From NCBI RefSeq assembly GCF_000243075.1, contig NC_016745.1, positions 239,501 through 303,500 on the forward strand: a stretch of 64,000 nt of DNA, in the 5' to 3' direction. Numbering within the stretch: the first letter of the stretch is position 1; every line of letters starts with the position of its first letter. The stretch comes from Oceanimonas sp. GK1 (GTDB lineage Bacteria; Pseudomonadota; Gammaproteobacteria; Enterobacterales; Aeromonadaceae). Below the pieces are notes generated by a model, which saw only the letters and a program-made list of their open reading frames with translations, did not search any database and was not told the origin of the DNA. The position numbers were made by a program, and so were the translations under genes. This document shows positions 1-64,000 of this stretch, in pieces.

Positions 1-1190
1 CCATCGTGCTGACCCACGCCCACCTGGATCATTCCGGCTATATTCCGGTGCTGTACAAACAGGGCTACCGGGGCCCGGTATATTGCCATCCGGCTACACG
101 GGATCTGTGCGAGATTTTGCTGTCGGACAGCGGCCACCTGCAGGAGGAAGACGCCGTTTATCTGGCCCGGCACCAGCTCAGCAAACATGAAAAGCCCGAG
201 CCCCTGTACGACCGCAGAACCGCCGAAAACAGTATGAAGCTGTTTCGGCCACTGGAGTTTGACCAACCCAAAGCGGTGGGTGACATGCGCTTCTGGCTAC
301 AACCGGCCGGGCACATTCTCGGGGCCGGCAGCCTGATCCTGGAGTGCGACGGCAAAAAAGTGGGCTTTTCCGGTGATGTGGGCCGGCCCAACGATGTGTT
401 TATGCGCCCGCCCCGGCCGCTGCCGGCGCTGGATCTGCTGCTGCTGGAGTCGACCTATGGCGATCGCCGCCACGAGCCGGGGGATCCCCTCGAACAGCTG
501 GCCACCCTGGTCAACGACACCGTCGCCGCCGGCGGCGTCATGCTGATCCCGAGCTTTGCGGTGGGCCGGGCCCAGACCCTGCAACACCTGCTGGTACGGC
601 TGATGGATGAACAGCGCATTCCCAAACTCAAGGTGTTTCTCGACAGCCCCATGGCCATTGAAGTCAGCGAAATTTACGAGCGTTTCGTGGATCAGCATCG
701 GCTGAGCCGGGCCGACTGCCACCGTATGGGCCAGGTAATCACCCTGGTGCGCAGCGTGGAAGACTCCAAAGCACTGGCCGACGAAGTCTATCCCCATATC
801 ATTATCGCCGGCAGCGGCATGGTTACCGGCGGGCGCATATTGCACCACATGAAGCGGCTGCTGGGGGATCACCGCACCACCCTGCTGCTGACCGGTCACC
901 AGGCCGGGGGCACCCGGGGGGCCAAGCTGCTGCAGGGCTGCGACAAGGTGCGCATTCACGGCGACTGGTTCGACAACCGGGCGCGCATAGAGCGGCTGCA
1001 CGGCCTGTCGGGCCATGCGGATTATGCGGAGCTGGGGCAATGGCTGGCCGCCTCGGCGCTGGAAAAAGGTACGGCCATTGAGCTTATCCACGGCGAGCCG
1101 GAAGCGCTGGAAGCCATGCGCGACTACCTGCGCCAGACCACGGAGTTTGACGTCAATATCGGGGAGTACGAGCGTATTCTGACACTGTAA
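1..1190 (+). CDS. MBL-fold/beta-CASP hydrolase (RNase-like), 5' end missing
   Basis: The reading frame is open from base 3, so the N-terminus lies before the window. The visible part starts inside the metal-binding motif (THAHLDHSG) and continues with SGDVGRP, GSGMVTGGRILHH and GHQAGGTRGAKL, ending in the LSGHADY motif of the RMMBL domain. This order is that of beta-CASP metallo-beta-lactamases related to CPSF-73 and archaeal/bacterial RNases, two-zinc phosphodiesterases acting on RNA or DNA. The substrate here cannot be told. It is convergent with cyoE; a bulged GC-rich stem near 1199-1223 lies between them without a clear T tract. Family call is firm, role is inference. Confidence 0.85.
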   Translation, partial: IVLTHAHLDHSGYIPVLYKQGYRGPVYCHPATRDLCEILLSDSGHLQEEDAVYLARHQLSKHEKPEPLYDRRTAENSMKLFRPLEFDQPKAVGDMRFWLQPAGHILGAGSLILECDGKKVGFSGDVGRPNDVFMRPPRPLPALDLLLLESTYGDRRHEPGDPLEQLATLVNDTVAAGGVMLIPSFAVGRAQTLQHLLVRLMDEQRIPKLKVFLDSPMAIEVSEIYERFVDQHRLSRADCHRMGQVITLVRSVEDSKALADEVYPHIIIAGSGMVTGGRILHHMKRLLGDHRTTLLLTGHQAGGTRGAKLLQGCDKVRIHGDWFDNRARIERLHGLSGHADYAELGQWLAASALEKGTAIELIHGEPEALEAMRDYLRQTTEFDVNIGEYERILTL

Positions 1191-1251
1191 CAAGAAGGAC
1201 CGAGACGGCGGTTGCCGCCTCGGCCAAATGGGAGAAAAAACGGAAAGCGAG

Positions 1252-2139
1252 TTACAACTTCATCGCCAGCCAGGCGTCCGGCGCGGCACGAAAGTCCAGC
1301 GCCATGGTCACACTGATGGCAGTAATGGTCACAATGGACAGCACAAACACCCGGCGGGCCCAGCCCAGCTCCTCGGCCCCCCGGCGATAGCCGTTAAAGG
1401 CCATCACCAGCCACCACAGACTGGTGGCGCAGGCCACCGTCATAAAGGTGAGGCCGGTGTAGCCACCGAGCGGCAACAACACGGTCACCAGACAGAACAG
1501 GGCAATGTAGAGCACTATCTGCCGCTTGGCCTTGGCCACCCCTTCCGCCACCGGCAGCACCGGAATGTTGGCGGCCGCATAATCTTCATAACGGAAAATG
1601 GCGATGGCATAGGAATGGGGCATCTGCCACAAGCTGAACATCAGCAGCAAAATGGCGGCACCGGCATCAAACTGACCGGTCACCGCGCAATAGCCCACCA
1701 CCGGTGGTACGGCCCCGGACAGACTGCCCACCAGGGTGCCGTACACGGAAGCGCGCTTCAGCCACAGGCTGTAAAAGCCCACGTACACCGCGTAGCCAAA
1801 GGCGGCAAAGCCGGTGGCCACGGGGTTGGTGAAACACGCCAGCAGCGCGAAACCCAGCACACCCAGCACCAGGCCGTAGACCAGGGCGGTGCGTGCCGGC
1901 AGCTCGCCGGTCACGGTCACCCGGTTTTGGGTGCGGCGCATGCGCGCGTCGATATCGCGGTCGATGCAGTTGTTGACGGCACAGCCGGACGCCACCACCA
2001 GCGACAGTCCAAGCAGGGTGGCCCACATCAGCGACCCGTCGATGTCGCCGCGGGCGGCCATAAAGAAGCCGCCGGCCACCGAGATCAGGTTGCCCATGAT
2101 GATGCCCGGCTTGGTGACCTTGAGGTAAGGCCGAATCAT
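1252..2139 (-). CDS. cyoE: Protoheme IX farnesyltransferase (heme O synthase)
   Basis: This 295-residue polytopic membrane protein of the UbiA superfamily transfers a farnesyl group to protoheme IX to make heme O for the bo3 oxidase encoded upstream. The prenyl-diphosphate/Mg binding motif [12 protein letters not shown] is near residue 65, and the second acidic region ([13 protein letters not shown]) follows about 120 residues later, with hydrophobic segments throughout. The ATG at 2139 fits the family N-terminus ([12 protein letters not shown]). It is the last gene of cyoABCDE, separated from cyoD by about 80 bases that hold a strong stem-loop. Confidence 0.96.
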
Positions 2140-2189
2140 AAAATGCCCCTTGGGAAGACCCCGTTGTTCGCGTGTTTATGCCTGTAAAG

Positions 2190-2209
2190 GGCCCGGGTTA
2201 CCCCGGGCC
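2190..2209 (-). promoter_or_regulatory. GC-rich stem-loop between cyoD and cyoE
   Basis: A perfect 8-bp stem (GGCCCGGG/CCCGGGCC) with a 4-base loop lies in the cyoD-cyoE gap. On the transcript it is followed by only a short U stretch (CUUUAC). It may partly terminate transcription or stabilise the upstream cyoABCD message; the function is inferred. Confidence 0.4.
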
Positions 2210-2218
2210 AGAGCTGCC

Positions 2219-2536
2219 TTAATACATCATCATTTCGTTAGAGCTGATGATGATCCACACCGACAGGCCTACCACCATCACGATAATGAGGGCGGAGAAC
2301 AGGAAGGCCACGGTGTTTTCCCGGCTGTTGGGCTTGAAGCTCAGGTGCAGGAAGTACTTGAGGTGCACCACGATTTGCACAATGGCAAGCAACACTACGG
2401 TGGCCAGGGTGGCACCCGGGCTCAGCTGCTCGGTCATTACCGCCCAGAACGGAATGGCGGTCAGGATCACCGACAGCACAAAGCCGGTCAGGTAGGATTT
2501 CACACTGCCGTGATCCACGGCGTCATGGTTACTCAT
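2219..2536 (-). CDS. cyoD: Cytochrome o ubiquinol oxidase subunit IV
   Basis: A 105-residue inner-membrane protein with three hydrophobic helices, matching CyoD in length and sequence ([10 protein letters not shown] start, then [17 protein letters not shown]). It is an accessory subunit that helps assemble the Cu-B/heme centre of the bo3 oxidase. The ATG at 2536 overlaps the cyoC stop by 4 bases (ATGA), implying translational coupling. The frame is open further upstream, but that part is only the shadow of cyoC. Confidence 0.95.
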
Positions 2537-3153
2537 GCCATTGCCCCCATCAGGTACACCACGGTAAACACACAGATCCACACCACGTCGAGGAAGTGCC
2601 AGAACATGCTCAGGCAACCCAGACGGGTCAGGGTGCGGGGGCCGGTGCCCCGCTTCATCAGCTCGACCATCAGCACCAGCATCCACACCAGGCCGGCGGT
2701 CACGTGCAGACCGTGCATACCCACCAGGGTGAAGAAGGACGTCAGAAAGGCGCTGCGGCTCGGGCCATTGCCAGACTCAATCAGGTGATGGAACTCATAC
2801 AGTTCCATACCGATAAAGGTGGCCCCAAGAGCAAAGGTCACCAGCAGCCACAGCAGGGTCAGACCCCGCTGGTGGTTGTGGCCGGCCAGCATGGCAAAGC
2901 CGTAGGTGATGCTGGACACCAGCAGCACCGCGGTTTCCACCGCCACGAACTTGAGATCGAACAGCTCGCGGCCGCCCGGGCCACCGGCGGTGTTCATGTA
3001 CAGCACCGCATAGGTGGCGAACACGGACGCGAACAGCAGGCAGTCGGTCATCAGGTAGAGCCAGAAACCGAACAGGGTGTTGCCCCCGGTATCGTGGTGC
3101 TCTTCTTCGTGGTGCAGCTGCACCTGTTTGAGATCGACGGATACGGCTTCCAT
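2533..3153 (-). CDS. cyoC: Cytochrome o ubiquinol oxidase subunit III
   Basis: This 206-residue subunit III of the heme-copper oxidase has five transmembrane helices and typical text such as [19 protein letters not shown] and [18 protein letters not shown]. The His/Asp-rich N-terminus (LHHEEEHHD) is cytoplasmic. The gene starts at an ATG whose last base is shared with the cyoB stop codon (TGATG). Confidence 0.96.
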
Positions 3154-5138
3154 CAGGCCTCCTTCATCATCACGTTACGCAGGTGTGCCTGCTCGATGCG
3201 CTCGACTTCGTCGGGCTGCACGTAATAGTCGGTGTCGGTGTCATAGGCCCGGCACAGGAAGACAACAAAGCTGGCCACCAGACCGGCAATCACCATCCAC
3301 CAGATATGCCAGATGGCACCAAAACCGGCGGCGGTGGCTGCGGCGGCGATCAGCACGCCACAGGCGGTGTTCTTCGGCATGTGGATCGGCTGATAGTTGC
3401 CCTGCACCTTGTAGGCGGTGCCCTTTTCCTTCATGTCGGTAAAGGCATCGATGTCGCTGACGTGCGGCAGTTTGGCGAAGTTATAGAACTGGGGCGGTGA
3501 GCTGGTGGACCACTCCAGGGTGTGGCCGTTCCAGGGGTCGCCGGTCAAGTCTTTATTCTGCTCACGGTCACGGAAGGCTTTATAGAGCTGGTAGAACTGC
3601 ACCAGAATGCCGACAAGGATGAAGACAGCACCCACCGCGGCCAGGTACAGCCAGAAGTTCCAGGCCGGGTTGTCGGTGCTGTTGAGGCGACGGGTCATGC
3701 CCAGGAAACCCAGCACGTACAGCGGCATAAAGGCCACGTAGAAGCCGATTTGCCAGCACCAGAAGGATACCTTGCCCAGCTTCTCATCGAGGTGGAAGCC
3801 CATGGCTTTCGGGAACCAGAAGGCAAAACCGGCCAGGTAGCCGAACACGGCACCACCGATGATGGTGTTGTGGAAGTGGGCGATCAGGAACAGGCTGTTG
3901 TGCAGCACGAAGTCGGCACCCGGTACCGCCAGCAGTACGCCGGTCATGCCGCCAATGGTAAAGGTGGTCATAAAGCCCAGCGTCCACAGCACCGGTACCG
4001 TCATGCGCAGACGACCGCGATACATGGTGAACAGCCAGTTGAACAGCTTCACCCCGGTGGGCACGGCGATGATCATGGTCATCACGCCAAAGAAAGCGTT
4101 CACATTGGCGCTGGAGCCCATGGTGAAGAAGTGGTGCAGCCACACAATGAAACCCAGCACCGAAATGGCGCCGCTGGCATACACCATGGAGTTGTAACCA
4201 AACAGGCGCTTGCCGGTAAAGGTGGAGATCACCTCGGAGAAAATACCAAAAGCCGGCAGGATCAGAATGTACACCTCGGGATGACCCCAGGCCCAGAACA
4301 GGTTGATGTACATCATGGCGTTGCCGCCGGCGGCATTGGTGAAGAAGTGGAAGTCCAGGTAGCGATCCAGGGTCAGCATGCCCAGTACCGCGGTCAGGAT
4401 CGGGAAGGACGCCACAATCAGAATGTTGGCCCAGGTACAGGTCCAGGTGAAGATTGGCATCTGCATCAGCTTCATACCGTGAGTGCGCATTTTGAACACG
4501 GTCACCAGGAAGTTAACGCCGGTCAGCAGGGTACCGATACCCGATATCTGCAGGGCCCAGATGTAGTAATCCACCCCCACGCCCGGACTGAAATCCAGCT
4601 CGGACAGCGGCGGATAGGCCACCCAGCCGGTCTTGGCGAACTCACCCAGACCGAGGGAGATGTTCACCAGCACGGCGCCGGACACCGCCAGCCAGAAGCT
4701 AAGGTTGTTCAGGAAAGGGAAGGCCACATCGCGGGCACCGATCTGCAGCGGCAGTACGATGTTCATCAGGCCGATCATGAATGGCATGGCCATAAAGATG
4801 ATCATGATGACACCGTGGGCGGTGAAGATCTGGTCGTAGTGCTCCGGCGGCAGGTAGCCGTCGGCACCATTGGTCGACAGTGCCAGCTGGGCTCGCATCA
4901 TGATGGCGTCGGCAAAGCCGCGGATCAGCATGACAAAGGCCAGAATGATATACATGATGCCCAGTCGCTTATGGTCCACCGAGGTGATCCAGTCGCGCCA
5001 GAGCACGCCCCATTTCTGATGACGGGTGATTAGAAAGGCGATCACCACGGCGGCAATGGCCACCACGCCCAGAGTGACCATGATAATGGGCTCATGGTAG
5101 GGCACGGCGTCGAGCGTGAGTTTACCTAATAACGACAT
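3153..5138 (-). CDS. cyoB: Cytochrome o ubiquinol oxidase subunit I
   Basis: Catalytic subunit, 661 residues, about 15 membrane helices, length as in E. coli CyoB. It carries the low-spin heme and the heme o3/Cu-B centre where O2 is reduced. The Cu-B ligand region [12 protein letters not shown] and the later HH pair ([13 protein letters not shown]) are visible, as is the heme ligand region near [11 protein letters not shown]. It couples ubiquinol oxidation to proton pumping. It starts directly after cyoA, with 1 base between the genes. Confidence 0.98.
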
Positions 5139-5139
5139 A

Positions 5140-6048
5140 TTATTTCTCAGCCTCCATCATGGTGCTGGCTGACAGATGATGTTGGTGTTCATCGCCCGCC
5201 ACGGGGTGATGATCCTGCATAAACTTCATCACAACGTTGTGGAAGAGATCCGGGCTGACATCGCCAAAGTATTCCACCGGGTGGTGTTCGCTGGGCTCGG
5301 CCAGTTGCTGATAGGCGCTCATGTCGAGGGTGTCCGGATCGGCCTTGACCTTCTCCACCCAGGCCTCAAAGCCGGCTTCGTCTTCGGTGGCAATGGCGTC
5401 AAACTGCATGCCGGTGAAGCCTTCGCCGCTGTAGTTGGCGGAGATGCCATCAAAACGGCCGGGTTCATTGGCAATCAGGTGCAGCTGGGTCTCCATGCCC
5501 GCCATGGAGTAGATCTGGCTACCCAGTTGCGGAATGAAAAACGAGTTCATGGTGGTGTCGGAAGTGATGCGGAATTCCACCGGCACATCGGTGGGGAACG
5601 CCAGTTCATTGACGGTGGCAATGCCCTGCTCCGGATAGATAAACAGCCACTTCCAGTTGAGCGACACCACCTGGACCACCAGATGGTCCTTGTCGTGCTC
5701 GAGTTTCTTGTACGGATCCAGAGCATGGGTGGAGCGCCAGGTAATGGTGCCCAGAACCACGATGATGATGATGGGGATCACCCACACCACGGTTTCAATC
5801 TTGGTGGAGTGTGACCACTTGGGTGCGTAGATTTCGTTGCGTCCTTCCCGATATTTCCAGGCGAAGTACAGCGTCATCACGATCACCGGCACCACCACCA
5901 GCAGCATCAGGCCGGTGGCGACGATGATCAGGTACTTTTCGTCGGCGCCGATCTGACCCTTGGGGTCCAGCACGCCGCCTTCGCAGCCGGCCAGCGTCAG
6001 CGACGCCACCCCTGCCAGCAGCAGGTTAACTAACTTTCGAATAAACAA
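5140..6048 (-). CDS. cyoA: Cytochrome o ubiquinol oxidase subunit II (lipoprotein)
   Basis: Subunit II of the bo3 quinol oxidase: a lipoprotein signal ([22 protein letters not shown] by position, lipobox LAGC), a second membrane helix, then a periplasmic cupredoxin-like domain without Cu-A ligands, as expected of quinol oxidases. I place the start at a TTG (6048) because GGGGAAGG sits 6 bases upstream and it gives a normal signal peptide of about 20 residues. Upstream in-frame ATGs at 6123 and 6105 would put about 20 extra charged residues ahead of it. About 303 residues from the TTG. First gene of cyoABCDE; low-oxygen regulation is expected from the family but no operator was identified. Confidence 0.93.
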
Positions 6049-6182
6049 AGGAAACCTTCCCCTATTCCTATGGGTGCTAGCTTGCCGACAGCGCGGCAAG
6101 ACCATGTTGGGAATGTCGGGCATGACCCGAGCGCGGAGAACCGGACAGACAGAGCGGGCGTGATCAATACGCCGTCAGGGTG

Positions 6183-6587
6183 TCAGACTCCGCAGGGAAG
6201 AACAGGCGGTGCGCGGCAGCCGTGCGCCCTCAGCAGGGCACGGCGCGGCTTGGAAGACGCAGAAAAAGAAGGTTTGGGCTGGGTCAGCCGGGGCCAGTTG
6301 AAGGTCTGCAGCAGCAGGTGCAGCAACAGCAGCAGCCACTGCAGCAACAGCGGCGCAAACACCAGCAAGGAAGTACACAGCAGCGCTTTTAGCGCCTCAA
6401 CCGGTTGCAGATCCGCCAGCTGGGCCTGGTATTCCAGTACCTCGGCGGAGAGGCCGGTCCAGCTCAGCAGCCAGTCGCCCACCAGCTCCAGCATCATGAT
6501 GGCGCCGAGGAGGCCAAATCCGTCCATGCCGGTGCGTGACAACGACGCCAGGTCGTGCCATCTCTCGGCTAGGGACAGGTGCAGCAT
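6183..6587 (-). CDS. Hypothetical small membrane protein
   Basis: An unrecognised reading frame of about 134 residues lying upstream of and collinear with cyoA. The central part has two strongly hydrophobic stretches (DGFGLLGAIMMLELVGDWLLS region and a leucine-rich run TSLLVFAPLLLQWLLLLLH), suggesting a two-helix inner-membrane protein. The last 25 residues are Arg/Pro-rich and look like chance translation of the cyo leader. No strong Shine-Dalgarno precedes the ATG at 6587. It may be real or a GC-driven artefact; another 36 residues are open upstream. Confidence 0.4.
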   Translation of the reverse strand: MLHLSLAERWHDLASLSRTGMDGFGLLGAIMMLELVGDWLLSWTGLSAEVLEYQAQLADLQPVEALKALLCTSLLVFAPLLLQWLLLLLHLLLQTFNWPRLTQPKPSFSASSKPRRALLRAHGCRAPPVLPCGV

Positions 6588-6722
6588 CGGGCTCAAGGGC
6601 AGCTTCCGTTGGTGATAACTGTTATTAAATTGGTGATGCAGGCCACAAAGGCCGCTTTTTTGACCGCGAAAGGCTACCAAACTTTGATCCAGCACACAAC
6701 TGCGGTGCTGGCTTTACAGTAG

Positions 6723-7331
6723 CTACAGCACCACTTTCAGTGCCAGTGCCAGCAGCACCAAGCCGCTGAGCCGATCGATAACAAAGGACTTTTCACGCAG
6801 CCAGCTCAGCACCGGCCCCCGGGACAGCAGCAGCGCCACCAGCACATACCAGAGCGCGTCAATGCCGCCGGCAGTGAGCATCATGATGCCGCCCTGCTGC
6901 CAGCCGGTGTCGGCGCGCACAAACTGGCTGAACAGGGCCACAAAGAAAATGGCCAGCTGCGGGTTGAGAAAGGCCACCATAAAGCCTTCAAAGGCACCCT
7001 GCCGGCCGCGCACGCCATGGCTGCCTTCTTCCGCCGCTGCCGGTTGCGGCCTGGCCAGCAGCGCCTTGATGCCGAGCCAGGCCAGAAAGGCGGCTCCGCC
7101 ATAGCGAATGATGTCGAACAGCAGCGGATTACGGGTAATGAGCAGCGCCAGCCCCAGCGCCGTGATCAGCGCATAAAGCCCCACTCCCAGACCGTGGCCC
7201 AGGGCGGTGAGCACGCCATGGCCCTGACCGCCGCGCACCGTGTTGCGAATAACCACCGCCAGACTCGGGCCGGGGCTGACCGCCCCCATGATGCAGATGG
7301 CCGCCAGGGCCAGCCAGCTGGAAAACTCCAT
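6723..7331 (-). CDS. LysE/RhtB-family amino-acid exporter
   Basis: A 202-residue inner-membrane protein with about six hydrophobic helices and the family signature SPGPS near residue 20, followed by AFLNPQLAIFFVALFSQF in the middle. Members export amino acids or derivatives such as lysine, threonine or homoserine lactone; the substrate is not deducible. It is divergent from the yjjG-type gene, with about 150 bases between the starts. Confidence 0.9.
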   Translation of the reverse strand: MEFSSWLALAAICIMGAVSPGPSLAVVIRNTVRGGQGHGVLTALGHGLGVGLYALITALGLALLITRNPLLFDIIRYGGAAFLAWLGIKALLARPQPAAAEEGSHGVRGRQGAFEGFMVAFLNPQLAIFFVALFSQFVRADTGWQQGGIMMLTAGGIDALWYVLVALLLSRGPVLSWLREKSFVIDRLSGLVLLALALKVVL

Positions 7332-7480
7332 GCTCGTTCCTCATTAGGGTTATTTACGCCATATCTTATGACAGTGCGGAAGGTGCATTTAAGCATAATT
7401 TGCTGGCGCTATTGAGTTTGACCCCGTGAGCTTTCTACACTGGCCCCTTCTGCCGGCCACTTGCTCTGGAGTTTTTACCA

Positions 7481-8158
7481 ATGCGCTACGACTGGATACT
7501 GTTCGACGCCGACGACACCCTGTTTCATTTCGACGCATTCAGCGGACTTAACCGCATGTTCGCCGACTTTGGCGTGCACTTCGATGAACAGGCCTTTGCC
7601 CGCTATCAAACGCAAAACGCGCCGCTGTGGGTGGCCTACCAGAACGGCGAGATTGATGCCGGCGAGCTGCGCCACCGCCGCTTTGCCGAGTGGGCCGAGC
7701 GACTGGCGGTGAGCACGGAGCGGCTGAACGAGGCCTTTATGACCACCATGGTGGAGGTGTGTACCCTGCTGCCCGGCGCCAGCGAACTGATTGCCGCGCT
7801 GCAAGGCAAGGCACGCTTAGGCATCATCACCAACGGTTTTGCCGCCATGCAGCAGGCCCGGCTGCAGCGCGCCGGCTGGGAGCAGGCCTTTTCACCTTTG
7901 GTGGTCTCGGAAGAAGTGGGCGTGGCCAAGCCCCACGCAGGCATCTTTGAACACGCCCTTGACCTGATGGGTAACCCCGAACGCGACCGGGTACTGATGG
8001 TGGGCGACAACCCCCACTCCGACATTCTCGGCGGCCTCAACGCCGGTCTGCACACTTGCTGGCTCAACACTCAGGGCAAGCTCGCGCCCGAGGGCATTAC
8101 TCCCCACCATGAAGTGACGTCCCTTGGCCAGCTGCAGCAGTGGCTGCTGGAGGCATAA
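7481..8158 (+). CDS. yjjG: Pyrimidine 5'-nucleotidase, YjjG-type HAD phosphatase
   Basis: A 225-residue haloacid-dehalogenase enzyme. Motif I is DADDTLFHFD near residues 9-18, motif II lies in LGIITNGF, the motif III lysine in EVGVAKPHAGIFEHAL and motif IV in VLMVGDNPHSDILGG. The length and motif order match E. coli YjjG, which dephosphorylates dUMP, dTMP and UMP and protects against non-canonical pyrimidines. The ATG follows CTGGAG about 9 bases upstream. The mobile island begins just downstream. Confidence 0.88.
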   Translation: MRYDWILFDADDTLFHFDAFSGLNRMFADFGVHFDEQAFARYQTQNAPLWVAYQNGEIDAGELRHRRFAEWAERLAVSTERLNEAFMTTMVEVCTLLPGASELIAALQGKARLGIITNGFAAMQQARLQRAGWEQAFSPLVVSEEVGVAKPHAGIFEHALDLMGNPERDRVLMVGDNPHSDILGGLNAGLHTCWLNTQGKLAPEGITPHHEVTSLGQLQQWLLEA

Positions 8159-8208
8159 GCTCTTCGCTTAAATACCGTGCAATATTCGTTGTCTGAAAAG
8201 CCAAGCCA

Positions 8209-8280
8209 AACGAAGCAGCAGCAGGGTTACCTCCTTCGACACGCTTCAAGCCCATCCATGGGGCGCTCGGCAAATGCCAT
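8209..8280 (+). repeat. Dispersed repeat copy 1, left arm (interrupted by IS)
   Basis: These bases match the left third of the repeats near 30.8 kb and 52.7 kb: a GACACGCTTC core, then the left arm of a palindrome (GGCAAATGCCAT). The match stops at 8280 and resumes at 9688 on the other side of the IS1111-type element. Confidence 0.7.
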
Positions 8281-8282
8281 AT

Positions 8283-8293
8283 ATGGACACCTC
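8283..8293 (+). repeat. IS1111-type subterminal inverted repeat (3' side of transposase)
   Basis: ATGGACACCTC, the exact reverse complement of 9666-9676, located 2 bases inside the junction with the host repeat. Confidence 0.75.
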
Positions 8294-8583
8294 GCTTTTC
8301 GCCAGTGGGGTTTCCGTGTTTTGGCGACCAGGATTAACTGCATCCGTATATTCGGCCTGTCGTTGATGAGTGAGTCATTGGCTCACTCTGGCCCTAATGA
8401 GAACCGCGCCCTTGCTGCCTATCGTCCTTACGGAGTTCAGACTCCTGACATTTTCTCGGCGTTTGCAAGGGCCGGTTTAACCTGTTGCCTCATTCACGTT
8501 TTCCACATCGCGTTTCGTCGGGGTGATAACCTCTTGTTTTCCTTCCTGTTAAACGGGGTTTAATTCAGTTTCTTTAGGTCAGC
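8294..8583 (-). ncRNA. Candidate bridge/seek RNA region of the IS1111-type element
   Basis: This 290-base non-coding tail lies downstream of the transposase. In IS1111-type elements this end is known to encode the structured guide RNA that recognises target and donor. Local stems are visible: GAGTGAG...CTCACTC near 8368-8390 and GGAGTTCAGACTCC near 8430. A 128-codon frame crosses it, but it also runs through the host repeat and has no recognisable product. Exact RNA ends and guide loops are not resolved. Confidence 0.45.
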
Positions 8584-9606
8584 TCAGGCTGCCCGATAGT
8601 GCTCCTGCCTGAACAGCATGACCCAGATAATCCGTGCCAGCTTGTTGGCCGTGGCCACCGCAGCGCGTTGCTTGCCTCTGCGCTCGGCCAGCTGTTTGAC
8701 CCACAGCGATAACCGGTCGGTGGCCTTGTTCAGGTGCCGGATAATCGACCAGGCACCTTGTATCAACAGCTTGCGCAAGTACCCATTACCACGCTTGGTG
8801 ATACTGCCCAGCTTTTGTTTGCCGCCACTGGAATGCTCTTTCGGTACCAGCCCCAGGTTGGCAGAAAAGTGCCGGGCATTGCGGTACTGACTGCCGTTGC
8901 CGACAAAGGCGACCATGGCGGTCGCGGTCACCGCGCCTACACCTCGAATGTCAGTGAGTCGGGCGCAGGCCTCGTTATCGCGACATTGCTGTTCGATGTC
9001 TTTATCCAGGCACCGAATAGCCTCATCCAGTTGCTGCCATTCTTCCAGGATGTCACAACAATAGGTCCGAGCCCGTGGCGTCAGTTCGTTACTAGCATCC
9101 TCCAACAGCAAGGGCATGGCTTGCTTTAACGTCTCTTTACCGCCAGCCAGAACGATGCCGTACTCATTGAGCAAGCCCCGTAACTGATTAATCAACCGGG
9201 TTCGCTCGCCGATGCGGCGCTCTCGCAGCCGGTGTACCAGGCTGATGTCGGTCTGCTCCAGCGTGCGCGGCGGTACAAACGTCATGTTGGGGCGCCGTGC
9301 CGCCTCACAGATAGCAAAGGCATCATTACGGTCGTTCTTGTTCCCCTTGACGAAGGGTTTCACATGCTGGGGCGGCAGCAACATCACTGGGTGACCCCGC
9401 TGCTGCAGGGCTCTGCCCCAGTAATTGGAGCCGCTGCAGGCTTCCATCGCAATGGGCACCTGAGGGTACTGACTAAGCAGCTCCAGTACCTTGTGACGGG
9501 TCACGCTGCGATTGAATACCGCCTTGCCAGCTTGATTAACACCACAAATCTGAATCACATTCTTTGCCAAATCGAGACCAATGAGCGTAATGTTCATAGT
9601 GGACAC
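8584..9606 (-). CDS. IS110-family transposase (IS1111 type)
   Basis: 340 residues. The N-terminal RuvC-like DEDD domain starts at LIGLDLAKNVIQICG (catalytic Asp near residue 12) and includes MEACSGSNYW and KNDRNDAFAICEAARRP. The C-terminal transposase_20 domain has DIRGVGAVTATAMVAF and SANLGLVPKEHSSGGKQ, containing the Ser-bearing region used for strand exchange. The frame is complete, so the element may be active. Start ATG at 9606. Confidence 0.93.
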   Translation of the reverse strand: MSTMNITLIGLDLAKNVIQICGVNQAGKAVFNRSVTRHKVLELLSQYPQVPIAMEACSGSNYWGRALQQRGHPVMLLPPQHVKPFVKGNKNDRNDAFAICEAARRPNMTFVPPRTLEQTDISLVHRLRERRIGERTRLINQLRGLLNEYGIVLAGGKETLKQAMPLLLEDASNELTPRARTYCCDILEEWQQLDEAIRCLDKDIEQQCRDNEACARLTDIRGVGAVTATAMVAFVGNGSQYRNARHFSANLGLVPKEHSSGGKQKLGSITKRGNGYLRKLLIQGAWSIIRHLNKATDRLSLWVKQLAERRGKQRAAVATANKLARIIWVMLFRQEHYRAA

Positions 9607-9665
9607 CTTTTGTGGTTATTTGAGCTTCAACCCAAATATGGCGCATCGCGACGCCGCTTACCCAA

Positions 9666-9676
9666 GAGGTGTCCAT
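9666..9676 (+). repeat. IS1111-type subterminal inverted repeat (5' side of transposase)
   Basis: GAGGTGTCCAT, pairing exactly with 8283-8293. It lies about 11 bases from the point where the host repeat resumes. Confidence 0.75.
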
Positions 9677-9687
9677 CTCATCATCCC

Positions 9688-9905
9688 TGGCATTTGACGG
9701 TCGAATCCGGCAATCCCTGCTGCTGCTTCACGATATATCTGCGCCGTATGTTAAATATTATCTGGCAACTCGGTACCGAATCAGGAGGGCAAAGGGTGTC
9801 TGCTTCGCCGTGCCCTTTGCGCCAAGGATGGCGCAACGGAGCCCCCAAGGAGGGGTTCACGGCGTGCCGGCGAAGTAGTGCGCTTTGGCCGACGATTATG
9901 CACGA
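9688..9905 (+). repeat. Dispersed repeat copy 1, right arm
   Basis: Resumes the repeat broken at 8280, beginning with TGGCATTTGACG (right palindrome arm) and running through GGCAATCCCTGCTG, CAAAGGGTGT, a TGCGCCA...TGGCGCA stem, and CGGCGTGCCGGCGAAG to GCGCTTTGGCCGACG. The same blocks occur in order near 30.8 kb (inverted) and 52.7 kb. An open frame covers part of it, but conservation does not look protein-like. Confidence 0.75.
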
Positions 9906-9932
9906 TATTGACTGTTTTAAAGCCCTGAACGC

Positions 9933-9952
9933 AAAAAGGCAGCCCGAAGGCT
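9933..9952. terminator. Left half of a terminator split by the IS4 element
   Basis: AAAAAGGCAGCC-CGAA-GGCT is the left arm and loop of a hairpin whose right arm and T tract lie at 11365-11386, beyond the IS. Rejoined, it forms a 12-bp stem with A and T tracts on both sides, a bidirectional intrinsic terminator, probably that of allE. Confidence 0.65.
9942..9952 (+). repeat. IS4 target-site duplication, left copy
   Basis: GCCCGAAGGCT is repeated directly at 11366-11376. Eleven bases (12 if a shared A is counted) fits the 10-13 bp usual for IS4-family insertions. Confidence 0.8.
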
Positions 9953-10002
9953 TAATGCCGATCAGTTAAGCCAAATCGCTTGACGATCCCGCTCAGAAGA
10001 TC

Positions 10003-10036
10003 AAAATCCGATGATCACAGGTCATCGGATTTTTTT
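10003..10036 (+). terminator. Terminator-like hairpin at the IS4 transposase start
   Basis: AAATCCGATGA...TCATCGGATTT followed by seven T residues runs directly into the ATG at 10037. Such subterminal hairpins shield insertion sequences from read-through expression, and this one would also occlude the start region on incoming transcripts. Confidence 0.65.
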
Positions 10037-11356
10037 ATGCTGCTTTCTGACGCACTGGCTCGCACCTCCCTCAATCGCACCGTTGAATTTCACAGCCTGG
10101 CTGAGGTGCTCGACCCCGAGATAATCCAAGCTTGTCTGGCTTCAAACGGGGTGGCGACGGTGCGCAAGCGCAAACTTCCGATGGAAGCCATGGTCTGGGC
10201 AGTCATTGGCATGGCGCTGTTTCGTGGCGATTCCGTACGCCAGCTCATCAATAAGCTGGATATCGTCCTGCCACAAGAAGTCGACTCGGTGGTGCGCAGC
10301 GCGGTCACACAAGCACGTAAAAAGCTGGGCAGCGACGTGGTGCGCGATATCTTCAGGCAAACCAGTGCCAACTGGCATGCGCAGGCTCAGCATCCGCACT
10401 GGAGCGGACTGAACCTGTATGGTGTTGACGGCGTAGTCTGGCGCACTCCGGACTCACCACCGAATGCCGGTGCCTTTGCCCGCACCGCCAACCAATCCAC
10501 GGACGCCGCTTATCCCCAGGTGCGCATGGTGTGCCTGATGGAGCTGAGCAGCCATTTGTTGGTGGACAGCGCCTTTGACAGCGTCGCGGTCAATGAAATG
10601 CAGCTGGCGGTCCGCTTGCTGCCGAGCATACCGGACCATAGCCTGACGCTGTTTGATAAAGGGTTCTACTCATTGGGGTTGCTGCATGCCTGGCAACAAG
10701 GGCAGCAACGGCACTGGTTGCTGCCGTTGCGTAAAGGCACGCAGTATGAGGTGGTGCGCAACCTGGGCCGCGATGACAAACTGGTGCGGTTGACCCCCAG
10801 CCCGCAGGCAAGAAAAAAGTGGCCCGACTTATCGGAGACGCTGGAAGCGAGACTGCTGAGTAAAACCGTCAAGGGAAAGCTCGTTCATATCCTGACCTCT
10901 CTGACCGATGCCATGGCCTATCCGGGTCGGGATATTGTGGATTTATATGCCCATCGCTGGGAAATCGAGCTGGGCTATCGAGAAATGAAGCAGCACCTGC
11001 TGGACAGTCGCTTCACCTTGCGTAGCCAGTTGCCGGAGCTGATACACCAGGAGTTATGGGGTGTGCTGCTGGCCTACAACCTTATCCGCTACAAAATGAT
11101 CTTGATGGCTCGAGTGTTACCGGCGACCTATCCGAATCAGCTGAGCTTCAGGGAAGCCTCGTCCTACATCATCTTCAAGCTGAGCCAGCTGCCCAGTGTG
11201 GCACCGGGCAACTTGCCAAGAGAGGTATTTGCCCCAGAGAAACAGGCCAAACAGTTCAAGCTGGAGGGGAAACGAGAACGAAGTTATCCAAGAGTGCTGA
11301 AAGCTTCCAAAAACACCTATCCGGTCAGAAAGAAAAATGCCGCTCACCTTAAGTGA
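10037..11356 (+). CDS. IS4-family transposase
   Basis: About 439 residues from the ATG at 10037, chosen because the family N-terminus fits [18 protein letters not shown]; 19 further codons upstream run back through the hairpin and are unlikely to be coding. DDE motifs: Asp in [12 protein letters not shown], Asp in LFDKGFYS, and the Y-(2)-R-(3)-E-(6)-K signature of IS4 in [15 protein letters not shown]. The C-terminus overlaps the right inverted repeat. No frameshift seen, so it may be functional. Confidence 0.92.
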
Positions 11357-11364
11357 ACGGCATT

Positions 11365-11386
11365 AGCCCGAAGGCTGCCTTTTTTT
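11365..11386 (-). terminator. Right half of the IS4-split terminator (allE 3' end)
   Basis: AGCC-CGAA-GGCT-GCC followed by seven T residues. Only a 4-bp stem can form locally because the pairing arm is now 1.4 kb away. It lies 17 bases past the allE stop. The 11366-11376 part is the right copy of the target duplication. Confidence 0.55.
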
Positions 11387-11403
11387 ATCGTTCCAGCTGC
11401 TGC

Positions 11404-12255
11404 TTAGCGACGGTTGCCGCGGTAAGCAGGGGACGAGTTCAGCACCATGTGGCGGTTCACGTCCTTGTACAGCAGGTAACGGAAGCGGCTGGGACCGGCG
11501 GCGTAGCAGGCCTGCGGGCAGAAGGCGCGCAGCCACATGTAGTCACCGGCTTCCACTTCCACCCAGTCCTGGTTCAGGTGGTAAACGGCCTTGCCTTCCA
11601 GCACGTACAGGCCGTGTTCCATCACGTGGGTTTCGTCAAACGGGATCACGCCGCCAGACTGGAAGGTCACGATGTTCACGTGCATGTCGTGACGCAGATC
11701 GGTCGGATCGGTGAAACGGGTGGTGGCCCACACGTCGTTGGTGTCCGGCATGGAGGTCGGGGCGATGTCGTTTTCGTTGGTCACAAAGGCTTCCGGCACG
11801 TCGATGCCGTCTACGTATTCGTAGGCCTTGCGCAGCCAGTGGAAACGTACCGGCGCGTCGCTGTTGTTCTTAACGGTCCAGTTGGCACCCGGCGGCAGGT
11901 AGGCATAGCCACCCAGCTCCATGTGGTGCTCTTTGCCTTCCAGGTTCAGGGTCATTTCACCTTCAACGATGAAGATAACGCCTTCGGCACCGGCATCCAG
12001 CTCGGGCTTGTCGCTGCCACCATTGGGAGACACTTCCATGATGTAGTGAGAGAAGGTCTCGGAGAAACCGCTCATCGGACGGGCAATCACCCACAGGCGG
12101 GTTTCGTCCCAGAACGGCAGGAAGCTGGTCACGATGTCGCTCATCACGCCTTTCGGGATCACGGCGTAAGCTTCGGTGAACACGGCACGATCATGGATCA
12201 GTTGAGTCTGCGGGGGCAGACCGCCCTTGGGGGCATAATAGGTATTACGGGCCAT
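11404..12255 (-). CDS. allE: (S)-ureidoglycine aminohydrolase
   Basis: A 283-residue bicupin enzyme that releases ammonia from (S)-ureidoglycine to give (S)-ureidoglycolate in allantoin breakdown. The first cupin covers roughly residues 60-140 (GAEGVIFIVEGEMTLNLEG), the second roughly 185-265 with the metal-binding stretch FDETHVMEHGLYVLEGKAVY. The ATG at 12255 (MARNTYYAPKGGLPP) is preceded by AAAGGA and matches family starts; the longer frame to 12366 would add 37 unlikely residues. Slightly longer than E. coli AllE (about 261). Divergent from a LysR gene that may control it. Its terminator is split by the IS4 element. Confidence 0.9.
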   Translation of the reverse strand: MARNTYYAPKGGLPPQTQLIHDRAVFTEAYAVIPKGVMSDIVTSFLPFWDETRLWVIARPMSGFSETFSHYIMEVSPNGGSDKPELDAGAEGVIFIVEGEMTLNLEGKEHHMELGGYAYLPPGANWTVKNNSDAPVRFHWLRKAYEYVDGIDVPEAFVTNENDIAPTSMPDTNDVWATTRFTDPTDLRHDMHVNIVTFQSGGVIPFDETHVMEHGLYVLEGKAVYHLNQDWVEVEAGDYMWLRAFCPQACYAAGPSRFRYLLYKDVNRHMVLNSSPAYRGNRR

Positions 12256-12369
12256 TACTCTGTCCTTTATGCTAGGTGGTTGGACACTGCCAACGAAAGC
12301 CGCACGGCACTGCATGGTTGCCATACCGCTTAAATGCTGAACACTCGGATTGTAGAGCATGGCCAAATG

Positions 12370-12379
12370 ATTTATAAAT
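12370..12379. promoter_or_regulatory. AT-rich palindrome in the allE/LysR divergent promoter
   Basis: ATTTATAAAT, a perfect 10-bp palindrome inside an A/T-rich run that stands out from the GC-rich surroundings. Candidate LysR box or overlapping -10 regions; assignment is inference. Confidence 0.35.
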
Positions 12380-12425
12380 TAAATAATCCAATGGAAGCCA
12401 GTGCATTTACCACTGAAAGGGCAGA

Positions 12426-13295
12426 ATGACTCAACTGACAACGCTCGATCCGGTGCTGCTGCGCAGCTTTGTGGCCGTGGCCGACACCGGCAGCTTTACC
12501 CGGGCCGCCGACAGCACTCACCTCACCCAGTCCACCGTCAGCCAGCAGGTACGCAAGCTGGAATCCCAGCTCGGCTGCGAACTGCTTAACCGCAAGGGCC
12601 GCTATATTACCGCCACCCTGGAAGGAGAGCGGGTGCTCAACTATGCCCGGCGCATCCTGCAACTGATGCAGGAAGCCGTGGCCCAGACCAGCCTGAGCAT
12701 AGAGCAGCAGAAAATTCGCCTAGGGGTGCCGGAAGACTTCGCCACCCACGCCATCATGCCGGCGCTGTCGGCCTTTGCCGATCAGTATCCCGGCATTCGG
12801 ATGGAGGTGAAAAGCGGCCTGTGCAGCGATATCTGGCGGGAATTTCAGCGCGGTGAGCTGGATCTGGCCCTGGTCAAACAGCGCCCGGGCAGCGTGCCGG
12901 GACTGGCCAGCTGGCCCGAGCCGCTGTGCTGGATAGATGGCCTGGACAGCAACAACCTGGCCAACCAGCCGGTGCCGTTGGTGACCTTTCCCATCGGCGG
13001 CCTGTACCGGGGCGAGATGGCCCACACCTTTGACCGGCTGGGCCGCAGCTGGCGACTGGCCTATGTGAGCACCAGCCTGTCGGGGGTCTGTTGCGCGGTG
13101 GAAGCAGGCTTTGGCATCTCGCTGCTGCCCCGGCGGCTGGTCACCGCCCGGCACCGTATTCTGAACGAGGCCGACGGCCTGCCCGCCGTGCCGGATCTGG
13201 AACTGACCCTGCACACCGGCGACCAGCTTTCCGCTCACAGCAAAATACTTGCCGACCGCCTGATCAGCGCCTGCAACGACACCTGCCGCCAGTAA
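12426..13295 (+). CDS. LysR-family transcriptional regulator
   Basis: 289 residues. The N-terminal winged HTH reads LRSFVAVADTGSFTRAADST and STVSQQVRKLESQLGCELL (residues about 10-60), followed by a periplasmic-binding-protein-like effector domain (about 95-285). The start ATG has AAGGG about 6 bases upstream. Its divergent position next to allE suggests control of ureidoglycine/allantoin catabolism by a purine-derived effector; this is inferred from context only. Confidence 0.9.
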   Translation: MTQLTTLDPVLLRSFVAVADTGSFTRAADSTHLTQSTVSQQVRKLESQLGCELLNRKGRYITATLEGERVLNYARRILQLMQEAVAQTSLSIEQQKIRLGVPEDFATHAIMPALSAFADQYPGIRMEVKSGLCSDIWREFQRGELDLALVKQRPGSVPGLASWPEPLCWIDGLDSNNLANQPVPLVTFPIGGLYRGEMAHTFDRLGRSWRLAYVSTSLSGVCCAVEAGFGISLLPRRLVTARHRILNEADGLPAVPDLELTLHTGDQLSAHSKILADRLISACNDTCRQ

Positions 13296-13314
13296 CAACG
13301 GTTAACAGCCGCCC

Positions 13315-14013
13315 TCAGAGCTCGGCAAAGATGTGCTTGAGGTTGACGTCTTCCTCGGCCGGCGGCTCCAGCTGCAACTGGGCTTCGATCTCGTTGAGGT
13401 GGTCAATCATCAGCGTCACCGCCCGCTCGATGTGATGACCGGCAATGGCTTCCAGCAACTCGTTGTGTTCACTGCAGGAGGGTCCGGTGCCATGGTGGTG
13501 GCCCTTGCGCGAACCGTTCTGATAGAGCGCCACGATCAGCGAAGAGCGGGGAATGATTTCGTGCAGAAAGGAGGTCAGCACCGGCTTGTTGGCCAGCTTG
13601 CCGATGAGCAGGTGAAACTCCCCCGACAGCCGAATGCGCAGGCTCTGATCCCCCTGCTCTGCCGCCTGGTGTTCTTTTTCCAGGTGCTCCTGCAGCAGTT
13701 TTTTCTCCCGCAGGGTGCACTTGCTCGCCAGCTCCCGCACCAGCTCGGCTTCGATCAACCGGCGCGCCTGGAAAATATCCCGCGCCTCTTCCGGCGAGGG
13801 CTCGGCCACAAAGGCGCCGCTGTTGGGCACCAGGTTGACCAGTTTGTGGTAGGACAGCTGCAGCAACAATTTGCGCACGAAGCCCCGGCTTAACCCAAAG
13901 GTGTCGCACAGCTCTTCTTCCTTCAGCCGGGTGCCCGGCAACAGCTTGTGGGCGACGATCGCCTCCCAGATGCGCTGATAAACCTTGTCCAGATCCTTGT
14001 TTTTGTTATTCAT
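13315..14013 (-). CDS. GntR-family regulator, FadR/FCD subfamily
   Basis: 232 residues: winged HTH (AIVAHKLLPGTRLKEEELCD, then LSRGFVRKLLLQL) at about 15-75 and an all-helical FCD ligand domain (about 85-220) with ARRLIEAELVRELA and SGEFHLLIGKLA. It is convergent with the LysR gene, 19 bases apart. A palindrome-like ATTGTCAACAAT lies about 108 bases upstream of the ATG and resembles three sites upstream of the allantoin racemase operon, so this protein is the best candidate regulator of that operon and of itself. Confidence 0.9.
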   Translation of the reverse strand: MNNKNKDLDKVYQRIWEAIVAHKLLPGTRLKEEELCDTFGLSRGFVRKLLLQLSYHKLVNLVPNSGAFVAEPSPEEARDIFQARRLIEAELVRELASKCTLREKKLLQEHLEKEHQAAEQGDQSLRIRLSGEFHLLIGKLANKPVLTSFLHEIIPRSSLIVALYQNGSRKGHHHGTGPSCSEHNELLEAIAGHHIERAVTLMIDHLNEIEAQLQLEPPAEEDVNLKHIFAEL

Positions 14014-14120
14014 GGGCTTGTCCTGTGTGCTCGGCCGGGCGAGCCCCTCATGGCCTCGCCGCCATCCCGTTAATCACGGTGAAAACCTCACCATTTAACC
14101 TGAGATTAACATGGCTTTTC

Positions 14121-14132
14121 ATTGTCAACAAT
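14121..14132. promoter_or_regulatory. Putative GntR operator upstream of its own gene
   Basis: ATTGTCAACAAT fits the pattern ATYGTNNRCRAT shared with the sites at 18659, 18686 and 18887. Confidence 0.4.
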
Positions 14133-14148
14133 CATGTACTTATTCGTT

Positions 14149-14180
14149 AAAAACAAGAAGGCGGCTTCACTGAAGCCGCC
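14149..14180 (-). terminator. Intrinsic terminator of the allantoin transport operon
   Basis: On the minus strand a GGCGGCTTC/GAAGCCGCC stem with a 3-base loop is followed by TTCTTGTTTTT. It ends the hpxA-to-NCS1 operon 21 bases past the stop at 14202. Confidence 0.8.
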
Positions 14181-14201
14181 TGTCAAGGTCAGCTCAGCGT
14201 A

Positions 14202-15635
14202 TCAGGACACGTTACGAGGAGCCAGCCAGTAGTAGAAGATTCCACCCAATGCCGCTCCAATTAGCCAGCCATAACCGTTGAGCTCACTCAGCGCCGGCAC
14301 CCAGACCGAGGCAATGGAAAACAGCGCCGCCAGGCCAAAGGCGATCAGCGCCTTTTTGTTCCAGCCATTCTGGTAGAAATAAGCCCCCTGGGGATCCCGA
14401 GAAAACAGCTGCTGCATGTTCAGGCTCTGGCGTTTGATGAGGTAGTAATCCACCACAATAATGCCGTAGAAGGGCGCGACGATGGCGCCCAGAGCGTTCA
14501 CGAAGCCGGGAATGCCAATTTGGCTTATCACCGACACCCAGAGCGCGCCCACGAAAAAGGCCACCACGGCGGTGATGAGGCCACCGATGCGAAAGCTGAT
14601 CATCTTGGGAAACAGGTTGGCCAGATCGTAGGCCGGCGGAATGAAGTTGGCGACCAGGTTGATGCCCACGGTGGCCGCGAAGAAAGTCAGCGCCGCCACT
14701 ATGGTCAGTGCCAGTGAGTCGACCCGCTCCACAATATCGGCCGGGTTGGTCAGCGCTTCCCCAAACAGCACCAGGGTGCCGGCGGTGATGATCAGGGCAA
14801 TAAAGGAGAAGAAGGCCACGTTCAGCGGCAGGCCCACCAGGTTGCCGATTTTCATCTCCCGCTCGCTGCGCACGAAACGGGTAAAGTCACCGAAGTTGAT
14901 CACCACGGCGGCAAAATAGGCCACCATGGTGCCGACAATGGCGGAAAAGGCCGCCAGATCGCTGCCCTGGTAGTTGCCGCCCCCACTGAAAATGGTGGCC
15001 ACCGCCGGCAACAACTGGTCACCGGCCTGGTACCAGACAATGGCCATCAGCGCCAGCATCACCACGTATACTAAGGGGCCGGCCCAGTTGAGGAAGGTCT
15101 TGATCTTGTCGATGCCCTGCCAGAACAGCAGGATCTGAAACAACCAGACGATAACGAACGACAGCCAGGCGGTGCCCGACAGCCCCAGGAATTCGCTGTG
15201 GCCCGCGCCCCACAGGGTGGTCAGCAGCAGGGTCACCGCGGTGGAGGCGAAATAGGTCTGCACCCCGTACCAGAAAATACCGATGATGGCCCGCAACAGG
15301 GCCGGAAAGTTGGCCCCCCGTACCCCCATGCTGGCGCGGATCATCACCGGAAAGGGAATGCCGTATTTGACGCTGGGCTTGCCGGTCAGGTTGACCAGCA
15401 CCATGACGATAAAGCCGGCCAGAATAATGGCCGCCATGACCGCCCAGCCGTTGAGGCCGTAACTGAGAAACAGCGACGCCGCCAGGGTATAGCCAAACAG
15501 GCTCTGGATGTCGTTGGACCAGACGTTGAAAATTTCAAACCAGCCCCAGCTGCGATCCTTGTGCTTGATGGGGGCCAGATCCTCGTTGTAGAGCAGGGGG
15601 TCGTGATGGGTGATGTCGAGCTGTTTGTCATCCAT
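14202..15635 (-). CDS. NCS1-family nucleobase/allantoin:cation symporter
   Basis: 477 residues, about 12 membrane helices. Family features include the polar N-terminal tail (DLAPIKHKDRSWGWFEIFNVW), GIPFPVMIRASMGVRGANFP after helix 2 and a central INFGDFTRFVRS segment. NCS1 proteins import hydantoins, allantoin, uracil or cytosine with Na+ or H+. Given racemases in the operon and allE nearby, allantoin or a related 5-ureidohydantoin is the likely cargo. The ATG at 15635 has GGGAGC upstream; an 8-codon upstream extension has no better support. Last gene of the operon. Confidence 0.88.
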   Translation of the reverse strand: MDDKQLDITHHDPLLYNEDLAPIKHKDRSWGWFEIFNVWSNDIQSLFGYTLAASLFLSYGLNGWAVMAAIILAGFIVMVLVNLTGKPSVKYGIPFPVMIRASMGVRGANFPALLRAIIGIFWYGVQTYFASTAVTLLLTTLWGAGHSEFLGLSGTAWLSFVIVWLFQILLFWQGIDKIKTFLNWAGPLVYVVMLALMAIVWYQAGDQLLPAVATIFSGGGNYQGSDLAAFSAIVGTMVAYFAAVVINFGDFTRFVRSEREMKIGNLVGLPLNVAFFSFIALIITAGTLVLFGEALTNPADIVERVDSLALTIVAALTFFAATVGINLVANFIPPAYDLANLFPKMISFRIGGLITAVVAFFVGALWVSVISQIGIPGFVNALGAIVAPFYGIIVVDYYLIKRQSLNMQQLFSRDPQGAYFYQNGWNKKALIAFGLAALFSIASVWVPALSELNGYGWLIGAALGGIFYYWLAPRNVS

Positions 15636-15671
15636 GGTGTTTAGCTCCCTTAAACGCAAATAAGGACAGGG

Positions 15672-16352
15672 TCAGTCGGACTGCATGGCGGCCAGCGCCG
15701 CCCCCGTGGCGGCCAGCACCGGCACAATCAACGGAATGTCGAAACGGGATTGCAGCCGCAGTGCCGCCTCGGTGAGCGGGCCACCGCCGATGATCACGGC
15801 AGTGGCCCCGTCCTGGTTCACTGCCTGACGCACCGCCTCGGCCAAGGCGGCGTCCAGGGCCGCAGGGGTGCGCACCAGCGCCTTCGGACAGCCGGGTGTG
15901 ACCCGGGTACCGCTGTATTGTTGAGCATAGCCAAAGTCACGGGCCTTTTGCTCAAAAGAGGCCAGCAAGTCCGCATCGGGGGTAATGGTGGCAATGCCAA
16001 ACCGCCGGCCGTTCATCGCCGCCGCATGAAAGGCCGATTCGGCAATGCCGAACACCGGCACGGACACCCGGGCACGCAGCTCACTCAGGCCGGGATCCCC
16101 AAAGGCCGCCACCACCAGCGCCGACGCCCCTTCGGCCGCGGCCGTCATGCCCAGCTCAATCACCCCCAGCGCGGCGGCGGCGATCTCGGCGGGGGTGGTC
16201 AGCAGCGCCGGAGCACCCGGATTGCTGAGCCCCCGGACCCGGGCCCGATCCCCCGCTTGCCGTTGTGCCAGGGCCACCATGGCGGCGGTGGTGTGTGTAT
16301 TGGCATTGGGGTTGATCAGCACCAGCTCGGGCGGACAGGCAGGCGTGGACAT
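15672..16352 (-). CDS. Asp/Glu/hydantoin racemase-like protein lacking both catalytic Cys
   Basis: 226 residues with the typical N-terminal strand (LVLINPNANTHTTAAM) and the two-domain racemase fold pattern. Where active hydantoin/allantoin racemases have ACFGDPGL and GCAGM, this protein reads AAFGDPGL and GGGPL: both catalytic cysteines are replaced. Its only other Cys residues are near the N-terminus and in TPGCPKAL. It sits between two NCS1 permease genes, 36 bases before the next. It could be a non-racemising member, a binding or regulatory paralogue, or use another chemistry. AAGGAG lies about 9 bases ahead of the ATG. Confidence 0.82.
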   Translation of the reverse strand: MSTPACPPELVLINPNANTHTTAAMVALAQRQAGDRARVRGLSNPGAPALLTTPAEIAAAALGVIELGMTAAAEGASALVVAAFGDPGLSELRARVSVPVFGIAESAFHAAAMNGRRFGIATITPDADLLASFEQKARDFGYAQQYSGTRVTPGCPKALVRTPAALDAALAEAVRQAVNQDGATAVIIGGGPLTEAALRLQSRFDIPLIVPVLAATGAALAAMQSD

Positions 16353-16415
16353 GGCATCAGGCTCCTTTGGTGAAAACGAAAGCGGCCCCGCACCGGATGG
16401 GCGGGGCCGACGTCA

Positions 16416-17804
16416 TTACTGACGGAAGCGCTGACAGGGCTGCCAGTACTGCATCAGCAGGTAGTAGGTGAGGCCGGCCGGCACCAGGCTGGCATACCAG
16501 GAGACCGAGGTGAAGGTCAGGGCCACCAGGGCGCCGGTGAGGGCGGCAATCACGGCGGCGTAGTTCACGCCCTTGTAGGGACCATTCTCGTCATACAGCT
16601 TGTCGATATCCAGCTTGCGCCGGCGCAGAATAAAGTAGTCCACCACCATCACCGCAAAGATGGGGCCGAGGAAGGCGGAGTAAGTCTGCACAAACAGTTG
16701 CAGGCCGGCGGACGACTCTTCCTTGACCAGCTCCCAGGGGAAGGTACAGAAGGCCAGCAGACCCACCAGTATGGTGGAGGTACGGAACTTCAGCTTGAAC
16801 ACGTCCATCAGGATATAGGTGGGCGGCACCACGTTATTGAGCACGTTGGTGGTGACCTGAGCAAAGGCGATAAACAGCAGGGTGATGACCAGCAGCGGCG
16901 TGTTGTCTACCGCACTGGAGAAGACCTGAATGGGATCGGACACCCCGGTGGCGCCGGACACCATCAGGCCAATCAGCCCCATAAACAGGGTGCAGGGCAG
17001 TATGGACATGGCGTAAATCACGGTCAGCAGGCCGGGCTTGGTGCCTTCCTTCAGCTCACGAGAATAGTCGCTCACGTTCAGCATCATGGTGCTGTAAATG
17101 CCGAGGAACAGCATGGTCGCGCCCCAGAAGGGCACCCCCCAGGTACCTTCCATGTTCACCAGGTTGGCGGTGATTTCATCGCCGTAGCGGTTGATCACGC
17201 TCCAGAACATGTACACCAGCGCCAGCAGAATAAAGCCGCTGCCCACGTTTTCCAGCCACTTGATGCCCTGGAAGCCGAAGATGGACAGGCCAATCTGCAG
17301 GAACTGGAACAACACGAAGAACAGCACCAGGTTATCGAACCCGAACAGGGTGGCCGACACCGCGTTCAGCGCCCCCGCCCCGATCCAGCTCTGAAAGCCG
17401 TACCAGACGATGGCCGGCACCGCCCGTACCAGGCCGGGGAAGCGGGTCCCGGCAAAGCCGAAGGCGGCTCGGGCCTGCACCATGAAGGGAATGCCGTACT
17501 TGTAACCGGCCGCGCCGTTCAGGGCAAGGGCAATGCCGATCACGAAGCAGCCGATGGCGATGGCCGCCACCGCCTGCACCAGGTTAAGGGTGCCCACAAT
17601 GCTGGAACCCATGGTAAAGGTGCCAATCGACACGCAGCCACCGAACCAGGCCAGCAGGTAGGAGACCCGCCCCATGATGCGATGCTTCTGGGGCGCCAGG
17701 GATTCTTCCCCGGCCTTCTTGTCGTGGCCGGCGGCCGGAGCCGGTTCGGCCTTGCCGGTAGTCATGGGAATGGCGGCTTCGCTGTTGATATTCTGAATAG
17801 CCAT
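16416..17804 (-). CDS. NCS1-family nucleobase/allantoin permease
   Basis: 462 residues, about 12 helices after a long hydrophilic N-terminus rich in Ala, Glu and Lys (residues 1-45). Helix-2-linked GYKYGIPFMVQARAAFGFAG and NVSDYSRELKEGTKPG are NCS1 features. It is clearly diverged from the other NCS1 protein of this operon, so the two may take different substrates (for example allantoin versus uracil or hydantoin). Second gene of the operon, after the racemase. Confidence 0.88.
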   Translation of the reverse strand: MAIQNINSEAAIPMTTGKAEPAPAAGHDKKAGEESLAPQKHRIMGRVSYLLAWFGGCVSIGTFTMGSSIVGTLNLVQAVAAIAIGCFVIGIALALNGAAGYKYGIPFMVQARAAFGFAGTRFPGLVRAVPAIVWYGFQSWIGAGALNAVSATLFGFDNLVLFFVLFQFLQIGLSIFGFQGIKWLENVGSGFILLALVYMFWSVINRYGDEITANLVNMEGTWGVPFWGATMLFLGIYSTMMLNVSDYSRELKEGTKPGLLTVIYAMSILPCTLFMGLIGLMVSGATGVSDPIQVFSSAVDNTPLLVITLLFIAFAQVTTNVLNNVVPPTYILMDVFKLKFRTSTILVGLLAFCTFPWELVKEESSAGLQLFVQTYSAFLGPIFAVMVVDYFILRRRKLDIDKLYDENGPYKGVNYAAVIAALTGALVALTFTSVSWYASLVPAGLTYYLLMQYWQPCQRFRQ

Positions 17805-17892
17805 AGTCTAGTCCTCGGTATTCCATCACATGAGAGCATCGCTGCCCTCATTCATGCACCGGCCATCATGGCCGTGCGTGTTGCGGGTGGGC

Positions 17893-18627
17893 TCAGGCAA
17901 TTTTCAGCCCGCGTCCCGAAACGGCCAGCTCGGGGCGTGGCCAGTTAAAGGTCAGCACCTTGCTGGTGCCCAGCTTCATGTCCACCATGGCCTCGCACAA
18001 CTTGAGTGCGGCCACGGTACCATCAATCACCGGAATGCCAATCTCTCGTTCGATAAACGCCCGGTGGGCCGACATGCCGGCACAGCCCAGCACAATGGCT
18101 TCGGCCTTGTCTTCTTCCATCGCCAGCCGGCACTCGGCAATGACCTTGGCAATCGCGGTGTCCGGCGACTCGGCCAGATCCAGCACCCGCATGGGGGTGG
18201 TGCGAATGCGCTTGCAGTGCTCGCCGAAACCGTAGCGGCTGACCAGGTGCTCGGTCATAAAGCGAACTCGGGGCGCCGTGGTCACCACGCTGAAACAGGC
18301 GCCGGCCATGCTCGCCAGGTGAAAGGCCGCCTCGGCGATGCCCAGCACCGGCTTGTCGGTCAGCTCCCGGGCGGCATACAGGCCGGGGTCGCCAAAGCAG
18401 GCCAGCACGTAGGCGTCGATGTTTTCTTCCCGCTCGCCCTTAGCCACCTCTTCCAACACCCCGGGCACCGCCAGCGCTTCGTCGTAAAAGCTTTCAATGG
18501 ACGCCGGACCGCTGGCCGGGCTGACCGCCAGCACTTCGGTGTCGGGCCGGGCCACCTCGTCCGCCAGCCGCTGCAGCGCATCGGTAAACGACCAGGTGGT
18601 GTTGGGGTTGATGATCTTGATCCGCAT
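17893..18627 (-). CDS. hpxA: Allantoin (hydantoin) racemase
   Basis: 244 residues, cofactor-independent Asp/Glu racemase superfamily. The two catalytic cysteines are present, in LACFGDPGL (near residue 77) and LGCAGMSAHRAF (near residue 182). Such enzymes interconvert (R)- and (S)-allantoin so the stereospecific allantoinase can use both. The ATG at 18627 is preceded by AAGGAG, which selects it over a frame 7 codons longer. First gene of a four-gene minus operon with three candidate operators upstream. Hydantoin racemase is the alternative reading. Confidence 0.88.
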   Translation of the reverse strand: MRIKIINPNTTWSFTDALQRLADEVARPDTEVLAVSPASGPASIESFYDEALAVPGVLEEVAKGEREENIDAYVLACFGDPGLYAARELTDKPVLGIAEAAFHLASMAGACFSVVTTAPRVRFMTEHLVSRYGFGEHCKRIRTTPMRVLDLAESPDTAIAKVIAECRLAMEEDKAEAIVLGCAGMSAHRAFIEREIGIPVIDGTVAALKLCEAMVDMKLGTSKVLTFNWPRPELAVSGRGLKIA

Positions 18628-18658
18628 ACAGACTCCTTGTTTACACAAAACCTAACAA

Positions 18659-18670
18659 ATTGTTAACGAT
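18659..18670. promoter_or_regulatory. Putative GntR operator 1 (hpxA promoter)
   Basis: ATTGTTAACGAT, 32 bases upstream of the hpxA start, one step from the perfect palindrome at 18686 and 27 bases from it centre to centre. Confidence 0.45.
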
Positions 18671-18685
18671 TATGATTATGGGGCA

Positions 18686-18697
18686 ATCGTTAACGAT
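18686..18697. promoter_or_regulatory. Putative GntR operator 2 (hpxA promoter)
   Basis: ATCGTTAACGAT, a perfect 12-bp palindrome. Confidence 0.5.
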
Positions 18698-18886
18698 CTG
18701 TAAACATGTCTGTGAAGTGTATCTTCGTCACTGCGAACCCTGAACAGCGGGAAAGCCGCACTGAAAACGCCATCACCAAGAACAATAAAACACTGATTTA
18801 AATAGATATATGTTGCCTTCACCCCTTGTAAATATCGACTCAAACAACACCATGTGTAAGAGCCTACCCTTACAAAAAGCAAATAA

Positions 18887-18898
18887 ATTGTTAGCGAT
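18887..18898. promoter_or_regulatory. Putative GntR operator 3 (distal)
   Basis: ATTGTTAGCGAT, about 200 bases upstream of site 2; a distal copy could allow looping. Confidence 0.35.
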
Positions 18899-18928
18899 TT
18901 TGTGATCCGAGCCACGCAAGCAGGCAAT

Positions 18929-18954
18929 AAAAAACCCTCCGACTGGAGGGTTTT
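18929..18954 (-). terminator. Intrinsic terminator of the YebC-type gene
   Basis: AAAACCCTCC-AGTC-GGAGGGTTTTTT on the minus strand, 20 bases after the stop at 18974. Confidence 0.85.
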
Positions 18955-18973
18955 GGTGAGGTAAAAAGCGAAC

Positions 18974-19690
18974 TCAGTATTCGGCGTTGTGATAGACGTT
19001 CTGTACGTCGTCCACGTCGTTGAGCATGTCGAGGAAGCGCTCGAGCTGGGCCACGTCGTCGCCGGCGATTTCCACCGTGGTCTGGGGCACAAACTGAATG
19101 GCGTCCACCTCGAAGTCGATGCCTTCAAAGGCGTCGCTCAGGGCCTGCTTGGCCTTGAAGTATTCGGTGTGCGGCGCAAACACGGTGATTTTGCCGTCTT
19201 CCAGCTCGATGTCGGTCACGTCCACGTCGGCCATCATCAGGGCTTCCAGCACCGCTTCCTCGTCGTCACCATCAAACACCAGAATGGCGCAGTGATCAAA
19301 CATGTGGCTCACGGTGCCGGAGGTGCCCAGCTTGGCCTTGACCCGGTTGAAGCACTGGCGCACATCGCCGATGGTGCGGTTGGGGTTGTCGGTCAGGCAG
19401 TCCACAATCACCATGCAGTTGCCCGGGCCAAAGCCCTCGTAACGGGCCGGAGAAAAGTCTTCGCCGGCGCCGCTGGTGGCCTTTTGCAGGGCCTTTTCAA
19501 TCACATGGGAAGGCACCTGGTCTTTCTTGGCACGTTCGATCAGACCACGCAGGCTGAGGTTACCATCGGGGTCGGCGCCGCCCGCTTTGGCGACCACGTA
19601 AATTTCGCGGCCGTACTTGCTGTAGACCTTGCTCTTGGCGTTGGCGGTCTTGGCGATGGATTCTTTGCGGTTTTGGTAGGCTCTGCCCAT
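18974..19690 (-). CDS. YebC/PmpR-family DNA-binding protein (YeeN-type)
   Basis: 238 residues of the TACO1/YebC family. The N-terminus [20 protein letters not shown] followed by [20 protein letters not shown] resembles the YeeN branch rather than YebC proper. [19 protein letters not shown] and [14 protein letters not shown] are family blocks. Members have been described as transcriptional regulators and, more recently, as factors easing ribosome stalling. The ATG at 19690 is chosen by family match; the frame is open 15 codons upstream. Confidence 0.9.
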
Positions 19691-19756
19691 GGCGTGATCT
19701 CGTTGTTCAACAAAAAGAGCACGAATTTTACACACAGAGCCGAAGCAGGTCTATTT

Positions 19757-20467
19757 TCAGTAACCGGCAAATTCCTCGGTGCGCACCCTGTCGTCGGGCA
19801 CGCCGGCTCCCACCAGCACCGACTTCATGGCGCTCACCAGACCGGGCGGGCCGTCGAGGTAATAGAGCGGCGCGGTCAGGTTCGCCACATGGCGGCGCAG
19901 CATGGCCTCATCCAGGCGCCCCTTTTCTCCCTGCCAGCCCGGATCCTGAGTCAGAATGGTCACCAGTTCATAGTTGCTGCGTCCGGCGCAGGCCTGCTGC
20001 AGCTCATGCAGAAAAGCGGCATCGCCGAGACGCCGGTTGGCATAAAACAGGGTGATGGCGCGGTTATCCCCCTCATCCAGCGCCTGCAGCACCATGCTGC
20101 GCACCGGGGTTATGCCGATGCCGCCGGTGATGAACACCACGGGTACATCGCCCTCTGCGGGCAGCATAAAGTCGCCATAGGGCCCCTTGAGGGTGAGCTC
20201 GGTCCCCGGCCTGAGTCCACTCAGTACCCGCTTGAAGGCGGTATCCCGCAACCGGGTGGCCACCATCAGCTCACTCTCGGCAGGCGCCGAAGCCAGCGAC
20301 AATATGCGCCCATTGCCCTCGTCGTCGGTTTCTGGCGGGTCCTGCAGCACCAGCCGTACACACTGGCCGGCCCGAAAGGTGAAGCCGTCGGGTTTGTCGA
20401 AAAACAACGCCAGGGTGCCGTCGGCCACCGGCTCGGTGCGCTTGAGGGTAATGTCGTAACTGGCCAT
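19757..20467 (-). CDS. FAD-dependent oxidoreductase (ferredoxin/flavin reductase-like)
   Basis: 236 residues: FAD-binding barrel (residues 1-100) with RILSLASAPAESELMVA, then an NAD(P)-binding domain with FITGGIGITPVRSMVLQ and DGPPGLVSAMKSVL. There is no iron-sulfur domain, so it is a stand-alone reductase passing electrons from NAD(P)H to a ferredoxin, flavin or heme partner. GGGAG lies 7 bases before the ATG. It follows the 106-residue hypothetical gene by 18 bases, so the two are probably co-transcribed. Confidence 0.85.
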   Translation of the reverse strand: MASYDITLKRTEPVADGTLALFFDKPDGFTFRAGQCVRLVLQDPPETDDEGNGRILSLASAPAESELMVATRLRDTAFKRVLSGLRPGTELTLKGPYGDFMLPAEGDVPVVFITGGIGITPVRSMVLQALDEGDNRAITLFYANRRLGDAAFLHELQQACAGRSNYELVTILTQDPGWQGEKGRLDEAMLRRHVANLTAPLYYLDGPPGLVSAMKSVLVGAGVPDDRVRTEEFAGY

Positions 20468-20485
20468 GAACGCTCTCCCGCTTGA

Positions 20486-20806
20486 TCAGATCTCGATATC
20501 CAGCACGGCGTCGGCATGACCATCCAGGCCGTGATAACGCCGGTTGATCACCGCCAGCCGGCGGCTCATGGCCGGACTGGTGCCAATCAGACACACCGCA
20601 CCCTGATGTCGGCTGAGCCAGGCCTCAAAGGCCTCTTCACGCCGGCCGCGCTGGCGCTGGCGATCCCGCTGGCGAATGGCGACATAGGGCTGCACCGCCC
20701 GAATGACCGGAATGGCCGGGCGGCGCACGTTATCGGCATGAGCCGCCTCGGTGGCCGGCTGGGCCAGATTGGGCGGCAGATTGGGCAGGATCACCGGTAT
20801 CGCCAT
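20486..20806 (-). CDS. Hypothetical protein
   Basis: 106 residues, not recognised. A proline-rich N-terminus (IPVILPNLPPNLAQP) and an Arg/Gln-rich basic middle (IRQRDRQRQRGRREEAFEAW) precede a C-terminal part with one Cys. No signal peptide or membrane helix. A strong Shine-Dalgarno (AAGGAG, 6 bases before the ATG) and tight spacing to the reductase gene downstream support it as real. Role unknown; a basic RNA- or DNA-binding character is possible. Confidence 0.65.
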   Translation of the reverse strand: MAIPVILPNLPPNLAQPATEAAHADNVRRPAIPVIRAVQPYVAIRQRDRQRQRGRREEAFEAWLSRHQGAVCLIGTSPAMSRRLAVINRRYHGLDGHADAVLDIEI

Positions 20807-20889
20807 TCAAGACTCCTTCATCGGGCGGTTGCCTTGCTGACTGTGCCTTTGACTATAGCCCAGCCCGGGGCTTAACCGTGCCCTGGGGC

Positions 20890-21660
20890 TCAGCCTTTAT
20901 CCTGCAGAAACCGGCGAATGTGCCCGGCGGTGGCCTCGGGATGGGAAATAAAAGGCGCGTGGGAGGCTTTAGGCTCAATATGACTGTGGCTGTTCGGGGC
21001 CAGGGTGTCGGTCAGCGCCGCCGCCTTGCGTGGCACCAGGCCGTCGAGCCGGCCGTAAAGCCGCAGCAACGGCACCTCCAGCTCCGCCAGTTGCGCCCGC
21101 AGATCCACCTCTCCCAGCAGGCCGAGTCCCGCCGCCAGGGCGAGTGGATCCGGCGCCGGCTTGCTGGCCAGACTGTCCCGCAGCCGGCGAATGTCGTCCC
21201 GGGCGTGTTCGCTGCCCATGGCCTGCAGCGCCAGAAAACGGTTCACCACCTGATGATGATCCTCCGCCAGTTGCTGCTCAAAGCCGCTCAGGACTTCGGG
21301 CTTGATGCCGGGCCAGCCGACTTCGCTGACAAACCGGGGGGAGCTGGCCAGGGTGATCAGGGCACTGACCCGCGCCGGCGCCTGCAACGCCGCCTGGGTC
21401 GCCACCAGGCCGCCCAGGGACCATCCCAGCCAGGCGGCCCGCGCCGGCACCACCGCCAGCACGCTGTTGGCCCAGTCGGCCAGGCTGCTGCCAGCGGGCA
21501 GCGGGGCACTGTGGCCAAAGCCGGGCAAGTCGACAATATGCAAACGAAAGTCCGCTTCCAGCCGGGCCGCCAGCTCGCGCCACACGGCCCCGTTCATGCC
21601 CCAGCCATGGAGCAGCACCAGGTCCGGGCCGCGCCCCTGTTGTTCTGTATATACACTCAT
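20890..21660 (-). CDS. bioH: Pimeloyl-ACP methyl ester carboxylesterase
   Basis: 256 residues, alpha/beta hydrolase that removes the methyl group from pimeloyl-ACP methyl ester to end pimelate synthesis for biotin. Oxyanion region LLHGWGMNG, nucleophile Ser81 in WLGWSLGGL, acid Asp in LYGRLDGLVP, and catalytic His in KASHAPFISHP. Divergent from the comF-like gene, the same arrangement as bioH/gntX in enterobacteria, which supports the specific name. Confidence 0.93.
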   Translation of the reverse strand: MSVYTEQQGRGPDLVLLHGWGMNGAVWRELAARLEADFRLHIVDLPGFGHSAPLPAGSSLADWANSVLAVVPARAAWLGWSLGGLVATQAALQAPARVSALITLASSPRFVSEVGWPGIKPEVLSGFEQQLAEDHHQVVNRFLALQAMGSEHARDDIRRLRDSLASKPAPDPLALAAGLGLLGEVDLRAQLAELEVPLLRLYGRLDGLVPRKAAALTDTLAPNSHSHIEPKASHAPFISHPEATAGHIRRFLQDKG

Positions 21661-21687
21661 CTCATGATCCCTCGTCGGTACCGGTCC

Positions 21688-22383
21688 ATGATAAGGCCCC
21701 TGCTTACCCGCTTACAATCCGGCCCGCTGTGGTGGGGGCAGTGCCTGTTATGTCGGCAGGACTGCCACGATACCACGCTGCTGTGCCGGCACTGCCGCAG
21801 CGACCTGCCCGTGCTGGCACATCCCTGCCCCGGCTGCGGCCACCCCCTGCCCGTTGCCGACGCCCACTGCGGTCGCTGCCAGAAACGACCACCCCCCTGG
21901 CAGCGCATGCAAGTACTGGCACCCTTTGAAGCCCCCTTCAGCCGGCTGGTGCACGACCTCAAATATCACCGCCGCATGCTGAACGGCAGGCTGCTGGGGC
22001 AGTTGCTGAGTGAGCGGCTGGCGCCGCCCTGGCCCGAAGCGGTATTGCCGGTGCCCCTGCACTGGTGGCGGCGGCTGCGCCGGGGCTATAACCAGGCGGA
22101 GGAGCTAGCCCGCGGCCTGAACCCGGCGCCCGCGATCAGGACGGATCGCCATCTGCTGCACCGGGTACGGGCCACCGCGTCGCAAACCCACCTGAACAAG
22201 GCCGAACGCCGGCGTAACCTGAAAGGCGCCTTTACCGCCGCCCCCTGCCCCTACCGCCATGTGGCACTGCTGGACGATGTGATCACCACAGGCGCCACCA
22301 TGGCCGAGCTGACGCGACTGCTGCATGCCCAGGGGGTGGAGCGCGTGGAAGTGTGGGCGGTGTGCCGTACTCTTGAACACTGA
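21688..22383 (+). CDS. ComF/GntX-family phosphoribosyltransferase-like protein
   Basis: About 231 residues. The N-terminal zinc-ribbon cysteines (CLLCRQDC, LCRHC, CPGCG, CGRC) are followed by a phosphoribosyltransferase fold with the PRPP loop VALLDDVITTGATMAEL. Homologues are needed for DNA uptake or for use of DNA as nutrient (ComF, GntX). The start is uncertain: ATG 21688 is used, but ATG 21664 in the same frame, 3 bases from the bioH start, is possible; neither has a strong ribosome site. Confidence 0.88.
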   Translation: MIRPLLTRLQSGPLWWGQCLLCRQDCHDTTLLCRHCRSDLPVLAHPCPGCGHPLPVADAHCGRCQKRPPPWQRMQVLAPFEAPFSRLVHDLKYHRRMLNGRLLGQLLSERLAPPWPEAVLPVPLHWWRRLRRGYNQAEELARGLNPAPAIRTDRHLLHRVRATASQTHLNKAERRRNLKGAFTAAPCPYRHVALLDDVITTGATMAELTRLLHAQGVERVEVWAVCRTLEH

Positions 22384-22454
22384 CGGCTATTCAAGGCCCG
22401 GCAACAGGAGTATGATAAAAGTTGAGTTGTTTAGTCAGGTTTACGAGGATAGCA

Positions 22455-23033
22455 ATGATTAAGATTTCCGAAACCGCCCAGGGACACTTCCGCAAATTGC
22501 TGTCACAACAGCCGGAAGGCACCAATATTCGCGTCTTTGTGGTCAACCCCGGTACTCCCAATGCCGAGTGCGGAGTCTCCTACTGTCCTCCCGATGCGGT
22601 GGACGGCGACGACACCCACCTGCCGTTCGACGGCTTTGACGCCGTGGTCGATCCCCAGAGTGCGCCCTTCCTGGAAGAGGCCGAAATCGACTTCGTCACC
22701 GATCAGATGGGCTCCCAGCTCACCCTGAAAGCCCCCAACGCCAAAATGAGCAAGGTGCCCGACGATGCCCCCCTGGCCGACCGGGTGGAATACGTGCTGC
22801 AGTCCCAGATCAATCCGGGTCTGGCCAGTCACGGCGGCAAGGTGGTGCTGACCGAAATCACCGAAGACGGCCTCGCCATTCTGCAGTTTGGCGGCGGGTG
22901 CAACGGCTGCTCCATGGTGGACGTGACCCTGAAGGAAGGCATCGAGAAGCAACTGCTCGAGCTGTTCCCGGGTGAACTCAACGGCGTACGCGACGCCACC
23001 GAGCACCAGCGCGGCGACCACTCTTACTACTGA
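22455..23033 (+). CDS. nfuA: Fe/S biogenesis protein
   Basis: 192 residues. A degenerate A-type domain (about 1-90) is followed by an Nfu domain with the cluster-binding pair Cys149/Cys152 in [11 protein letters not shown], the same positions as in E. coli NfuA. It carries [4Fe-4S] clusters to client enzymes under stress or iron shortage. The ATG at 22455 has GAGG upstream and fits the family start ([12 protein letters not shown]). It follows the comF-like gene as gntX-nfuA does in enterobacteria. Confidence 0.96.
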
Positions 23034-23050
23034 GTGGGGTTGCCCGAAAC

Positions 23051-23080
23051 AAAAAGAGGAGCCGCAAGGCTCCTCTTTTT
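23051..23080. terminator. Bidirectional terminator between nfuA and gpsA
   Basis: AAAAAGAGGAGCC-GCAA-GGCTCCTCTTTTT, a 13-bp perfect stem with A and T tracts on both sides, between convergent genes. Confidence 0.92.
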
Positions 23081-23109
23081 GTTGGTGCTGAATCGTCGGC
23101 CAAAGGGCA

Positions 23110-24114
23110 CTACTCCGCCTTGCGATCCCGGCTCAGCAGGGCCATCGCGGCTTCCTTGGCGTTCTTGCCTTCATACAGCACCTGGTAGACCTGCTCGCAA
23201 ATGGGCATTTCAACGCCGTGGCGGCCGGCCAGCTGGTGCACTTCGGCGGCGTTGCGGTAGCCTTCCACCACCTGGCCGATCTCGGCCATGGCGGTGTCCA
23301 CGTTCTTGCCCTGGCCCAGGGCCAGGCCAAAGCGGCGGTTGCGGGACTGGTTGTCGGTGCAGGTCAGCACCAGATCTCCCAGTCCCGCCATGCCCATAAA
23401 GGTCTCCTGCTGGGCACCCAGGGCCACGCCCAGCCGCTTCAGCTCCGCCAGGCCACGGGTAATGAGCGCGGTGCGGGCGTTGGCGCCAAAGCCCAGGCCG
23501 TCGGCCAGGCCGGCACCAATGGCGATCACGTTCTTGACCGCGCCGCCCAGCTGCAGGCCCACCATGTCGTCGTTCAGGTACACCCGGAACGAACGATCAC
23601 AATGCACCAGATCCGCCAGCTCCCGGGCAAAATCCTCATCGGTGGCCGCCAGCGAAATGGCGGTGGGCAGGCCCATGGCCAGCTCTTTGGCAAAGGTCGG
23701 GCCCGACAGCACCGCCAGCGGGCGATCCCGGCCGAGAATGTCTTCGGCCACGCGCTGCAGCAGATTGCCGGTGGCGGGGTCCAGCCCCTTGGTGGCCCAG
23801 GCAATGCGGCTGTCGGGGCGCAGAAAGGGCTTCACCTGGTGCAGCACATCCGCAAACACATGGCTCGGCACCACAATCAGCAAATTGCGGCTGGCCTGCA
23901 CCGCCCGCTGCAGATCCGCTTCCGGCTCCAGGCTGGCGGGAAAGATGGCGTCGGGCAGGAAAACACGGTTGCAGCGGTCTGCCGCCAATGCCGCCACCTG
24001 CTCGGGCCGGTGGCTCCACAGCAGCGTGCGATGACCGTTGCGGGCCAGCGCGATGGCCAGGGCCGTGCCGTAGGAACCGGCCCCCAGCACGGTAATGGCG
24101 GCATCCGCTGCCAT
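23110..24114 (-). CDS. gpsA: Glycerol-3-phosphate dehydrogenase [NAD(P)+]
   Basis: 334 residues, makes sn-glycerol 3-phosphate for phospholipids. The Rossmann motif [12 protein letters not shown] lies at residues 9-20, [10 protein letters not shown] at mid-protein and the catalytic Lys in [19 protein letters not shown]. The start overlaps the secB stop by one base (TGATG). The yibN-secB-gpsA order is the conserved gammaproteobacterial one, and the genes probably form one operon. Confidence 0.97.
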
Positions 24115-24599
24115 CAGGCGTCGGCCTGCTGCTGTTGCTGCTGAGCGCGCTGCACGTGAGCAGCAAACAGGGCGTCGAAATTGACCGGCGCCAGGTTCAG
24201 CTGCGGGAAGGAGCCCTTGTTCACCAGGCCGGACACGGTCTCCCGGGCGTAGGGGAACAGAATGTTGGGGCAGAAGGAGCCCAGGCAGTGGGCCAGCTGG
24301 GGCTCGGCCATGTTACCGATGGTGAACACGCCGGCCTGCTGGATTTCGCACAGGTAAACGGTTTCATTCTCGCCCATGTTGCAGGTCACGGTCAGGGTCA
24401 GCACCACTTCAAACACGTTGTCACCCAGGCGGGCACTCTTGGTGTCGAGATCCAGCTTGACCTCGGGCTTCCATTCCTTCTGGAACACCAGGGGGGTGCC
24501 CGGGGCCTCAAAGGACACATCCTTCAGATAGATGCGCTGGATCTGGAATTCTACCTGCTGTTGCGCCTGGGCATCGGCGCCGTTTGCTGCTTCGGCCAT
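24114..24599 (-). CDS. secB: Protein-export chaperone SecB
   Basis: 161 residues, cytoplasmic tetrameric chaperone that keeps preproteins unfolded and hands them to SecA. Typical sequence: [19 protein letters not shown] near residue 17, then [18 protein letters not shown]. The C-terminus is Gln-rich (ARRQ-like tail [14 protein letters not shown]) instead of the shorter E. coli tail. It follows yibN by about 33 bases. Confidence 0.97.
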
Positions 24600-24632
24600 G
24601 AAACTATCCTTTTGCTCAATGGGTGATAAAAA

Positions 24633-25061
24633 TTAACGCTTGGTGACGGGCAGGTTCTGGGTGCGCCAGTCGGTCATGCCGCCACGCAGGGTGAATACCT
24701 GGCTGAAACCGGCCTTGCTCAGTAACCGGCCGGCGCTGGCGGTGGTCATGCCGCTTTCGCACACCAGCACCAGGGGCTTGTCCTTGTACTTTTCGATCAG
24801 GTTCAGGTTGTTGGCCTTGAGCTGAGCGTGGGGTACGTTCACGGCACCGGCGATATGGCCCTTGCGGAATTCTTCCACGGAGCGAATATCGACCACGGCG
24901 GCGCTTTGCTTGTTGATCAGCATGACCGCTTCCTGGGCCGGAACCACCTTCACCTTGGACAGACGGGAAATGATCGAGGTGTACACCACCGCCGAGGCCA
25001 GGCCCAGCCAGACCATGGTCAGCAGCGGATGCCGGGCGGCGAAATCAAGGTACTCTTGCAT
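24633..25061 (-). CDS. yibN: Rhodanese-like inner-membrane protein (YibN)
   Basis: 142 residues: an N-terminal membrane anchor (residues 10-28), then a rhodanese domain with VVDIRSVEEFRKGHIAGAVN and the active-site Cys in LVCESGMTTASA. It matches E. coli YibN in length and position upstream of secB. The ATG at 25061 fits the family start (MQEYLDFAARHPLL); 20 further codons are open upstream without family match. Confidence 0.92.
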   Translation of the reverse strand: MQEYLDFAARHPLLTMVWLGLASAVVYTSIISRLSKVKVVPAQEAVMLINKQSAAVVDIRSVEEFRKGHIAGAVNVPHAQLKANNLNLIEKYKDKPLVLVCESGMTTASAGRLLSKAGFSQVFTLRGGMTDWRTQNLPVTKR

Positions 25062-25281
25062 GATATTACTTCTTGCGTTGCGAAAGACGGAAAAGCCCGA
25101 GTATACATGGGGACTCATCAAATAACAGCCGCCTTGGGCGCCCCCTGCGAGGCCCGGATCACCCTATGGCAAATACCCCTGCCCCTTGTCTGGTGACCAA
25201 TTCGGCAGTTGTAGTAATATGACAGACAGTTTCAGTTGCTCGCGTCACGCGCTCAAAATAACAACATCATAGGGTTACACC

Positions 25282-26814
25282 ATGAACTCGACCAAAAAGC
25301 CCCTGGTACTGCTCATTCTCGACGGCTGGGGGTACAGCGAAAAAACCGAACACAACGCCATTCATACCGCGCGCACCCCGGTACTCGACAACCTGATGAA
25401 AACCAGGCCCGCCACGCTGATCTCCACCTCCGGCCACGACGTGGGCCTGCCCGATGGCCAGATGGGCAACTCCGAAGTGGGCCACGTCAATATCGGCGCC
25501 GGTCGCATCGTCTATCAGGAGCTGACCCGCATCGGCAAGGCCATTGCCGACGGCGACTTCTTTACCAACCCGGCGCTGACAGGCGCCGTGGACGGCGCGG
25601 TCAGCAAGGGCCGCGCGGTGCACATCATGGGCCTGCTGTCGCCGGGTGGCGTACACAGCCACGAAGATCACATCGCCGCCATGATCGAACTGGCCGCCCA
25701 GCGGGGCGCGACCGAAATTTACCTGCATGCCTTTCTCGACGGCCGGGACGTGGCCCCGCGCTCGGCCCGGAGCTCACTCGAATGTTTTGACGGTTTGTTT
25801 ACAAAACTGGGCAAGGGCCGGCTGGCCACCGTCATTGGCCGCTACTACGCCATGGACAGGGACAACCGCTGGGAGCGAGTGCACGCCGCCTATGACCTGC
25901 TGACCCAGGGCCAGGCCGAGTTCAGCGCCGCTTCCGGGGTAGACGCCCTGCAGGCCGCCTACGATCGGGGCGAAAACGACGAGTTCGTTCAGGCTACCGT
26001 GGTGGGCAAGCCGGTCACCATGCAGGATGGCGATGCCGTTATCTTTATGAACTTCCGCGCCGACCGGGCCCGGGAGCTGACCCGCGCCTTTGTGGAGCGC
26101 GATTTCGCCGGCTTTGAGCGCGGCCTGCACCCGGCGCTGACCGACTTCGTCATGCTCACCGAATACGCCGCCGACATTCACACCAGCTGCGCCTTTCCGC
26201 CGGAGCGACTGGAAAACACCCTGGGGGAATGGCTGGCAGATCACGGCAAGACCCAGCTGCGCATTTCGGAAACCGAGAAATACGCCCACGTCACCTTCTT
26301 CTTCAACGGTGGCATTGAGGAATGCTTCGAGGGCGAGCAGCGCGAGTTGATCCCCAGCCCCAAGGTGGCGACCTACGATCTGCAGCCAGAAATGAGCGCC
26401 GAGCTGCTCACCGACAAGCTGGTGGCAGCCATTGAGGGCGGTGAGTTCGATGTGATCATCTGCAACTACCCCAATGGCGACATGGTGGGCCACACCGGCG
26501 TGTTCGAGGCGGCGGTCAAGGCCTGCGAAGCGGTGGACCGCTCGGTGGGCCGGGTGGTTGAGGTCCTGGAAAAGGTGGGGGGAGAAGCCCTGATCACCGC
26601 CGATCACGGCAACGCCGAGCAAATGGTGAATCCGCAAACCGGTCAGGCGCATACCGCCCACACCAATCTGCCGGTGCCGCTGATCTACATCGGCCGCGAT
26701 GCCACCCCGGTGGAAGGTGGCCGGCTGTCGGATCTGGCGCCCACCATGCTCACCCTGATGGGGCTGGAGATCCCGCCGCAAATGACTGGCAAGCCGCTGA
26801 TGGTTCTGAAATAA
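25282..26814 (+). CDS. gpmI: 2,3-bisphosphoglycerate-independent phosphoglycerate mutase
   Basis: 510 residues, alkaline-phosphatase superfamily, two-Mn enzyme of glycolysis. Motifs: [10 protein letters not shown] at the N-terminus, the phosphoryl-accepting Ser64 in [32 protein letters not shown] and the metal-binding [11 protein letters not shown]. It is divergent from yibN and directly followed by envC (10 bases), as in E. coli. Confidence 0.97.
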
Positions 26815-26824
26815 TCACTGCCCT

Positions 26825-28051
26825 ATGGGCGCATCCAGACTGATTATTTCGTTCTTGCTGAGCACCGGCCTGATGGCCGGTGCTTGCGCATGGGCGGAAG
26901 ACAGCAAGGATCTGAGCAACGTCAAGGGCCAGATCAACCGCCAGCAGCAAGACATCCAGGCCCAGCAGCGAGAGCTGAAGGCCTTGCAGCAACAACTGGC
27001 GAAAGACGAAAAGGCCATTTCCAGCCTGGCCCGGGAGCTGAACCAGACCCGCCACCAGCTGAAAGACAACGAACGGGAGCTGGCCCGGCTCGACCAGGAA
27101 CACCAGTCCCTCAATCGCCAGGCCGACGAACAACGGCAACAGCTGGCGACCCAGGTGCGCGCCGCCTACCAGAACGGCCGCCACGACTACCTCAAACTGC
27201 TGCTCAACGGTCAGGACAGCAGCGACATCGACCGCCTGCTGCATTATTACGCCCACCTCAACCAGGCCCGCGCCGACGCCCTGCAACAGCTGGCCGGCCT
27301 TCGCCGGCAACTGGCCGACAACCGTCGCCAGGCCGAACAGGGTCGCACCCGGCTCGAGGAATTGCTGGCCAGCCAGCAGCAACAACAGCAGTCATTGCAG
27401 CAGCGTAAGAATGAGCGCAACCAGACCGCCAAAAAGATCAACGCGCAACTGGAGCAGGGCAACCGCCGGCTGGCCAACCTGCAGCAGGCCGCCAGCCACC
27501 TGGAGCAGCAGATCAAAATGGCCCGGGAGCGGGCCGAGCGGGAAGAACGCGCCCGGCTGGAACGGGAGCGCCGGGAACGGGAACGCCTGGCCGCAGCCAG
27601 CAATCAGGGCCGGCCGTCGGGCCACACCCCGGTGGTAGCCAAGACTCAGGGCAACTTTGGCGGCCTGGCCAAGGGCAGCCTGCCCTGGCCGCTCAAGGGC
27701 GCCCTGCTGCATCGCTTTGGCTCGGCCCGCACCAGCCAGCTTAACTGGAAAGGCCTGCTGATCGGCGCCCCCGCCGGCCGGGAAGTGAGCGCCGTGGCCA
27801 ACGGCCAGGTGGTGTATGCCGACTGGCTCAACGGCTTTGGCATGGTGATGGTCATTGACCACGGCAAGGGCTATTTAAGCCTGTACGGCCACAACCAGTC
27901 GCTGCTGCTGGGCCCGGGGGACAAGGTCAGCGCCGGCCAGGCCATTGCCCTCAGCGGGGAAAGCGGCGGCCAGGAAAAACCCGGGCTGTATTTCGAAATC
28001 CGCTACCGGGGCCAGGCCATCGATCCCCTGCCCTGGCTTCGCCGGGGGTAA
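26825..28051 (+). CDS. envC: Murein hydrolase activator EnvC
   Basis: 408 residues: signal peptide (1-24), long Gln/Arg-rich coiled coils (about 28-270), then a C-terminal LytM domain (about 300-408). The LytM metal-binding residues of active M23 peptidases are replaced (NWKGLLIG and LYFEIRY at the usual HxxxD and HxH places), as expected of EnvC, which activates the amidases AmiA/AmiB at the division site under FtsEX control. FtsEX is encoded at 43.7-45.3 kb. Confidence 0.94.
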   Translation: MGASRLIISFLLSTGLMAGACAWAEDSKDLSNVKGQINRQQQDIQAQQRELKALQQQLAKDEKAISSLARELNQTRHQLKDNERELARLDQEHQSLNRQADEQRQQLATQVRAAYQNGRHDYLKLLLNGQDSSDIDRLLHYYAHLNQARADALQQLAGLRRQLADNRRQAEQGRTRLEELLASQQQQQQSLQQRKNERNQTAKKINAQLEQGNRRLANLQQAASHLEQQIKMARERAEREERARLERERRERERLAAASNQGRPSGHTPVVAKTQGNFGGLAKGSLPWPLKGALLHRFGSARTSQLNWKGLLIGAPAGREVSAVANGQVVYADWLNGFGMVMVIDHGKGYLSLYGHNQSLLLGPGDKVSAGQAIALSGESGGQEKPGLYFEIRYRGQAIDPLPWLRRG

Positions 28052-28057
28052 GCGGTA

Positions 28058-28309
28058 TCAGGCCGTCGCCGCCTCCAGCTCGCCAATCAGCCAGAGCGCT
28101 TCTTCCCGGCTGTTGCCGCAGACATCGGCGGCGGGCTGGAAGCGGGCACACAGCGCCGGGCGTTCGGGCCGGCCGAACAGTTCACAACGCATGTCGTCCA
28201 GCAAATGGGCACAGCGTACCCCCGCCGGCTTGCCATCGGGCATGCCCGGCAGGGGGGCACTGATGCTGGGCGCAATGCAGCAGGCACCACAGTTTGGCCG
28301 GCATTCCAT
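28058..28309 (-). CDS. YkgJ-family cysteine cluster protein
   Basis: 83 residues with the cysteine pattern [11 protein letters not shown], later RCAHL, RCELF, ALCARF and DVCG, a probable metal or Fe-S binding module of unknown function. AAGGAG 7 bases upstream selects the ATG at 28309, which overlaps the chaC-like stop by one base, so the two genes are translationally linked. Convergent with envC. Confidence 0.85.
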
Positions 28310-28848
28310 TAACACTCTCCTTCCACCGGCGGCAACAGCGTCGCCAGTCCGGTTACATGCTCGTCGTGCACGCCCTGACTCGCCAGCGCCTCGGCCAGCT
28401 TGAGCAGGTAGTCCCGGTTGCTGCCGCTGGGTCCGTGAGCCCCGGCTATCTGCGCCGCCATCTCCGCCAGGGGCGCCGCCCCCAAAAAAGCGGCATTGTG
28501 TTCGGTGGCGAGGTAAATCAGCCCGTCTTCGGCCGCGCCGCCTTCAAACTGTACCGCCACCCGCTCCCGCAGGTAACCGTTCTTCTCGCGCAGGTCGAGC
28601 TGGGCCAGCACCGCAGGCTCAATGCGATAGGCCATGCCGTGGCACAGGGCGCCCGGCTCGCGCACCAGGGTCGCCACCCGGCCAGGTGCTTCCGGCGTGC
28701 CACGGTGATCGTGAGAGCCCTGCCAGAACCGGCGCGCCCAGCCGTGTATCCAGGCCGGACGGCGCTCGATAAAGGGGAAGTCCGCCTTCCAGATAAGGGA
28801 GCCATAGCCAAACAGCCAAAAGCTGGGATGGCGATCGAAATGGGTCAT
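28309..28848 (-). CDS. Gamma-glutamylcyclotransferase (ChaC-like)
   Basis: About 179 residues. The signature YGSL motif in [15 protein letters not shown] and the catalytic Glu region [12 protein letters not shown] identify the ChaC branch, which degrades glutathione to 5-oxoproline and Cys-Gly. The family fits [17 protein letters not shown] as the start (28848); in-frame starts at 28881 and 28908 cannot be excluded because no strong ribosome site is seen. Divergent from panM. Confidence 0.87.
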
Positions 28849-28988
28849 GGCGCTATTCTGCGCCCGGGTGTCGAAACTCATGAAATTCATCGCGGTGAAA
28901 AATACCACGTCATAATGCCGCCGGACGGCCCGTTTGTCGAACCGGGAGCGTGGTAGAATATCGGCTTTTATGGCTAAGGAGCGGCACC

Positions 28989-29360
28989 ATGCGCCTCACC
29001 GTACATCATCTCACTCAACTGCCCGATCAGCACAGTGCCCATGCAGCGCACATTCTGCAGGGCCAGCCCCTGCCCGCAGATCAGCCGTTTTTGCTGGCCA
29101 CCTTTAACGACCGGGCCGTGGCCCTGGCCTGGCGCCGGCACGAGCGCATCGGCTTTTTCGCAGTGCGCGACATCACCCGCCGCCGGGGCGTGGGCAGCGA
29201 GCTGTTGCGCCGGCTGGCAGAAGAAGCCAGGGCTGAGGGGCTGACCCGGCTTGAGCTGGATCTCGCCCAGGCGCCCGCCGCTGAAGTGGACAGCCTGGTG
29301 GCTTTTTTCAGTGCCCGTGGCTTTGCGCAAAAGGACGGAGTGCTAAGCTGTTCCCTGTAA
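28989..29360 (+). CDS. panM: PanD regulatory factor / GNAT acetyltransferase-like
   Basis: 123 residues, GNAT fold. The acetyl-CoA loop VRDITRRRGVGSELLRRL closely parallels the E. coli PanM/PanZ loop, as does the N-terminus (MRLTVHHLTQL). PanM promotes self-cleavage of aspartate decarboxylase PanD and senses CoA. AAGGAG 8 bases before the ATG supports this start. It precedes fumC by 30 bases. Confidence 0.82.
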   Translation: MRLTVHHLTQLPDQHSAHAAHILQGQPLPADQPFLLATFNDRAVALAWRRHERIGFFAVRDITRRRGVGSELLRRLAEEARAEGLTRLELDLAQAPAAEVDSLVAFFSARGFAQKDGVLSCSL

Positions 29361-29390
29361 CCTGAGGCTCTGAAACAGAGGGGAACGAGC

Positions 29391-30767
29391 ATGAAAACAC
29401 GCATCGAACGGGATTCCATGGGCGAGATCGAGGTGCCGGCCAAGGCGCTGTACGGTGCCCAGACCCAGCGCGCCATCAACAACTTCCCCATTTCGGGCCA
29501 GCCCCTGCCGGCGGCCTTTATTCATGCGGTGGCCCTGCTCAAGGCCGCCTGCGCCCACGCCAACAGCGATCTGGACCGGCTGGGCCAGGACAAGGCCGAC
29601 GCCATACTGCACGCGGTCCACAGCGTGATCGCCGGCGAACACGACGATGCCTTTCCGGTGGACGTGTTCCAGACCGGCTCCGGCACCAGTACCAACATGA
29701 ACGTCAACGAGGTGCTGGCCCACCTGGCAAGCCAGCACCTGGGCCAGCCGGTGCACCCCAACGACGACGTCAACATGGGCCAGAGCTCCAACGACGTTAT
29801 CCCGTCCGCCATTCACGTCAGCGCCGCCCTCGCTTTCAGCCGGGAGCTGCTGCCGGCCCTGTATCAGCTGGAGCAGACCCTGCTCGGCAAGGGTGAGCAA
29901 CTGCAGGCCAAGGTGAAAACCGGCCGCACGCACCTGATGGACGCCATGCCCCTGCGCTTTGACCAGGAGCTGGGCGGCTGGGCCACCCAGGTGCAGTATG
30001 GCCGCGACCGGCTGCAGGGCATGCAGAGCCGGCTGCAGCAACTGGCCCTGGGGGGCACCGCCATCGGCACCGGCATCAACGCCGATCCGCGCCAGGCCCA
30101 ACTGGCCTGTGACTACCTCAACCGCCACACCGGGCTCGACTTCTGCCCGGCGGAAGACTACTTCTACGGGCTGAGCTGCCAGGACACAGCGGTGGAGCTG
30201 TCGGGCCAGCTTAAAACCCTGGCGGTGGCGCTGATGAAAATCGCCAACGATCTGCGCTGGATGAACTCGGGCCCGCTCACCGGCCTGGCGGAAATTCAGC
30301 TGCCGGCGCTGCAACCGGGCTCCTCCATCATGCCCGGCAAGGTCAACCCTGTGGTGCCCGAGGCGGTGGCCATGGTGGCGGCCCAGGTGATCGGCCTGGA
30401 TGCGGCCAATACGGTGGCGGGGCAGTCGGGCAACTTTCAGCTCAATGTGATGCTGCCGCTGGTGGCCAGCAACCTGCTGACCATGATCCGGCTGCTGGCC
30501 AACAGTGCGCCGCTGCTGGCCGAAGTCATCGACGGCTTTACCGTCAACGAATCCCACCTCAATGAAAACCTGGCCCGCAATCCCATACTGGTGACGGCGC
30601 TGAACCCGGTGATCGGCTATGCCAAGGCGGCGGACATCGCCAAAAAGGCCTATGCGGAATGCCGCCCCATTCTGGAGGTGGCACTGGAGGAAACCGAGCT
30701 GTCCGAAGCCGAGCTGCGCGAACTGCTGGACCCGGCCGCGCTGACTCGGGGCAGCCAGCGGGGCTAA
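29391..30767 (+). CDS. fumC: Fumarate hydratase, class II
   Basis: 458 residues, iron-independent homotetrameric fumarase of the TCA cycle. Signatures: TGSGTSTNMNVNEV, MGQSSNDVIPSAIHV, GRTHLMDAMPL (catalytic His) and the SS loop GSSIMPGKVNPV. Class II fumarases usually serve under oxidative or iron-limiting conditions. Repeat copy 2 follows the stop. Confidence 0.96.
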   Translation: MKTRIERDSMGEIEVPAKALYGAQTQRAINNFPISGQPLPAAFIHAVALLKAACAHANSDLDRLGQDKADAILHAVHSVIAGEHDDAFPVDVFQTGSGTSTNMNVNEVLAHLASQHLGQPVHPNDDVNMGQSSNDVIPSAIHVSAALAFSRELLPALYQLEQTLLGKGEQLQAKVKTGRTHLMDAMPLRFDQELGGWATQVQYGRDRLQGMQSRLQQLALGGTAIGTGINADPRQAQLACDYLNRHTGLDFCPAEDYFYGLSCQDTAVELSGQLKTLAVALMKIANDLRWMNSGPLTGLAEIQLPALQPGSSIMPGKVNPVVPEAVAMVAAQVIGLDAANTVAGQSGNFQLNVMLPLVASNLLTMIRLLANSAPLLAEVIDGFTVNESHLNENLARNPILVTALNPVIGYAKAADIAKKAYAECRPILEVALEETELSEAELRELLDPAALTRGSQRG

Positions 30768-30780
30768 ATAATACATCTTC

Positions 30781-31061
30781 GGCACCGTGCGCTACGTCGG
30801 ACAGAGGGCACTACTTCGCCGGCACGCCGTAAACCCTTCCGTGGGGGCTCCGCTGCGCCTTCCCTGGCGCAGAGGGCACGGCGAAGCAGACACCCTTTGC
30901 CCTCCTTGGGGCACTCGGCGCTGACTGACCGCATACAGGCAGCGTCGATGTTGCCCGAAGCAGCAGTGGGGATTGCCGTAGCCGACCGTCAAATGCCATG
31001 AATGGCATTTGACGAGCATCCCAGGGAAGGGCTCGAAGCGTGTCGTGAAGTGCAACCGCAC
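30781..31061 (-). repeat. Dispersed repeat copy 2 (uninterrupted, inverted)
   Basis: Between fumC and the cryptochrome gene there are about 350 non-coding bases, nearly all repeat. Read on the minus strand the blocks follow the same order as copies 1 and 3: GACACGCTTC, a 28-base palindrome (13-bp arms CGTCAAATGCCAT/ATGGCATTTGACG at 30987-31014, 2-base centre), GGCAATCCCCACTG, CAAAGGGTGTCTGC, TGCGCCAGG...GCGCA, CGGCGTGCCGGCGAAG. Function unknown. Confidence 0.75.
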
Positions 31062-31115
31062 TGCTGTTTCGCACGGCAGTCATTCTCAGCAACCTGTGAC
31101 TAAGACAGGTGATGC

Positions 31116-32465
31116 CTACAGCGTCCTGAGCGGCACCAGAGGGGCCGGGTAATTCAGCAATTGCTCGCCGCGCTGATGGGCTTCCACTTGCGTCAGGGTC
31201 ACCGGGCCCAACTCGGGCAGCCACTGGTGCAGGTGGGTCAGTTCGGGGTCGTACTGGCGCCACTGGCGGTGCGGGTTGAAGAGACGGCCGTGACGGGGAT
31301 CGTGACCGGCGCCGGCAATGTAGGCCCAGTTGCCCCAATTGCTGGCCACGTCGAAGTCCAGCAGATGCTGCTCAAAAAAGCGCGCCCCCAGGCACCAGTC
31401 CAGCCCCAGCTCGTGAATAAAACAGCTGGCCAGGTTCTGCCGCAGGCGATTGGAGCAAAATCCCGTGGCCATCAGCTCTTTTAAGCCCGCATCTATCATG
31501 GGCCAGCCGGTGCGCGCCTCACACCATGCCTGCCAGTATTCAGCATTAAACACACCCGGCCCCGCCTTGCCGGTCAGGCCACCGGCCGCAAACAACTGGC
31601 TGCCATGCACCCGCAGTGACCAGTGAAAATACTCCCGCCACAGCAGCTCAAAGCGCAGCCAGTAACTGTGCTCGTCACTGCCCCACTGCTGTTCGTACTC
31701 AAGGATTTGCTGCCAGACTTCCCGAGGCGACAGGCAGCCCCAGGCCAGCGCCGCACTGAGGTGACTGGAAAAATAACGGCCGGCAAGATCATTGCGGCTG
31801 GCCTTGTAATGGGCCAGCGCTCTCTGTTCAAACAGATAATGCTGCAGCCAGGCCCGGGCATGAGTTTCGCCGCCTTGCCAGGCAGGATGGGCCAGCTCTG
31901 CTGGTGTGACCGGCCAGTCGATACCAGTGGTTAAGGGACACGCCGCCGCTCGCAACCGGCTGACGTCAGCCGCCGCTTGTGGTGCCGGCACCGGCCAAGC
32001 CGGGACTTTTTCCACTTTTTTGCGAAAACCAGTAAAACTGGCAGGAAACTTTTTAAACAAGGGTGCTATCTGCTCAGGCTCAAACAGCGGCTGAGCTTCC
32101 ACCGTATGCACCTTTACGCCGGCATCACACAACCGGGCCAGCCAGCCGGCTTCTTCCGGCGCCTGCGCCGCATGAGTCACCAGCTCAAAGGGCTGCAGGC
32201 GATGCCAGGCCAGCAGCAACTCGACCGGCTCGCCCTGCAACAGAGTGAGTGGAAACGGGGCCAGCCGTGCGCTTAAATCCGCCAGTGCCTGCTGCAGATA
32301 CGCCGCCTTGGCAGCACCCAGCCGGTGCAGCCCGGCGGCATCGGTGGTTAGCCAGTGCGCCGGCAGGATAAACACTGCCGCCGTCTTGCCCTGATAATCC
32401 GCCAGTGCCTGCCAGCCGGCATGATCGTCCAGCCGTAAATCGTTGCGTAACCACAGCAGCCGCAT
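31116..32465 (-). CDS. DASH-family cryptochrome / photolyase
   Basis: 449 residues. An N-terminal photolyase alpha/beta domain (LLWLRNDLRLDDHAGW) binds an antenna cofactor, and a C-terminal helical FAD domain has LLWREYFHWSLRVHG, GFCSNRLRQNLASCF and FDVASNWGNWAYIAG. FTGFRKKVEK in the linker and the late motifs point to CRY-DASH, which repairs cyclobutane dimers mainly in single-stranded DNA and may signal blue light. GGGAG upstream supports the ATG at 32465. The phnS terminator T tract ends 13 bases before the start. Confidence 0.88.
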   Translation of the reverse strand: MRLLWLRNDLRLDDHAGWQALADYQGKTAAVFILPAHWLTTDAAGLHRLGAAKAAYLQQALADLSARLAPFPLTLLQGEPVELLLAWHRLQPFELVTHAAQAPEEAGWLARLCDAGVKVHTVEAQPLFEPEQIAPLFKKFPASFTGFRKKVEKVPAWPVPAPQAAADVSRLRAAACPLTTGIDWPVTPAELAHPAWQGGETHARAWLQHYLFEQRALAHYKASRNDLAGRYFSSHLSAALAWGCLSPREVWQQILEYEQQWGSDEHSYWLRFELLWREYFHWSLRVHGSQLFAAGGLTGKAGPGVFNAEYWQAWCEARTGWPMIDAGLKELMATGFCSNRLRQNLASCFIHELGLDWCLGARFFEQHLLDFDVASNWGNWAYIAGAGHDPRHGRLFNPHRQWRQYDPELTHLHQWLPELGPVTLTQVEAHQRGEQLLNYPAPLVPLRTL

Positions 32466-32478
32466 GGCTTTCTCCCAT

Positions 32479-32507
32479 AAAAAAAGCGCCCGGTACGCTG
32501 ACCGGGC
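32479..32507 (-). terminator. Intrinsic terminator after phnS, abutting the cryptochrome start
   Basis: GCCCGGT...ACCGGGC stem followed by GC and seven T residues on the minus strand. The T tract runs into the leader of the cryptochrome gene. Confidence 0.8.
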
Positions 32508-32533
32508 TTCGCATGGCTGTCGTTCACTGCTGC

Positions 32534-33547
32534 CTACTTGGCTTCGCTCTTGCCGTCGTAGCGCCGCTGCCATTCGGCCAGAATGGCCTCGCGCTGCCCC
32601 GCCGCCCAGGCGAAGTCGTTGTCGATCATCACCTTAGCCGGCTCTTTCGGGAAGTACGGCACCGGCTGGGCCACCCCCGGCAGTCCCACCACCGCAAAGC
32701 TCTGGTTATACAGCTCGTTGGCTTGGCGGGTCACGGCGAAGTCCAGCAGCTTTTGCGCCGCCGCCTGCTGGTCGGTGCCCTTGACCATGGCCGCGGCTTC
32801 CATTTCCCAGCCCACCCCTTCGGTGGGGAAAATCAGCTCCAGGGGCGCCCCCTGCTGTTTGAGGCTGGCCCCCCGGTAGGCCATCGAAATACCAATGGTT
32901 GCTTCACCCGAGGCCGCCTGCACGCAGGGCTTGGATCCGGAGTGAGTGTAGTTGGCGATGTTCTGGTGCAGACCATCCATGTAGGCCCAGCCCTGCTCTT
33001 CACCAAACTGCTGCAGCCAGGCCGACACATCGAGAAAGCCGGTGCCGCTGGAAGCCGGATTGGGCATCACGATATGGCCTTTATATTCCGCTTTGGTCAG
33101 GTCCTGCCAGCTGGTGGGTGGCGTCAGGCCGTGCTTTTCGGCTTCGATGGTGTTGTAACAAATCACCCCCAGCCAGGCATTCATGCCAACCCAGTGCGGC
33201 GTGTCGCGCAGGTCACGAAACTCCGGCGACAGCTTTTCCAGACCGGCCGGCGCATAAGGTGCCAGCATGCCGTGTTGATCCATCAGCATCAGGCTGGTGG
33301 CGGCCAGTCCCCAAATCACGTCGGCCTGGGGGTTTTCCTTTTCCGCCAGCAGGCGGGCGGTGATAATGCCGGTGGAATCCCGCACCCAGCGAATGGCAAT
33401 GTCCGGGTTTTCCTGCTCAAAGGCGGCCTGATACGCCTTCAACTGATCCAGCTCCAGCGCGGTGTAGACGGTCAGCTCGGTCTTGGCCTGGGCGCCGGCG
33501 GCGGCCAGGGTCAGCAGCAGGGCCAGGGGGGTCTTCTTCAGCATCAT
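32534..33547 (-). CDS. phnS: 2-aminoethylphosphonate ABC transporter substrate-binding protein
   Basis: About 337 residues: signal peptide (MMLKKTPLALLLTLAAAGAQA), then a type-II periplasmic-binding fold (ELTVYTALELDQLKAYQAAF, GMNAWLGVICYN, ASSGTGFLDVSAWLQ). It belongs to the Fe3+/AEP-type binding protein family, and its place beside phnX and phnW identifies AEP as the ligand. Start at 33547 or 33544 (adjacent ATGs); GGAG lies 5 bases before the first. A terminator separates it from phnX and it has its own palindromic operator. Confidence 0.88.
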   Translation of the reverse strand: MMLKKTPLALLLTLAAAGAQAKTELTVYTALELDQLKAYQAAFEQENPDIAIRWVRDSTGIITARLLAEKENPQADVIWGLAATSLMLMDQHGMLAPYAPAGLEKLSPEFRDLRDTPHWVGMNAWLGVICYNTIEAEKHGLTPPTSWQDLTKAEYKGHIVMPNPASSGTGFLDVSAWLQQFGEEQGWAYMDGLHQNIANYTHSGSKPCVQAASGEATIGISMAYRGASLKQQGAPLELIFPTEGVGWEMEAAAMVKGTDQQAAAQKLLDFAVTRQANELYNQSFAVVGLPGVAQPVPYFPKEPAKVMIDNDFAWAAGQREAILAEWQRRYDGKSEAK

Positions 33548-33557
33548 TTTTCTCCAA

Positions 33558-33571
33558 TTGGTATATACCAA
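33558..33571. promoter_or_regulatory. Putative PhnR operator upstream of phnS
   Basis: TTGGTATATACCAA, a perfect 14-bp palindrome 10 bases upstream of the start. It has the GT-N-TA-N-AC core known for HutC-type GntR regulators. Confidence 0.6.
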
Positions 33572-33660
33572 AAAACAAACCCAGCTTAAAAGTGACGCAT
33601 GACAGGCCGGTGACAGTTCCGTGAAAAAACCGGGTCTTCGCGCCGGCGCCGGTCAACAAA

Positions 33661-33690
33661 AAACGGCCGGGCAAGCCCGGCCGTTTTTTT
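33661..33690 (-). terminator. Terminator between phnX and phnS
   Basis: AACGGCCGGG-CTTG-CCCGGCCGTT with T tracts on both sides. On the minus strand it ends the phnWX transcript, so phnS is a separate unit. Confidence 0.88.
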
Positions 33691-33712
33691 GCTTTTTACC
33701 TTTCATCCGCCC

Positions 33713-34543
<831 letters not shown>

Positions 34544-34557
34544 TGTGGTTTCCTCAT

Positions 34558-35652
34558 TTACCAGAAAATGACGTCTTCAATGGCCGCCAGCAGGCCGGCC
34601 ACATCCTGTTGATACACTTCGCCGATGGTGCCGATGCGAAAGCAGTCCACCGCCGACACCTTGCCCGGATAAATCACGTAACCCCGCTCCTTCAGGCCCG
34701 AATAGAAACGCTTGAAGTCATAAGCGGGGCTGGTGGGCGCGGCAAACACTGTGATAATGGGCGACTGCCAGTCCCGTGCCACCAGCGGCTCAAAACCCAG
34801 CCGCTCCATGCCGGCCACCAGGGCGCGCTGGTTGCCTTGATAGCGCTGATGACGGGCGGCCACGCCCCCTTCCCGCTCCAGCTCGGTCAGCGCCTGGGCA
34901 AAGGCACGCACCACATGGGTCGGCGAGGTAAAGCGCCACTTGCCACCCTGGCGCTCCATGCACTGCCACTGGTCGAACAGGTCCAGGCTGACCGAACGGG
35001 CTTGCCCCTCGCACTGCGCCATGGCCGCTTCCCGGGCGATAATGAAACTGAAGCCGGGCACGCCCTGAATGCATTTATTGGCGCTGGAGATCAGAAAGTC
35101 GATGGCCAGTTCGCCCACCTCCATGGGCACACCGCCAAAGGAGCTCATGGCGTCCACAATCAGGGTCTTGCCCGCCTGTTTGGCCGCTCCGCACAGCTCG
35201 GCCAATGGGTTAAGAATGCCGGTGGTGGTTTCACAGTGCACAAAGGCCACGTGGCTGATGGCCGCGTCCGCCGCCAGTGCCCGGGTCAGCAACCCGGCGG
35301 ACAGCGGCTCGGTCTCCGCCACGTCCACGGTAGCCAGGTTCAGTCCCAGGCAACGGGCGATATCGGCCATGCGCCGGCCATAGGCACCGTTGCTCAGCAC
35401 CAGCAGCTTGCCCTCGGCCGGAACCGCCGAGCCCAGCACCGACTCCACGCCGGCGGTGCCGCTGCCCTGCATCAGCACACTGGTATAACCAGGCTGACGG
35501 GTGGCCAAACGCACCAGCTGGCGGCGAATAGGCTGCACCACGCCCTGGTTGTAGTCGTCGTCCCAGGTACACCAGTCCTTCATCATGGCGTCGCGCACGG
35601 TGGCGGAGGTGGACAGGGGGCCGGGGGTCAGCAGCAGATAGGGATTGTTCAC
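34558..35652 (-). CDS. phnW: 2-aminoethylphosphonate--pyruvate transaminase
   Basis: 364 residues, PLP fold type I. The PLP-binding Lys193 is in [15 protein letters not shown], with the cofactor Asp in [11 protein letters not shown]. It converts AEP and pyruvate to phosphonoacetaldehyde and alanine. I choose the GTG at 35652, which gives [12 protein letters not shown] as in family members and has AGGAG 5-6 bases upstream; the longer open frame to 35874 is not supported. First gene of phnWX, with an operator just ahead of the ribosome site. Confidence 0.94.
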
Positions 35653-35661
35653 GTTTACTCC

Positions 35662-35673
35662 TGGTATATACCA
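35662..35673. promoter_or_regulatory. Putative PhnR operator upstream of phnW
   Basis: TGGTATATACCA, identical in its core to the phnS site, 9 bases from the start codon and probably overlapping the transcription start. Confidence 0.6.
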
Positions 35674-35866
35674 AACTTGCAAACACGATAGACGCCCCAC
35701 CGACACGGAGCAAGACGGCAAGCCCCACTGCAATAAAAAATTCATCTGCCACGGGCCTGTGCATCCCCGCCGGCAGGAGTAATAATGGCAACAGATTTCA
35801 ATGCGTTGACGACGACCACAGCGCCCCTGCAACAACGCAAGTGGTGTAGTCCATATGGAAGGAACA

Positions 35867-36568
35867 ATGACCAAACCCCACTACCAGCAGATCAGCGACA
35901 GCATAGAGGCCCAGATCCGCAGCGGCGCCCTGCTCGCCAACAGCAAGCTGCCCTCGGAGCGCCAGCTGAGCGATGCCTTCGCCACCACCCGGGTCACCCT
36001 GCGCGAAGCCCTGTCCCGGCTCGAAGGCAAGGGCCTGATCTACCGCGCCAACCGCCGGGGCTGGTATATCACCCCGGGCCGCATCAACTACAACCCGACC
36101 CAGCGTCTGCCGTTCAACGAAGTGGTTTCCGGTCAGGGCCGCCACCCCGACACTCAAGTGCTGGCCCGTCAACTGACCCCGGCCGAGCCGGCGGTGCATA
36201 AGGCACTGGGGCTGGCGCCCCTGACCCCGCTGCACCGGGTACGCCGGCTGCGCTCCATCGATGGCCATGCCGTGCTGCTGGAGGAAAACCACCTGGATCC
36301 GGCCCGCTTTCCCGGCCTGGAGCGGCACGATCTGAGCCGCTCTCTGACCCGGCTGTTCGAGCAGGAATACGGCGTGCGCATCGCCACCATGGAGCTCAAT
36401 ATGTATCCGCTGGCGCTGGATGAGGAACGGGCTCAGGCCCTGGGCGTGGCCACCGGTGCGGCCGCCCTGTTTATCAGCCGGCTGTCCCGGGATGAAGAAG
36501 GCAGGGTGATCGAGCTGGACTGGGAATACTGGCGCCACGACGCCCTCAATATTCAATTGTCGGTGTGA
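35867..36568 (+). CDS. phnR: GntR/HutC-family regulator of AEP metabolism
   Basis: About 233 residues: winged HTH ([20 protein letters not shown], about 25-70) and a UTRA ligand domain (about 90-230) with [26 protein letters not shown] upstream favours the ATG at 35867; another ATG lies 12 bases earlier. Divergent from phnW and upstream of phnT. HutC-type proteins bind GT-N-TA-N-AC palindromes, found before phnW, phnS and phnT. Confidence 0.88.
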
Positions 36569-36635
36569 GCAGGGACATGGCTTTTTCAATAAAGTGTCAC
36601 ACCATCGTCACATAGACTTTGTAGATTGCTCGAAA

Positions 36636-36649
36636 CTGGTCTAAACCAG
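36636..36649. promoter_or_regulatory. Putative PhnR operator upstream of phnT
   Basis: CTGGTCTAAACCAG, a variant of the phnS/phnW palindrome that keeps GT-N-TA-N-AC, 14 bases before the phnT start. Confidence 0.5.
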
Positions 36650-36663
36650 ATGAGGGTAATCTG

Positions 36664-37719
36664 ATGACATATCTAGCAATCGACAATGTGGTAAAGAACT
36701 TCGGTGACTTTCGCGCCCTCAAGGGCGTCAGCCTGACCGTGGAAGAAGGGGAGTTCATCTGTTTTCTCGGCCCCAGCGGCTGTGGCAAGACCACGCTGCT
36801 GCGCGCCATCGCCGGGCTAGATCTGCCCAGTGACGGCCTCATCGAGCAGGCCGGCCGCGATATCACCCAGGCGCCGCCGGAGCAGCGGGACTTCGGCATC
36901 GTGTTCCAGTCCTACGCCCTGTTTCCCAACCTCAGCGTTTACCAGAACATCGCCTTTGGCCTGGAAAACCTGCGCCTGCCCAAGGCCGAGATTCAAGGCC
37001 GCGTGCAGTCCCTGCTCGAGACCATAGGCCTGCCCGACAGCGGCAACAAATATCCGGGGCAGCTTTCCGGTGGTCAGCAACAGCGGGTAGCGCTGGCCCG
37101 GGCCATCGCCCTGTCGCCGGGCCTGCTGCTGCTGGACGAGCCGCTGTCGGCGCTGGACGCCCGGGTGCGCGTGCAGTTGCGCGCCGAGATCAAACGGCTG
37201 CAACGGGAACTCAAGGTCACCACCATCATGGTGACCCACGATCAGGAAGAAGCCCTGGCCATGGCCGATCGCATCGTGGTGATGAACCACGGCGACATCG
37301 AGCAGATCGGTACCCCTGAAGAAATCTACTACCAGCCCGCGACCCCCTTTGTGGCCCGCTTTATCGGCGCCATGAACTTCTATGCCACCGTCGCCGACTG
37401 CGATGGCCGCCTGAGCCTGGGTGAACATACCCTGCCCCGCCAGGTGGCCCCGGGCAGCCGTCATTTGCTGGCCTGGCGGCCGGAGCTGACCCGGCTGGCC
37501 GGCGCCGGCGAGGGCCCGGCTCTGCGCGGGCGTATTCGTGAGCTGTCCTTTCTCGGTGCCTTTGTGCGGGCCGAAGTGGCGGTGGACAGTCATCCCGAGC
37601 CCATCCTGGCCGATTTGTCGGCCCGGGACTGTGACCTGCGGCGGCTGCAGCCGGGTCAGGAAATCGCCCTGGCGCTGCCGCTGGAACACACTCATCTGTT
37701 CAGCGAGGCCTGTGCATGA
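36664..37719 (+). CDS. phnT: 2-aminoethylphosphonate ABC transporter ATP-binding protein
   Basis: 351 residues. Walker A GPSGCGKTT near residue 38, signature LSGGQQQRVALARA, Walker B LLLLDEPLSALD, switch His in VTHDQEEALAMAD, then a C-terminal TOBE-like regulatory domain (about 245-350). Energises AEP uptake with PhnS and the permease; overlaps the permease gene by 4 bases. Confidence 0.92.
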   Translation: MTYLAIDNVVKNFGDFRALKGVSLTVEEGEFICFLGPSGCGKTTLLRAIAGLDLPSDGLIEQAGRDITQAPPEQRDFGIVFQSYALFPNLSVYQNIAFGLENLRLPKAEIQGRVQSLLETIGLPDSGNKYPGQLSGGQQQRVALARAIALSPGLLLLDEPLSALDARVRVQLRAEIKRLQRELKVTTIMVTHDQEEALAMADRIVVMNHGDIEQIGTPEEIYYQPATPFVARFIGAMNFYATVADCDGRLSLGEHTLPRQVAPGSRHLLAWRPELTRLAGAGEGPALRGRIRELSFLGAFVRAEVAVDSHPEPILADLSARDCDLRRLQPGQEIALALPLEHTHLFSEACA

Positions 37720-39392
37720 TCAGCCTCAGCCTGCCCCGGCCGCTGAGCCGGGACGACAAGCTGCAGCGGGGCCTGTTGCTGCTGGCCTGCGTGCTGTTTC
37801 TGCTGGCCCTGGTGCTGCCACTGGGGCAGATACTGCATACCGCCCTGGTGGACGACCAGGGCCGGTTCGCCGGGCTCGACAACATTCGCCGCTACCTGAC
37901 CACGCCAGCCCTGGGCCACTCACTGCTCAATACCCTGACCATGGGCCTGCTGGTCACCGGGCTGGTCACCGGCCTGGCCTTTCTCTATGCCTACGGCCTG
38001 ACCCGCACCCGGCTGCCGGCCCGCACCCTGTTCAAGGTGGTGGCCATGGTGCCGATACTGGCACCGTCCCTGCTGCCGGCCATCAGCCTGATCTACCTGT
38101 TCGGCAATCAGGGTGTGCTGCGCCACTGGCTGGGCGGGGAAAGCATCTATGGCCCCATCGGCATCGTGCTGGGGCTGTCGTTCTGGGCCTTTCCCCATGC
38201 GGTGATGTTGCTCAGCACCGCCATGGGCGCCACCGACGGCCGCCTGTTCGAGGCCTGCCGGGTGCTGCGCGGCGGCCCGGTGCGCGCCTTTTTTCAGGTC
38301 ACCCTGCCCGGCATCAAGTACGCCCTGCTCAGCACCCTGATGGTGGTGTTCACCATGGTGATCACCGACTTTGGCGTGCCCAAGGTGATCGGCGGCCAGT
38401 ATTCCATGCTGGCCACCGACATTTACAAGCAGGTGGTGGGCCAGCAGAACTTCACCATGGGTGCCCTGATCAGCACCCTGTTGCTGCTGCCGGCCCTGCT
38501 CGCCTTTGCCGCCGACAGCTGGCTGCAGCGCCGCAACAAGCAGCTGATCGACAGCCGCTCCCTGCCCTACCAACCCGAGCCCAATGCCTGGCGTGACGGC
38601 TTTTTCCTGCTGTTCTGTAGCCTGATGGCCCTGGCCCTGCTGGGCGTGATCGCCATGGCCGCCTACGCCTCCCTGGTGCAGTTCTGGCCCTATAACCTGA
38701 GCCTGAGCCTGGATCACTACCGGTTCGATCTGATCGACGGCTGGCAGGCCTATGGCAACTCGCTGCGCATGGCCGGCCTGACCGCCCTGTTCGGTACCCT
38801 GATCATTTTCCTGGCCGCCTACCTGGTGGAGAAAGGTCAGGGCCAGGGCGGCCTGCGCAAGCTGCTGCACGGCCTGGCCATGGTGCCCCTGGCGGTGCCG
38901 GGACTGGTGCTGGGCCTGGCCTATATCTTCTTCTTCAACCAGCCCGGCAACCCGCTCAAGGTGCTGTACGGCGGCATGACCCTGCTGGTGGTGTCGACCA
39001 TAGTGCACTTTTATACCGTCGGGCACCTCACCGCCATCACCGCCCTCAAGCAGCTGCCGGCAGAAATCGAGGCCGTGGCCGCCTCGCTGCGCATCAGCCG
39101 GTTCAGGGCCATGTGGCGAGTCAGCCTGCCCATGTGCCTGCCGGCGGTGCTGGACGTGGCCATCTACCTGTTCGTCAACGCCATGACCACGGTGTCGGCA
39201 GTGGTGTTCCTGTACGGCCCCGACACCATGCTGGCTTCTATCGCCGTGCTCAACCTGGACGACAGCGGCAATATCGCCCCGGCGGCCGCCATGGCCATGC
39301 TGATTTTCATCACCGCCCTCGGCGCCAAGCTGCTGCACCTGGCCGCCGGGCGCGGCCTGCTGCGCCTGACCCAAGGCTGGAGACAACCATAA
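37716..39392 (+). CDS. phnU: 2-aminoethylphosphonate ABC transporter permease (fused two-domain)
   Basis: 558 residues with two homologous permease halves (about 60-280 and 330-550), about 12 helices. Each half has an EAA-type coupling loop: FEACRVLRGGPVRAFFQVTL and EAVAASLRISRFRAMWRVSL. It equals a PhnU-PhnV fusion of the Fe3+-type transporters. Stop and next start overlap (TAATG). Confidence 0.9.
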   Translation: MISLSLPRPLSRDDKLQRGLLLLACVLFLLALVLPLGQILHTALVDDQGRFAGLDNIRRYLTTPALGHSLLNTLTMGLLVTGLVTGLAFLYAYGLTRTRLPARTLFKVVAMVPILAPSLLPAISLIYLFGNQGVLRHWLGGESIYGPIGIVLGLSFWAFPHAVMLLSTAMGATDGRLFEACRVLRGGPVRAFFQVTLPGIKYALLSTLMVVFTMVITDFGVPKVIGGQYSMLATDIYKQVVGQQNFTMGALISTLLLLPALLAFAADSWLQRRNKQLIDSRSLPYQPEPNAWRDGFFLLFCSLMALALLGVIAMAAYASLVQFWPYNLSLSLDHYRFDLIDGWQAYGNSLRMAGLTALFGTLIIFLAAYLVEKGQGQGGLRKLLHGLAMVPLAVPGLVLGLAYIFFFNQPGNPLKVLYGGMTLLVVSTIVHFYTVGHLTAITALKQLPAEIEAVAASLRISRFRAMWRVSLPMCLPAVLDVAIYLFVNAMTTVSAVVFLYGPDTMLASIAVLNLDDSGNIAPAAAMAMLIFITALGAKLLHLAAGRGLLRLTQGWRQP

Positions 39393-40795
39393 TGACCACC
39401 CCCCAATGTCCCTTCTGGCTGCAACAGGCCCTGGAGCGGGAGCAGCCAGCCCCGGCCATGCCGCTGCAGGCGCATATCGAGGCCGATATCTGCATCATCG
39501 GCGGCGGCTACACCGGGCTGTGGAGCGCCATTCAGCTCAAACAGGCCGAGCCGGCGCTCAACATAGTAGTGCTGGAACGGGCGCTGTGCGGCAGCGGGGC
39601 GTCCGGGCGCAACGGCGGCTGCCTGCTGACCTGGTCCACCAAGTACCCCTCGCTGCGCCGCCGCTACGGTGCGCAGGAGGCAGCCCGGCTGGTGCGGGCC
39701 TCGGAGCAGGCAGTGCTGGAAATTCGGGACTTCTGCGAGCAGCACGGTATCGACGCCGAGCTGCGCATCGACGGCACCTGCTACACCGCCACCAACGGCG
39801 CCCAGCGCGGCGGCATGGACAAGCTGGTGACCGGGCTGGAACGGGAAGGGCTGAACAGCTGGTCGAGCCTGAGTGAAGCTGAACTGCTGGCCCGCACCGG
39901 CTCCGAGGCCCATCTTGAAGGCCACTTTTCGCCCCTGGCCGGCTCGGTGCAGCCGGCCCTGCTGGTGCGCGGGCTGCGCCGGGTCGCGCTGGAGCTGGGA
40001 GTAAGTATTTTTGAGCACAGCCCCATGACCCGGCTCAGCCGCAGCCGGCCGGCGCTGGTGGAAACCGCCCACGGCAGCGTGACCGCCGACCGGGTGATCC
40101 TGGCGCTCAACGCCTGGACTCCCGGCCTGTTCCGGGAGTTCGACAAGCACCTGGTGCTGGTCTCGTCCGATATGGCGATCACCACCCCGGCACCGAGCGA
40201 GCTGAAGCGCCTGGGGCTGAACCACGGCACTGCCGTGGTCGACGGCCGCACCTTTGTGCACTATTACCGCAGTACCCCGGACGGACGGCTGATGCTGGGC
40301 AAGGGCGGCAACCTGTTCGCCTTCGGCAACCGCCTGCACCGGGCCTTTGATCGGCCGAGCCGCTACCAGCGCCTGCTGAAGACGGCACTAACGCGTTTCT
40401 TTCCCGATCTGAAGGCCGATATCGCCGCCACCTGGACCGGACCGTCGGACCGCTCCGCCACCGGCCTGCCGTTTTTCGGCCGGCTCGAGGGCGACGGCGA
40501 CATCTATTACGGCCTGGGCTATTCCGGCAACGGCGTGGTGCAGAGTCTGCTGGGCGCCAAAATACTCACCAGCCTGGTGCTGGGTCGGAACGACGACTGG
40601 GCCAACTGCGGCCTGGCACAAGGGCCCCAGGGGCGGTTTCCGCCCGAGCCGGTACGCTGGCTGGGCGCCATGACGGTGCGCAACGCCATTCGCCGCAAGG
40701 AAAACGCCGAAGACAGGGGGGAAACACCCTGGCCCTGGGACCGCTGGCTGGCCCGCTTTGCCGACGCCGCCGGCAAGGCCGACAAGGAGGCCTGA
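39392..40795 (+). CDS. FAD-dependent aminophosphonate oxidoreductase
   Basis: 467 residues of the D-amino-acid oxidase/sarcosine oxidase family. The dinucleotide motif IIGGGYTGLWSAIQLK is near residue 33 and the flavin-contact block GLGYSGNGVVQSLLGAK near 375. Family members repeatedly occur in AEP loci and have been proposed to oxidise AEP, or its N-methyl derivative, to phosphonoacetaldehyde. It is coupled to the permease gene. This gives a second route beside PhnW; the substrate is not proven here. Confidence 0.87.
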   Translation: MTTPQCPFWLQQALEREQPAPAMPLQAHIEADICIIGGGYTGLWSAIQLKQAEPALNIVVLERALCGSGASGRNGGCLLTWSTKYPSLRRRYGAQEAARLVRASEQAVLEIRDFCEQHGIDAELRIDGTCYTATNGAQRGGMDKLVTGLEREGLNSWSSLSEAELLARTGSEAHLEGHFSPLAGSVQPALLVRGLRRVALELGVSIFEHSPMTRLSRSRPALVETAHGSVTADRVILALNAWTPGLFREFDKHLVLVSSDMAITTPAPSELKRLGLNHGTAVVDGRTFVHYYRSTPDGRLMLGKGGNLFAFGNRLHRAFDRPSRYQRLLKTALTRFFPDLKADIAATWTGPSDRSATGLPFFGRLEGDGDIYYGLGYSGNGVVQSLLGAKILTSLVLGRNDDWANCGLAQGPQGRFPPEPVRWLGAMTVRNAIRRKENAEDRGETPWPWDRWLARFADAAGKADKEA

Positions 40796-40799
40796 GCAC

Positions 40800-40826
40800 A
40801 AAAAAAGGGATGCCGAGGCATCCCTT
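40800..40826 (-). terminator. Intrinsic terminator of glpX
   Basis: AAGGGATGCC-TC-GGCATCCCTT followed by a T tract on the minus strand. Between convergent genes, so it may serve both. Confidence 0.85.
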
Positions 40827-40846
40827 GTTCATTCGCGGCATTCATC

Positions 40847-41854
40847 TTACAGAATGATTTCCTGCAGCCTGGGATCCTTGCGCGACAGAATGTGGGTGGA
40901 GCGAATGCGGCGCACGGTGCGGGACTTACCCCGAATCACCAGGGTCTCGGTGTGGGCATAGTTGCCGTCACTGCTGATGCCTTCCAGCAGATCCCCCTTG
41001 GTGATGCCGGTGGCGGCAAAGATGACGTTGTCGGTACGGGCCATGTCTTCCAGCTTCAGCACAGTACCCACTTCTATGCCCATTTCCTGGCAGCGTTCAA
41101 TCTCAGCCTTACCCGCAGCCAGATTTTCCTCGCTCGGGCCCTTCACCTCGTAACGGGGCAACAGACGGGCCTGCATGTCGCCGTCCAGAGAACGGACCAC
41201 GGCGGCGGAGATCACCCCTTCGGGCGCGCCACCCACGCCGTAGAGCATGTCCACTTCGCTTTCGGGAATGCAGGCCAGAATGGACGCGGCCACGTCACCG
41301 TCGGGAATGGCAAACACCCGCACGCCCAACGCCTGCATGGTCTTGATGGCCTTGTCGTGACGCGGCTTGGCCAGGGTGATCACGGTAAAGCGGGACAGCG
41401 GCTTATTCAGCGCCTTGGCCACCGATTTGATGTTCTGCTCAATGGACTTGGTCAGATCGATGGCCCCCTTGGCGCCGGCACCGACAATCAGCTTTTCCAT
41501 GTACATGTCGGGGGCGCGCAGAAAGGCGCCCTTTTCACCCACCGCCATCACCGCCAGGGCGTTGGACTGGCCCATGGCGGTCATGCGAGTGCCTTCGATG
41601 GGATCGACGGCGATGTCGACTTCATCCCCACCCAGGCCGACTTTTTCGCCGATGTAGAGCATGGGCGCTTCGTCGATTTCGCCCTCGCCAATCACCACTT
41701 CACCGCTGATTTCAATTTCGTTCAGCACATGACGCATGGCCGCCACGGCAGCGCCGTCGGCAATGTTCTTGTCGCCCCGGCCCAGCCACTTGTAGCCGGC
41801 CAGAGCGGCGGCCTCGGTGACCCGGGAAAATTCGATGGCCAGTTCACGTCTCAT
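40847..41854 (-). CDS. glpX: Fructose-1,6-bisphosphatase, class II
   Basis: 335 residues, Li+-sensitive Mn-dependent class II enzyme. The GEGEIDEAPMLYIGEKVG metal site and VDPIEGTRMTAMG identify GlpX. It dephosphorylates fructose 1,6-bisphosphate in gluconeogenesis. It lies 28 bases downstream of can, so co-transcription is likely. Confidence 0.95.
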   Translation of the reverse strand: MRRELAIEFSRVTEAAALAGYKWLGRGDKNIADGAAVAAMRHVLNEIEISGEVVIGEGEIDEAPMLYIGEKVGLGGDEVDIAVDPIEGTRMTAMGQSNALAVMAVGEKGAFLRAPDMYMEKLIVGAGAKGAIDLTKSIEQNIKSVAKALNKPLSRFTVITLAKPRHDKAIKTMQALGVRVFAIPDGDVAASILACIPESEVDMLYGVGGAPEGVISAAVVRSLDGDMQARLLPRYEVKGPSEENLAAGKAEIERCQEMGIEVGTVLKLEDMARTDNVIFAATGITKGDLLEGISSDGNYAHTETLVIRGKSRTVRRIRSTHILSRKDPRLQEIIL

Positions 41855-41882
41855 TCTTCTTTCCTGTCAATTCGGTTGCTTA

Positions 41883-42536
41883 TTATTCTTCGCCCAGAAT
41901 GCGCTGGCGGAACACGCGGTACACATCGGGGATCTGATCGATGCCAGATACACACACGTCCAGATCGTGCAGGCGGCCGTCCTTGATGCCATAGACCCAG
42001 CCATGCACCGACAGGGTCTGGCCCTGTTTCCAGGCGTTCTGCACTATGGTGGTGTGGCACAGGTTGGCCACCTGCTCGACCACGTTCAGCTCGCACATGT
42101 AGTCTTCCCGAGTCTGCTGATCCTGGATGGCGTTCAGGGTATCTTCGTGCTTGTGGCAGATGTCCTTGATGTTGCGCAGCCAGTTGTCGATGAGCCCCAG
42201 CTCCTTGTTCTGCATGGCCGCCAGCACGCCGCCACAACCGTAATGGCCGCAGATGATGATGTGCTTCACCTTGAGCACTTCAACGGCGTATTGTACCACC
42301 GACAGGCAGTTGAAGTCCGTATGCACCACCAGGTTGGCCACGTTGCGGTGCACGAAGACGTCGCCGGGCAGCAGGCCGGTGAGCTGGTTGGCGGGCACCC
42401 GGCTGTCGGAGCAGCCGATCCACAGGTATTCGGGCGCCTGCTGCAGGGACAGCTTTTCAAAAAATGCCGGATCTTCCGCCTTGATGCGCTCGGACCATTC
42501 CCGGTTGTTGTCAAACAGATGCTTCAGTATTTTCAT
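41883..42536 (-). CDS. can: Beta-class carbonic anhydrase
   Basis: 217 residues. Zinc ligands in [14 protein letters not shown] (Cys and Asp) and [12 protein letters not shown] (His and Cys). It interconverts CO2 and bicarbonate for carboxylases at air-level CO2. The ATG at 42536 is the family start ([14 protein letters not shown]); 5 more codons are open upstream. Confidence 0.95.
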
Positions 42537-42581
42537 GGTACTACCTGCCATGTTGTGGTTCGGTATTTTTAAAATAGGCGG

Positions 42582-42606
42582 AAAAAAGGCCCGCTAGGGG
42601 CCTTTT
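42582..42606 (-). terminator. Intrinsic terminator of rpoH
   Basis: AAAAGGCCC...GGGCCTTTTTT on the minus strand, 34 bases past the rpoH stop and upstream of can. Confidence 0.8.
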
Positions 42607-42639
42607 CAACACCGTCAGTCCGCCAATGTCCGCGGCGGC

Positions 42640-43512
42640 TTATGCCTCCATGGCGGCCTTGAGTTTTTTCAGTGCGGTTTTCTCCAGCTGGCGAATACGC
42701 TCGGCAGACACGCCGTATTCGTCGGCCAGGCTCTGCAGGGTGGTCTTGTCGTCTTCTTCCAGCCAGCGGGCCTGAATAATGCGCTGGCTGCGCTCGTCCA
42801 GGGTATTGAGAGCGGCCCTCAGGCGACGGTTGGCAGTGTGCTCCCAGTTGGCTTCTTCCACCTGGTGGGCCACGTCGGAGCTTTTGTCTTCCAGGTAGTG
42901 CACCGGAGCAAAGCTGCCGTCGCGCTCGTCGTCGTCGGAGGTCAGATCAAAGGCCTGATCCTGGGCGCTCATGCGCGACTCCATCTCCAGCACTTCGGCA
43001 GGCAGCACGCCCAAATCCTCGGCGACCCGGTTCACTTCCTGCTGGTTGAACCAGCCCAGGCGCTTCTTGGACTTGCGCAGATTAAAGAACAGCTTGCGCT
43101 GGGCCTTGGTGGTGGCCACCTTGACCACCCGCCAGTTGCGCAACACGTATTCGTGAATTTCGGCCTTGATCCAGTGCACCGCAAAAGACACCAGGCGCAC
43201 GCCCACGGTGGGATCGAAACGCTTGACCGCCTTCATCAGGCCGATGTTGCCTTCCTGGATCAGATCCGCCTGGGGCAGGCCGTAACCGGCATAGCTTTTG
43301 GCAATGTGCACCACAAAGCGCAGGTGTGACATGACCAGCTGGCGCGCCGCGGCCAGATCGCCGTCATTCTGCAGGCGCTCGGCCAGGGACTTTTCTTCCT
43401 CCGCGCTGAGCACGGGAATGGTGTTCACTGCCTGGATATAGGCCTCCAGGCTGCCCTGGGGAACCAGGGCAAAATGGCGCTGAAAATCTGTCGTCATCAA
43501 ACTCGTGTTCAT
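42640..43512 (-). CDS. rpoH: RNA polymerase sigma-32 (heat shock sigma factor)
   Basis: 290 residues. Region 2 has [20 protein letters not shown] and [20 protein letters not shown], the RpoH box is [16 protein letters not shown], and region 4 ends with [20 protein letters not shown]. It directs heat-shock transcription. The ATG at 43512 ([11 protein letters not shown]) is used; an internal ATG 15 bases later is possible. The 160-base leader may carry the RNA-thermometer control known in the family, not resolved here. Downstream of ftsX, as in E. coli. Confidence 0.95.
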
Positions 43513-43671
43513 TACATGACTCCGTCTGAGCGGCTTCGATTGTTTCTCTGCAATGACTTTGTCGACTCGGCCGGCCGCATGCCGGCGAGCAAAATTTATG
43601 GATTCACCATCAAAAGTCAAGGGAAGCGCCGGGTTTGCTGCCCCCATAAGACCACAGTCTGGCGCCAAGGT

Positions 43672-44622
43672 TCAAGCCGGCTCTATGGCTCTTATGTGAC
43701 GGCGCACGGAAAAACCGGAGGCCAGCAGACTGAGTGAGGTGCCAATCAGCACAAGCCACAGGCTTTCATTCCAGCCCAGTCCCAGCAACTCGAAGTTGCT
43801 CTGGTACAGGGACGCCAGGGCACTGACCTTGTGACTGAGCCAGAACACCATGATCAGGGTCAGCCACCAGGCCAGCAGCCCGCCGATAATGCCGTACCAC
43901 AGCCCCACATAAAGAAAGGGTCGGTGTATAAAACCGTCGGTGGCGCCCACCAGCTTCATCACTTCGATTTCATAGCGACAACTGAGAATGTTGAGGCGCA
44001 GGGTGTTGCTCACCACCAGCAGCACTCCGGCCAGCAGCAGGGCGGCCATGCCCACCACCGCCTGGCGCAGCAGTTCCACTATGCCCGACAACCGGGCCAG
44101 CCAGGCCATGTCGAGGCGGGCGGTGGCCACCAGGGGCTCGGCGTTCATGTCGGCCAGCAGCAGCTCGGCCATGTCGGGCTGACGGCCACTTTCCGACAGG
44201 TTCAGGATCAGCACCGCCGGCAGCGGGTTTGCTTCAAGCAGGTCCAGTGCCTCGGCAAAGCCGGCGGCGCCGCTGAAGTCCGTTAGTCCCTGCTCCGGGC
44301 TGATGTAGGTCACCTGGCGAATCTCATTCATGCCTTCCAGCCGGGTCTGAAACGCCTTGATCTGATCTTCCGGAGCCGTCTGCTGGAGATAGAGGCTGAT
44401 CTGGGCCTGGCTCTGCCAGAAACTGCTCACCGACTCGGCGTTTTTCAGCAGCACGTAGAAACTGGCCGGCAGCGCCAGGCTGACCCCCAGCACCGCGATG
44501 GTCATCAGCGAGCTGAGCGGCGTGCGCCACAGCTCGCCCAGGCTGGCGAACAACTGGCGCAGGTGATCCACCCCGTACATGGCCAGACGCTGGTGCCAGC
44601 CCAGCTTGTGGGTTCGGCTCAT
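43672..44622 (-). CDS. ftsX: Cell division protein FtsX
   Basis: 316 residues, four membrane helices (one near 40-60, three after 185) with a periplasmic loop (about 65-185) that recruits EnvC. With FtsE it forms an ABC-type complex controlling septal amidase activation. The start overlaps ftsE by 4 bases (ATGA). Confidence 0.95.
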   Translation of the reverse strand: MSRTHKLGWHQRLAMYGVDHLRQLFASLGELWRTPLSSLMTIAVLGVSLALPASFYVLLKNAESVSSFWQSQAQISLYLQQTAPEDQIKAFQTRLEGMNEIRQVTYISPEQGLTDFSGAAGFAEALDLLEANPLPAVLILNLSESGRQPDMAELLLADMNAEPLVATARLDMAWLARLSGIVELLRQAVVGMAALLLAGVLLVVSNTLRLNILSCRYEIEVMKLVGATDGFIHRPFLYVGLWYGIIGGLLAWWLTLIMVFWLSHKVSALASLYQSNFELLGLGWNESLWLVLIGTSLSLLASGFSVRRHIRAIEPA

Positions 44623-45284
44623 GCTTGCTCTTCCTCCTGCAGGCGCCCGGCATTCAGACGAAGCGTACGGTAGCGCTGGGCATTGATAAGGCCGGTGTCG
44701 TGAGTGGCGATCAGTACACTCACCCCCACCCGGTTAAAGGCCTCGAACAGGCGCAGAATGTCCATCGACAGCTCCGGATCCAGGTTGCCGGTGGGCTCGT
44801 CCGCCAGCAGCAGCAACGGCTTGTTGACGATGGCCCGGGCGATGCCCACCCGCTGCTGTTCACCACCCGACAGCATGGGCGGAAAATAGCGATCCTTGCC
44901 GTGCAGGCCGACCTTGTCGAGGGCCGCCGACACCCGGCGCTGAATATCGTGATGGCCATAGCCTTCAATCACCAGCGGCAGCGCCACGTTGTCGAACACG
45001 GTGCGGCCATTGATCAGATGGTGATCCTGAAAAATCATGCCGATGCGCCGGCGTACAAAGGGAATGTCACCCCGGGCGATGCGGCTGACATTGCGGCCGT
45101 TGAAATAGACCTGGCCATCGCTGGGGCGCTCCATCACGCTGATCAGTTTGAGCAGGGTGCTTTTACCGGCCCCGGAGTGGCCGGTGAGGTATGCCATTTC
45201 ACCCTTTTCCAAATGAAAGCTGACCTTTTGCAGCGCCTGAAAGCCGCCGCTGTATACCTTGCTAACCTGCTCAAAGCGGATCAT
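44619..45284 (-). CDS. ftsE: Cell division ATP-binding protein FtsE
   Basis: 221 residues. Walker [10 protein letters not shown], signature [14 protein letters not shown], Walker [14 protein letters not shown], switch His in IATHDTGLI. Drives conformational change in FtsX. Starts immediately after the ftsY stop with no gap. Confidence 0.97.
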
Positions 45285-46943
45285 TTAGTCTTCCCGGCTG
45301 AAAAGCGCCTCGATGAATTCGGAGGCATTGAAGGGACGCAGATCATCGATTTTCTCACCCACGCCGATATAGCGAATGGGAATGCCGAACTTGTCGGCCA
45401 CCGCGAAGATAACGCCGCCCTTGGCGGTACCGTCCAGCTTGCTCAGGGTAATACCGGTAATGGGCACGGCGTCGTTGAAGATTTTGGCCTGACTGAGGGC
45501 ATTCTGGCCGGTGCCCGCATCCAGGGTGAGCATGATTTCGTGAGGCGCCTGAGGGTCGATTTTCTGCATCACCCGCACGATTTTCTTCAGCTCTTCCATC
45601 AGGTGCGCCTTGTTTTGCAGGCGACCGGCGGTATCGGCGATCAGCACATCCACCTTGCGGGCCTTGGCGGCTTCCACAGCGTCATAAATCACGGAAGCGG
45701 CATCGGCACCGGTGTGCTGGGCAATCACCGGAATATGGTTGCGCTCGCCCCAGACCTGCAACTGCTCCACCGCCGCGGCGCGGAAGGTATCGCCGGCGGC
45801 CAGCATCACCGACTTGCCCTCGGCCTGGAACTGGCGGGCCAGCTTGCCGATGGTGGTGGTCTTGCCCACGCCGTTGACGCCCACCATCAGAATGACAAAA
45901 GGCCGGTGCTCAGTATTAATCTCCAGCGGCTGATCCACCTTGGCGAGGATCCCGCCCATTTCCTCCTTCAGCAGCTCATACAGGGCTTCGCCGTCCTTGA
46001 GCTGCTTGCGGCTGGCCTGCTGGGTCAGGTTGTCGATGATCGACAGGGTGGTTTCTACCCCCAGATCCGCGGTGAGCAGCTGGGTCTCCAGCTCTTCAAA
46101 CAGATCGTCATCGATTTTCTTGCCCCGGAACAGGCCAAAAAAGCCCGAACCCAGGTTTTGCCGGGTTTTGAGCAGGCCGGCCTTGAGGCGGGCAAAAAAG
46201 CCTTTTTTGGGTGCTTTTTCAGCCTGCGCCGCGTCTTCGGCAGCCTGACGCTCCTGCTCTTCCGCTTCCCGAGCCAGACGTTCCTGCTCGGCGGCTTCCG
46301 CTTCCGCCGCCAAACGGGCTTCTTCTTCCACCGCCTGCCGGGCTTCTTCCTCGGCGGCCAGCCGCGCTTCTTCTGCCGCCTTGGCTTCCGCGGCCAGACG
46401 AGCTTCTTCCGCGGCCTTGGCTTCCGCCGCCAGCCGCGCTTCTTCCGCGGCCTTCGCTTCCGCCGCTAAACGAGCTTCTTCCGCCGCTTTCGCTTCGGCG
46501 GCTAAACGAGCTTCTTCCGCCGCCTTCGCTTCGGCGGCTAAACGAGCTTCTTCCGCCGCTTTCGCTTCGGCGGCCAAACGGGCTTCTTCCGCCGCTTTCG
46601 CTTCGGCGGCCAAACGAGCTTCTTCCGCGGCCTTCGCTTCGGCAGCCAAACGGGCTTCTTCCGCCGCTTTCGCTTCGGCGGCCAAACGGGCTTCTTCCGC
46701 CGCTTTCGCTTCCGCCGCCAAGTGAGCTTCCTCTGCCGCCTTGGCTTCGGCCGCCAGGCGGGCTTCTTCCGCTCGGGCCTCGGCTTCCTGTTGGGCTAAC
46801 TGTGCTTCCACTTCCGCGCCATGACCGGCTTCCGCTTCCGATGCTACCGCGTCATGGGGTGTTTGTTGTTCCTGTGCTTCTTCCGGCTGCTCGTCTTTCT
46901 TTTTGCCAAAGCCCAGCCAGGAGAAAAAACCTTTTTTCGCCAT
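45285..46943 (-). CDS. ftsY: Signal recognition particle receptor FtsY
   Basis: 552 residues. The C-terminal NG GTPase (about 255-552) has GVNGVGKTTTIGKLA, DTAGRLQNKAHLMEEL and SKLDGTAKGGV. It receives SRP-ribosome complexes at the membrane. The acidic N-terminal A domain is unusually regular: 11 near-identical 12-residue units (AAEAKAAEEARL) that should form a long charged helix. The ATG at 46943 starts with the membrane-targeting KKGFFSWLGFGKKK; a second copy-like KKGFFARLKAG precedes the N domain. Confidence 0.95.
   Translation of the reverse strand: MAKKGFFSWLGFGKKKDEQPEEAQEQQTPHDAVASEAEAGHGAEVEAQLAQQEAEARAEEARLAAEAKAAEEAHLAAEAKAAEEARLAAEAKAAEEARLAAEAKAAEEARLAAEAKAAEEARLAAEAKAAEEARLAAEAKAAEEARLAAEAKAAEEARLAAEAKAAEEARLAAEAKAAEEARLAAEAKAAEEARLAAEEEARQAVEEEARLAAEAEAAEQERLAREAEEQERQAAEDAAQAEKAPKKGFFARLKAGLLKTRQNLGSGFFGLFRGKKIDDDLFEELETQLLTADLGVETTLSIIDNLTQQASRKQLKDGEALYELLKEEMGGILAKVDQPLEINTEHRPFVILMVGVNGVGKTTTIGKLARQFQAEGKSVMLAAGDTFRAAAVEQLQVWGERNHIPVIAQHTGADAASVIYDAVEAAKARKVDVLIADTAGRLQNKAHLMEELKKIVRVMQKIDPQAPHEIMLTLDAGTGQNALSQAKIFNDAVPITGITLSKLDGTAKGGVIFAVADKFGIPIRYIGVGEKIDDLRPFNASEFIEALFSRED
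46360..46755 (-). repeat. Tandem 36-bp repeat in ftsY
   Basis: Eleven full 36-base units in frame plus partial units at the edges, differing mainly at third positions. Each encodes AAEAKAAEEARL, one unit having H for R. Confidence 0.9.
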
Positions 46944-47075
46944 GCTTGCCAATACTCGCTGTTGTTCGGGACGATTAGGACTGGCCGTGATTCGGCCGCT
47001 TCATTAGAATATCCGCCCCTTAATGGGTGCAAAACCGCCTTATACTAGCACTTTATTGAAAGACGGCGAAACGAG

Positions 47076-47675
47076 ATGGCTAAAGCAAAACCGGCAAAAA
47101 AACACACCGCGGCCAGTGGCCAGATAAGGCTTATCGGCGGCCAGTGGCGTGGTCGAAAATTGCCGGTATTACCCAGTGAAGGACTCAGGCCCACCACGGA
47201 CCGAGTCAAGGAAACCCTGTTCAACTGGCTGATGTTTGATATTCGCGACCGCCGTTGTCTGGATCTGTTTGCCGGCAGCGGCAGCCTGGGCTTTGAAGCC
47301 CTGTCCCGCTACGCCGCCGACGTGGTGATGGTGGAAAAGGACGCGGCCGTGGCCGCTCAGCTCAAACGCAACCTCGCCACCCTGCCGGCGGCCCCGGGCA
47401 CCGTGGTTCAGGCCGATGCCGAGCAGTATTTGCAGCAAGCGGCAACGCCCTTTGACGTGGTGTTTCTCGATCCCCCCTTTCACCAGGCGTTGTTGCCCCG
47501 AGTGTGTGAGCTGCTTGAAACCCACGGCTGGCTCGCCGACGAGGCCCTTATTTATATCGAACGGGAACAGGGTCTGGCGCTGCCCACCCTGCCCCGCCAC
47601 TGGCGGCTGCACAAAGACAAGCAGGCCGGTCAGGTCAGTTATCAACTCTATCAAAGGGAGCAAGTGAAAACATGA
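47076..47675 (+). CDS. rsmD: 16S rRNA (guanine(966)-N(2))-methyltransferase
   Basis: 199 residues, Rossmann methyltransferase. SAM motif DLFAGSGSLGFEALSR and catalytic VFLDPPFHQALLP, preceded by the family block GLRPTTDRVKETLFNWL. It methylates G966 in the 30S subunit. Divergent from ftsY, as in many gammaproteobacteria; the next gene starts inside its end (4-base overlap). Confidence 0.96.
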   Translation: MAKAKPAKKHTAASGQIRLIGGQWRGRKLPVLPSEGLRPTTDRVKETLFNWLMFDIRDRRCLDLFAGSGSLGFEALSRYAADVVMVEKDAAVAAQLKRNLATLPAAPGTVVQADAEQYLQQAATPFDVVFLDPPFHQALLPRVCELLETHGWLADEALIYIEREQGLALPTLPRHWRLHKDKQAGQVSYQLYQREQVKT

Positions 47676-47956
47676 AGGTACTTAATCTGCTGATGCGGCT
47701 GGTGATGCTGGTGTTCTGGGCCGGCATTCTTTACGCCCTGCTCGGCCCCGGTTTTGAAGAAGCCGGCACCACGCCGCTGATCCTGGGCGCCGTCGTGCTG
47801 GTCATGCACCTGCTGCAAATGCTGATGCTGAAACAGGTCGCCAGCTTGCTCAACCCAAGCGCCGGCGATTATCTGGAAGTGCTGGTGTTCGGCTCCTTTG
47901 CCATGCACCGCCACCGTGCCCGCCTGAAAGCGCTGAGCGAACAGCAAAAGCGCTGA
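47672..47956 (+). CDS. DUF1145 family membrane protein (YhhL-like)
   Basis: 94 residues, two hydrophobic helices (LLMRLVMLVFWAGILYALLG and LILGAVVLVMHLLQMLML) and a basic C-terminus. Its position right after rsmD matches YhhL of enterobacteria. Function unknown. Overlaps rsmD by 4 bases. Confidence 0.85.
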   Translation: MKVLNLLMRLVMLVFWAGILYALLGPGFEEAGTTPLILGAVVLVMHLLQMLMLKQVASLLNPSAGDYLEVLVFGSFAMHRHRARLKALSEQQKR

Positions 47957-47979
47957 TGTTCCCTTGCACGGCTTTCATG

Positions 47980-48091
47980 GGAACGCACATTAACTGCGCA
48001 GGCTGCCAGCCTGCATCTGCGCCCGCAAGGGCGCTTGATATGTTGAGGGTTGCCGCTTCGCGCCAAATGGCGGGCAAACTGCCCGCGTTCC
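47980..48091. repeat. Cloverleaf-like cluster of hairpins
   Basis: An outer inverted repeat GGAACGC (47980-47986)/GCGTTCC (48085-48091) encloses three perfect stems: GCAGGCT-GCC-AGCCTGC (47998-48014), GCGCCC-GCAA-GGGCGC (48019-48034) and GCGGGCA-AAC-TGCCCGC (48070-48086). No T tract follows on either strand. It may be a REP-like element or a structured RNA; only one copy is seen here. Confidence 0.55.
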
Positions 48092-48111
48092 ATATGATCC
48101 GTACCAGCTGG

Positions 48112-48426
48112 CTATAACTCTTCCGGGCCGCCGCCGCACCGCCAGCAGATCTCAAAGCTGGCGTCGTTTTCTTCTCCACACCGCCCGCAATGCCAGGTTC
48201 GATGGCTTTTCTGCTGATAGGCCTGCACAAACTCCCGCGCCCGCGGCCAGTCCGGTGCCTGCACCAGCAGGGTTACCCGGGCCACGTCCATCGGCAGTTC
48301 ACCCAGGGCGCCTGCCAGCGCCTCGCCTTTCAGTTGCACCGCCACGCCACGGCTTTCCAGTGCCCCCTTGAGGGTATGGGCCTCCAGGCTGTTGGCCGCT
48401 TCAAACACCGGTCTCCAATCGCTCAT
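48112..48426 (-). CDS. DUF2007 protein with C-terminal zinc ribbon
   Basis: 104 residues. The N-terminal DUF2007 domain (PVFEAANSLEAHTLKGALES, residues 6-70; PII-like ferredoxin fold) is followed by a RanBP2-like zinc finger CGRCGEENDASFEICWRC. A signal-transducing or protein-interaction role is only proposed for the family. GGAAGAG precedes the ATG. It begins 26 bases after the CsrB-like RNA terminator, so it may depend on read-through or on a promoter inside that RNA. Confidence 0.85.
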   Translation of the reverse strand: MSDWRPVFEAANSLEAHTLKGALESRGVAVQLKGEALAGALGELPMDVARVTLLVQAPDWPRAREFVQAYQQKSHRTWHCGRCGEENDASFEICWRCGGGPEEL

Positions 48427-48451
48427 TCATTCTCTTCCGAACACGCAATAG

Positions 48452-48484
48452 AAAAAGGGGGTGACGTCATGTCACCCCCTTTTG
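48452..48484 (-). terminator. Terminator of the CsrB-like RNA
   Basis: AAAAGGGGGTGAC-ATGAC-GTCACCCCCTTTTT on the minus strand, 13-bp stem plus T tract. Confidence 0.92.
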
Positions 48485-48724
48485 GGTTGTCGTATGGTTA
48501 GTCCGTAAACCAAGTTGCTCCCTGCAATCCCTGACAATACCTTTTCCTTAAGGTGATCCTCTTCCCGTTCCGTCGGTGCGTCCTATGGTCATCCTGACCG
48601 CAGTTCATCCTGAGCTGCTTGACTGTCTCCGTCCTGGGAGGTGTCCCTTACCGCGTCCTGCGGTGTTCCTTTCGCCGTTCCTGGCAGCCGGTCTTTCCTG
48701 ACCAACTTCCCTTGCTCCTTGCCC
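48452..48724 (-). ncRNA. csrB: CsrB-family regulatory RNA (CsrA/RsmA sponge)
   Basis: About 273 bases in a 585-base gene-free gap. The minus strand carries 19 GGA motifs, many as CAGGA or AAGGA and several in small hairpin loops, e.g. GGTCAGGATGACC and CCGCAGGACGCGG. This spacing and density is the hallmark of CsrB/CsrC/RsmZ RNAs, which titrate the translational regulator CsrA. A sigma70-like promoter (48730-48757), a strong terminator (48452-48484) and an upstream UvrY-like palindrome (48895-48912) complete the gene. A 107-codon frame on the plus strand overlaps but has no recognisable product. Confidence 0.88.
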
Positions 48725-48729
48725 TTCTA

Positions 48730-48757
48730 ACTATAGGGAACTTTGATTTTGCCTCAA
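48730..48757 (-). promoter_or_regulatory. Sigma70-like promoter of the CsrB-like RNA
   Basis: -35 TTGAGG (48757-48752), 16-base spacer, -10 TATAGT (48735-48730). Transcription would start near 48724. Confidence 0.65.
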
Positions 48758-48894
48758 GTCACCGACCGGAGATAAACCCATGCCTCATCGTACGTCATAA
48801 TATGCATATAGAATACAAGCGTTTGTTTATAAACAAGAAAGTGAGATTATGCTCAGTATATTCCGCAACCGAAAACGCCTTTTCCCACACACCA

Positions 48895-48912
48895 AGTAAG
48901 AGATCTCGCACA
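48895..48912. promoter_or_regulatory. UvrY/GacA-type binding palindrome
   Basis: AGTAAGAGATCTCGCACA matches 15 of 18 positions of the known csrB-upstream palindrome TGTAAGAGATCTCTTACA. It lies about 180 bases upstream of the predicted start, comparable to the distant UvrY site of E. coli csrB. The rest of 48760-49000 is A/T-rich and could bind IHF. Confidence 0.65.
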
Positions 48913-49012
48913 AGGCTACGGGACATTATCGCCACCCACTGACCCGACAACAAAAGGGTGGCGCGTCTGCCCGGGCTTCCTTAGGATAATCCAGTCTATT
49001 GAGGGAGGTTTT

Positions 49013-49870
49013 ATGCACAAACTGGAATTACCGTCGCCACTGGTAGAAGCCCAATGGCTGGCTGATCACCTGGACCATCCGGATCTGGTGGTGCTGGATG
49101 CCAGCTGGCACATGCCCGCCACCGGCCGCAATGGCCTGGAAGAATGGCGACAGCAACGTCTTCCCGGTGCCCGCTTCTTTGACTTTGACGGTCGCATCAA
49201 GGATCAGCATACCAGCCTGCCCCATATGCTGCCGGACGAAACCCTGTTCGCCCGGGAAGTCTCCGCACTGGGCGTCAGCAACCACCAGACCATTGTCATC
49301 TACGACAGCCTGGGCCTGTTTGCCGCGCCCCGGGCCTGGTGGATGTTTCGTGCCATGGGCCACGAGAACGTAGCCGTGCTTAACGGTGGCCTGCCCGCCT
49401 GGCAACAGGCCGGTCTGCCCCTGGAACAGGGGGAACCCGCCGCCGTTGAGCCGGGCCGGTTTACTGCCGAGCGCCAGTCTCACTGGATAGCCGACGCCAC
49501 CGCGGTGGAGCAGGCGCTGCAGCAGGACGGTTACCGGGTGCTGGATGCCCGCAGCCGGGAACGTTTCAGCGGCGCCGCCGCCGATCCCCGCCCTGGCGTG
49601 CGCGCCGGCCACATGCCCGGCGCCGCCTGTCTGCCCTTTAACGAGCTGCTGAAAGACGGTTACCTGCTGCCCGCCGAGCAATTGCGCGCCATCCTGTCCC
49701 CCCTGGTGAAGGCCGAACAAAAACTGATCTGCAGTTGCGGCTCGGGCGTGACCGCCGCCATTCTGGCCCTGGCCGCCGAGCTGGCCGGGCATCACCATAT
49801 CGCGGTGTACGACGGCTCCTGGACCGAATGGGGCGGCTCGGCCCATCTGCCGGTGGAAAAAAACGCATAA
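49013..49870 (+). CDS. sseA: 3-mercaptopyruvate sulfurtransferase
   Basis: 285 residues, two rhodanese domains (about 15-140 and 165-280). The active-site Cys242 is in LICSCGSGVTAA; the CGSGVT loop is the mercaptopyruvate-type signature. Transfers sulfur from 3-mercaptopyruvate to thiols or cyanide. GAGGGAGG precedes the ATG. A terminator follows the stop. Confidence 0.93.
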   Translation: MHKLELPSPLVEAQWLADHLDHPDLVVLDASWHMPATGRNGLEEWRQQRLPGARFFDFDGRIKDQHTSLPHMLPDETLFAREVSALGVSNHQTIVIYDSLGLFAAPRAWWMFRAMGHENVAVLNGGLPAWQQAGLPLEQGEPAAVEPGRFTAERQSHWIADATAVEQALQQDGYRVLDARSRERFSGAAADPRPGVRAGHMPGAACLPFNELLKDGYLLPAEQLRAILSPLVKAEQKLICSCGSGVTAAILALAAELAGHHHIAVYDGSWTEWGGSAHLPVEKNA

Positions 49871-49896
49871 AAAAACCCGCCGAGAGGCGGGTTTTT
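49871..49896. terminator. Terminator between sseA and yijD
   Basis: AAAAACCCGCC-GAGA-GGCGGGTTTTT, flanked by A and T tracts, serving convergent genes. Confidence 0.9.
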
Positions 49897-49915
49897 CAAT
49901 GCCAGGGGCAGAAAC

Positions 49916-50293
49916 TTACTTCTGCGCTTCGGCCTTGGGCGCCGGGCGCTCGGCCACACCCATCTTGATGGCCAGCCAGATCACCAGCACCAGGGTGATC
50001 ATCACCGACAGGTAGTTGGTGCCCATTTCCGGAAACTGGGTACGCAAAAAGGCGGAGTAACCAAATACGCCAATCAGAAAACTCAGCAGGGCGCATACCG
50101 GGGTATCGCCTTCCATGGGCACGCTCAGGTATTCCTGATACAGCATGTGGGCCGCCAGTACCAGCGAGATGATGGGGAAAATGGAAAACGCCAGCTCACT
50201 GACGCTGAGCGTGGCCAGGGTGGCGTTGCCACACAGCCCCACCAGCAGTGCCAGCAAAATGGGTTTACGGCGAATGTTCTTGTTTCCAGACAT
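49916..50293 (-). CDS. yijD: YijD family inner-membrane protein (DUF1422)
   Basis: 125 residues, four hydrophobic helices and an Ala/Pro/Glu-rich tail. Matches E. coli YijD in length and in following fabR (24-base gap), so likely one operon. Function unknown. Confidence 0.88.
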   Translation of the reverse strand: MSGNKNIRRKPILLALLVGLCGNATLATLSVSELAFSIFPIISLVLAAHMLYQEYLSVPMEGDTPVCALLSFLIGVFGYSAFLRTQFPEMGTNYLSVMITLVLVIWLAIKMGVAERPAPKAEAQK

Positions 50294-50316
50294 AGTGATC
50301 CTTCCTGATTTAAGGC

Positions 50317-50928
50317 CTAGAGCCGTTTTGCCTTGTTATATGCATCTGCGCCCTTGGCGATCATGCGCAGCTGCAGAATCATGCGCTCCGCCAGTGCGGC
50401 ACGCTCTTCCTCGTTCATGTCCAGCGCATCGGCGCCGGCACTGAACACCAGCGTCACCATGGCCTGGGCCTGGGCCTCGGCATAGTCGCGGCTGGTATTC
50501 TGCTTCTCTTCCAGGTAGTCGGTGAGCTCGGCGGTAAAATGCTGGATCTCCCGGGCCACCGCCTGACGAAAAGCCGCAGAGGTGCCCGACCGCTCCCGCA
50601 ACAGCAAGCGGAACACGTCGGGACTGCTGTCGATAAATTCCATAAAGGTCTTTACCGAAATCTGAATCACACTGCCGCCGTCGGCAATGCGCTGGCGCGC
50701 CTGGCGCATCAGCTGGCGCAGGGTCAGCCCACCCTCGTCCACCAGCGTCAGCCCCAGCTCTTCCATGTCCTTGAAATGACGGTAAAAGGACGTTGGCGCC
50801 AACCCCGCTTCCCGGGCCACCTCGCGCAGGCTGAGACTGGAAAAACTGCGCTCGGCGCTCAGCTGACGAAACGCGGCTTCCACCAGGGACCGCCGGGTTT
50901 TTTCTTTTTGTTGCGCGCGAACGCCCAC
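50317..50928 (-). CDS. fabR: HTH-type repressor of unsaturated fatty acid synthesis
   Basis: 203 residues, TetR family. HTH ([19 protein letters not shown], about 32-52) and helical ligand domain. FabR senses acyl-ACP/CoA saturation and represses fabA/fabB. The yijD neighbour supports the specific name. The start ([20 protein letters not shown]) fits the family. Confidence 0.93.
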
Positions 50929-51236
50929 GACACACCACGCTCAAAACTTTAATGGTCGAATCATACCTTGTTGTGCCGAACCGGTCAGCCCCGATTGGTC
51001 AATTTGTGATTGTCCGCAGTCCGGCCTTCAAGACGACGCAAGCAATCAGCTCTGAGTGACGCCATTCCGCCACCATTTTTACCCTATCTTTCGCTTGTTA
51101 AAGGAGGGAGATCACTATTGAATCCTGCCCCTCCCGGTTTCCTTTGACAAAAACTCTGCAAAACTCCATAGTCTTCGCCATTTTCTACCTAAGCCAACTG
51201 TATGCTTAAGTTTACAGTCACCAGGAGCAAGCAGAC
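50929..51236. promoter_or_regulatory. fabR / NSS-transporter divergent intergenic region
   Basis: About 308 bases without a gene. The right half holds the transporter promoter (51144-51172). I saw no FabR-type palindrome and no further structured element. Confidence 0.5.
51144..51172 (+). promoter_or_regulatory. Sigma70-like promoter of the NSS transporter gene
   Basis: -35 TTGACA (exact consensus), 17-base spacer, -10 CATAGT. About 58 bases of leader to the GTG start. Confidence 0.6.
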
Positions 51237-52580
51237 GTGAATGCAAGGGCGCAGTTCAGCAGCAAGCTGGGATTTGTCATGGCCGCCGCCGGCTCGGCCA
51301 TCGGCGTGGGCAACATATGGGGCTTTCCCACTCAGGCGGCCAGCAACGGCGGTGGCGCCTTTTTGCTGGTCTATCTGCTGATGATAGGGTTGTTGGGCTA
51401 CCCCATGCTGGTGGCCGAGATCACCATCGGCCGCCACGGCCAGGCCGGCCCCTTTCACGCCCTGCAGAAACTCACCGGCAATGGCGCCGGCAAGGCCATC
51501 GCCGGCCTGGTGGGGCTGGCGGCGGTCATCACCGTCAGCCTGATATTCACCTTCTATGCCATCGTCTCCGGCTGGTTTATCGCCTATGCGCTCGAGCCCC
51601 TGGCCCGTCTGCTGGGCATGAACGCCGACTGGCTGACCGGCTTTTCCACCTCGCGCAACCTGGTGTTCACCCTGCTGTTTGCACTGCTGAGCCTCTATGT
51701 GGTCAGCCGGGGCCTGGAGCAGGGCATCGAGAAGTGGTCGAGCCGGCTGATGCCGCTGCTGCTGATGATGCTGATCGTGCTCACCGGCTATATGCTGACC
51801 CAGCCCGGTGCCGGCGAAGGCCTGAAGGCCTACCTGGTACCCGACTTCGACCGCGTACTGCACCGGGACGTGCTGATCGGGGCCCTTGGCCAGAGCTTTT
51901 TCTCCCTGTCGCTGGGCGCGGCAGTCATGATGCTGTACGGCTCCTACCTCAGCCGCCAGGCCAGCATTCCGGCGCTGGCCGCTCAGGTAACCCTGCTTGA
52001 TACCAGCGTGGCCTTTCTCGCCGGCCTGCTGATTTTGCCGGCCATGTACGTGGCCCAGCATAACGGCGTGGCCATTTTTGCCGACGACGGCAGCCTGCTG
52101 AGCTCCGACACCCTGGTGTTTTCGGTGCTGCCGGCGCTGTTCGAAACCATGGGTCAGGCCCAGTACCTGATCGCTTTTGCCTTTTTCCTGCTGATGATAG
52201 TGGCGGCGCTGACGTCCTCCATCTCGATGCTGGAAGCGCCGGTGTCCCTGGCCATGGAAAGCACCGGCCTGTCACGCATCAAGGCCACCTGGCTGATGAC
52301 CGCCCTGTGTACCCTGGTCAGCGTGATCATCGTGTTCAACTTCGCCAGCCTGTTCGGGCTGGTGATCACCGTCACCACCCAGTATGCCCAGCCGCTGGTC
52401 AGCCTGTGCATCACTCTCTATGCCGGCTGGGTCTGGCAGCGTAACAAGGTGCTGGCCGAGCTCAAGGCCGGCTGCCCCGGGGTGGAGCAGGGCCTGTTCT
52501 GGAAAATCTGGCCCTGGTATGTGCGCTTTGTGTGCCCGGTGCTGGTGCTGGTGGTCATTATTCAGTCCATCGGCGGCTAA
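51237..52580 (+). CDS. NSS-family sodium-dependent transporter
   Basis: 447 residues, 11-12 helices. The sodium/substrate site AAAGSAIGVGNIWGFP near residues 16-31 is the neurotransmitter:sodium symporter signature (LeuT fold), with SFFSLSLGAAVMMLYGSYL in helix 6. Probably imports an amino acid or amine. The GTG start at 51237 has AGGAG about 9 bases upstream. Confidence 0.92.
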   Translation: MNARAQFSSKLGFVMAAAGSAIGVGNIWGFPTQAASNGGGAFLLVYLLMIGLLGYPMLVAEITIGRHGQAGPFHALQKLTGNGAGKAIAGLVGLAAVITVSLIFTFYAIVSGWFIAYALEPLARLLGMNADWLTGFSTSRNLVFTLLFALLSLYVVSRGLEQGIEKWSSRLMPLLLMMLIVLTGYMLTQPGAGEGLKAYLVPDFDRVLHRDVLIGALGQSFFSLSLGAAVMMLYGSYLSRQASIPALAAQVTLLDTSVAFLAGLLILPAMYVAQHNGVAIFADDGSLLSSDTLVFSVLPALFETMGQAQYLIAFAFFLLMIVAALTSSISMLEAPVSLAMESTGLSRIKATWLMTALCTLVSVIIVFNFASLFGLVITVTTQYAQPLVSLCITLYAGWVWQRNKVLAELKAGCPGVEQGLFWKIWPWYVRFVCPVLVLVVIIQSIGG

Positions 52581-52602
52581 ACACCTCACACTCCCAAAAT
52601 AC

Positions 52603-52627
52603 AAAAGGGCCGCCATGCGGCCCTTTT
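52603..52627 (+). terminator. Terminator of the NSS transporter gene
   Basis: AAAAGGGCCGC-CAT-GCGGCCCTTTT, 22 bases past the stop. Confidence 0.85.
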
Positions 52628-52654
52628 GCGTGGTCGTCTGTTAGCCAGATGCAA

Positions 52655-52965
52655 GCACGAAGCACCAGCAGAGTTGCCTCCACCGACACGCTTCCAGCCC
52701 ATCCATGGGACGCTCGTCAAATGTCATCCATGACATTTGACGGTCGGTTACGGCAATCCCTGCTGTTGCTTCGTTGAGCATGGGCGCCGCATGTTGGAAG
52801 CAGGCTGGCAACCCGGTGTTGAGCAATGAAGGACAAAGGGTATTGTTTCGCCGCACTCTCTGCGCCATCCCTGGCGCAGCGAAGCCTACATGGATGTATT
52901 CACGGCGTGTCGGCGAAACAGTGCGCTTTGGCCGACGATATCGCACGGCCAGGCAGCTGACGAAT
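52655..52965 (+). repeat. Dispersed repeat copy 3 (uninterrupted)
   Basis: Fills most of the 426-base gap between the NSS gene and opdB. Blocks in order: GACACGCTTC, palindrome with 13-bp arms CGTCAAATGTCAT/ATGACATTTGACG (52715-52742, 2-base centre), GGCAATCCCTGCTG, CAAAGGGTATTG, TGCGCCA-TCCC-TGGCGCA stem, CGGCGTGTCGGCGAAA, GCGCTTTGGCCGACG. The palindrome differs from copy 2 by a paired change (GCC/GGC to GTC/GAC), which keeps the stem. Confidence 0.75.
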
Positions 52966-52968
52966 AAA

Positions 52969-52995
52969 CCAAAGGGCCGCATGGCGGCCCTTTGG
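52969..52995 (-). terminator. Terminator of the opdB gene
   Basis: CCAAAGGGCCGC-CAT-GCGGCCCTTTGG on the minus strand, just past the stop at 53007. Its core is identical to the terminator at 52603 in inverse orientation. Confidence 0.75.
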
Positions 52996-53006
52996 CTTTT
53001 ACCTGC

Positions 53007-55187
53007 TTAGCGCGTGACTTCACCGTCCGGGGCACTGAGGCCCGCGGCCAGGCGAGTGCCCTGCTCTTCGTCGGCCAGGGCCAGCAGGAAGGCGTATTCC
53101 CGGGCCAGTTCGCGGTAGGATTCAAAGCGACCCGATTTGCCGCCGTGACCGCTGTCCATGTCGCAATGCAGCAGCAGCAGGTTATCGTCGGTCTTCATTT
53201 CCCGCAGCTTGGCCACCCACTTGGCCGGCTCCCAGTACTGCACCTGAGAGTCGTGCAGGCCGGTGGTCACCAGCATATTGGGGTAAGCCTGGGGCTTCAC
53301 CTGATCGTAGGGGCTGTAGGACTTCATGTAATGGTAATAGTCGGCGTCGTTGGGATTGCCCCACTCGCCGTATTCACCGGTGGTGAGCGGAATCGACTCG
53401 TCCAGCATGGTGGTCACCACATCCACAAAGGGCACCGCTGCCACTACCCCCTTGTACAGATCCGGTGCCATGTTGACCACCGCCGCCACCAGCAGGCCGC
53501 CGGCGCTGCCGCCGGACGCAAACACCCGCCCCTTGTCGCCGTAACCCTGCTGCACCAGCGACTCGGTCACGTCGATAAAGTCGTTAAAGGTGTTCTGCTT
53601 GCTCATCAGCCGGCCCTGCTCGTACCAGTCCCGGCCCAGCTCCTCACCGCCACGCACGTGGGCGATGGCATACACAAAGCCCCGGTCAAGCAGGCTCAGG
53701 CGGGCGCTGCTGAAATCCGGATCCATGCTGGCACCGTAGGAGCCGTAGGCATACACCAGCAGCGGATTGCTGCCGTCGCGCCTGAATCTGTCGGCCCGGT
53801 ATACCAGAGACACCGGCACCCTGGCCCCGTCCCGCGCCGTAACCCAGACCCGCTCGCTGCGATAGTCGTCGGCGTTGAAGTGGTCGCCCACATACTGCTG
53901 CTTGAGCTCCCGGCGCTCCTGAGTGTCCATGTTCACTTCATAAATGGTCACCGGCCGGGTCATGGAGGAATAACCGTAACGCAGCCAGGGCGTATCGGCC
54001 TCGGGGTTGGTGCCCATCCAGCTGACATAGGCGGGATCGTCAAACTGAAGCTGACGCTCGCGGCCATCCTGGCGATGGATCTGGCGCAGATGCAACAGGC
54101 CCTCGCTGCGCTCTTCCAGTACCAGCCAGTCGCGGAACAGGGCAAAGCCCTCCAGCAGCACTTCGTCCCGGGCGGGGATCACCGGCTGCCATTGCGCGGG
54201 CTTGCCGGCCGTGTCGGTGACGTAGAGGCCGAAGTTGGCGCCGTCCTTGTTGGTGCGCACATAAAACTGCCCCTGGTAATGGTCCAGATCATACTCGTGA
54301 CCATGCTGGCGGGGCAGAAACACTTGGGGCTCGGCATTCGGATCATCGGCCGGAATAAGGTGGATCTCACTGGCGTCGGTATTCCAGGCGCCGATGAAGA
54401 TGTAGTCTCCCGAGCGGCTCTTGTAGAGGCTGGTATAAAAGCCGCTGTCCTGCTCCTCGTGCACCAGCACGTCCTCGCTCTGCGCGGTGCCCAACGTATG
54501 GCGATAAACCTGGAACGGCAGCAGGGTGCTGTCGTCCTGTTTCACGTAAAACAGGGTTTTACCGTCTTTTGCCCACACCAGGTTGCCGGAGGTATTTTCC
54601 AGCACCTCGGGGTAAAGCTCGCCGGTGTCCAGCGACTTGAAGCGCACCTGGTACTGGCGGCGGGACAGAAAGTCTTCGGAAAAGGCCAGGGTACGCTGAT
54701 CCGGGCTCACCGCCATCTGCCCCTGCCCATAATAGGACTGGCCCTCGGCGCGCTGATTGCCGTCGAGCAGCACTTGCACCTGGTCCGGCTGGCCGTCGGG
54801 ATAGCGCTCGGCAATGCCGTATTCCTGGCCCTGCTGATAGCGGGTGCGATACCACCAGCCCTGCTTCAGGTAGGGAACCGTGTTGTCGTCCTGGCGAATC
54901 CGCGCCACCATCTCCTGAAACAGCGACTCCTGCAGCCCGTCGAGGGGCGTCAACACCCGCTCGCTGTAGCGGTTTTCCTGTTCCAGGTAGTTGAGCACGT
55001 CGGGATCATCGCGCTCGTCGTCGCGCATCCAGTGATAATTGTCCACACGCAAATCGTCGTGGCTGGAAAGCACATGGGGGATTTTTTTGGCGACAGGCGG
55101 TTTTACTTCCACGTCGGTTCCTTTGGCATAGGGTTTGGCACAAGCCACCCATGCTAACATCAGGCAAAGCCGTACCCTATTGCGCAC
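53007..55187 (-). CDS. Prolyl oligopeptidase-family protease (oligopeptidase B-like)
   Basis: 726 residues: N-terminal beta-propeller (about 90-440), then an alpha/beta-hydrolase domain with nucleophile Ser in FASGGSAGGLL, Asp in TGLHDSQVQYWEP and His in DSGHGGKSGR. Oligopeptidase B cleaves after Arg/Lys in short peptides. E. coli PtrB is about 686 residues and cytoplasmic; here an extra hydrophobic start (MRNRVRLCLMLAWVACAKP) looks like a signal peptide, implying a periplasmic enzyme. Confidence 0.9.
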   Translation of the reverse strand: MRNRVRLCLMLAWVACAKPYAKGTDVEVKPPVAKKIPHVLSSHDDLRVDNYHWMRDDERDDPDVLNYLEQENRYSERVLTPLDGLQESLFQEMVARIRQDDNTVPYLKQGWWYRTRYQQGQEYGIAERYPDGQPDQVQVLLDGNQRAEGQSYYGQGQMAVSPDQRTLAFSEDFLSRRQYQVRFKSLDTGELYPEVLENTSGNLVWAKDGKTLFYVKQDDSTLLPFQVYRHTLGTAQSEDVLVHEEQDSGFYTSLYKSRSGDYIFIGAWNTDASEIHLIPADDPNAEPQVFLPRQHGHEYDLDHYQGQFYVRTNKDGANFGLYVTDTAGKPAQWQPVIPARDEVLLEGFALFRDWLVLEERSEGLLHLRQIHRQDGRERQLQFDDPAYVSWMGTNPEADTPWLRYGYSSMTRPVTIYEVNMDTQERRELKQQYVGDHFNADDYRSERVWVTARDGARVPVSLVYRADRFRRDGSNPLLVYAYGSYGASMDPDFSSARLSLLDRGFVYAIAHVRGGEELGRDWYEQGRLMSKQNTFNDFIDVTESLVQQGYGDKGRVFASGGSAGGLLVAAVVNMAPDLYKGVVAAVPFVDVVTTMLDESIPLTTGEYGEWGNPNDADYYHYMKSYSPYDQVKPQAYPNMLVTTGLHDSQVQYWEPAKWVAKLREMKTDDNLLLLHCDMDSGHGGKSGRFESYRELAREYAFLLALADEEQGTRLAAGLSAPDGEVTR

Positions 55188-55335
55188 GCGTCACTCCTTT
55201 TCGCTTTGTATAAAAAACGAACGAATACTATCTACAGAATACGACGCCAGCCAGCCAAACCGGTGAAAAATGCCAAATAAAACAGGAAAAAAATTCAAAT
55301 GAAGCCGCTGGGCGCGGCCGTTTAAGGGAAAGTGA

Positions 55336-55650
55336 TCACTTACGCTGCCAGCGGCCGTCGGCCAGCTGTACATACTGGCCGGCGGGGGTGCGCTCTATGT
55401 TGAGCTGACCGGCCCGGCTTTGCACCACCACCAGGCTGGTACCGGTTTTTTGGGCAATATCCCGGTAGCTTTCCAGCCGCTTGCGGTTAATGTCGTTCAC
55501 AATGGCACTGACCTGAGCATTGCCCTGCACCGCCCCCACCAAGCCGTTGAGTTGTTCGCCAATCAGTCCCTGCTGCTTGGCCTGTTGCAGATCCAGCGCC
55601 CAGGCCGACAGGCTCAGGGTTGCCGCCAGAAACATCGCCAACCATCGCAT
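55336..55650 (-). CDS. ydbL: YdbL family protein (DUF1318)
   Basis: 104 residues: signal peptide (MRWLAMFLAATLSLSAWA) and a small periplasmic domain (LDLQQAKQQGLIGEQLNGLV, VNDINRKRLESYRDIAQ). In E. coli YdbL modulates the YdbH-YnbE lipid-transport bridge. AGGAG upstream selects the ATG at 55650. Third gene of ydbH-ynbE-ydbL. Confidence 0.92.
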   Translation of the reverse strand: MRWLAMFLAATLSLSAWALDLQQAKQQGLIGEQLNGLVGAVQGNAQVSAIVNDINRKRLESYRDIAQKTGTSLVVVQSRAGQLNIERTPAGQYVQLADGRWQRK

Positions 55651-55660
55651 ATTCCGCTCC

Positions 55661-55846
55661 TCAGAACAGTTCCTGCTCTTGTTCAAACAGTTTTTCCAGC
55701 TCCCGGTCTACCCGGACCCGGATCTCGTGATCCACCTTGACGTTAAGGTTCACCGTAATGGGCTTGTCGGGCACCATTACCTCTACCCGGGGGGTACAGG
55801 CGGCCAGCAGCAACAGGCCCCCGAGCACAACCGCTATCGGTTTCAT
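55661..55846 (-). CDS. ynbE: YnbE family outer-membrane lipoprotein
   Basis: 61 residues with lipobox LLAAC at 12-17, then a short beta-strand tail (VDHEIRVRVDRELEKLF). In E. coli it docks on YdbH to form the outer-membrane end of an intermembrane phospholipid bridge. Overlaps ydbH by 4 bases. Confidence 0.92.
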   Translation of the reverse strand: MKPIAVVLGGLLLLAACTPRVEVMVPDKPITVNLNVKVDHEIRVRVDRELEKLFEQEQELF

Positions 55847-57636
55847 TGATTCGTCTCCCCTTGCAGGCGCGCCGGCAGCCGCTCACTCAACTGCCCGGCA
55901 AAGCGCAGGCTTGCCAGCAACTGTAACAGGTTTTCCTGGTGCCGGTAATTGAAGTTAACCGGGTGCAGTTTTCCTGCCACCGGCGCCTGGCCCTGCAACC
56001 GGGTCAGCACCACTGCCTCGCCGTCCCCGGCCATCGACACCTCGGCATCCAGGTGGTGATACCGCAAATCCTGCAGCATGCCCAGAGTCAGACTCAGGGA
56101 GAGATTGTCTTCGGCGGTGGTGGCCAGGGACTCCCCGGCCTGGTAGGAGACCCAGCCATCCCGCCCCCACACACGGCCGTTTGCCACGCTTACGCCGCCG
56201 GCCATCACAAAGGGCAGCCGGCCCTGCAGCTTGCCGTCACCGGTCAGCCCCGGCACTGCCGCCAGGTTCAGCAAGCGCGCCAGGGAAATGTCCTGCAGGT
56301 GCAGCTCCCCCTGCGTGGGAGTGCTCAGCGGCATGGGAGACAGCGCCAACCGGCCTTCCAGCACTTTTCCGGTGAGCCCGGACAGCCAGGGCCCTCCCTG
56401 ACGCCAGTCCAGGGCGGCGTGAATGTCGGTCACCGGCACCCCGGTGCTGAGCTCGCCGATGGCCAGGCCGCTGTGCGGGCTCAGTGCCGGCCGTCCGTTC
56501 CGCCAGACCAGCCCAAGCCTGCCCGCCACTTGCTCGGCACGCAGCTCGCCCCGGCGCAACCGGCCGTCCTTCAGCACCAGATCCAGCGCTGGTACGGCAT
56601 TCGGCTGGCTGCCAATCCGTCCCGCCAGTCGCAGCTCGCCGCTGTCCACCTCAAACGCGGGCAGCTGCAGCCAGCCATTCAGCCAGCCGGCCACCGCCGC
56701 CAGTGACAACGTCTGTTCGGGCAGGGTCAGCATCAGGCCCTGCTGCCATTGCCAGTGGCCACTGACTTGCAGCTCCGGATTCAGCCGCAAGCGCAACCCG
56801 CCATGACGATGATCGGTCAACGCCAGATCCAGCTCTGCTCCGGGCAACGGCTGTTGCTGCCAGCGCCCATCCTGCCAGCCCAGGGTCCAGCGGCCGAGGC
56901 CGTTCAGCGGCAGCGTACTCGCCGGGCGCAGGCTCAGCCCGCGCAGCCGCAGCTGTCGCCAGGCCAGGGTTTCCATGGTCAGACGAGTCTCTGGCCGCCA
57001 TTGCCAGCCCCTCTCGGTGGTGTCCAGCACCCCGTTCAGCCGCAGGGTGCCCGCCAGCGGTGCCGGTAGCGCCGTGGTGGCGGTCAGTTGCAGTGCCTGC
57101 CCCGGACGCCAGTCGCCCTGCATCTGTACCGGCCCGCTCAGGCTCGGCAACAGCAGGCGGCCGGGCAGCTCGCCTTGCCAGCGCCAGCCGCCCTGATCCG
57201 GCCTCAGCAGCACCGCCAGGGCACCGGCCTCGGTGTGCCAGTCAACCTGCACGCCGGTGTCGCTGCGCCGCAGCAGCGCCGGGCCGGCCAGTACGGCGTC
57301 ACCGGGCAGGTACAGGGTGAGCTGTTCAATGGAAAAGTCGATCGGCGGCAGGGTCAGCAGCAGCGACAGCGCATTACCCTCGCCTTCCGCGCCCCGGTTA
57401 CCGCTGCGCGAGCAGGTCAGATCCAGGCTCAGCTCGGCCAGGCTGCCGCTGAGTTCGCCTTCACGCCAGTGCAGGCGGAACGCCTCTGCCCGCTCCCTGG
57501 GACAGGCCGGCACCCGTGCCCGTTCCAGACTGGCGTCCAGCGTCAGCCCGGGAGGCGGCGCCTGTGCCGACACCAGCCCGGTCCAGAGCAAGGCCGCCAG
57601 GAGGCAGCATCCCATTCGGCAAGATGGCACCGTCAT
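55843..57636 (-). CDS. ydbH: YdbH family AsmA-like intermembrane lipid transport protein
   Basis: 597 residues. A signal/anchor (residues 6-24) is followed by repeating beta-strand units and a conserved C-terminal block (GDGKLQGRLPFVMAGGVSVA, GEAVVLTRLQGQAPVAGKLHP). YdbH, with TamB and YhdP, moves phospholipid to the outer membrane in E. coli. This version is much shorter than E. coli YdbH (about 880) yet has an intact start, stop and operon. Confidence 0.87.
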   Translation of the reverse strand: MTVPSCRMGCCLLAALLWTGLVSAQAPPPGLTLDASLERARVPACPRERAEAFRLHWREGELSGSLAELSLDLTCSRSGNRGAEGEGNALSLLLTLPPIDFSIEQLTLYLPGDAVLAGPALLRRSDTGVQVDWHTEAGALAVLLRPDQGGWRWQGELPGRLLLPSLSGPVQMQGDWRPGQALQLTATTALPAPLAGTLRLNGVLDTTERGWQWRPETRLTMETLAWRQLRLRGLSLRPASTLPLNGLGRWTLGWQDGRWQQQPLPGAELDLALTDHRHGGLRLRLNPELQVSGHWQWQQGLMLTLPEQTLSLAAVAGWLNGWLQLPAFEVDSGELRLAGRIGSQPNAVPALDLVLKDGRLRRGELRAEQVAGRLGLVWRNGRPALSPHSGLAIGELSTGVPVTDIHAALDWRQGGPWLSGLTGKVLEGRLALSPMPLSTPTQGELHLQDISLARLLNLAAVPGLTGDGKLQGRLPFVMAGGVSVANGRVWGRDGWVSYQAGESLATTAEDNLSLSLTLGMLQDLRYHHLDAEVSMAGDGEAVVLTRLQGQAPVAGKLHPVNFNYRHQENLLQLLASLRFAGQLSERLPARLQGETNQ

Positions 57637-57704
57637 AGCAAAAATCCACTTGCGTCGTTCGGCCGAGGCCTTAAGCTGAAGCCAACGACAAGGAGGGAGC
57701 CAAT

Positions 57705-58061
57705 ATGGACAAGTTCGTGCTCTGGGCCATTATCATCGTCGCCTTCGTGGTGCTCGGCCGGCAGCTGTACCGGCGTTTTTACGACCATATTCAGCCTCAG
57801 CACAGCCTCAAGGTGGTGATCACCGGCAAGCAGGTGCGGGAATTCATGGGCCGCACCCGCCAGGAAGAAACCGATCTGCCTCCGGCCCGGATCAATTACT
57901 ACGTGAGCTTTCGACCCCGGAGCGGCGGTCGGGAGCGGGAGTTCCAGGTCAGCGAGCACCTTTACGAGCAGCTCACTCCCAACACCGCCGGCACCCTGGT
58001 GATCAAGGGCCGGCGTTTTATCGCCTTTGAGCCGGACGAAGTTATCCTGGATAACGACTGA
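57705..58061 (+). CDS. DUF2500 family protein (YhhM-like)
   Basis: 118 residues: one N-terminal membrane helix (VLWAIIIVAFVVLGRQL), then a soluble domain with RINYYVSFRPRSGGREREFQ and GTLVIKGRRFIAFE, the DUF2500 pattern. Function unknown. GGAGG precedes the ATG. Its 3' end overlaps the convergent DUF411 gene by 20 bases. Confidence 0.83.
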   Translation: MDKFVLWAIIIVAFVVLGRQLYRRFYDHIQPQHSLKVVITGKQVREFMGRTRQEETDLPPARINYYVSFRPRSGGREREFQVSEHLYEQLTPNTAGTLVIKGRRFIAFEPDEVILDND

Positions 58062-58470
58062 ACAGGCTGGTATTGCCCTGCTCGTCAAAGCTCATGACCT
58101 CGTAAGGCGTGCCGGGAATGTCCATGCCCGGCGCGCTCTGGGGCATGCCGGGAATGGTCAGGCCGCGCACCTCGGGCTGCTGCTCCAGCAGCCGTTTTAC
58201 GTCTGCCGCCGGCACATGCCCTTCAATCACATAGCCCCCGACGTGGGCAGTGTGGCAGGATGCCAGCTCCCGTTTGACTCCGGCCCTGACCTTGATCGAC
58301 TCCATGTGCTCGGTGTCGATGCTGTTCACCTCAAAACCGGACTCGCGCATGTGCGCCACCCAGTCTTCACAGCAGCCACAGGTGGGCGACTTGTACACGG
58401 TGACCGGCCCGGTGGCGGCCAGCACCGGCGCCGCCAACAGTGCGGCCAGACTCAAAACGACTTTTTTCAT
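58042..58470 (-). CDS. DUF411 periplasmic metal-binding protein
   Basis: 142 residues: signal peptide (MKKVVLSLAALLAAPVLA), then VYKSPTCGCCEDWVAHM with a CxCC motif, ASCHTAHVGGYVIEGHVP and a Met-rich region (GMPQSAPGMD). Family members bind copper and often accompany copper resistance genes, absent here. Confidence 0.88.
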   Translation of the reverse strand: MKKVVLSLAALLAAPVLAATGPVTVYKSPTCGCCEDWVAHMRESGFEVNSIDTEHMESIKVRAGVKRELASCHTAHVGGYVIEGHVPAADVKRLLEQQPEVRGLTIPGMPQSAPGMDIPGTPYEVMSFDEQGNTSLFSRYPG

Positions 58471-58611
58471 CGGTAATTTCCTCTCGTCAAGCAACGGCTC
58501 CAGACTAGCAAACCCGGCGGGCAAGATCCCCTGCCAGCGGTATTCAGACCGGCGTCAAACGGTTATGCTAGCGCCACTTATTGTTCATTCTACCGCGTTT
58601 CCGGAGTCCCA

Positions 58612-59001
58612 ATGTCATACTTTGCCGTCAAGCATGCGCACATGATGTTCGCCATGATCAGCATAGTGCTGTTTATGCTGAGAGCCTGGCTGGCCGTGCC
58701 TTCTCCCGCCCGGATCAGCAACAAGCTGCTGAAAATACTGCCCCACGTCAACGACACCCTGCTGCTGCTGTGCGGCATCTGGCTGGCGGTCAGCCTTAAC
58801 CAGATCCCCTTTGGCAACAGCCCCTGGCTCACCGCCAAGGTCGTGGGCCTGGTGCTGTACATCATTGTCGGCACCATCGCCATCAAGCGCGGCAAAACTC
58901 AAGGGCAGCGGCTGGTGGCGGCGCTGGCCGCCATCGCCATCTTTGCCTACATCTACGGCGCCGCCGTCAGCAAGTCGCCGCTGTCCTGGCTGGCACTGTA
59001 A
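58612..59001 (+). CDS. SirB2 family inner-membrane protein
   Basis: 129 residues, four membrane helices; VKHAHMMFAMISIVLFMLR and KILPHVNDTLLLLCGIWLA are SirB2 features (conserved His residues at the membrane edge). Function unresolved; a quinone or heme link has been suggested for some members. Confidence 0.87.
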   Translation: MSYFAVKHAHMMFAMISIVLFMLRAWLAVPSPARISNKLLKILPHVNDTLLLLCGIWLAVSLNQIPFGNSPWLTAKVVGLVLYIIVGTIAIKRGKTQGQRLVAALAAIAIFAYIYGAAVSKSPLSWLAL

Positions 59002-59022
59002 TCCCGCCGCCCGGCGGCCTGC

Positions 59023-60573
59023 CTATTGCTCGTCGCCGGGCCCGTTCAGCCACACCGGAAAGACCGGAAAGGGGCCCGGCGCCAGCCAGCGCCACGCCGG
59101 CTCCTGATACAGGGCATTGGCCGAACGCGGATCCAGCATCAGCGCCGCCAGCGGTCCCAGGGGTTGCGCCGTGGGCACCAGCAAGTCGCCAGGCCCCAGG
59201 GTCACCCGCGCGGATTCGGCCCTGGCCTTGACCCGCCACTTTTCCCGCACCCCGGGCCGGGCCCGGGGCTGAGGCAGCAGGGCATCAATCTGCAGCCGCT
59301 CCGCCGCCAGCACGCGCGGCGCCCGCACCGTCTCAAAGCGAATATGATGCCGTTGCAGCCAGCGGGCCATGCGCTCCCGCTCCCGGGTCACCCCATAGGC
59401 CGGCGGCAGTACCACCGGCTCGCCGGTGATAATGGCATTGTGATTGGCAAAGGCATGGTATTGGCGATGGCCATCGACCAGCCGTACCAGCGGCAGCCAT
59501 ACCTCGGGTTGCGCTGCGTTGGGGCCGAAATGCACATCCATCCACAGGGTGCGACCGTCTTCCCCGGCTCCCCGCCAGCCGCTGCGGGCTTGCCGCGACA
59601 CCGCCACCAGCCGGGCACTGTCTTCGGCGGCCAGCTGCAACAGGCTCAGCAGCGCCAGGTGCTGCTTGCGCACTCGCTCGGCAATGTTGCGCGGCGTGGG
59701 GTAACGGCCCGCCTTGTTGTCGAGCCGGCTTTCCACCAGCACCGATACCCGCCCCTGCAGGGCCGCGTAGTTGCGCAGGTTGGTGATGCCCAGCCCGCCC
59801 CGGGCCACGATCTGCCCCAAGTGCGTAATTTCACCCCGGTAGGGCTCGGCCCGCACGCCGGCCTCCGTCACCCGCTGCACCAGCGCCGGCAGCAAATACC
59901 GCTGGGTATACTCCCGCAGGCCGGCATCAATATTGGGGTTGTTGCCCACCTCGAACTGCACTTCCACGTCGGTCAACCAGCCCTGCTGTTTGGTGAGCAC
60001 CCGCTTCCAGATGCCGGACTCGTGGGCGTCGTACACCAGATCCGGATCAAAGGTCTGCAGGGCATCCACCAGCAGGCGGGTTTCGCCGGCGCTGAGCGCC
60101 ACATAGTCAATATTGGTATTGTCGTCGTTGGCGTTGTGGCGACGGGACAGATCCCGCCCGTCGGGGTTGGCCATGGCCACCAGCACCAGGTTGAGTCGCT
60201 CCAGCAGGGCGCTGTGCTCACCATTGGCCAGCTCCCGGATCAGCCGCTGCACCGCCTCCGCCCCCGCCGGCTCGTTGCCGTGCTGGGCCGCCAGCACCAG
60301 CACCGTGGCCTTGTCCGGCTCGGGCCGGTAACGGTGCAAAAAGGCCGGAGACGACGACACCAGCATGGCCTGCACCGGCCGGCCGCCGGCGGAGTTGCCC
60401 AGCGGCACCAGCCGAGCCTGTTCGACGCCCTGATCGAGCTCGGCAAGGTAATGGCCAATGTCGCGACTGTCGGGCAACACCAAAAAGTGTTCGTTTTCCA
60501 GGGGGGGGAGCGGCACCACAGCAGCCCAGCCGAGACCGCTGCACACCCACACCAGTAACGCCATCAACCTCAT
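59023..60573 (-). CDS. M14-family zinc carboxypeptidase, secreted
   Basis: 516 residues: signal peptide (MRLMALLVWVCSGLGWA), then the zinc site HGNEPAG (about residue 95), substrate-binding NPDGRD and YDAHES (third zinc ligand), and catalytic Glu in VLVESRLDNKAG. The C-terminal 180 residues (after DGRTLWMDVHFGP) are an extra domain of unknown role. Likely trims peptides or peptidoglycan fragments in the periplasm. Confidence 0.88.
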   Translation of the reverse strand: MRLMALLVWVCSGLGWAAVVPLPPLENEHFLVLPDSRDIGHYLAELDQGVEQARLVPLGNSAGGRPVQAMLVSSSPAFLHRYRPEPDKATVLVLAAQHGNEPAGAEAVQRLIRELANGEHSALLERLNLVLVAMANPDGRDLSRRHNANDDNTNIDYVALSAGETRLLVDALQTFDPDLVYDAHESGIWKRVLTKQQGWLTDVEVQFEVGNNPNIDAGLREYTQRYLLPALVQRVTEAGVRAEPYRGEITHLGQIVARGGLGITNLRNYAALQGRVSVLVESRLDNKAGRYPTPRNIAERVRKQHLALLSLLQLAAEDSARLVAVSRQARSGWRGAGEDGRTLWMDVHFGPNAAQPEVWLPLVRLVDGHRQYHAFANHNAIITGEPVVLPPAYGVTRERERMARWLQRHHIRFETVRAPRVLAAERLQIDALLPQPRARPGVREKWRVKARAESARVTLGPGDLLVPTAQPLGPLAALMLDPRSANALYQEPAWRWLAPGPFPVFPVWLNGPGDEQ

Positions 60574-60773
60574 AATAAACCCGAAAAGAGTCAGCTATTT
60601 CAGTTAGTTATAGCTGCTGTTCGGGCTGCAGCGCAAACGGTGCAGCACGTCAGAAATGGTCCCAATCCGGGCATCTGTAGAAAAATAGCGACACTCGCCC
60701 ACGAAAAGCATGCGTCAGAACTTGTCACACCCTCTGCCTAGGATACAATCATCCCAAGCAAGAGGGCATAACC

Positions 60774-61736
60774 ATGAGTAAGAAACTGCTGAGACAACTG
60801 ACCCTGGCGCGCTGTGTTCCCTATCGTCCCTACAAGCTGACCGCGCGCCAGCTGCAAGAAAAACTGGAAGAGGAAGGAATTCAGGTCAGCCTGCGGACCG
60901 TGCAGCGGGATCTGGAAGAAATGTCCGGCATGGGCCTGTTCGATCTGACCTCGGATGATCGCAGCAAACCCCATGGCTGGTGTTTCGAACGCAATGGTTT
61001 GAACGACTTCGCCAACTTCATGCCGCTGGGTCTGGCCATGGCGCTCAAGACCTGGAACGACCAGGCCGCCGATCTGCTGCCGGCCAGCGTGCTGACCGAA
61101 CTCAACCCCATCATCGACAAGGCGACCCAGGTCATCAACGACAGCCAGAGCGAGCTGGCCAGCCGCTGGATGGAAAACGTGGTGCAACTGCCCAAGCCTT
61201 TCCCCGGCAGCCCGGAAATGCGCCGCGCCACCACCATTCGTGACGCCCTGTGGCGAGGCCGCAAGTTCAGCGCCGAAATCAAGCGGCTGATCAAGGGCCG
61301 TACCGTCTGGCTGCGCTATGAACAGGTGAACCCGCTCGGCATCGTCACCCGCAAAGACGGCCCCATGCTGCTGTGCACCGTGTCGGACATGGATCCCAAG
61401 ATCTACGGCATTCCCTTTGAGCACATCAAGGACGTGGAGCTGACCAGCCGGCCGGTGACCCAGCCGCGGGAATTCAGCGTGCACAAACTGATCCGTGAAA
61501 AGGGCTATCAGGAAGAAACGGAAACAATTCATTTCGTGGGCCGCATCGCCAACCCGAGCCGCTCCCTGCTGGAAGAAACCATTCCGGGCCACAATCCCCG
61601 ATTGACCCGTTATGACAAGCAAAGCATGATGGTGGAAACCGACGTGAAAGATTCGCCCGAATTTCGTCGCTGGCTGACCGACATGGCCGGCAAGGTAGAA
61701 ATCCTGGCGCCCGAATCACTGAAAACCCCCAAGTAA
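60774..61736 (+). CDS. WYL-domain transcriptional regulator
   Basis: 320 residues: N-terminal HTH (TARQLQEKLEEEGIQVSLRT, VQRDLEEMSGMGLFDLT, about 20-60) and a WYL domain (GRTVWLRYEQVNPLGIVTRK and following) with a C-terminal extension. WYL proteins sense nucleic acids or small ligands and often act in DNA damage or phage defence. AGAGGG precedes the ATG. The FtsZ homologue is next, behind a terminator. Confidence 0.87.
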   Translation: MSKKLLRQLTLARCVPYRPYKLTARQLQEKLEEEGIQVSLRTVQRDLEEMSGMGLFDLTSDDRSKPHGWCFERNGLNDFANFMPLGLAMALKTWNDQAADLLPASVLTELNPIIDKATQVINDSQSELASRWMENVVQLPKPFPGSPEMRRATTIRDALWRGRKFSAEIKRLIKGRTVWLRYEQVNPLGIVTRKDGPMLLCTVSDMDPKIYGIPFEHIKDVELTSRPVTQPREFSVHKLIREKGYQEETETIHFVGRIANPSRSLLEETIPGHNPRLTRYDKQSMMVETDVKDSPEFRRWLTDMAGKVEILAPESLKTPK

Positions 61737-61755
61737 CAGCATCGACACCGATGGC

Positions 61756-61786
61756 AAGGGCTGACTGGTTCAGCCCTTTTGTTTTT
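61756..61786 (+). terminator. Terminator between the WYL gene and the ftsZ homologue
   Basis: AAGGGCTGA-CTGGT-TCAGCCCTT followed by TTGTTTTT, ending 14 bases before the ATG at 61801. Confidence 0.85.
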
Positions 61787-61800
61787 CCACGGAGACCAGG

Positions 61801-62868
61801 ATGGATCAGTTCCTTTTTGAACCCGCCGAACCCGACTGCGACACCATCCGCATCAGCGTGGTGGGCGTGGGCGGCTGCGGCGGCAACACCGTCAATCTGC
61901 TGGCCGAGCACAGCCTGCCGGCCCACGTCAGCACCATGGCCATGAACACCGACGCCAAGGCCCTGCAGCAATGCCGGGTGGAAACCCTGCAACTGGGCCG
62001 GGAACTGACCCGGGGCCTCGGCGCCGGCGCCGAGGCGGAAGTGGGCCGCCAGGCCGCGGAAGAAAGCGAAGCCGATATTCGTGCCCGCCTGCAGGGGGCG
62101 GATCTGTGCTTTATTACCGCTGGCATGGGCGGTGGCACCGGCACCGGCGCCGCGCCCGTGGTGGCGCGTCTGGCCCGGGAAATGAACATCATGACGGTGG
62201 CCATCGTCACCCGCCCCTTTGGCTTTGAGGGCAAAAAGCGCGCCCGCATGGCCGAACAGGGCCTGGAGACCCTGGCCGAGCACACCGACGCCCTGCTGGT
62301 GCTGCCCAACGACTACCTGCTGCGGGTGTTGGGTGCGCGCACGCCGTTGCTCAAGGCGTTTTCCGAAAGCAGCAAGGTCATTCAGAACGCGGTGCGCGGC
62401 CTGGCGGACATCATTGGCCAGACCGGCCTGATTAACATCGACTTTGCCGACGTGCGCACCATCATGAGCCAGCAGGGCAAGGCGGTGATGGGCATTGGCC
62501 TGGCCCGGGGCGACAACAAGGTGGAAGAAGCCACCCTGCAGGCGCTGAACAACCCGCTGCTGGAAAAGGTGGAGCTGGAAGGCGCTCGAGGGGTACTGCT
62601 CAACGTGGTGGCCTCCATGGACATCGGCCTCGACGACTTTCAGAAAATCGGCGACCGGGTGGCCGAGTGCGTGGGCGAGGACGCGACCGTGGTGTCGGGT
62701 ATCACCCTGGATCCGGAGCTGACCGACAGCATTCAGGTCACCATGATCGCCACCGGCATTCAGCCGCCGAAAGAAACCATAGCGCCGGTGCAGCCCCAGC
62801 CGCAGGCCGAAGCGCCGCTGCAGGAAGGGCTCGATATTCCCGCCTTTCTGCGCCAGCGCCAGCAGTAG
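61801..62868 (+). CDS. ftsZ: FtsZ homologue (tubulin-like GTPase), outside dcw
   Basis: 355 residues. The tubulin signature MGGGTGTGAAP (near residue 106), T7 loop NIDFADVRT and C-terminal peptide LDIPAFLRQRQQ are all present, so it should polymerise and bind FtsA/ZipA. It differs from typical gammaproteobacterial FtsZ by a diverged start (VVGVGGCGGNTV) and a short linker of about 25 residues. No ftsQ, ftsA or lpxC is near. Probably a second FtsZ; I cannot see whether a canonical copy exists. GGAG lies 8 bases upstream. Confidence 0.85.
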   Translation: MDQFLFEPAEPDCDTIRISVVGVGGCGGNTVNLLAEHSLPAHVSTMAMNTDAKALQQCRVETLQLGRELTRGLGAGAEAEVGRQAAEESEADIRARLQGADLCFITAGMGGGTGTGAAPVVARLAREMNIMTVAIVTRPFGFEGKKRARMAEQGLETLAEHTDALLVLPNDYLLRVLGARTPLLKAFSESSKVIQNAVRGLADIIGQTGLINIDFADVRTIMSQQGKAVMGIGLARGDNKVEEATLQALNNPLLEKVELEGARGVLLNVVASMDIGLDDFQKIGDRVAECVGEDATVVSGITLDPELTDSIQVTMIATGIQPPKETIAPVQPQPQAEAPLQEGLDIPAFLRQRQQ

Positions 62869-62887
62869 GCGCCCGCGCTCAAACAAC

Positions 62888-62917
62888 AAAAAGGCCGACG
62901 CAAGCGTCGGCCTTTTT
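62888..62917. terminator. Bidirectional terminator between ftsZ homologue and gltS
   Basis: AAAAAGGCCGACG-CAAG-CGTCGGCCTTTTT between convergent genes. Confidence 0.9.
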
Positions 62918-62934
62918 CGTGCTGATGTTCAGGC

Positions 62935-64000
62935 TCAGCCGAACACGTTCAGGCACCAGGTAATGGCGGGAATGGCCACAATGTCGATCAGCACGGCGCC
63001 ACACAGCGGCGCTATGATAAAGGCCTTGTGGGAGAACACTCGGTAGCGGTCGCACACCGCGCCCATGTTGGCCACCGCATTGGGCGTGGCCCCCAGGCCA
63101 TGGCCCACGAAACCGGCGCAGAGCACGGCGGCATCGTAGTTGCCGCCCATCAGCCGGAACATCAGGAAATAGGCCAGCAAAATGATAGCCAGGGTCTGAA
63201 CCGCCAGAATGATAATCAGCGTGCCGCCCAGATCCGCCAGCTGCCACAGTTTCAGCGACATCATCGCCATGGTCAGGAAAATGCCCAGGCAAAAATCCCC
63301 CACCACATTGTTGGCGCTGTCGGACAGCGGCAGCAGACGCACCACCTCATTCAGGTTGCGCAGCACGATGGCCACAAACATGGCCCCCACGTAAGACGGC
63401 AGAATTATGTCGAAGTGTTCGCGCAGGTTGCCGCTCAGCCACAGCCCCGCCACCATGGTACACAACACCACGGCCACGCTCTTCAGCAGCAGGGTGCCGG
63501 TCACCGGCTCACGGCTGGGCTTTTCCGCTTCTTTCAGCGCTTCCAGCTCATGCACCTGCTCCGCCTCAATGGTCACCTTATGGCGCTTGATCAGCAGCCG
63601 GGCCACCGGCGCGCCCAGCAGGCCGCCGGCCACCATACCAAAGGTCGCCGCCGCCAGCGCCGCCGTGGTAGCACCGGTCACCCCCAGGGCCTCGGCCTCG
63701 GGGCCAAAGGCGGCGGCAGCGCCAAAGCCGCCTTCCAGCGACACCGCACCAGCCATCAGCCCCAGCAGGGGATGCTCGCCCAGCGCCGAGGCCATGCCAA
63801 TGCCGATGCCGTTCTGCAGCAGTGCCAGCAACCAGCAGGCGACCAGGTAAACGCCCAGCACCTTGCCGCCCTTTTTCAGCAGGGCCAGGCTGCCGCCCAG
63901 GCCCACGGTGGCGAAAAAGGCGATCATCAGCGGGCTTTGCAGCGCCAGATCGAAGGTGATTTCCACCTGGGCCCAATCCCGGGCCAGCCAGGCGAACACG
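62935..64000 (-). CDS. gltS: Sodium/glutamate symporter, 5' end beyond the window
   Basis: At least 354 residues of a protein usually about 400 long; the first roughly 50 residues lie outside. About ten helices, with the paired re-entrant loop sequences around SLEGGFGAAAAFGPEA and FVGHGLGATPNAVANM and the block QNGIGIGMASALG near the visible start. Imports glutamate with Na+. The first loop differs from E. coli (GGFGAAAAF instead of GGHGTGAAW), so specificity may differ. Confidence 0.87.
   Translation of the reverse strand, partial: VFAWLARDWAQVEITFDLALQSPLMIAFFATVGLGGSLALLKKGGKVLGVYLVACWLLALLQNGIGIGMASALGEHPLLGLMAGAVSLEGGFGAAAAFGPEAEALGVTGATTAALAAATFGMVAGGLLGAPVARLLIKRHKVTIEAEQVHELEALKEAEKPSREPVTGTLLLKSVAVVLCTMVAGLWLSGNLREHFDIILPSYVGAMFVAIVLRNLNEVVRLLPLSDSANNVVGDFCLGIFLTMAMMSLKLWQLADLGGTLIIILAVQTLAIILLAYFLMFRLMGGNYDAAVLCAGFVGHGLGATPNAVANMGAVCDRYRVFSHKAFIIAPLCGAVLIDIVAIPAITWCLNVFG

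Follow-up and report, generated by a model that had tools for sequence, protein, structure and literature searches.

The question raised by this locus was whether a gene-free gap in the window (the whole stretch of 64,000 nucleotides analysed here) encodes, on its minus strand, a CsrB-type RNA that sequesters CsrA, as a preliminary description made from the letters alone had proposed. The gap, given there as 585 bases, was found to span 586 (48427–49012) between the DUF2007 start codon at 48426 on the minus strand and the rhodanese start at 49013 on the plus strand. The transcript, its signals and its neighbours are as follows:

48112..48426, minus strand: DUF2007/DUF7577 gene, starting 25 nt past the csrB T run on the same strand
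48452..48483, minus strand: predicted intrinsic terminator with a 13-bp stem, the loop ATGAC and a T run, from the MFE fold
48452..48723, minus strand: predicted CsrB small RNA of about 272 nt with 19 GGA motifs, 11 of them in hairpin loops (RF00018 match, fold z −4.24)
48730..48757, minus strand: sigma70-like promoter TTGAGG-16-TATAGT, 9/12 to consensus
49013..49870, plus strand: rhodanese-domain (sulfurtransferase-like) gene, PF00581, divergent upstream neighbour

A covariance search with the Rfam CsrB model (RF00018) gave a match at 48752–48447 on the minus strand with 83.1 bits (E 1.4e-20), which clears the curated gathering score of 71. At that score CsrB was the only Rfam family matched within the whole window, and among 14 control genomes RF00018 was matched in one, E. 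coli. The match starts 29 nt upstream of the RNA start at 48723, which was placed 7 nt past the −10 box. When the region 48000–49200 was searched at E up to 1, four weaker matches from the same clan were found to overlap CsrB; a snoRNA family also detected there (15.6 bits against a gathering score of 40) was taken as a chance match. No tRNA was found in the window by ARAGORN. Judged by its sequence, the minus strand almost certainly encodes a genuine CsrB RNA, and by analogy with characterized systems this RNA very probably soaks up CsrA.

Elsewhere in the window, a tandem array at 46351–46772 (36-base unit, 11.7 copies) was observed within an ftsY-like gene (45285–46952, minus strand) with SRP54 GTPase domains, where it yields a AEEARLAAEAKA-type repeat in the N-terminal part.

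The GGA content agreed with the preliminary description, which had counted 19 motifs in about 270 bases: 19 were counted in 273 nt (48724–48452, minus strand), compared with 15 in the richest other 270-nt stretch on the same strand of the window and a maximum of 11 on the plus strand. Such a count might arise by chance in a spacer that is rich in purines but has no function, and dinucleotide shuffles of the RNA that kept its purine richness (n = 2000) already averaged 12.1 GGA, with 3 of the 2000 reaching 19. Of the longer motifs, 11 AGGA were observed (shuffle mean 3.4, maximum 10) and six CAGGA (mean 1.0, but with a shuffle maximum of 7). Several of the motifs had also been described as presented in hairpin loops, and in the MFE fold 11 of the 19 placed two or more of their bases in such a loop, which none of 150 shuffles equalled (mean 2.0, maximum 6); the mean unpaired probability at GGA was 0.79 compared with 0.53 in shuffles, and the fold energy was better than that of all 200 shuffles (z as listed above). 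Given the loop exposure and the family score, along with the conserved motifs and control region presented below, a spacer with chance matches is extremely improbable.

The CsrB RNA of the window was shown not to be the only one in its genome, which carries three CsrB loci with 83.1, 58, and 39.2 bits. The latter two (L002, G000:C1:876289-876583, and L003, G000:C1:1607222-1607507) both score below 71 and are therefore missed at the Rfam gathering threshold. The RNA of L003 seems to have a length of about 365 nt and to begin ahead of the Rfam match, which leaves out its 5′ part. The three copies are flanked by different genes: DUF2007 and rhodanese; D-Ala-D-Ala carboxypeptidase and 6-O-methylguanine methyltransferase; and a threonine-synthase-like gene and AstE-AspA. 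The CsrB of the window is thus an ordinary additional member of a well-known regulator family, and what is new is its description in this group of bacteria and the detection of its two sisters below the cut-off.

CsrB matches at E up to 0.001 were found in 49 of the 61 genomes searched; this survey used stricter filters, so that absences are soft. Within the genus, 58 matches from 23 genomes (including that of the window) fell into three groups by their flanking genes, group A with 22 genomes, group B with 20, and group C with 15, except for one weak match (G017, L104, 23.3 bits) that belonged to no synteny group and was excluded from the remaining 57. The copy in the window belongs to group A, and the sole genome of the genus without a group A copy is 84% complete (G008). 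When a tree was built from the 57 RNAs assigned to groups, each synteny group formed one side of a branch, with full support for group C (100/100) and with support for group A (86/83) and group B (91/95) that fell short of the tool's star. Since each synteny group has one branch, the three csrB copies look, from these sequences, like old paralogues that were not homogenised. In two genomes that are rated 100% complete (G004 and G014, with one and six contigs), only the group A copy was found (L024 and L025), with a poorer UvrY site of 11/18. A loss of the B and C copies in G004 and G014 is possible, although the survey used stricter filters.

Based on the neighbouring DUF2007 protein, the closest named records were four from Oceanimonas (73–85% identity), and all four contained CsrB above the gathering score directly before the DUF2007 gene, whereas none of the 12 named non-Oceanimonas loci among the 16 loci examined had csrB beside DUF2007 at that score. 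In genus g4 of the same family, one genome (G025) had csrB beside a match to the rsmD-like gene of the window (65% identity, PF03602 in both); for the best loci of the other four g4 genomes (L007–L010), no match to the window's neighbours was found within the stretch compared. In three genomes of genus g5 (G026, G029, and G032), csrB was located near a match to the TetR-like gene of the window at 50317–50928 (72–75% identity), with TetR domains in both the window's gene and that of G026, and G032 additionally contained the rsmD-like gene. These shared neighbours in g4 and g5 suggest that locus A may be older than the genus. In G032, two CsrB matches were seen in tandem, about 500 bases apart (L127).

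Comparison of the 22 group A sequences showed that 16 of the 19 GGA motifs were kept in at least 20 of them, and the remaining three in 15, 10, and one. On average, a GGA triplet was conserved in 19.6 of the 22 sequences compared with 15.1 for other triplets, the terminator end being left out. The preliminary description had named a lack of conservation of these motifs in related genomes as a result that would refute a CsrB RNA, and with 16 of 19 conserved the proposal is not refuted on this point. RNAalifold predicted 65 consensus pairs from the 22 orthologues (alignment A2), of which eight showed a kept double change, including three in the terminator (columns 259/283, 261/281, and 264/278). 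The covariation term was small (−2.87 of −70.38 kcal/mol) and most of the consensus pairs were invariant, so that the support from covariation is modest.

Both ends of the predicted transcription unit were recovered as previously proposed. The sigma70-like promoter lies at 48757–48730, and its TTGAG and TATA-T were invariant across 12 aligned group A loci. The terminator, described earlier as strong, does look strong, with a hairpin at 48483–48453 in which the stem overlaps the T run at 48456–48452. A scan for consensus terminators did not list this hairpin on the minus strand, and the overlap is the probable reason.

Upstream of the promoter, three further elements were recognized:

48816..48828, minus strand: IHF-like site AAACAAACGCTTG, 8/9 to consensus, downstream of the repeat and upstream of the promoter
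48881..48889, minus strand: possible second UvrY element TGTGGGAAA, 5 bp past the repeat, 7/9 to TGTAGGAGA
48895..48912, minus strand: UvrY/GacA-type inverted repeat TGTGCGAGATCTCTTACT, 16/18 to the UvrY site of E. coli csrB

The 18-base palindrome resembling a UvrY/GacA site was thus present as had been reported, but its score is 16/18 and not the 15/18 given at that time; compared with the looser TGTAAGN6CTTACA it scored 9/12. It is centred 180.5 bp upstream of the inferred CsrB start, a distance with an uncertainty of a few bases, since the start was derived from the −10 box. A UvrY-site match of at least 13/18 was found in 49 of the 57 loci of the genus (16/22 in group A, 18/20 in group B, and 15/15 in group C) and in none of 174 downstream control stretches; the best match was below 13/18 in the other six group A loci. 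The pattern TGTNNGNGATCTCTYANN occurred three times in the 3.5 Mb genome, once before each csrB, and not at all when read backwards. This pattern was built from the same three loci and therefore shows near-exclusiveness and not an independent discovery; a UvrY site of this form appears to be nearly private to csrB genes.

The 16 group A sites had two spacings, eight at 166.5–168.5 and eight at 178.5–180.5, which are about one helical turn apart. The start sites behind these spacings were apparently misplaced in group C, as well as in a few loci of groups A and B; when group C was recomputed, the repeat centre was placed at −166.5 or −167.5 in 14 of the 15 loci and at −125.5 in G011. The sequence TGTAGGAGA is the second UvrY element of E. 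coli csrB according to PMC4682653. A match of at least 7/9 to this element was detected in eight of the 16 group A loci examined and in none of the 33 B and C loci (single-position chance 0.0007), and these eight were the same eight that have the longer repeat spacing.

The IHF-like site was scored against the IHF consensus. Of the 42 A and B loci, 33 (17/22 in group A and 16/20 in group B) had a match of at least 8 at an offset of 73–76 relative to the repeat centre, and any 4-base offset window away from this position contained two matches at most. In group C, an IHF-like match at the A/B position was seen in one of 15 loci, and in eight of the 15 the two best matches included one on the reverse strand at offset 62 that scored at least 8 (hand count). 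The group C loci without a match at the A/B position recall the difference in IHF need between csrB and csrC of E. coli (PMC4682653).

The gene directly downstream raises the further possibility that CsrB doubles as a 5′ leader for DUF2007, so that UvrY-driven read-through would co-express the sponge and the small DUF2007/DUF7577 protein; such a role would add to the CsrB sponge explanation and not replace it. The DUF2007 gene was located on the csrB strand in all 22 group A loci, and its start codon lay 18–30 nt past the T run in 16 of them, whereas in the other six the gap was 43, 46, 73, 74, or 359 nt or was without a measured value. The csrB promoter was the only one listed by a promoter scan of 48420–48800, and within the 3′ region of csrB the top-scoring hexamer pairs averaged 8.5/12 compared with 7.9 in shuffles; by the scan and the hexamer pairs, nothing clearly beyond shuffles was found as a promoter of the DUF2007 gene's own. 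With a close gene on the same strand and no clear promoter of its own, read-through from csrB is possible. However, the csrB terminator looks strong, and a 9/12 pair overlapping it in the window (GTGACA-17-TCTATT, a score attained in 13 of 100 shuffles) leaves room for such a promoter. Moreover, all five g4 genomes carry DUF2007 on the csrB contig but roughly 17–22 kb from the nearer csrB. A literature search yielded no paper linking DUF2007 with CsrB. Taken together, we consider a leader function unlikely. Less likely still is the fuller scenario in which one csrB became the DUF2007/DUF7577 leader in this genus and BarA-UvrY drives both sponge and protein by controlled read-through of the terminator, a read-through that CsrA bound to the nascent transcript might adjust.

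The preliminary description had taken the RNA to imply a BarA-UvrY/CsrA circuit. A search of the genome (3.5 Mb, three contigs, 99.99% complete according to the tool) detected all three components: one csrA match (63 aa), uvrY (422 bits, cut-off 280), and barA (1216 bits, cut-off 890, in an open frame of 898 aa). The best match for a csrD-like gene had 635 bits, just below the cut-off of 663. No paper combining Oceanimonas with CsrB, or Oceanimonas with CsrA, was found in a literature search; for a genome near Oceanimonas, the present analysis documents the elements of a Csr circuit that includes three sponge RNAs.

In the proposed mechanism, BarA would phosphorylate UvrY, which would bind the inverted repeat at a distance of about 180 bp from the start, and DNA bending, for which an IHF-like site lies in between, would bring UvrY to the sigma70 promoter. 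Transcription would then yield the RNA of about 272 nt and end at the terminator hairpin, and the RNA's loop-exposed GGA motifs would bind several CsrA dimers, with release of the target mRNAs of CsrA. The two sister CsrB RNAs, whose control regions are similarly built, would act in parallel. The CsrB interpretation is supported by the Rfam score, the circuit genes, the E. coli-like order and spacing of the control region, and the conservation of GGA. Weighed against it were the mostly invariant pairs, the self-derived pattern, the poor UvrY sites in 6/22 group A loci, and the 3/2000 shuffles with 19 GGA. The sequences show the family match, the enrichment and exposure of GGA, the conserved control region, and the circuit genes, while CsrB transcription, its dependence on UvrY, and CsrA binding are expected by analogy with the E. 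coli, Shewanella, and Vibrio systems. For the CsrB sponge explanation as a whole, we estimate a probability of roughly 0.96.

The neighbours of csrB in E. coli differ from those in the window. The RNA itself resembles E. coli CsrB in its match to the RF00018 model, its GGA-loop architecture, and its terminator, but is shorter, with about 272 nt compared with the 356 positions of the model, and has 19 GGA motifs compared with 22 in E. coli CsrB, the latter number being from PMC11882849. The control region is also similar to that of E. coli csrB as described in PMC4682653, with a UvrY repeat at about −180 (centred at −183/−182 in E. coli), a second element 5 bp further on, and an IHF site between repeat and promoter; according to the same paper, IHF helps UvrY at csrB and not at csrC. 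In Shewanella oneidensis, CsrB1 and CsrB2 were reported to be BarA/UvrY-dependent and to contain many AGGA/ARGGA motifs and a TGTAAGN6CTTACA box (PMC3171408); the AGGA-type motifs and this type of box are shared with the window, but those RNAs of 420 and 421 bp are located in adjoining gaps split by a transposase gene, unlike the copies described here. The Vibrio CsrB/CsrC/CsrD RNAs (csrB1-4) generally number three per genome and are for the most part out-paralogues that occupy separate synteny groups, according to PMC6262261, and the three copies found here, which look like old and unhomogenised paralogues, resemble that arrangement.
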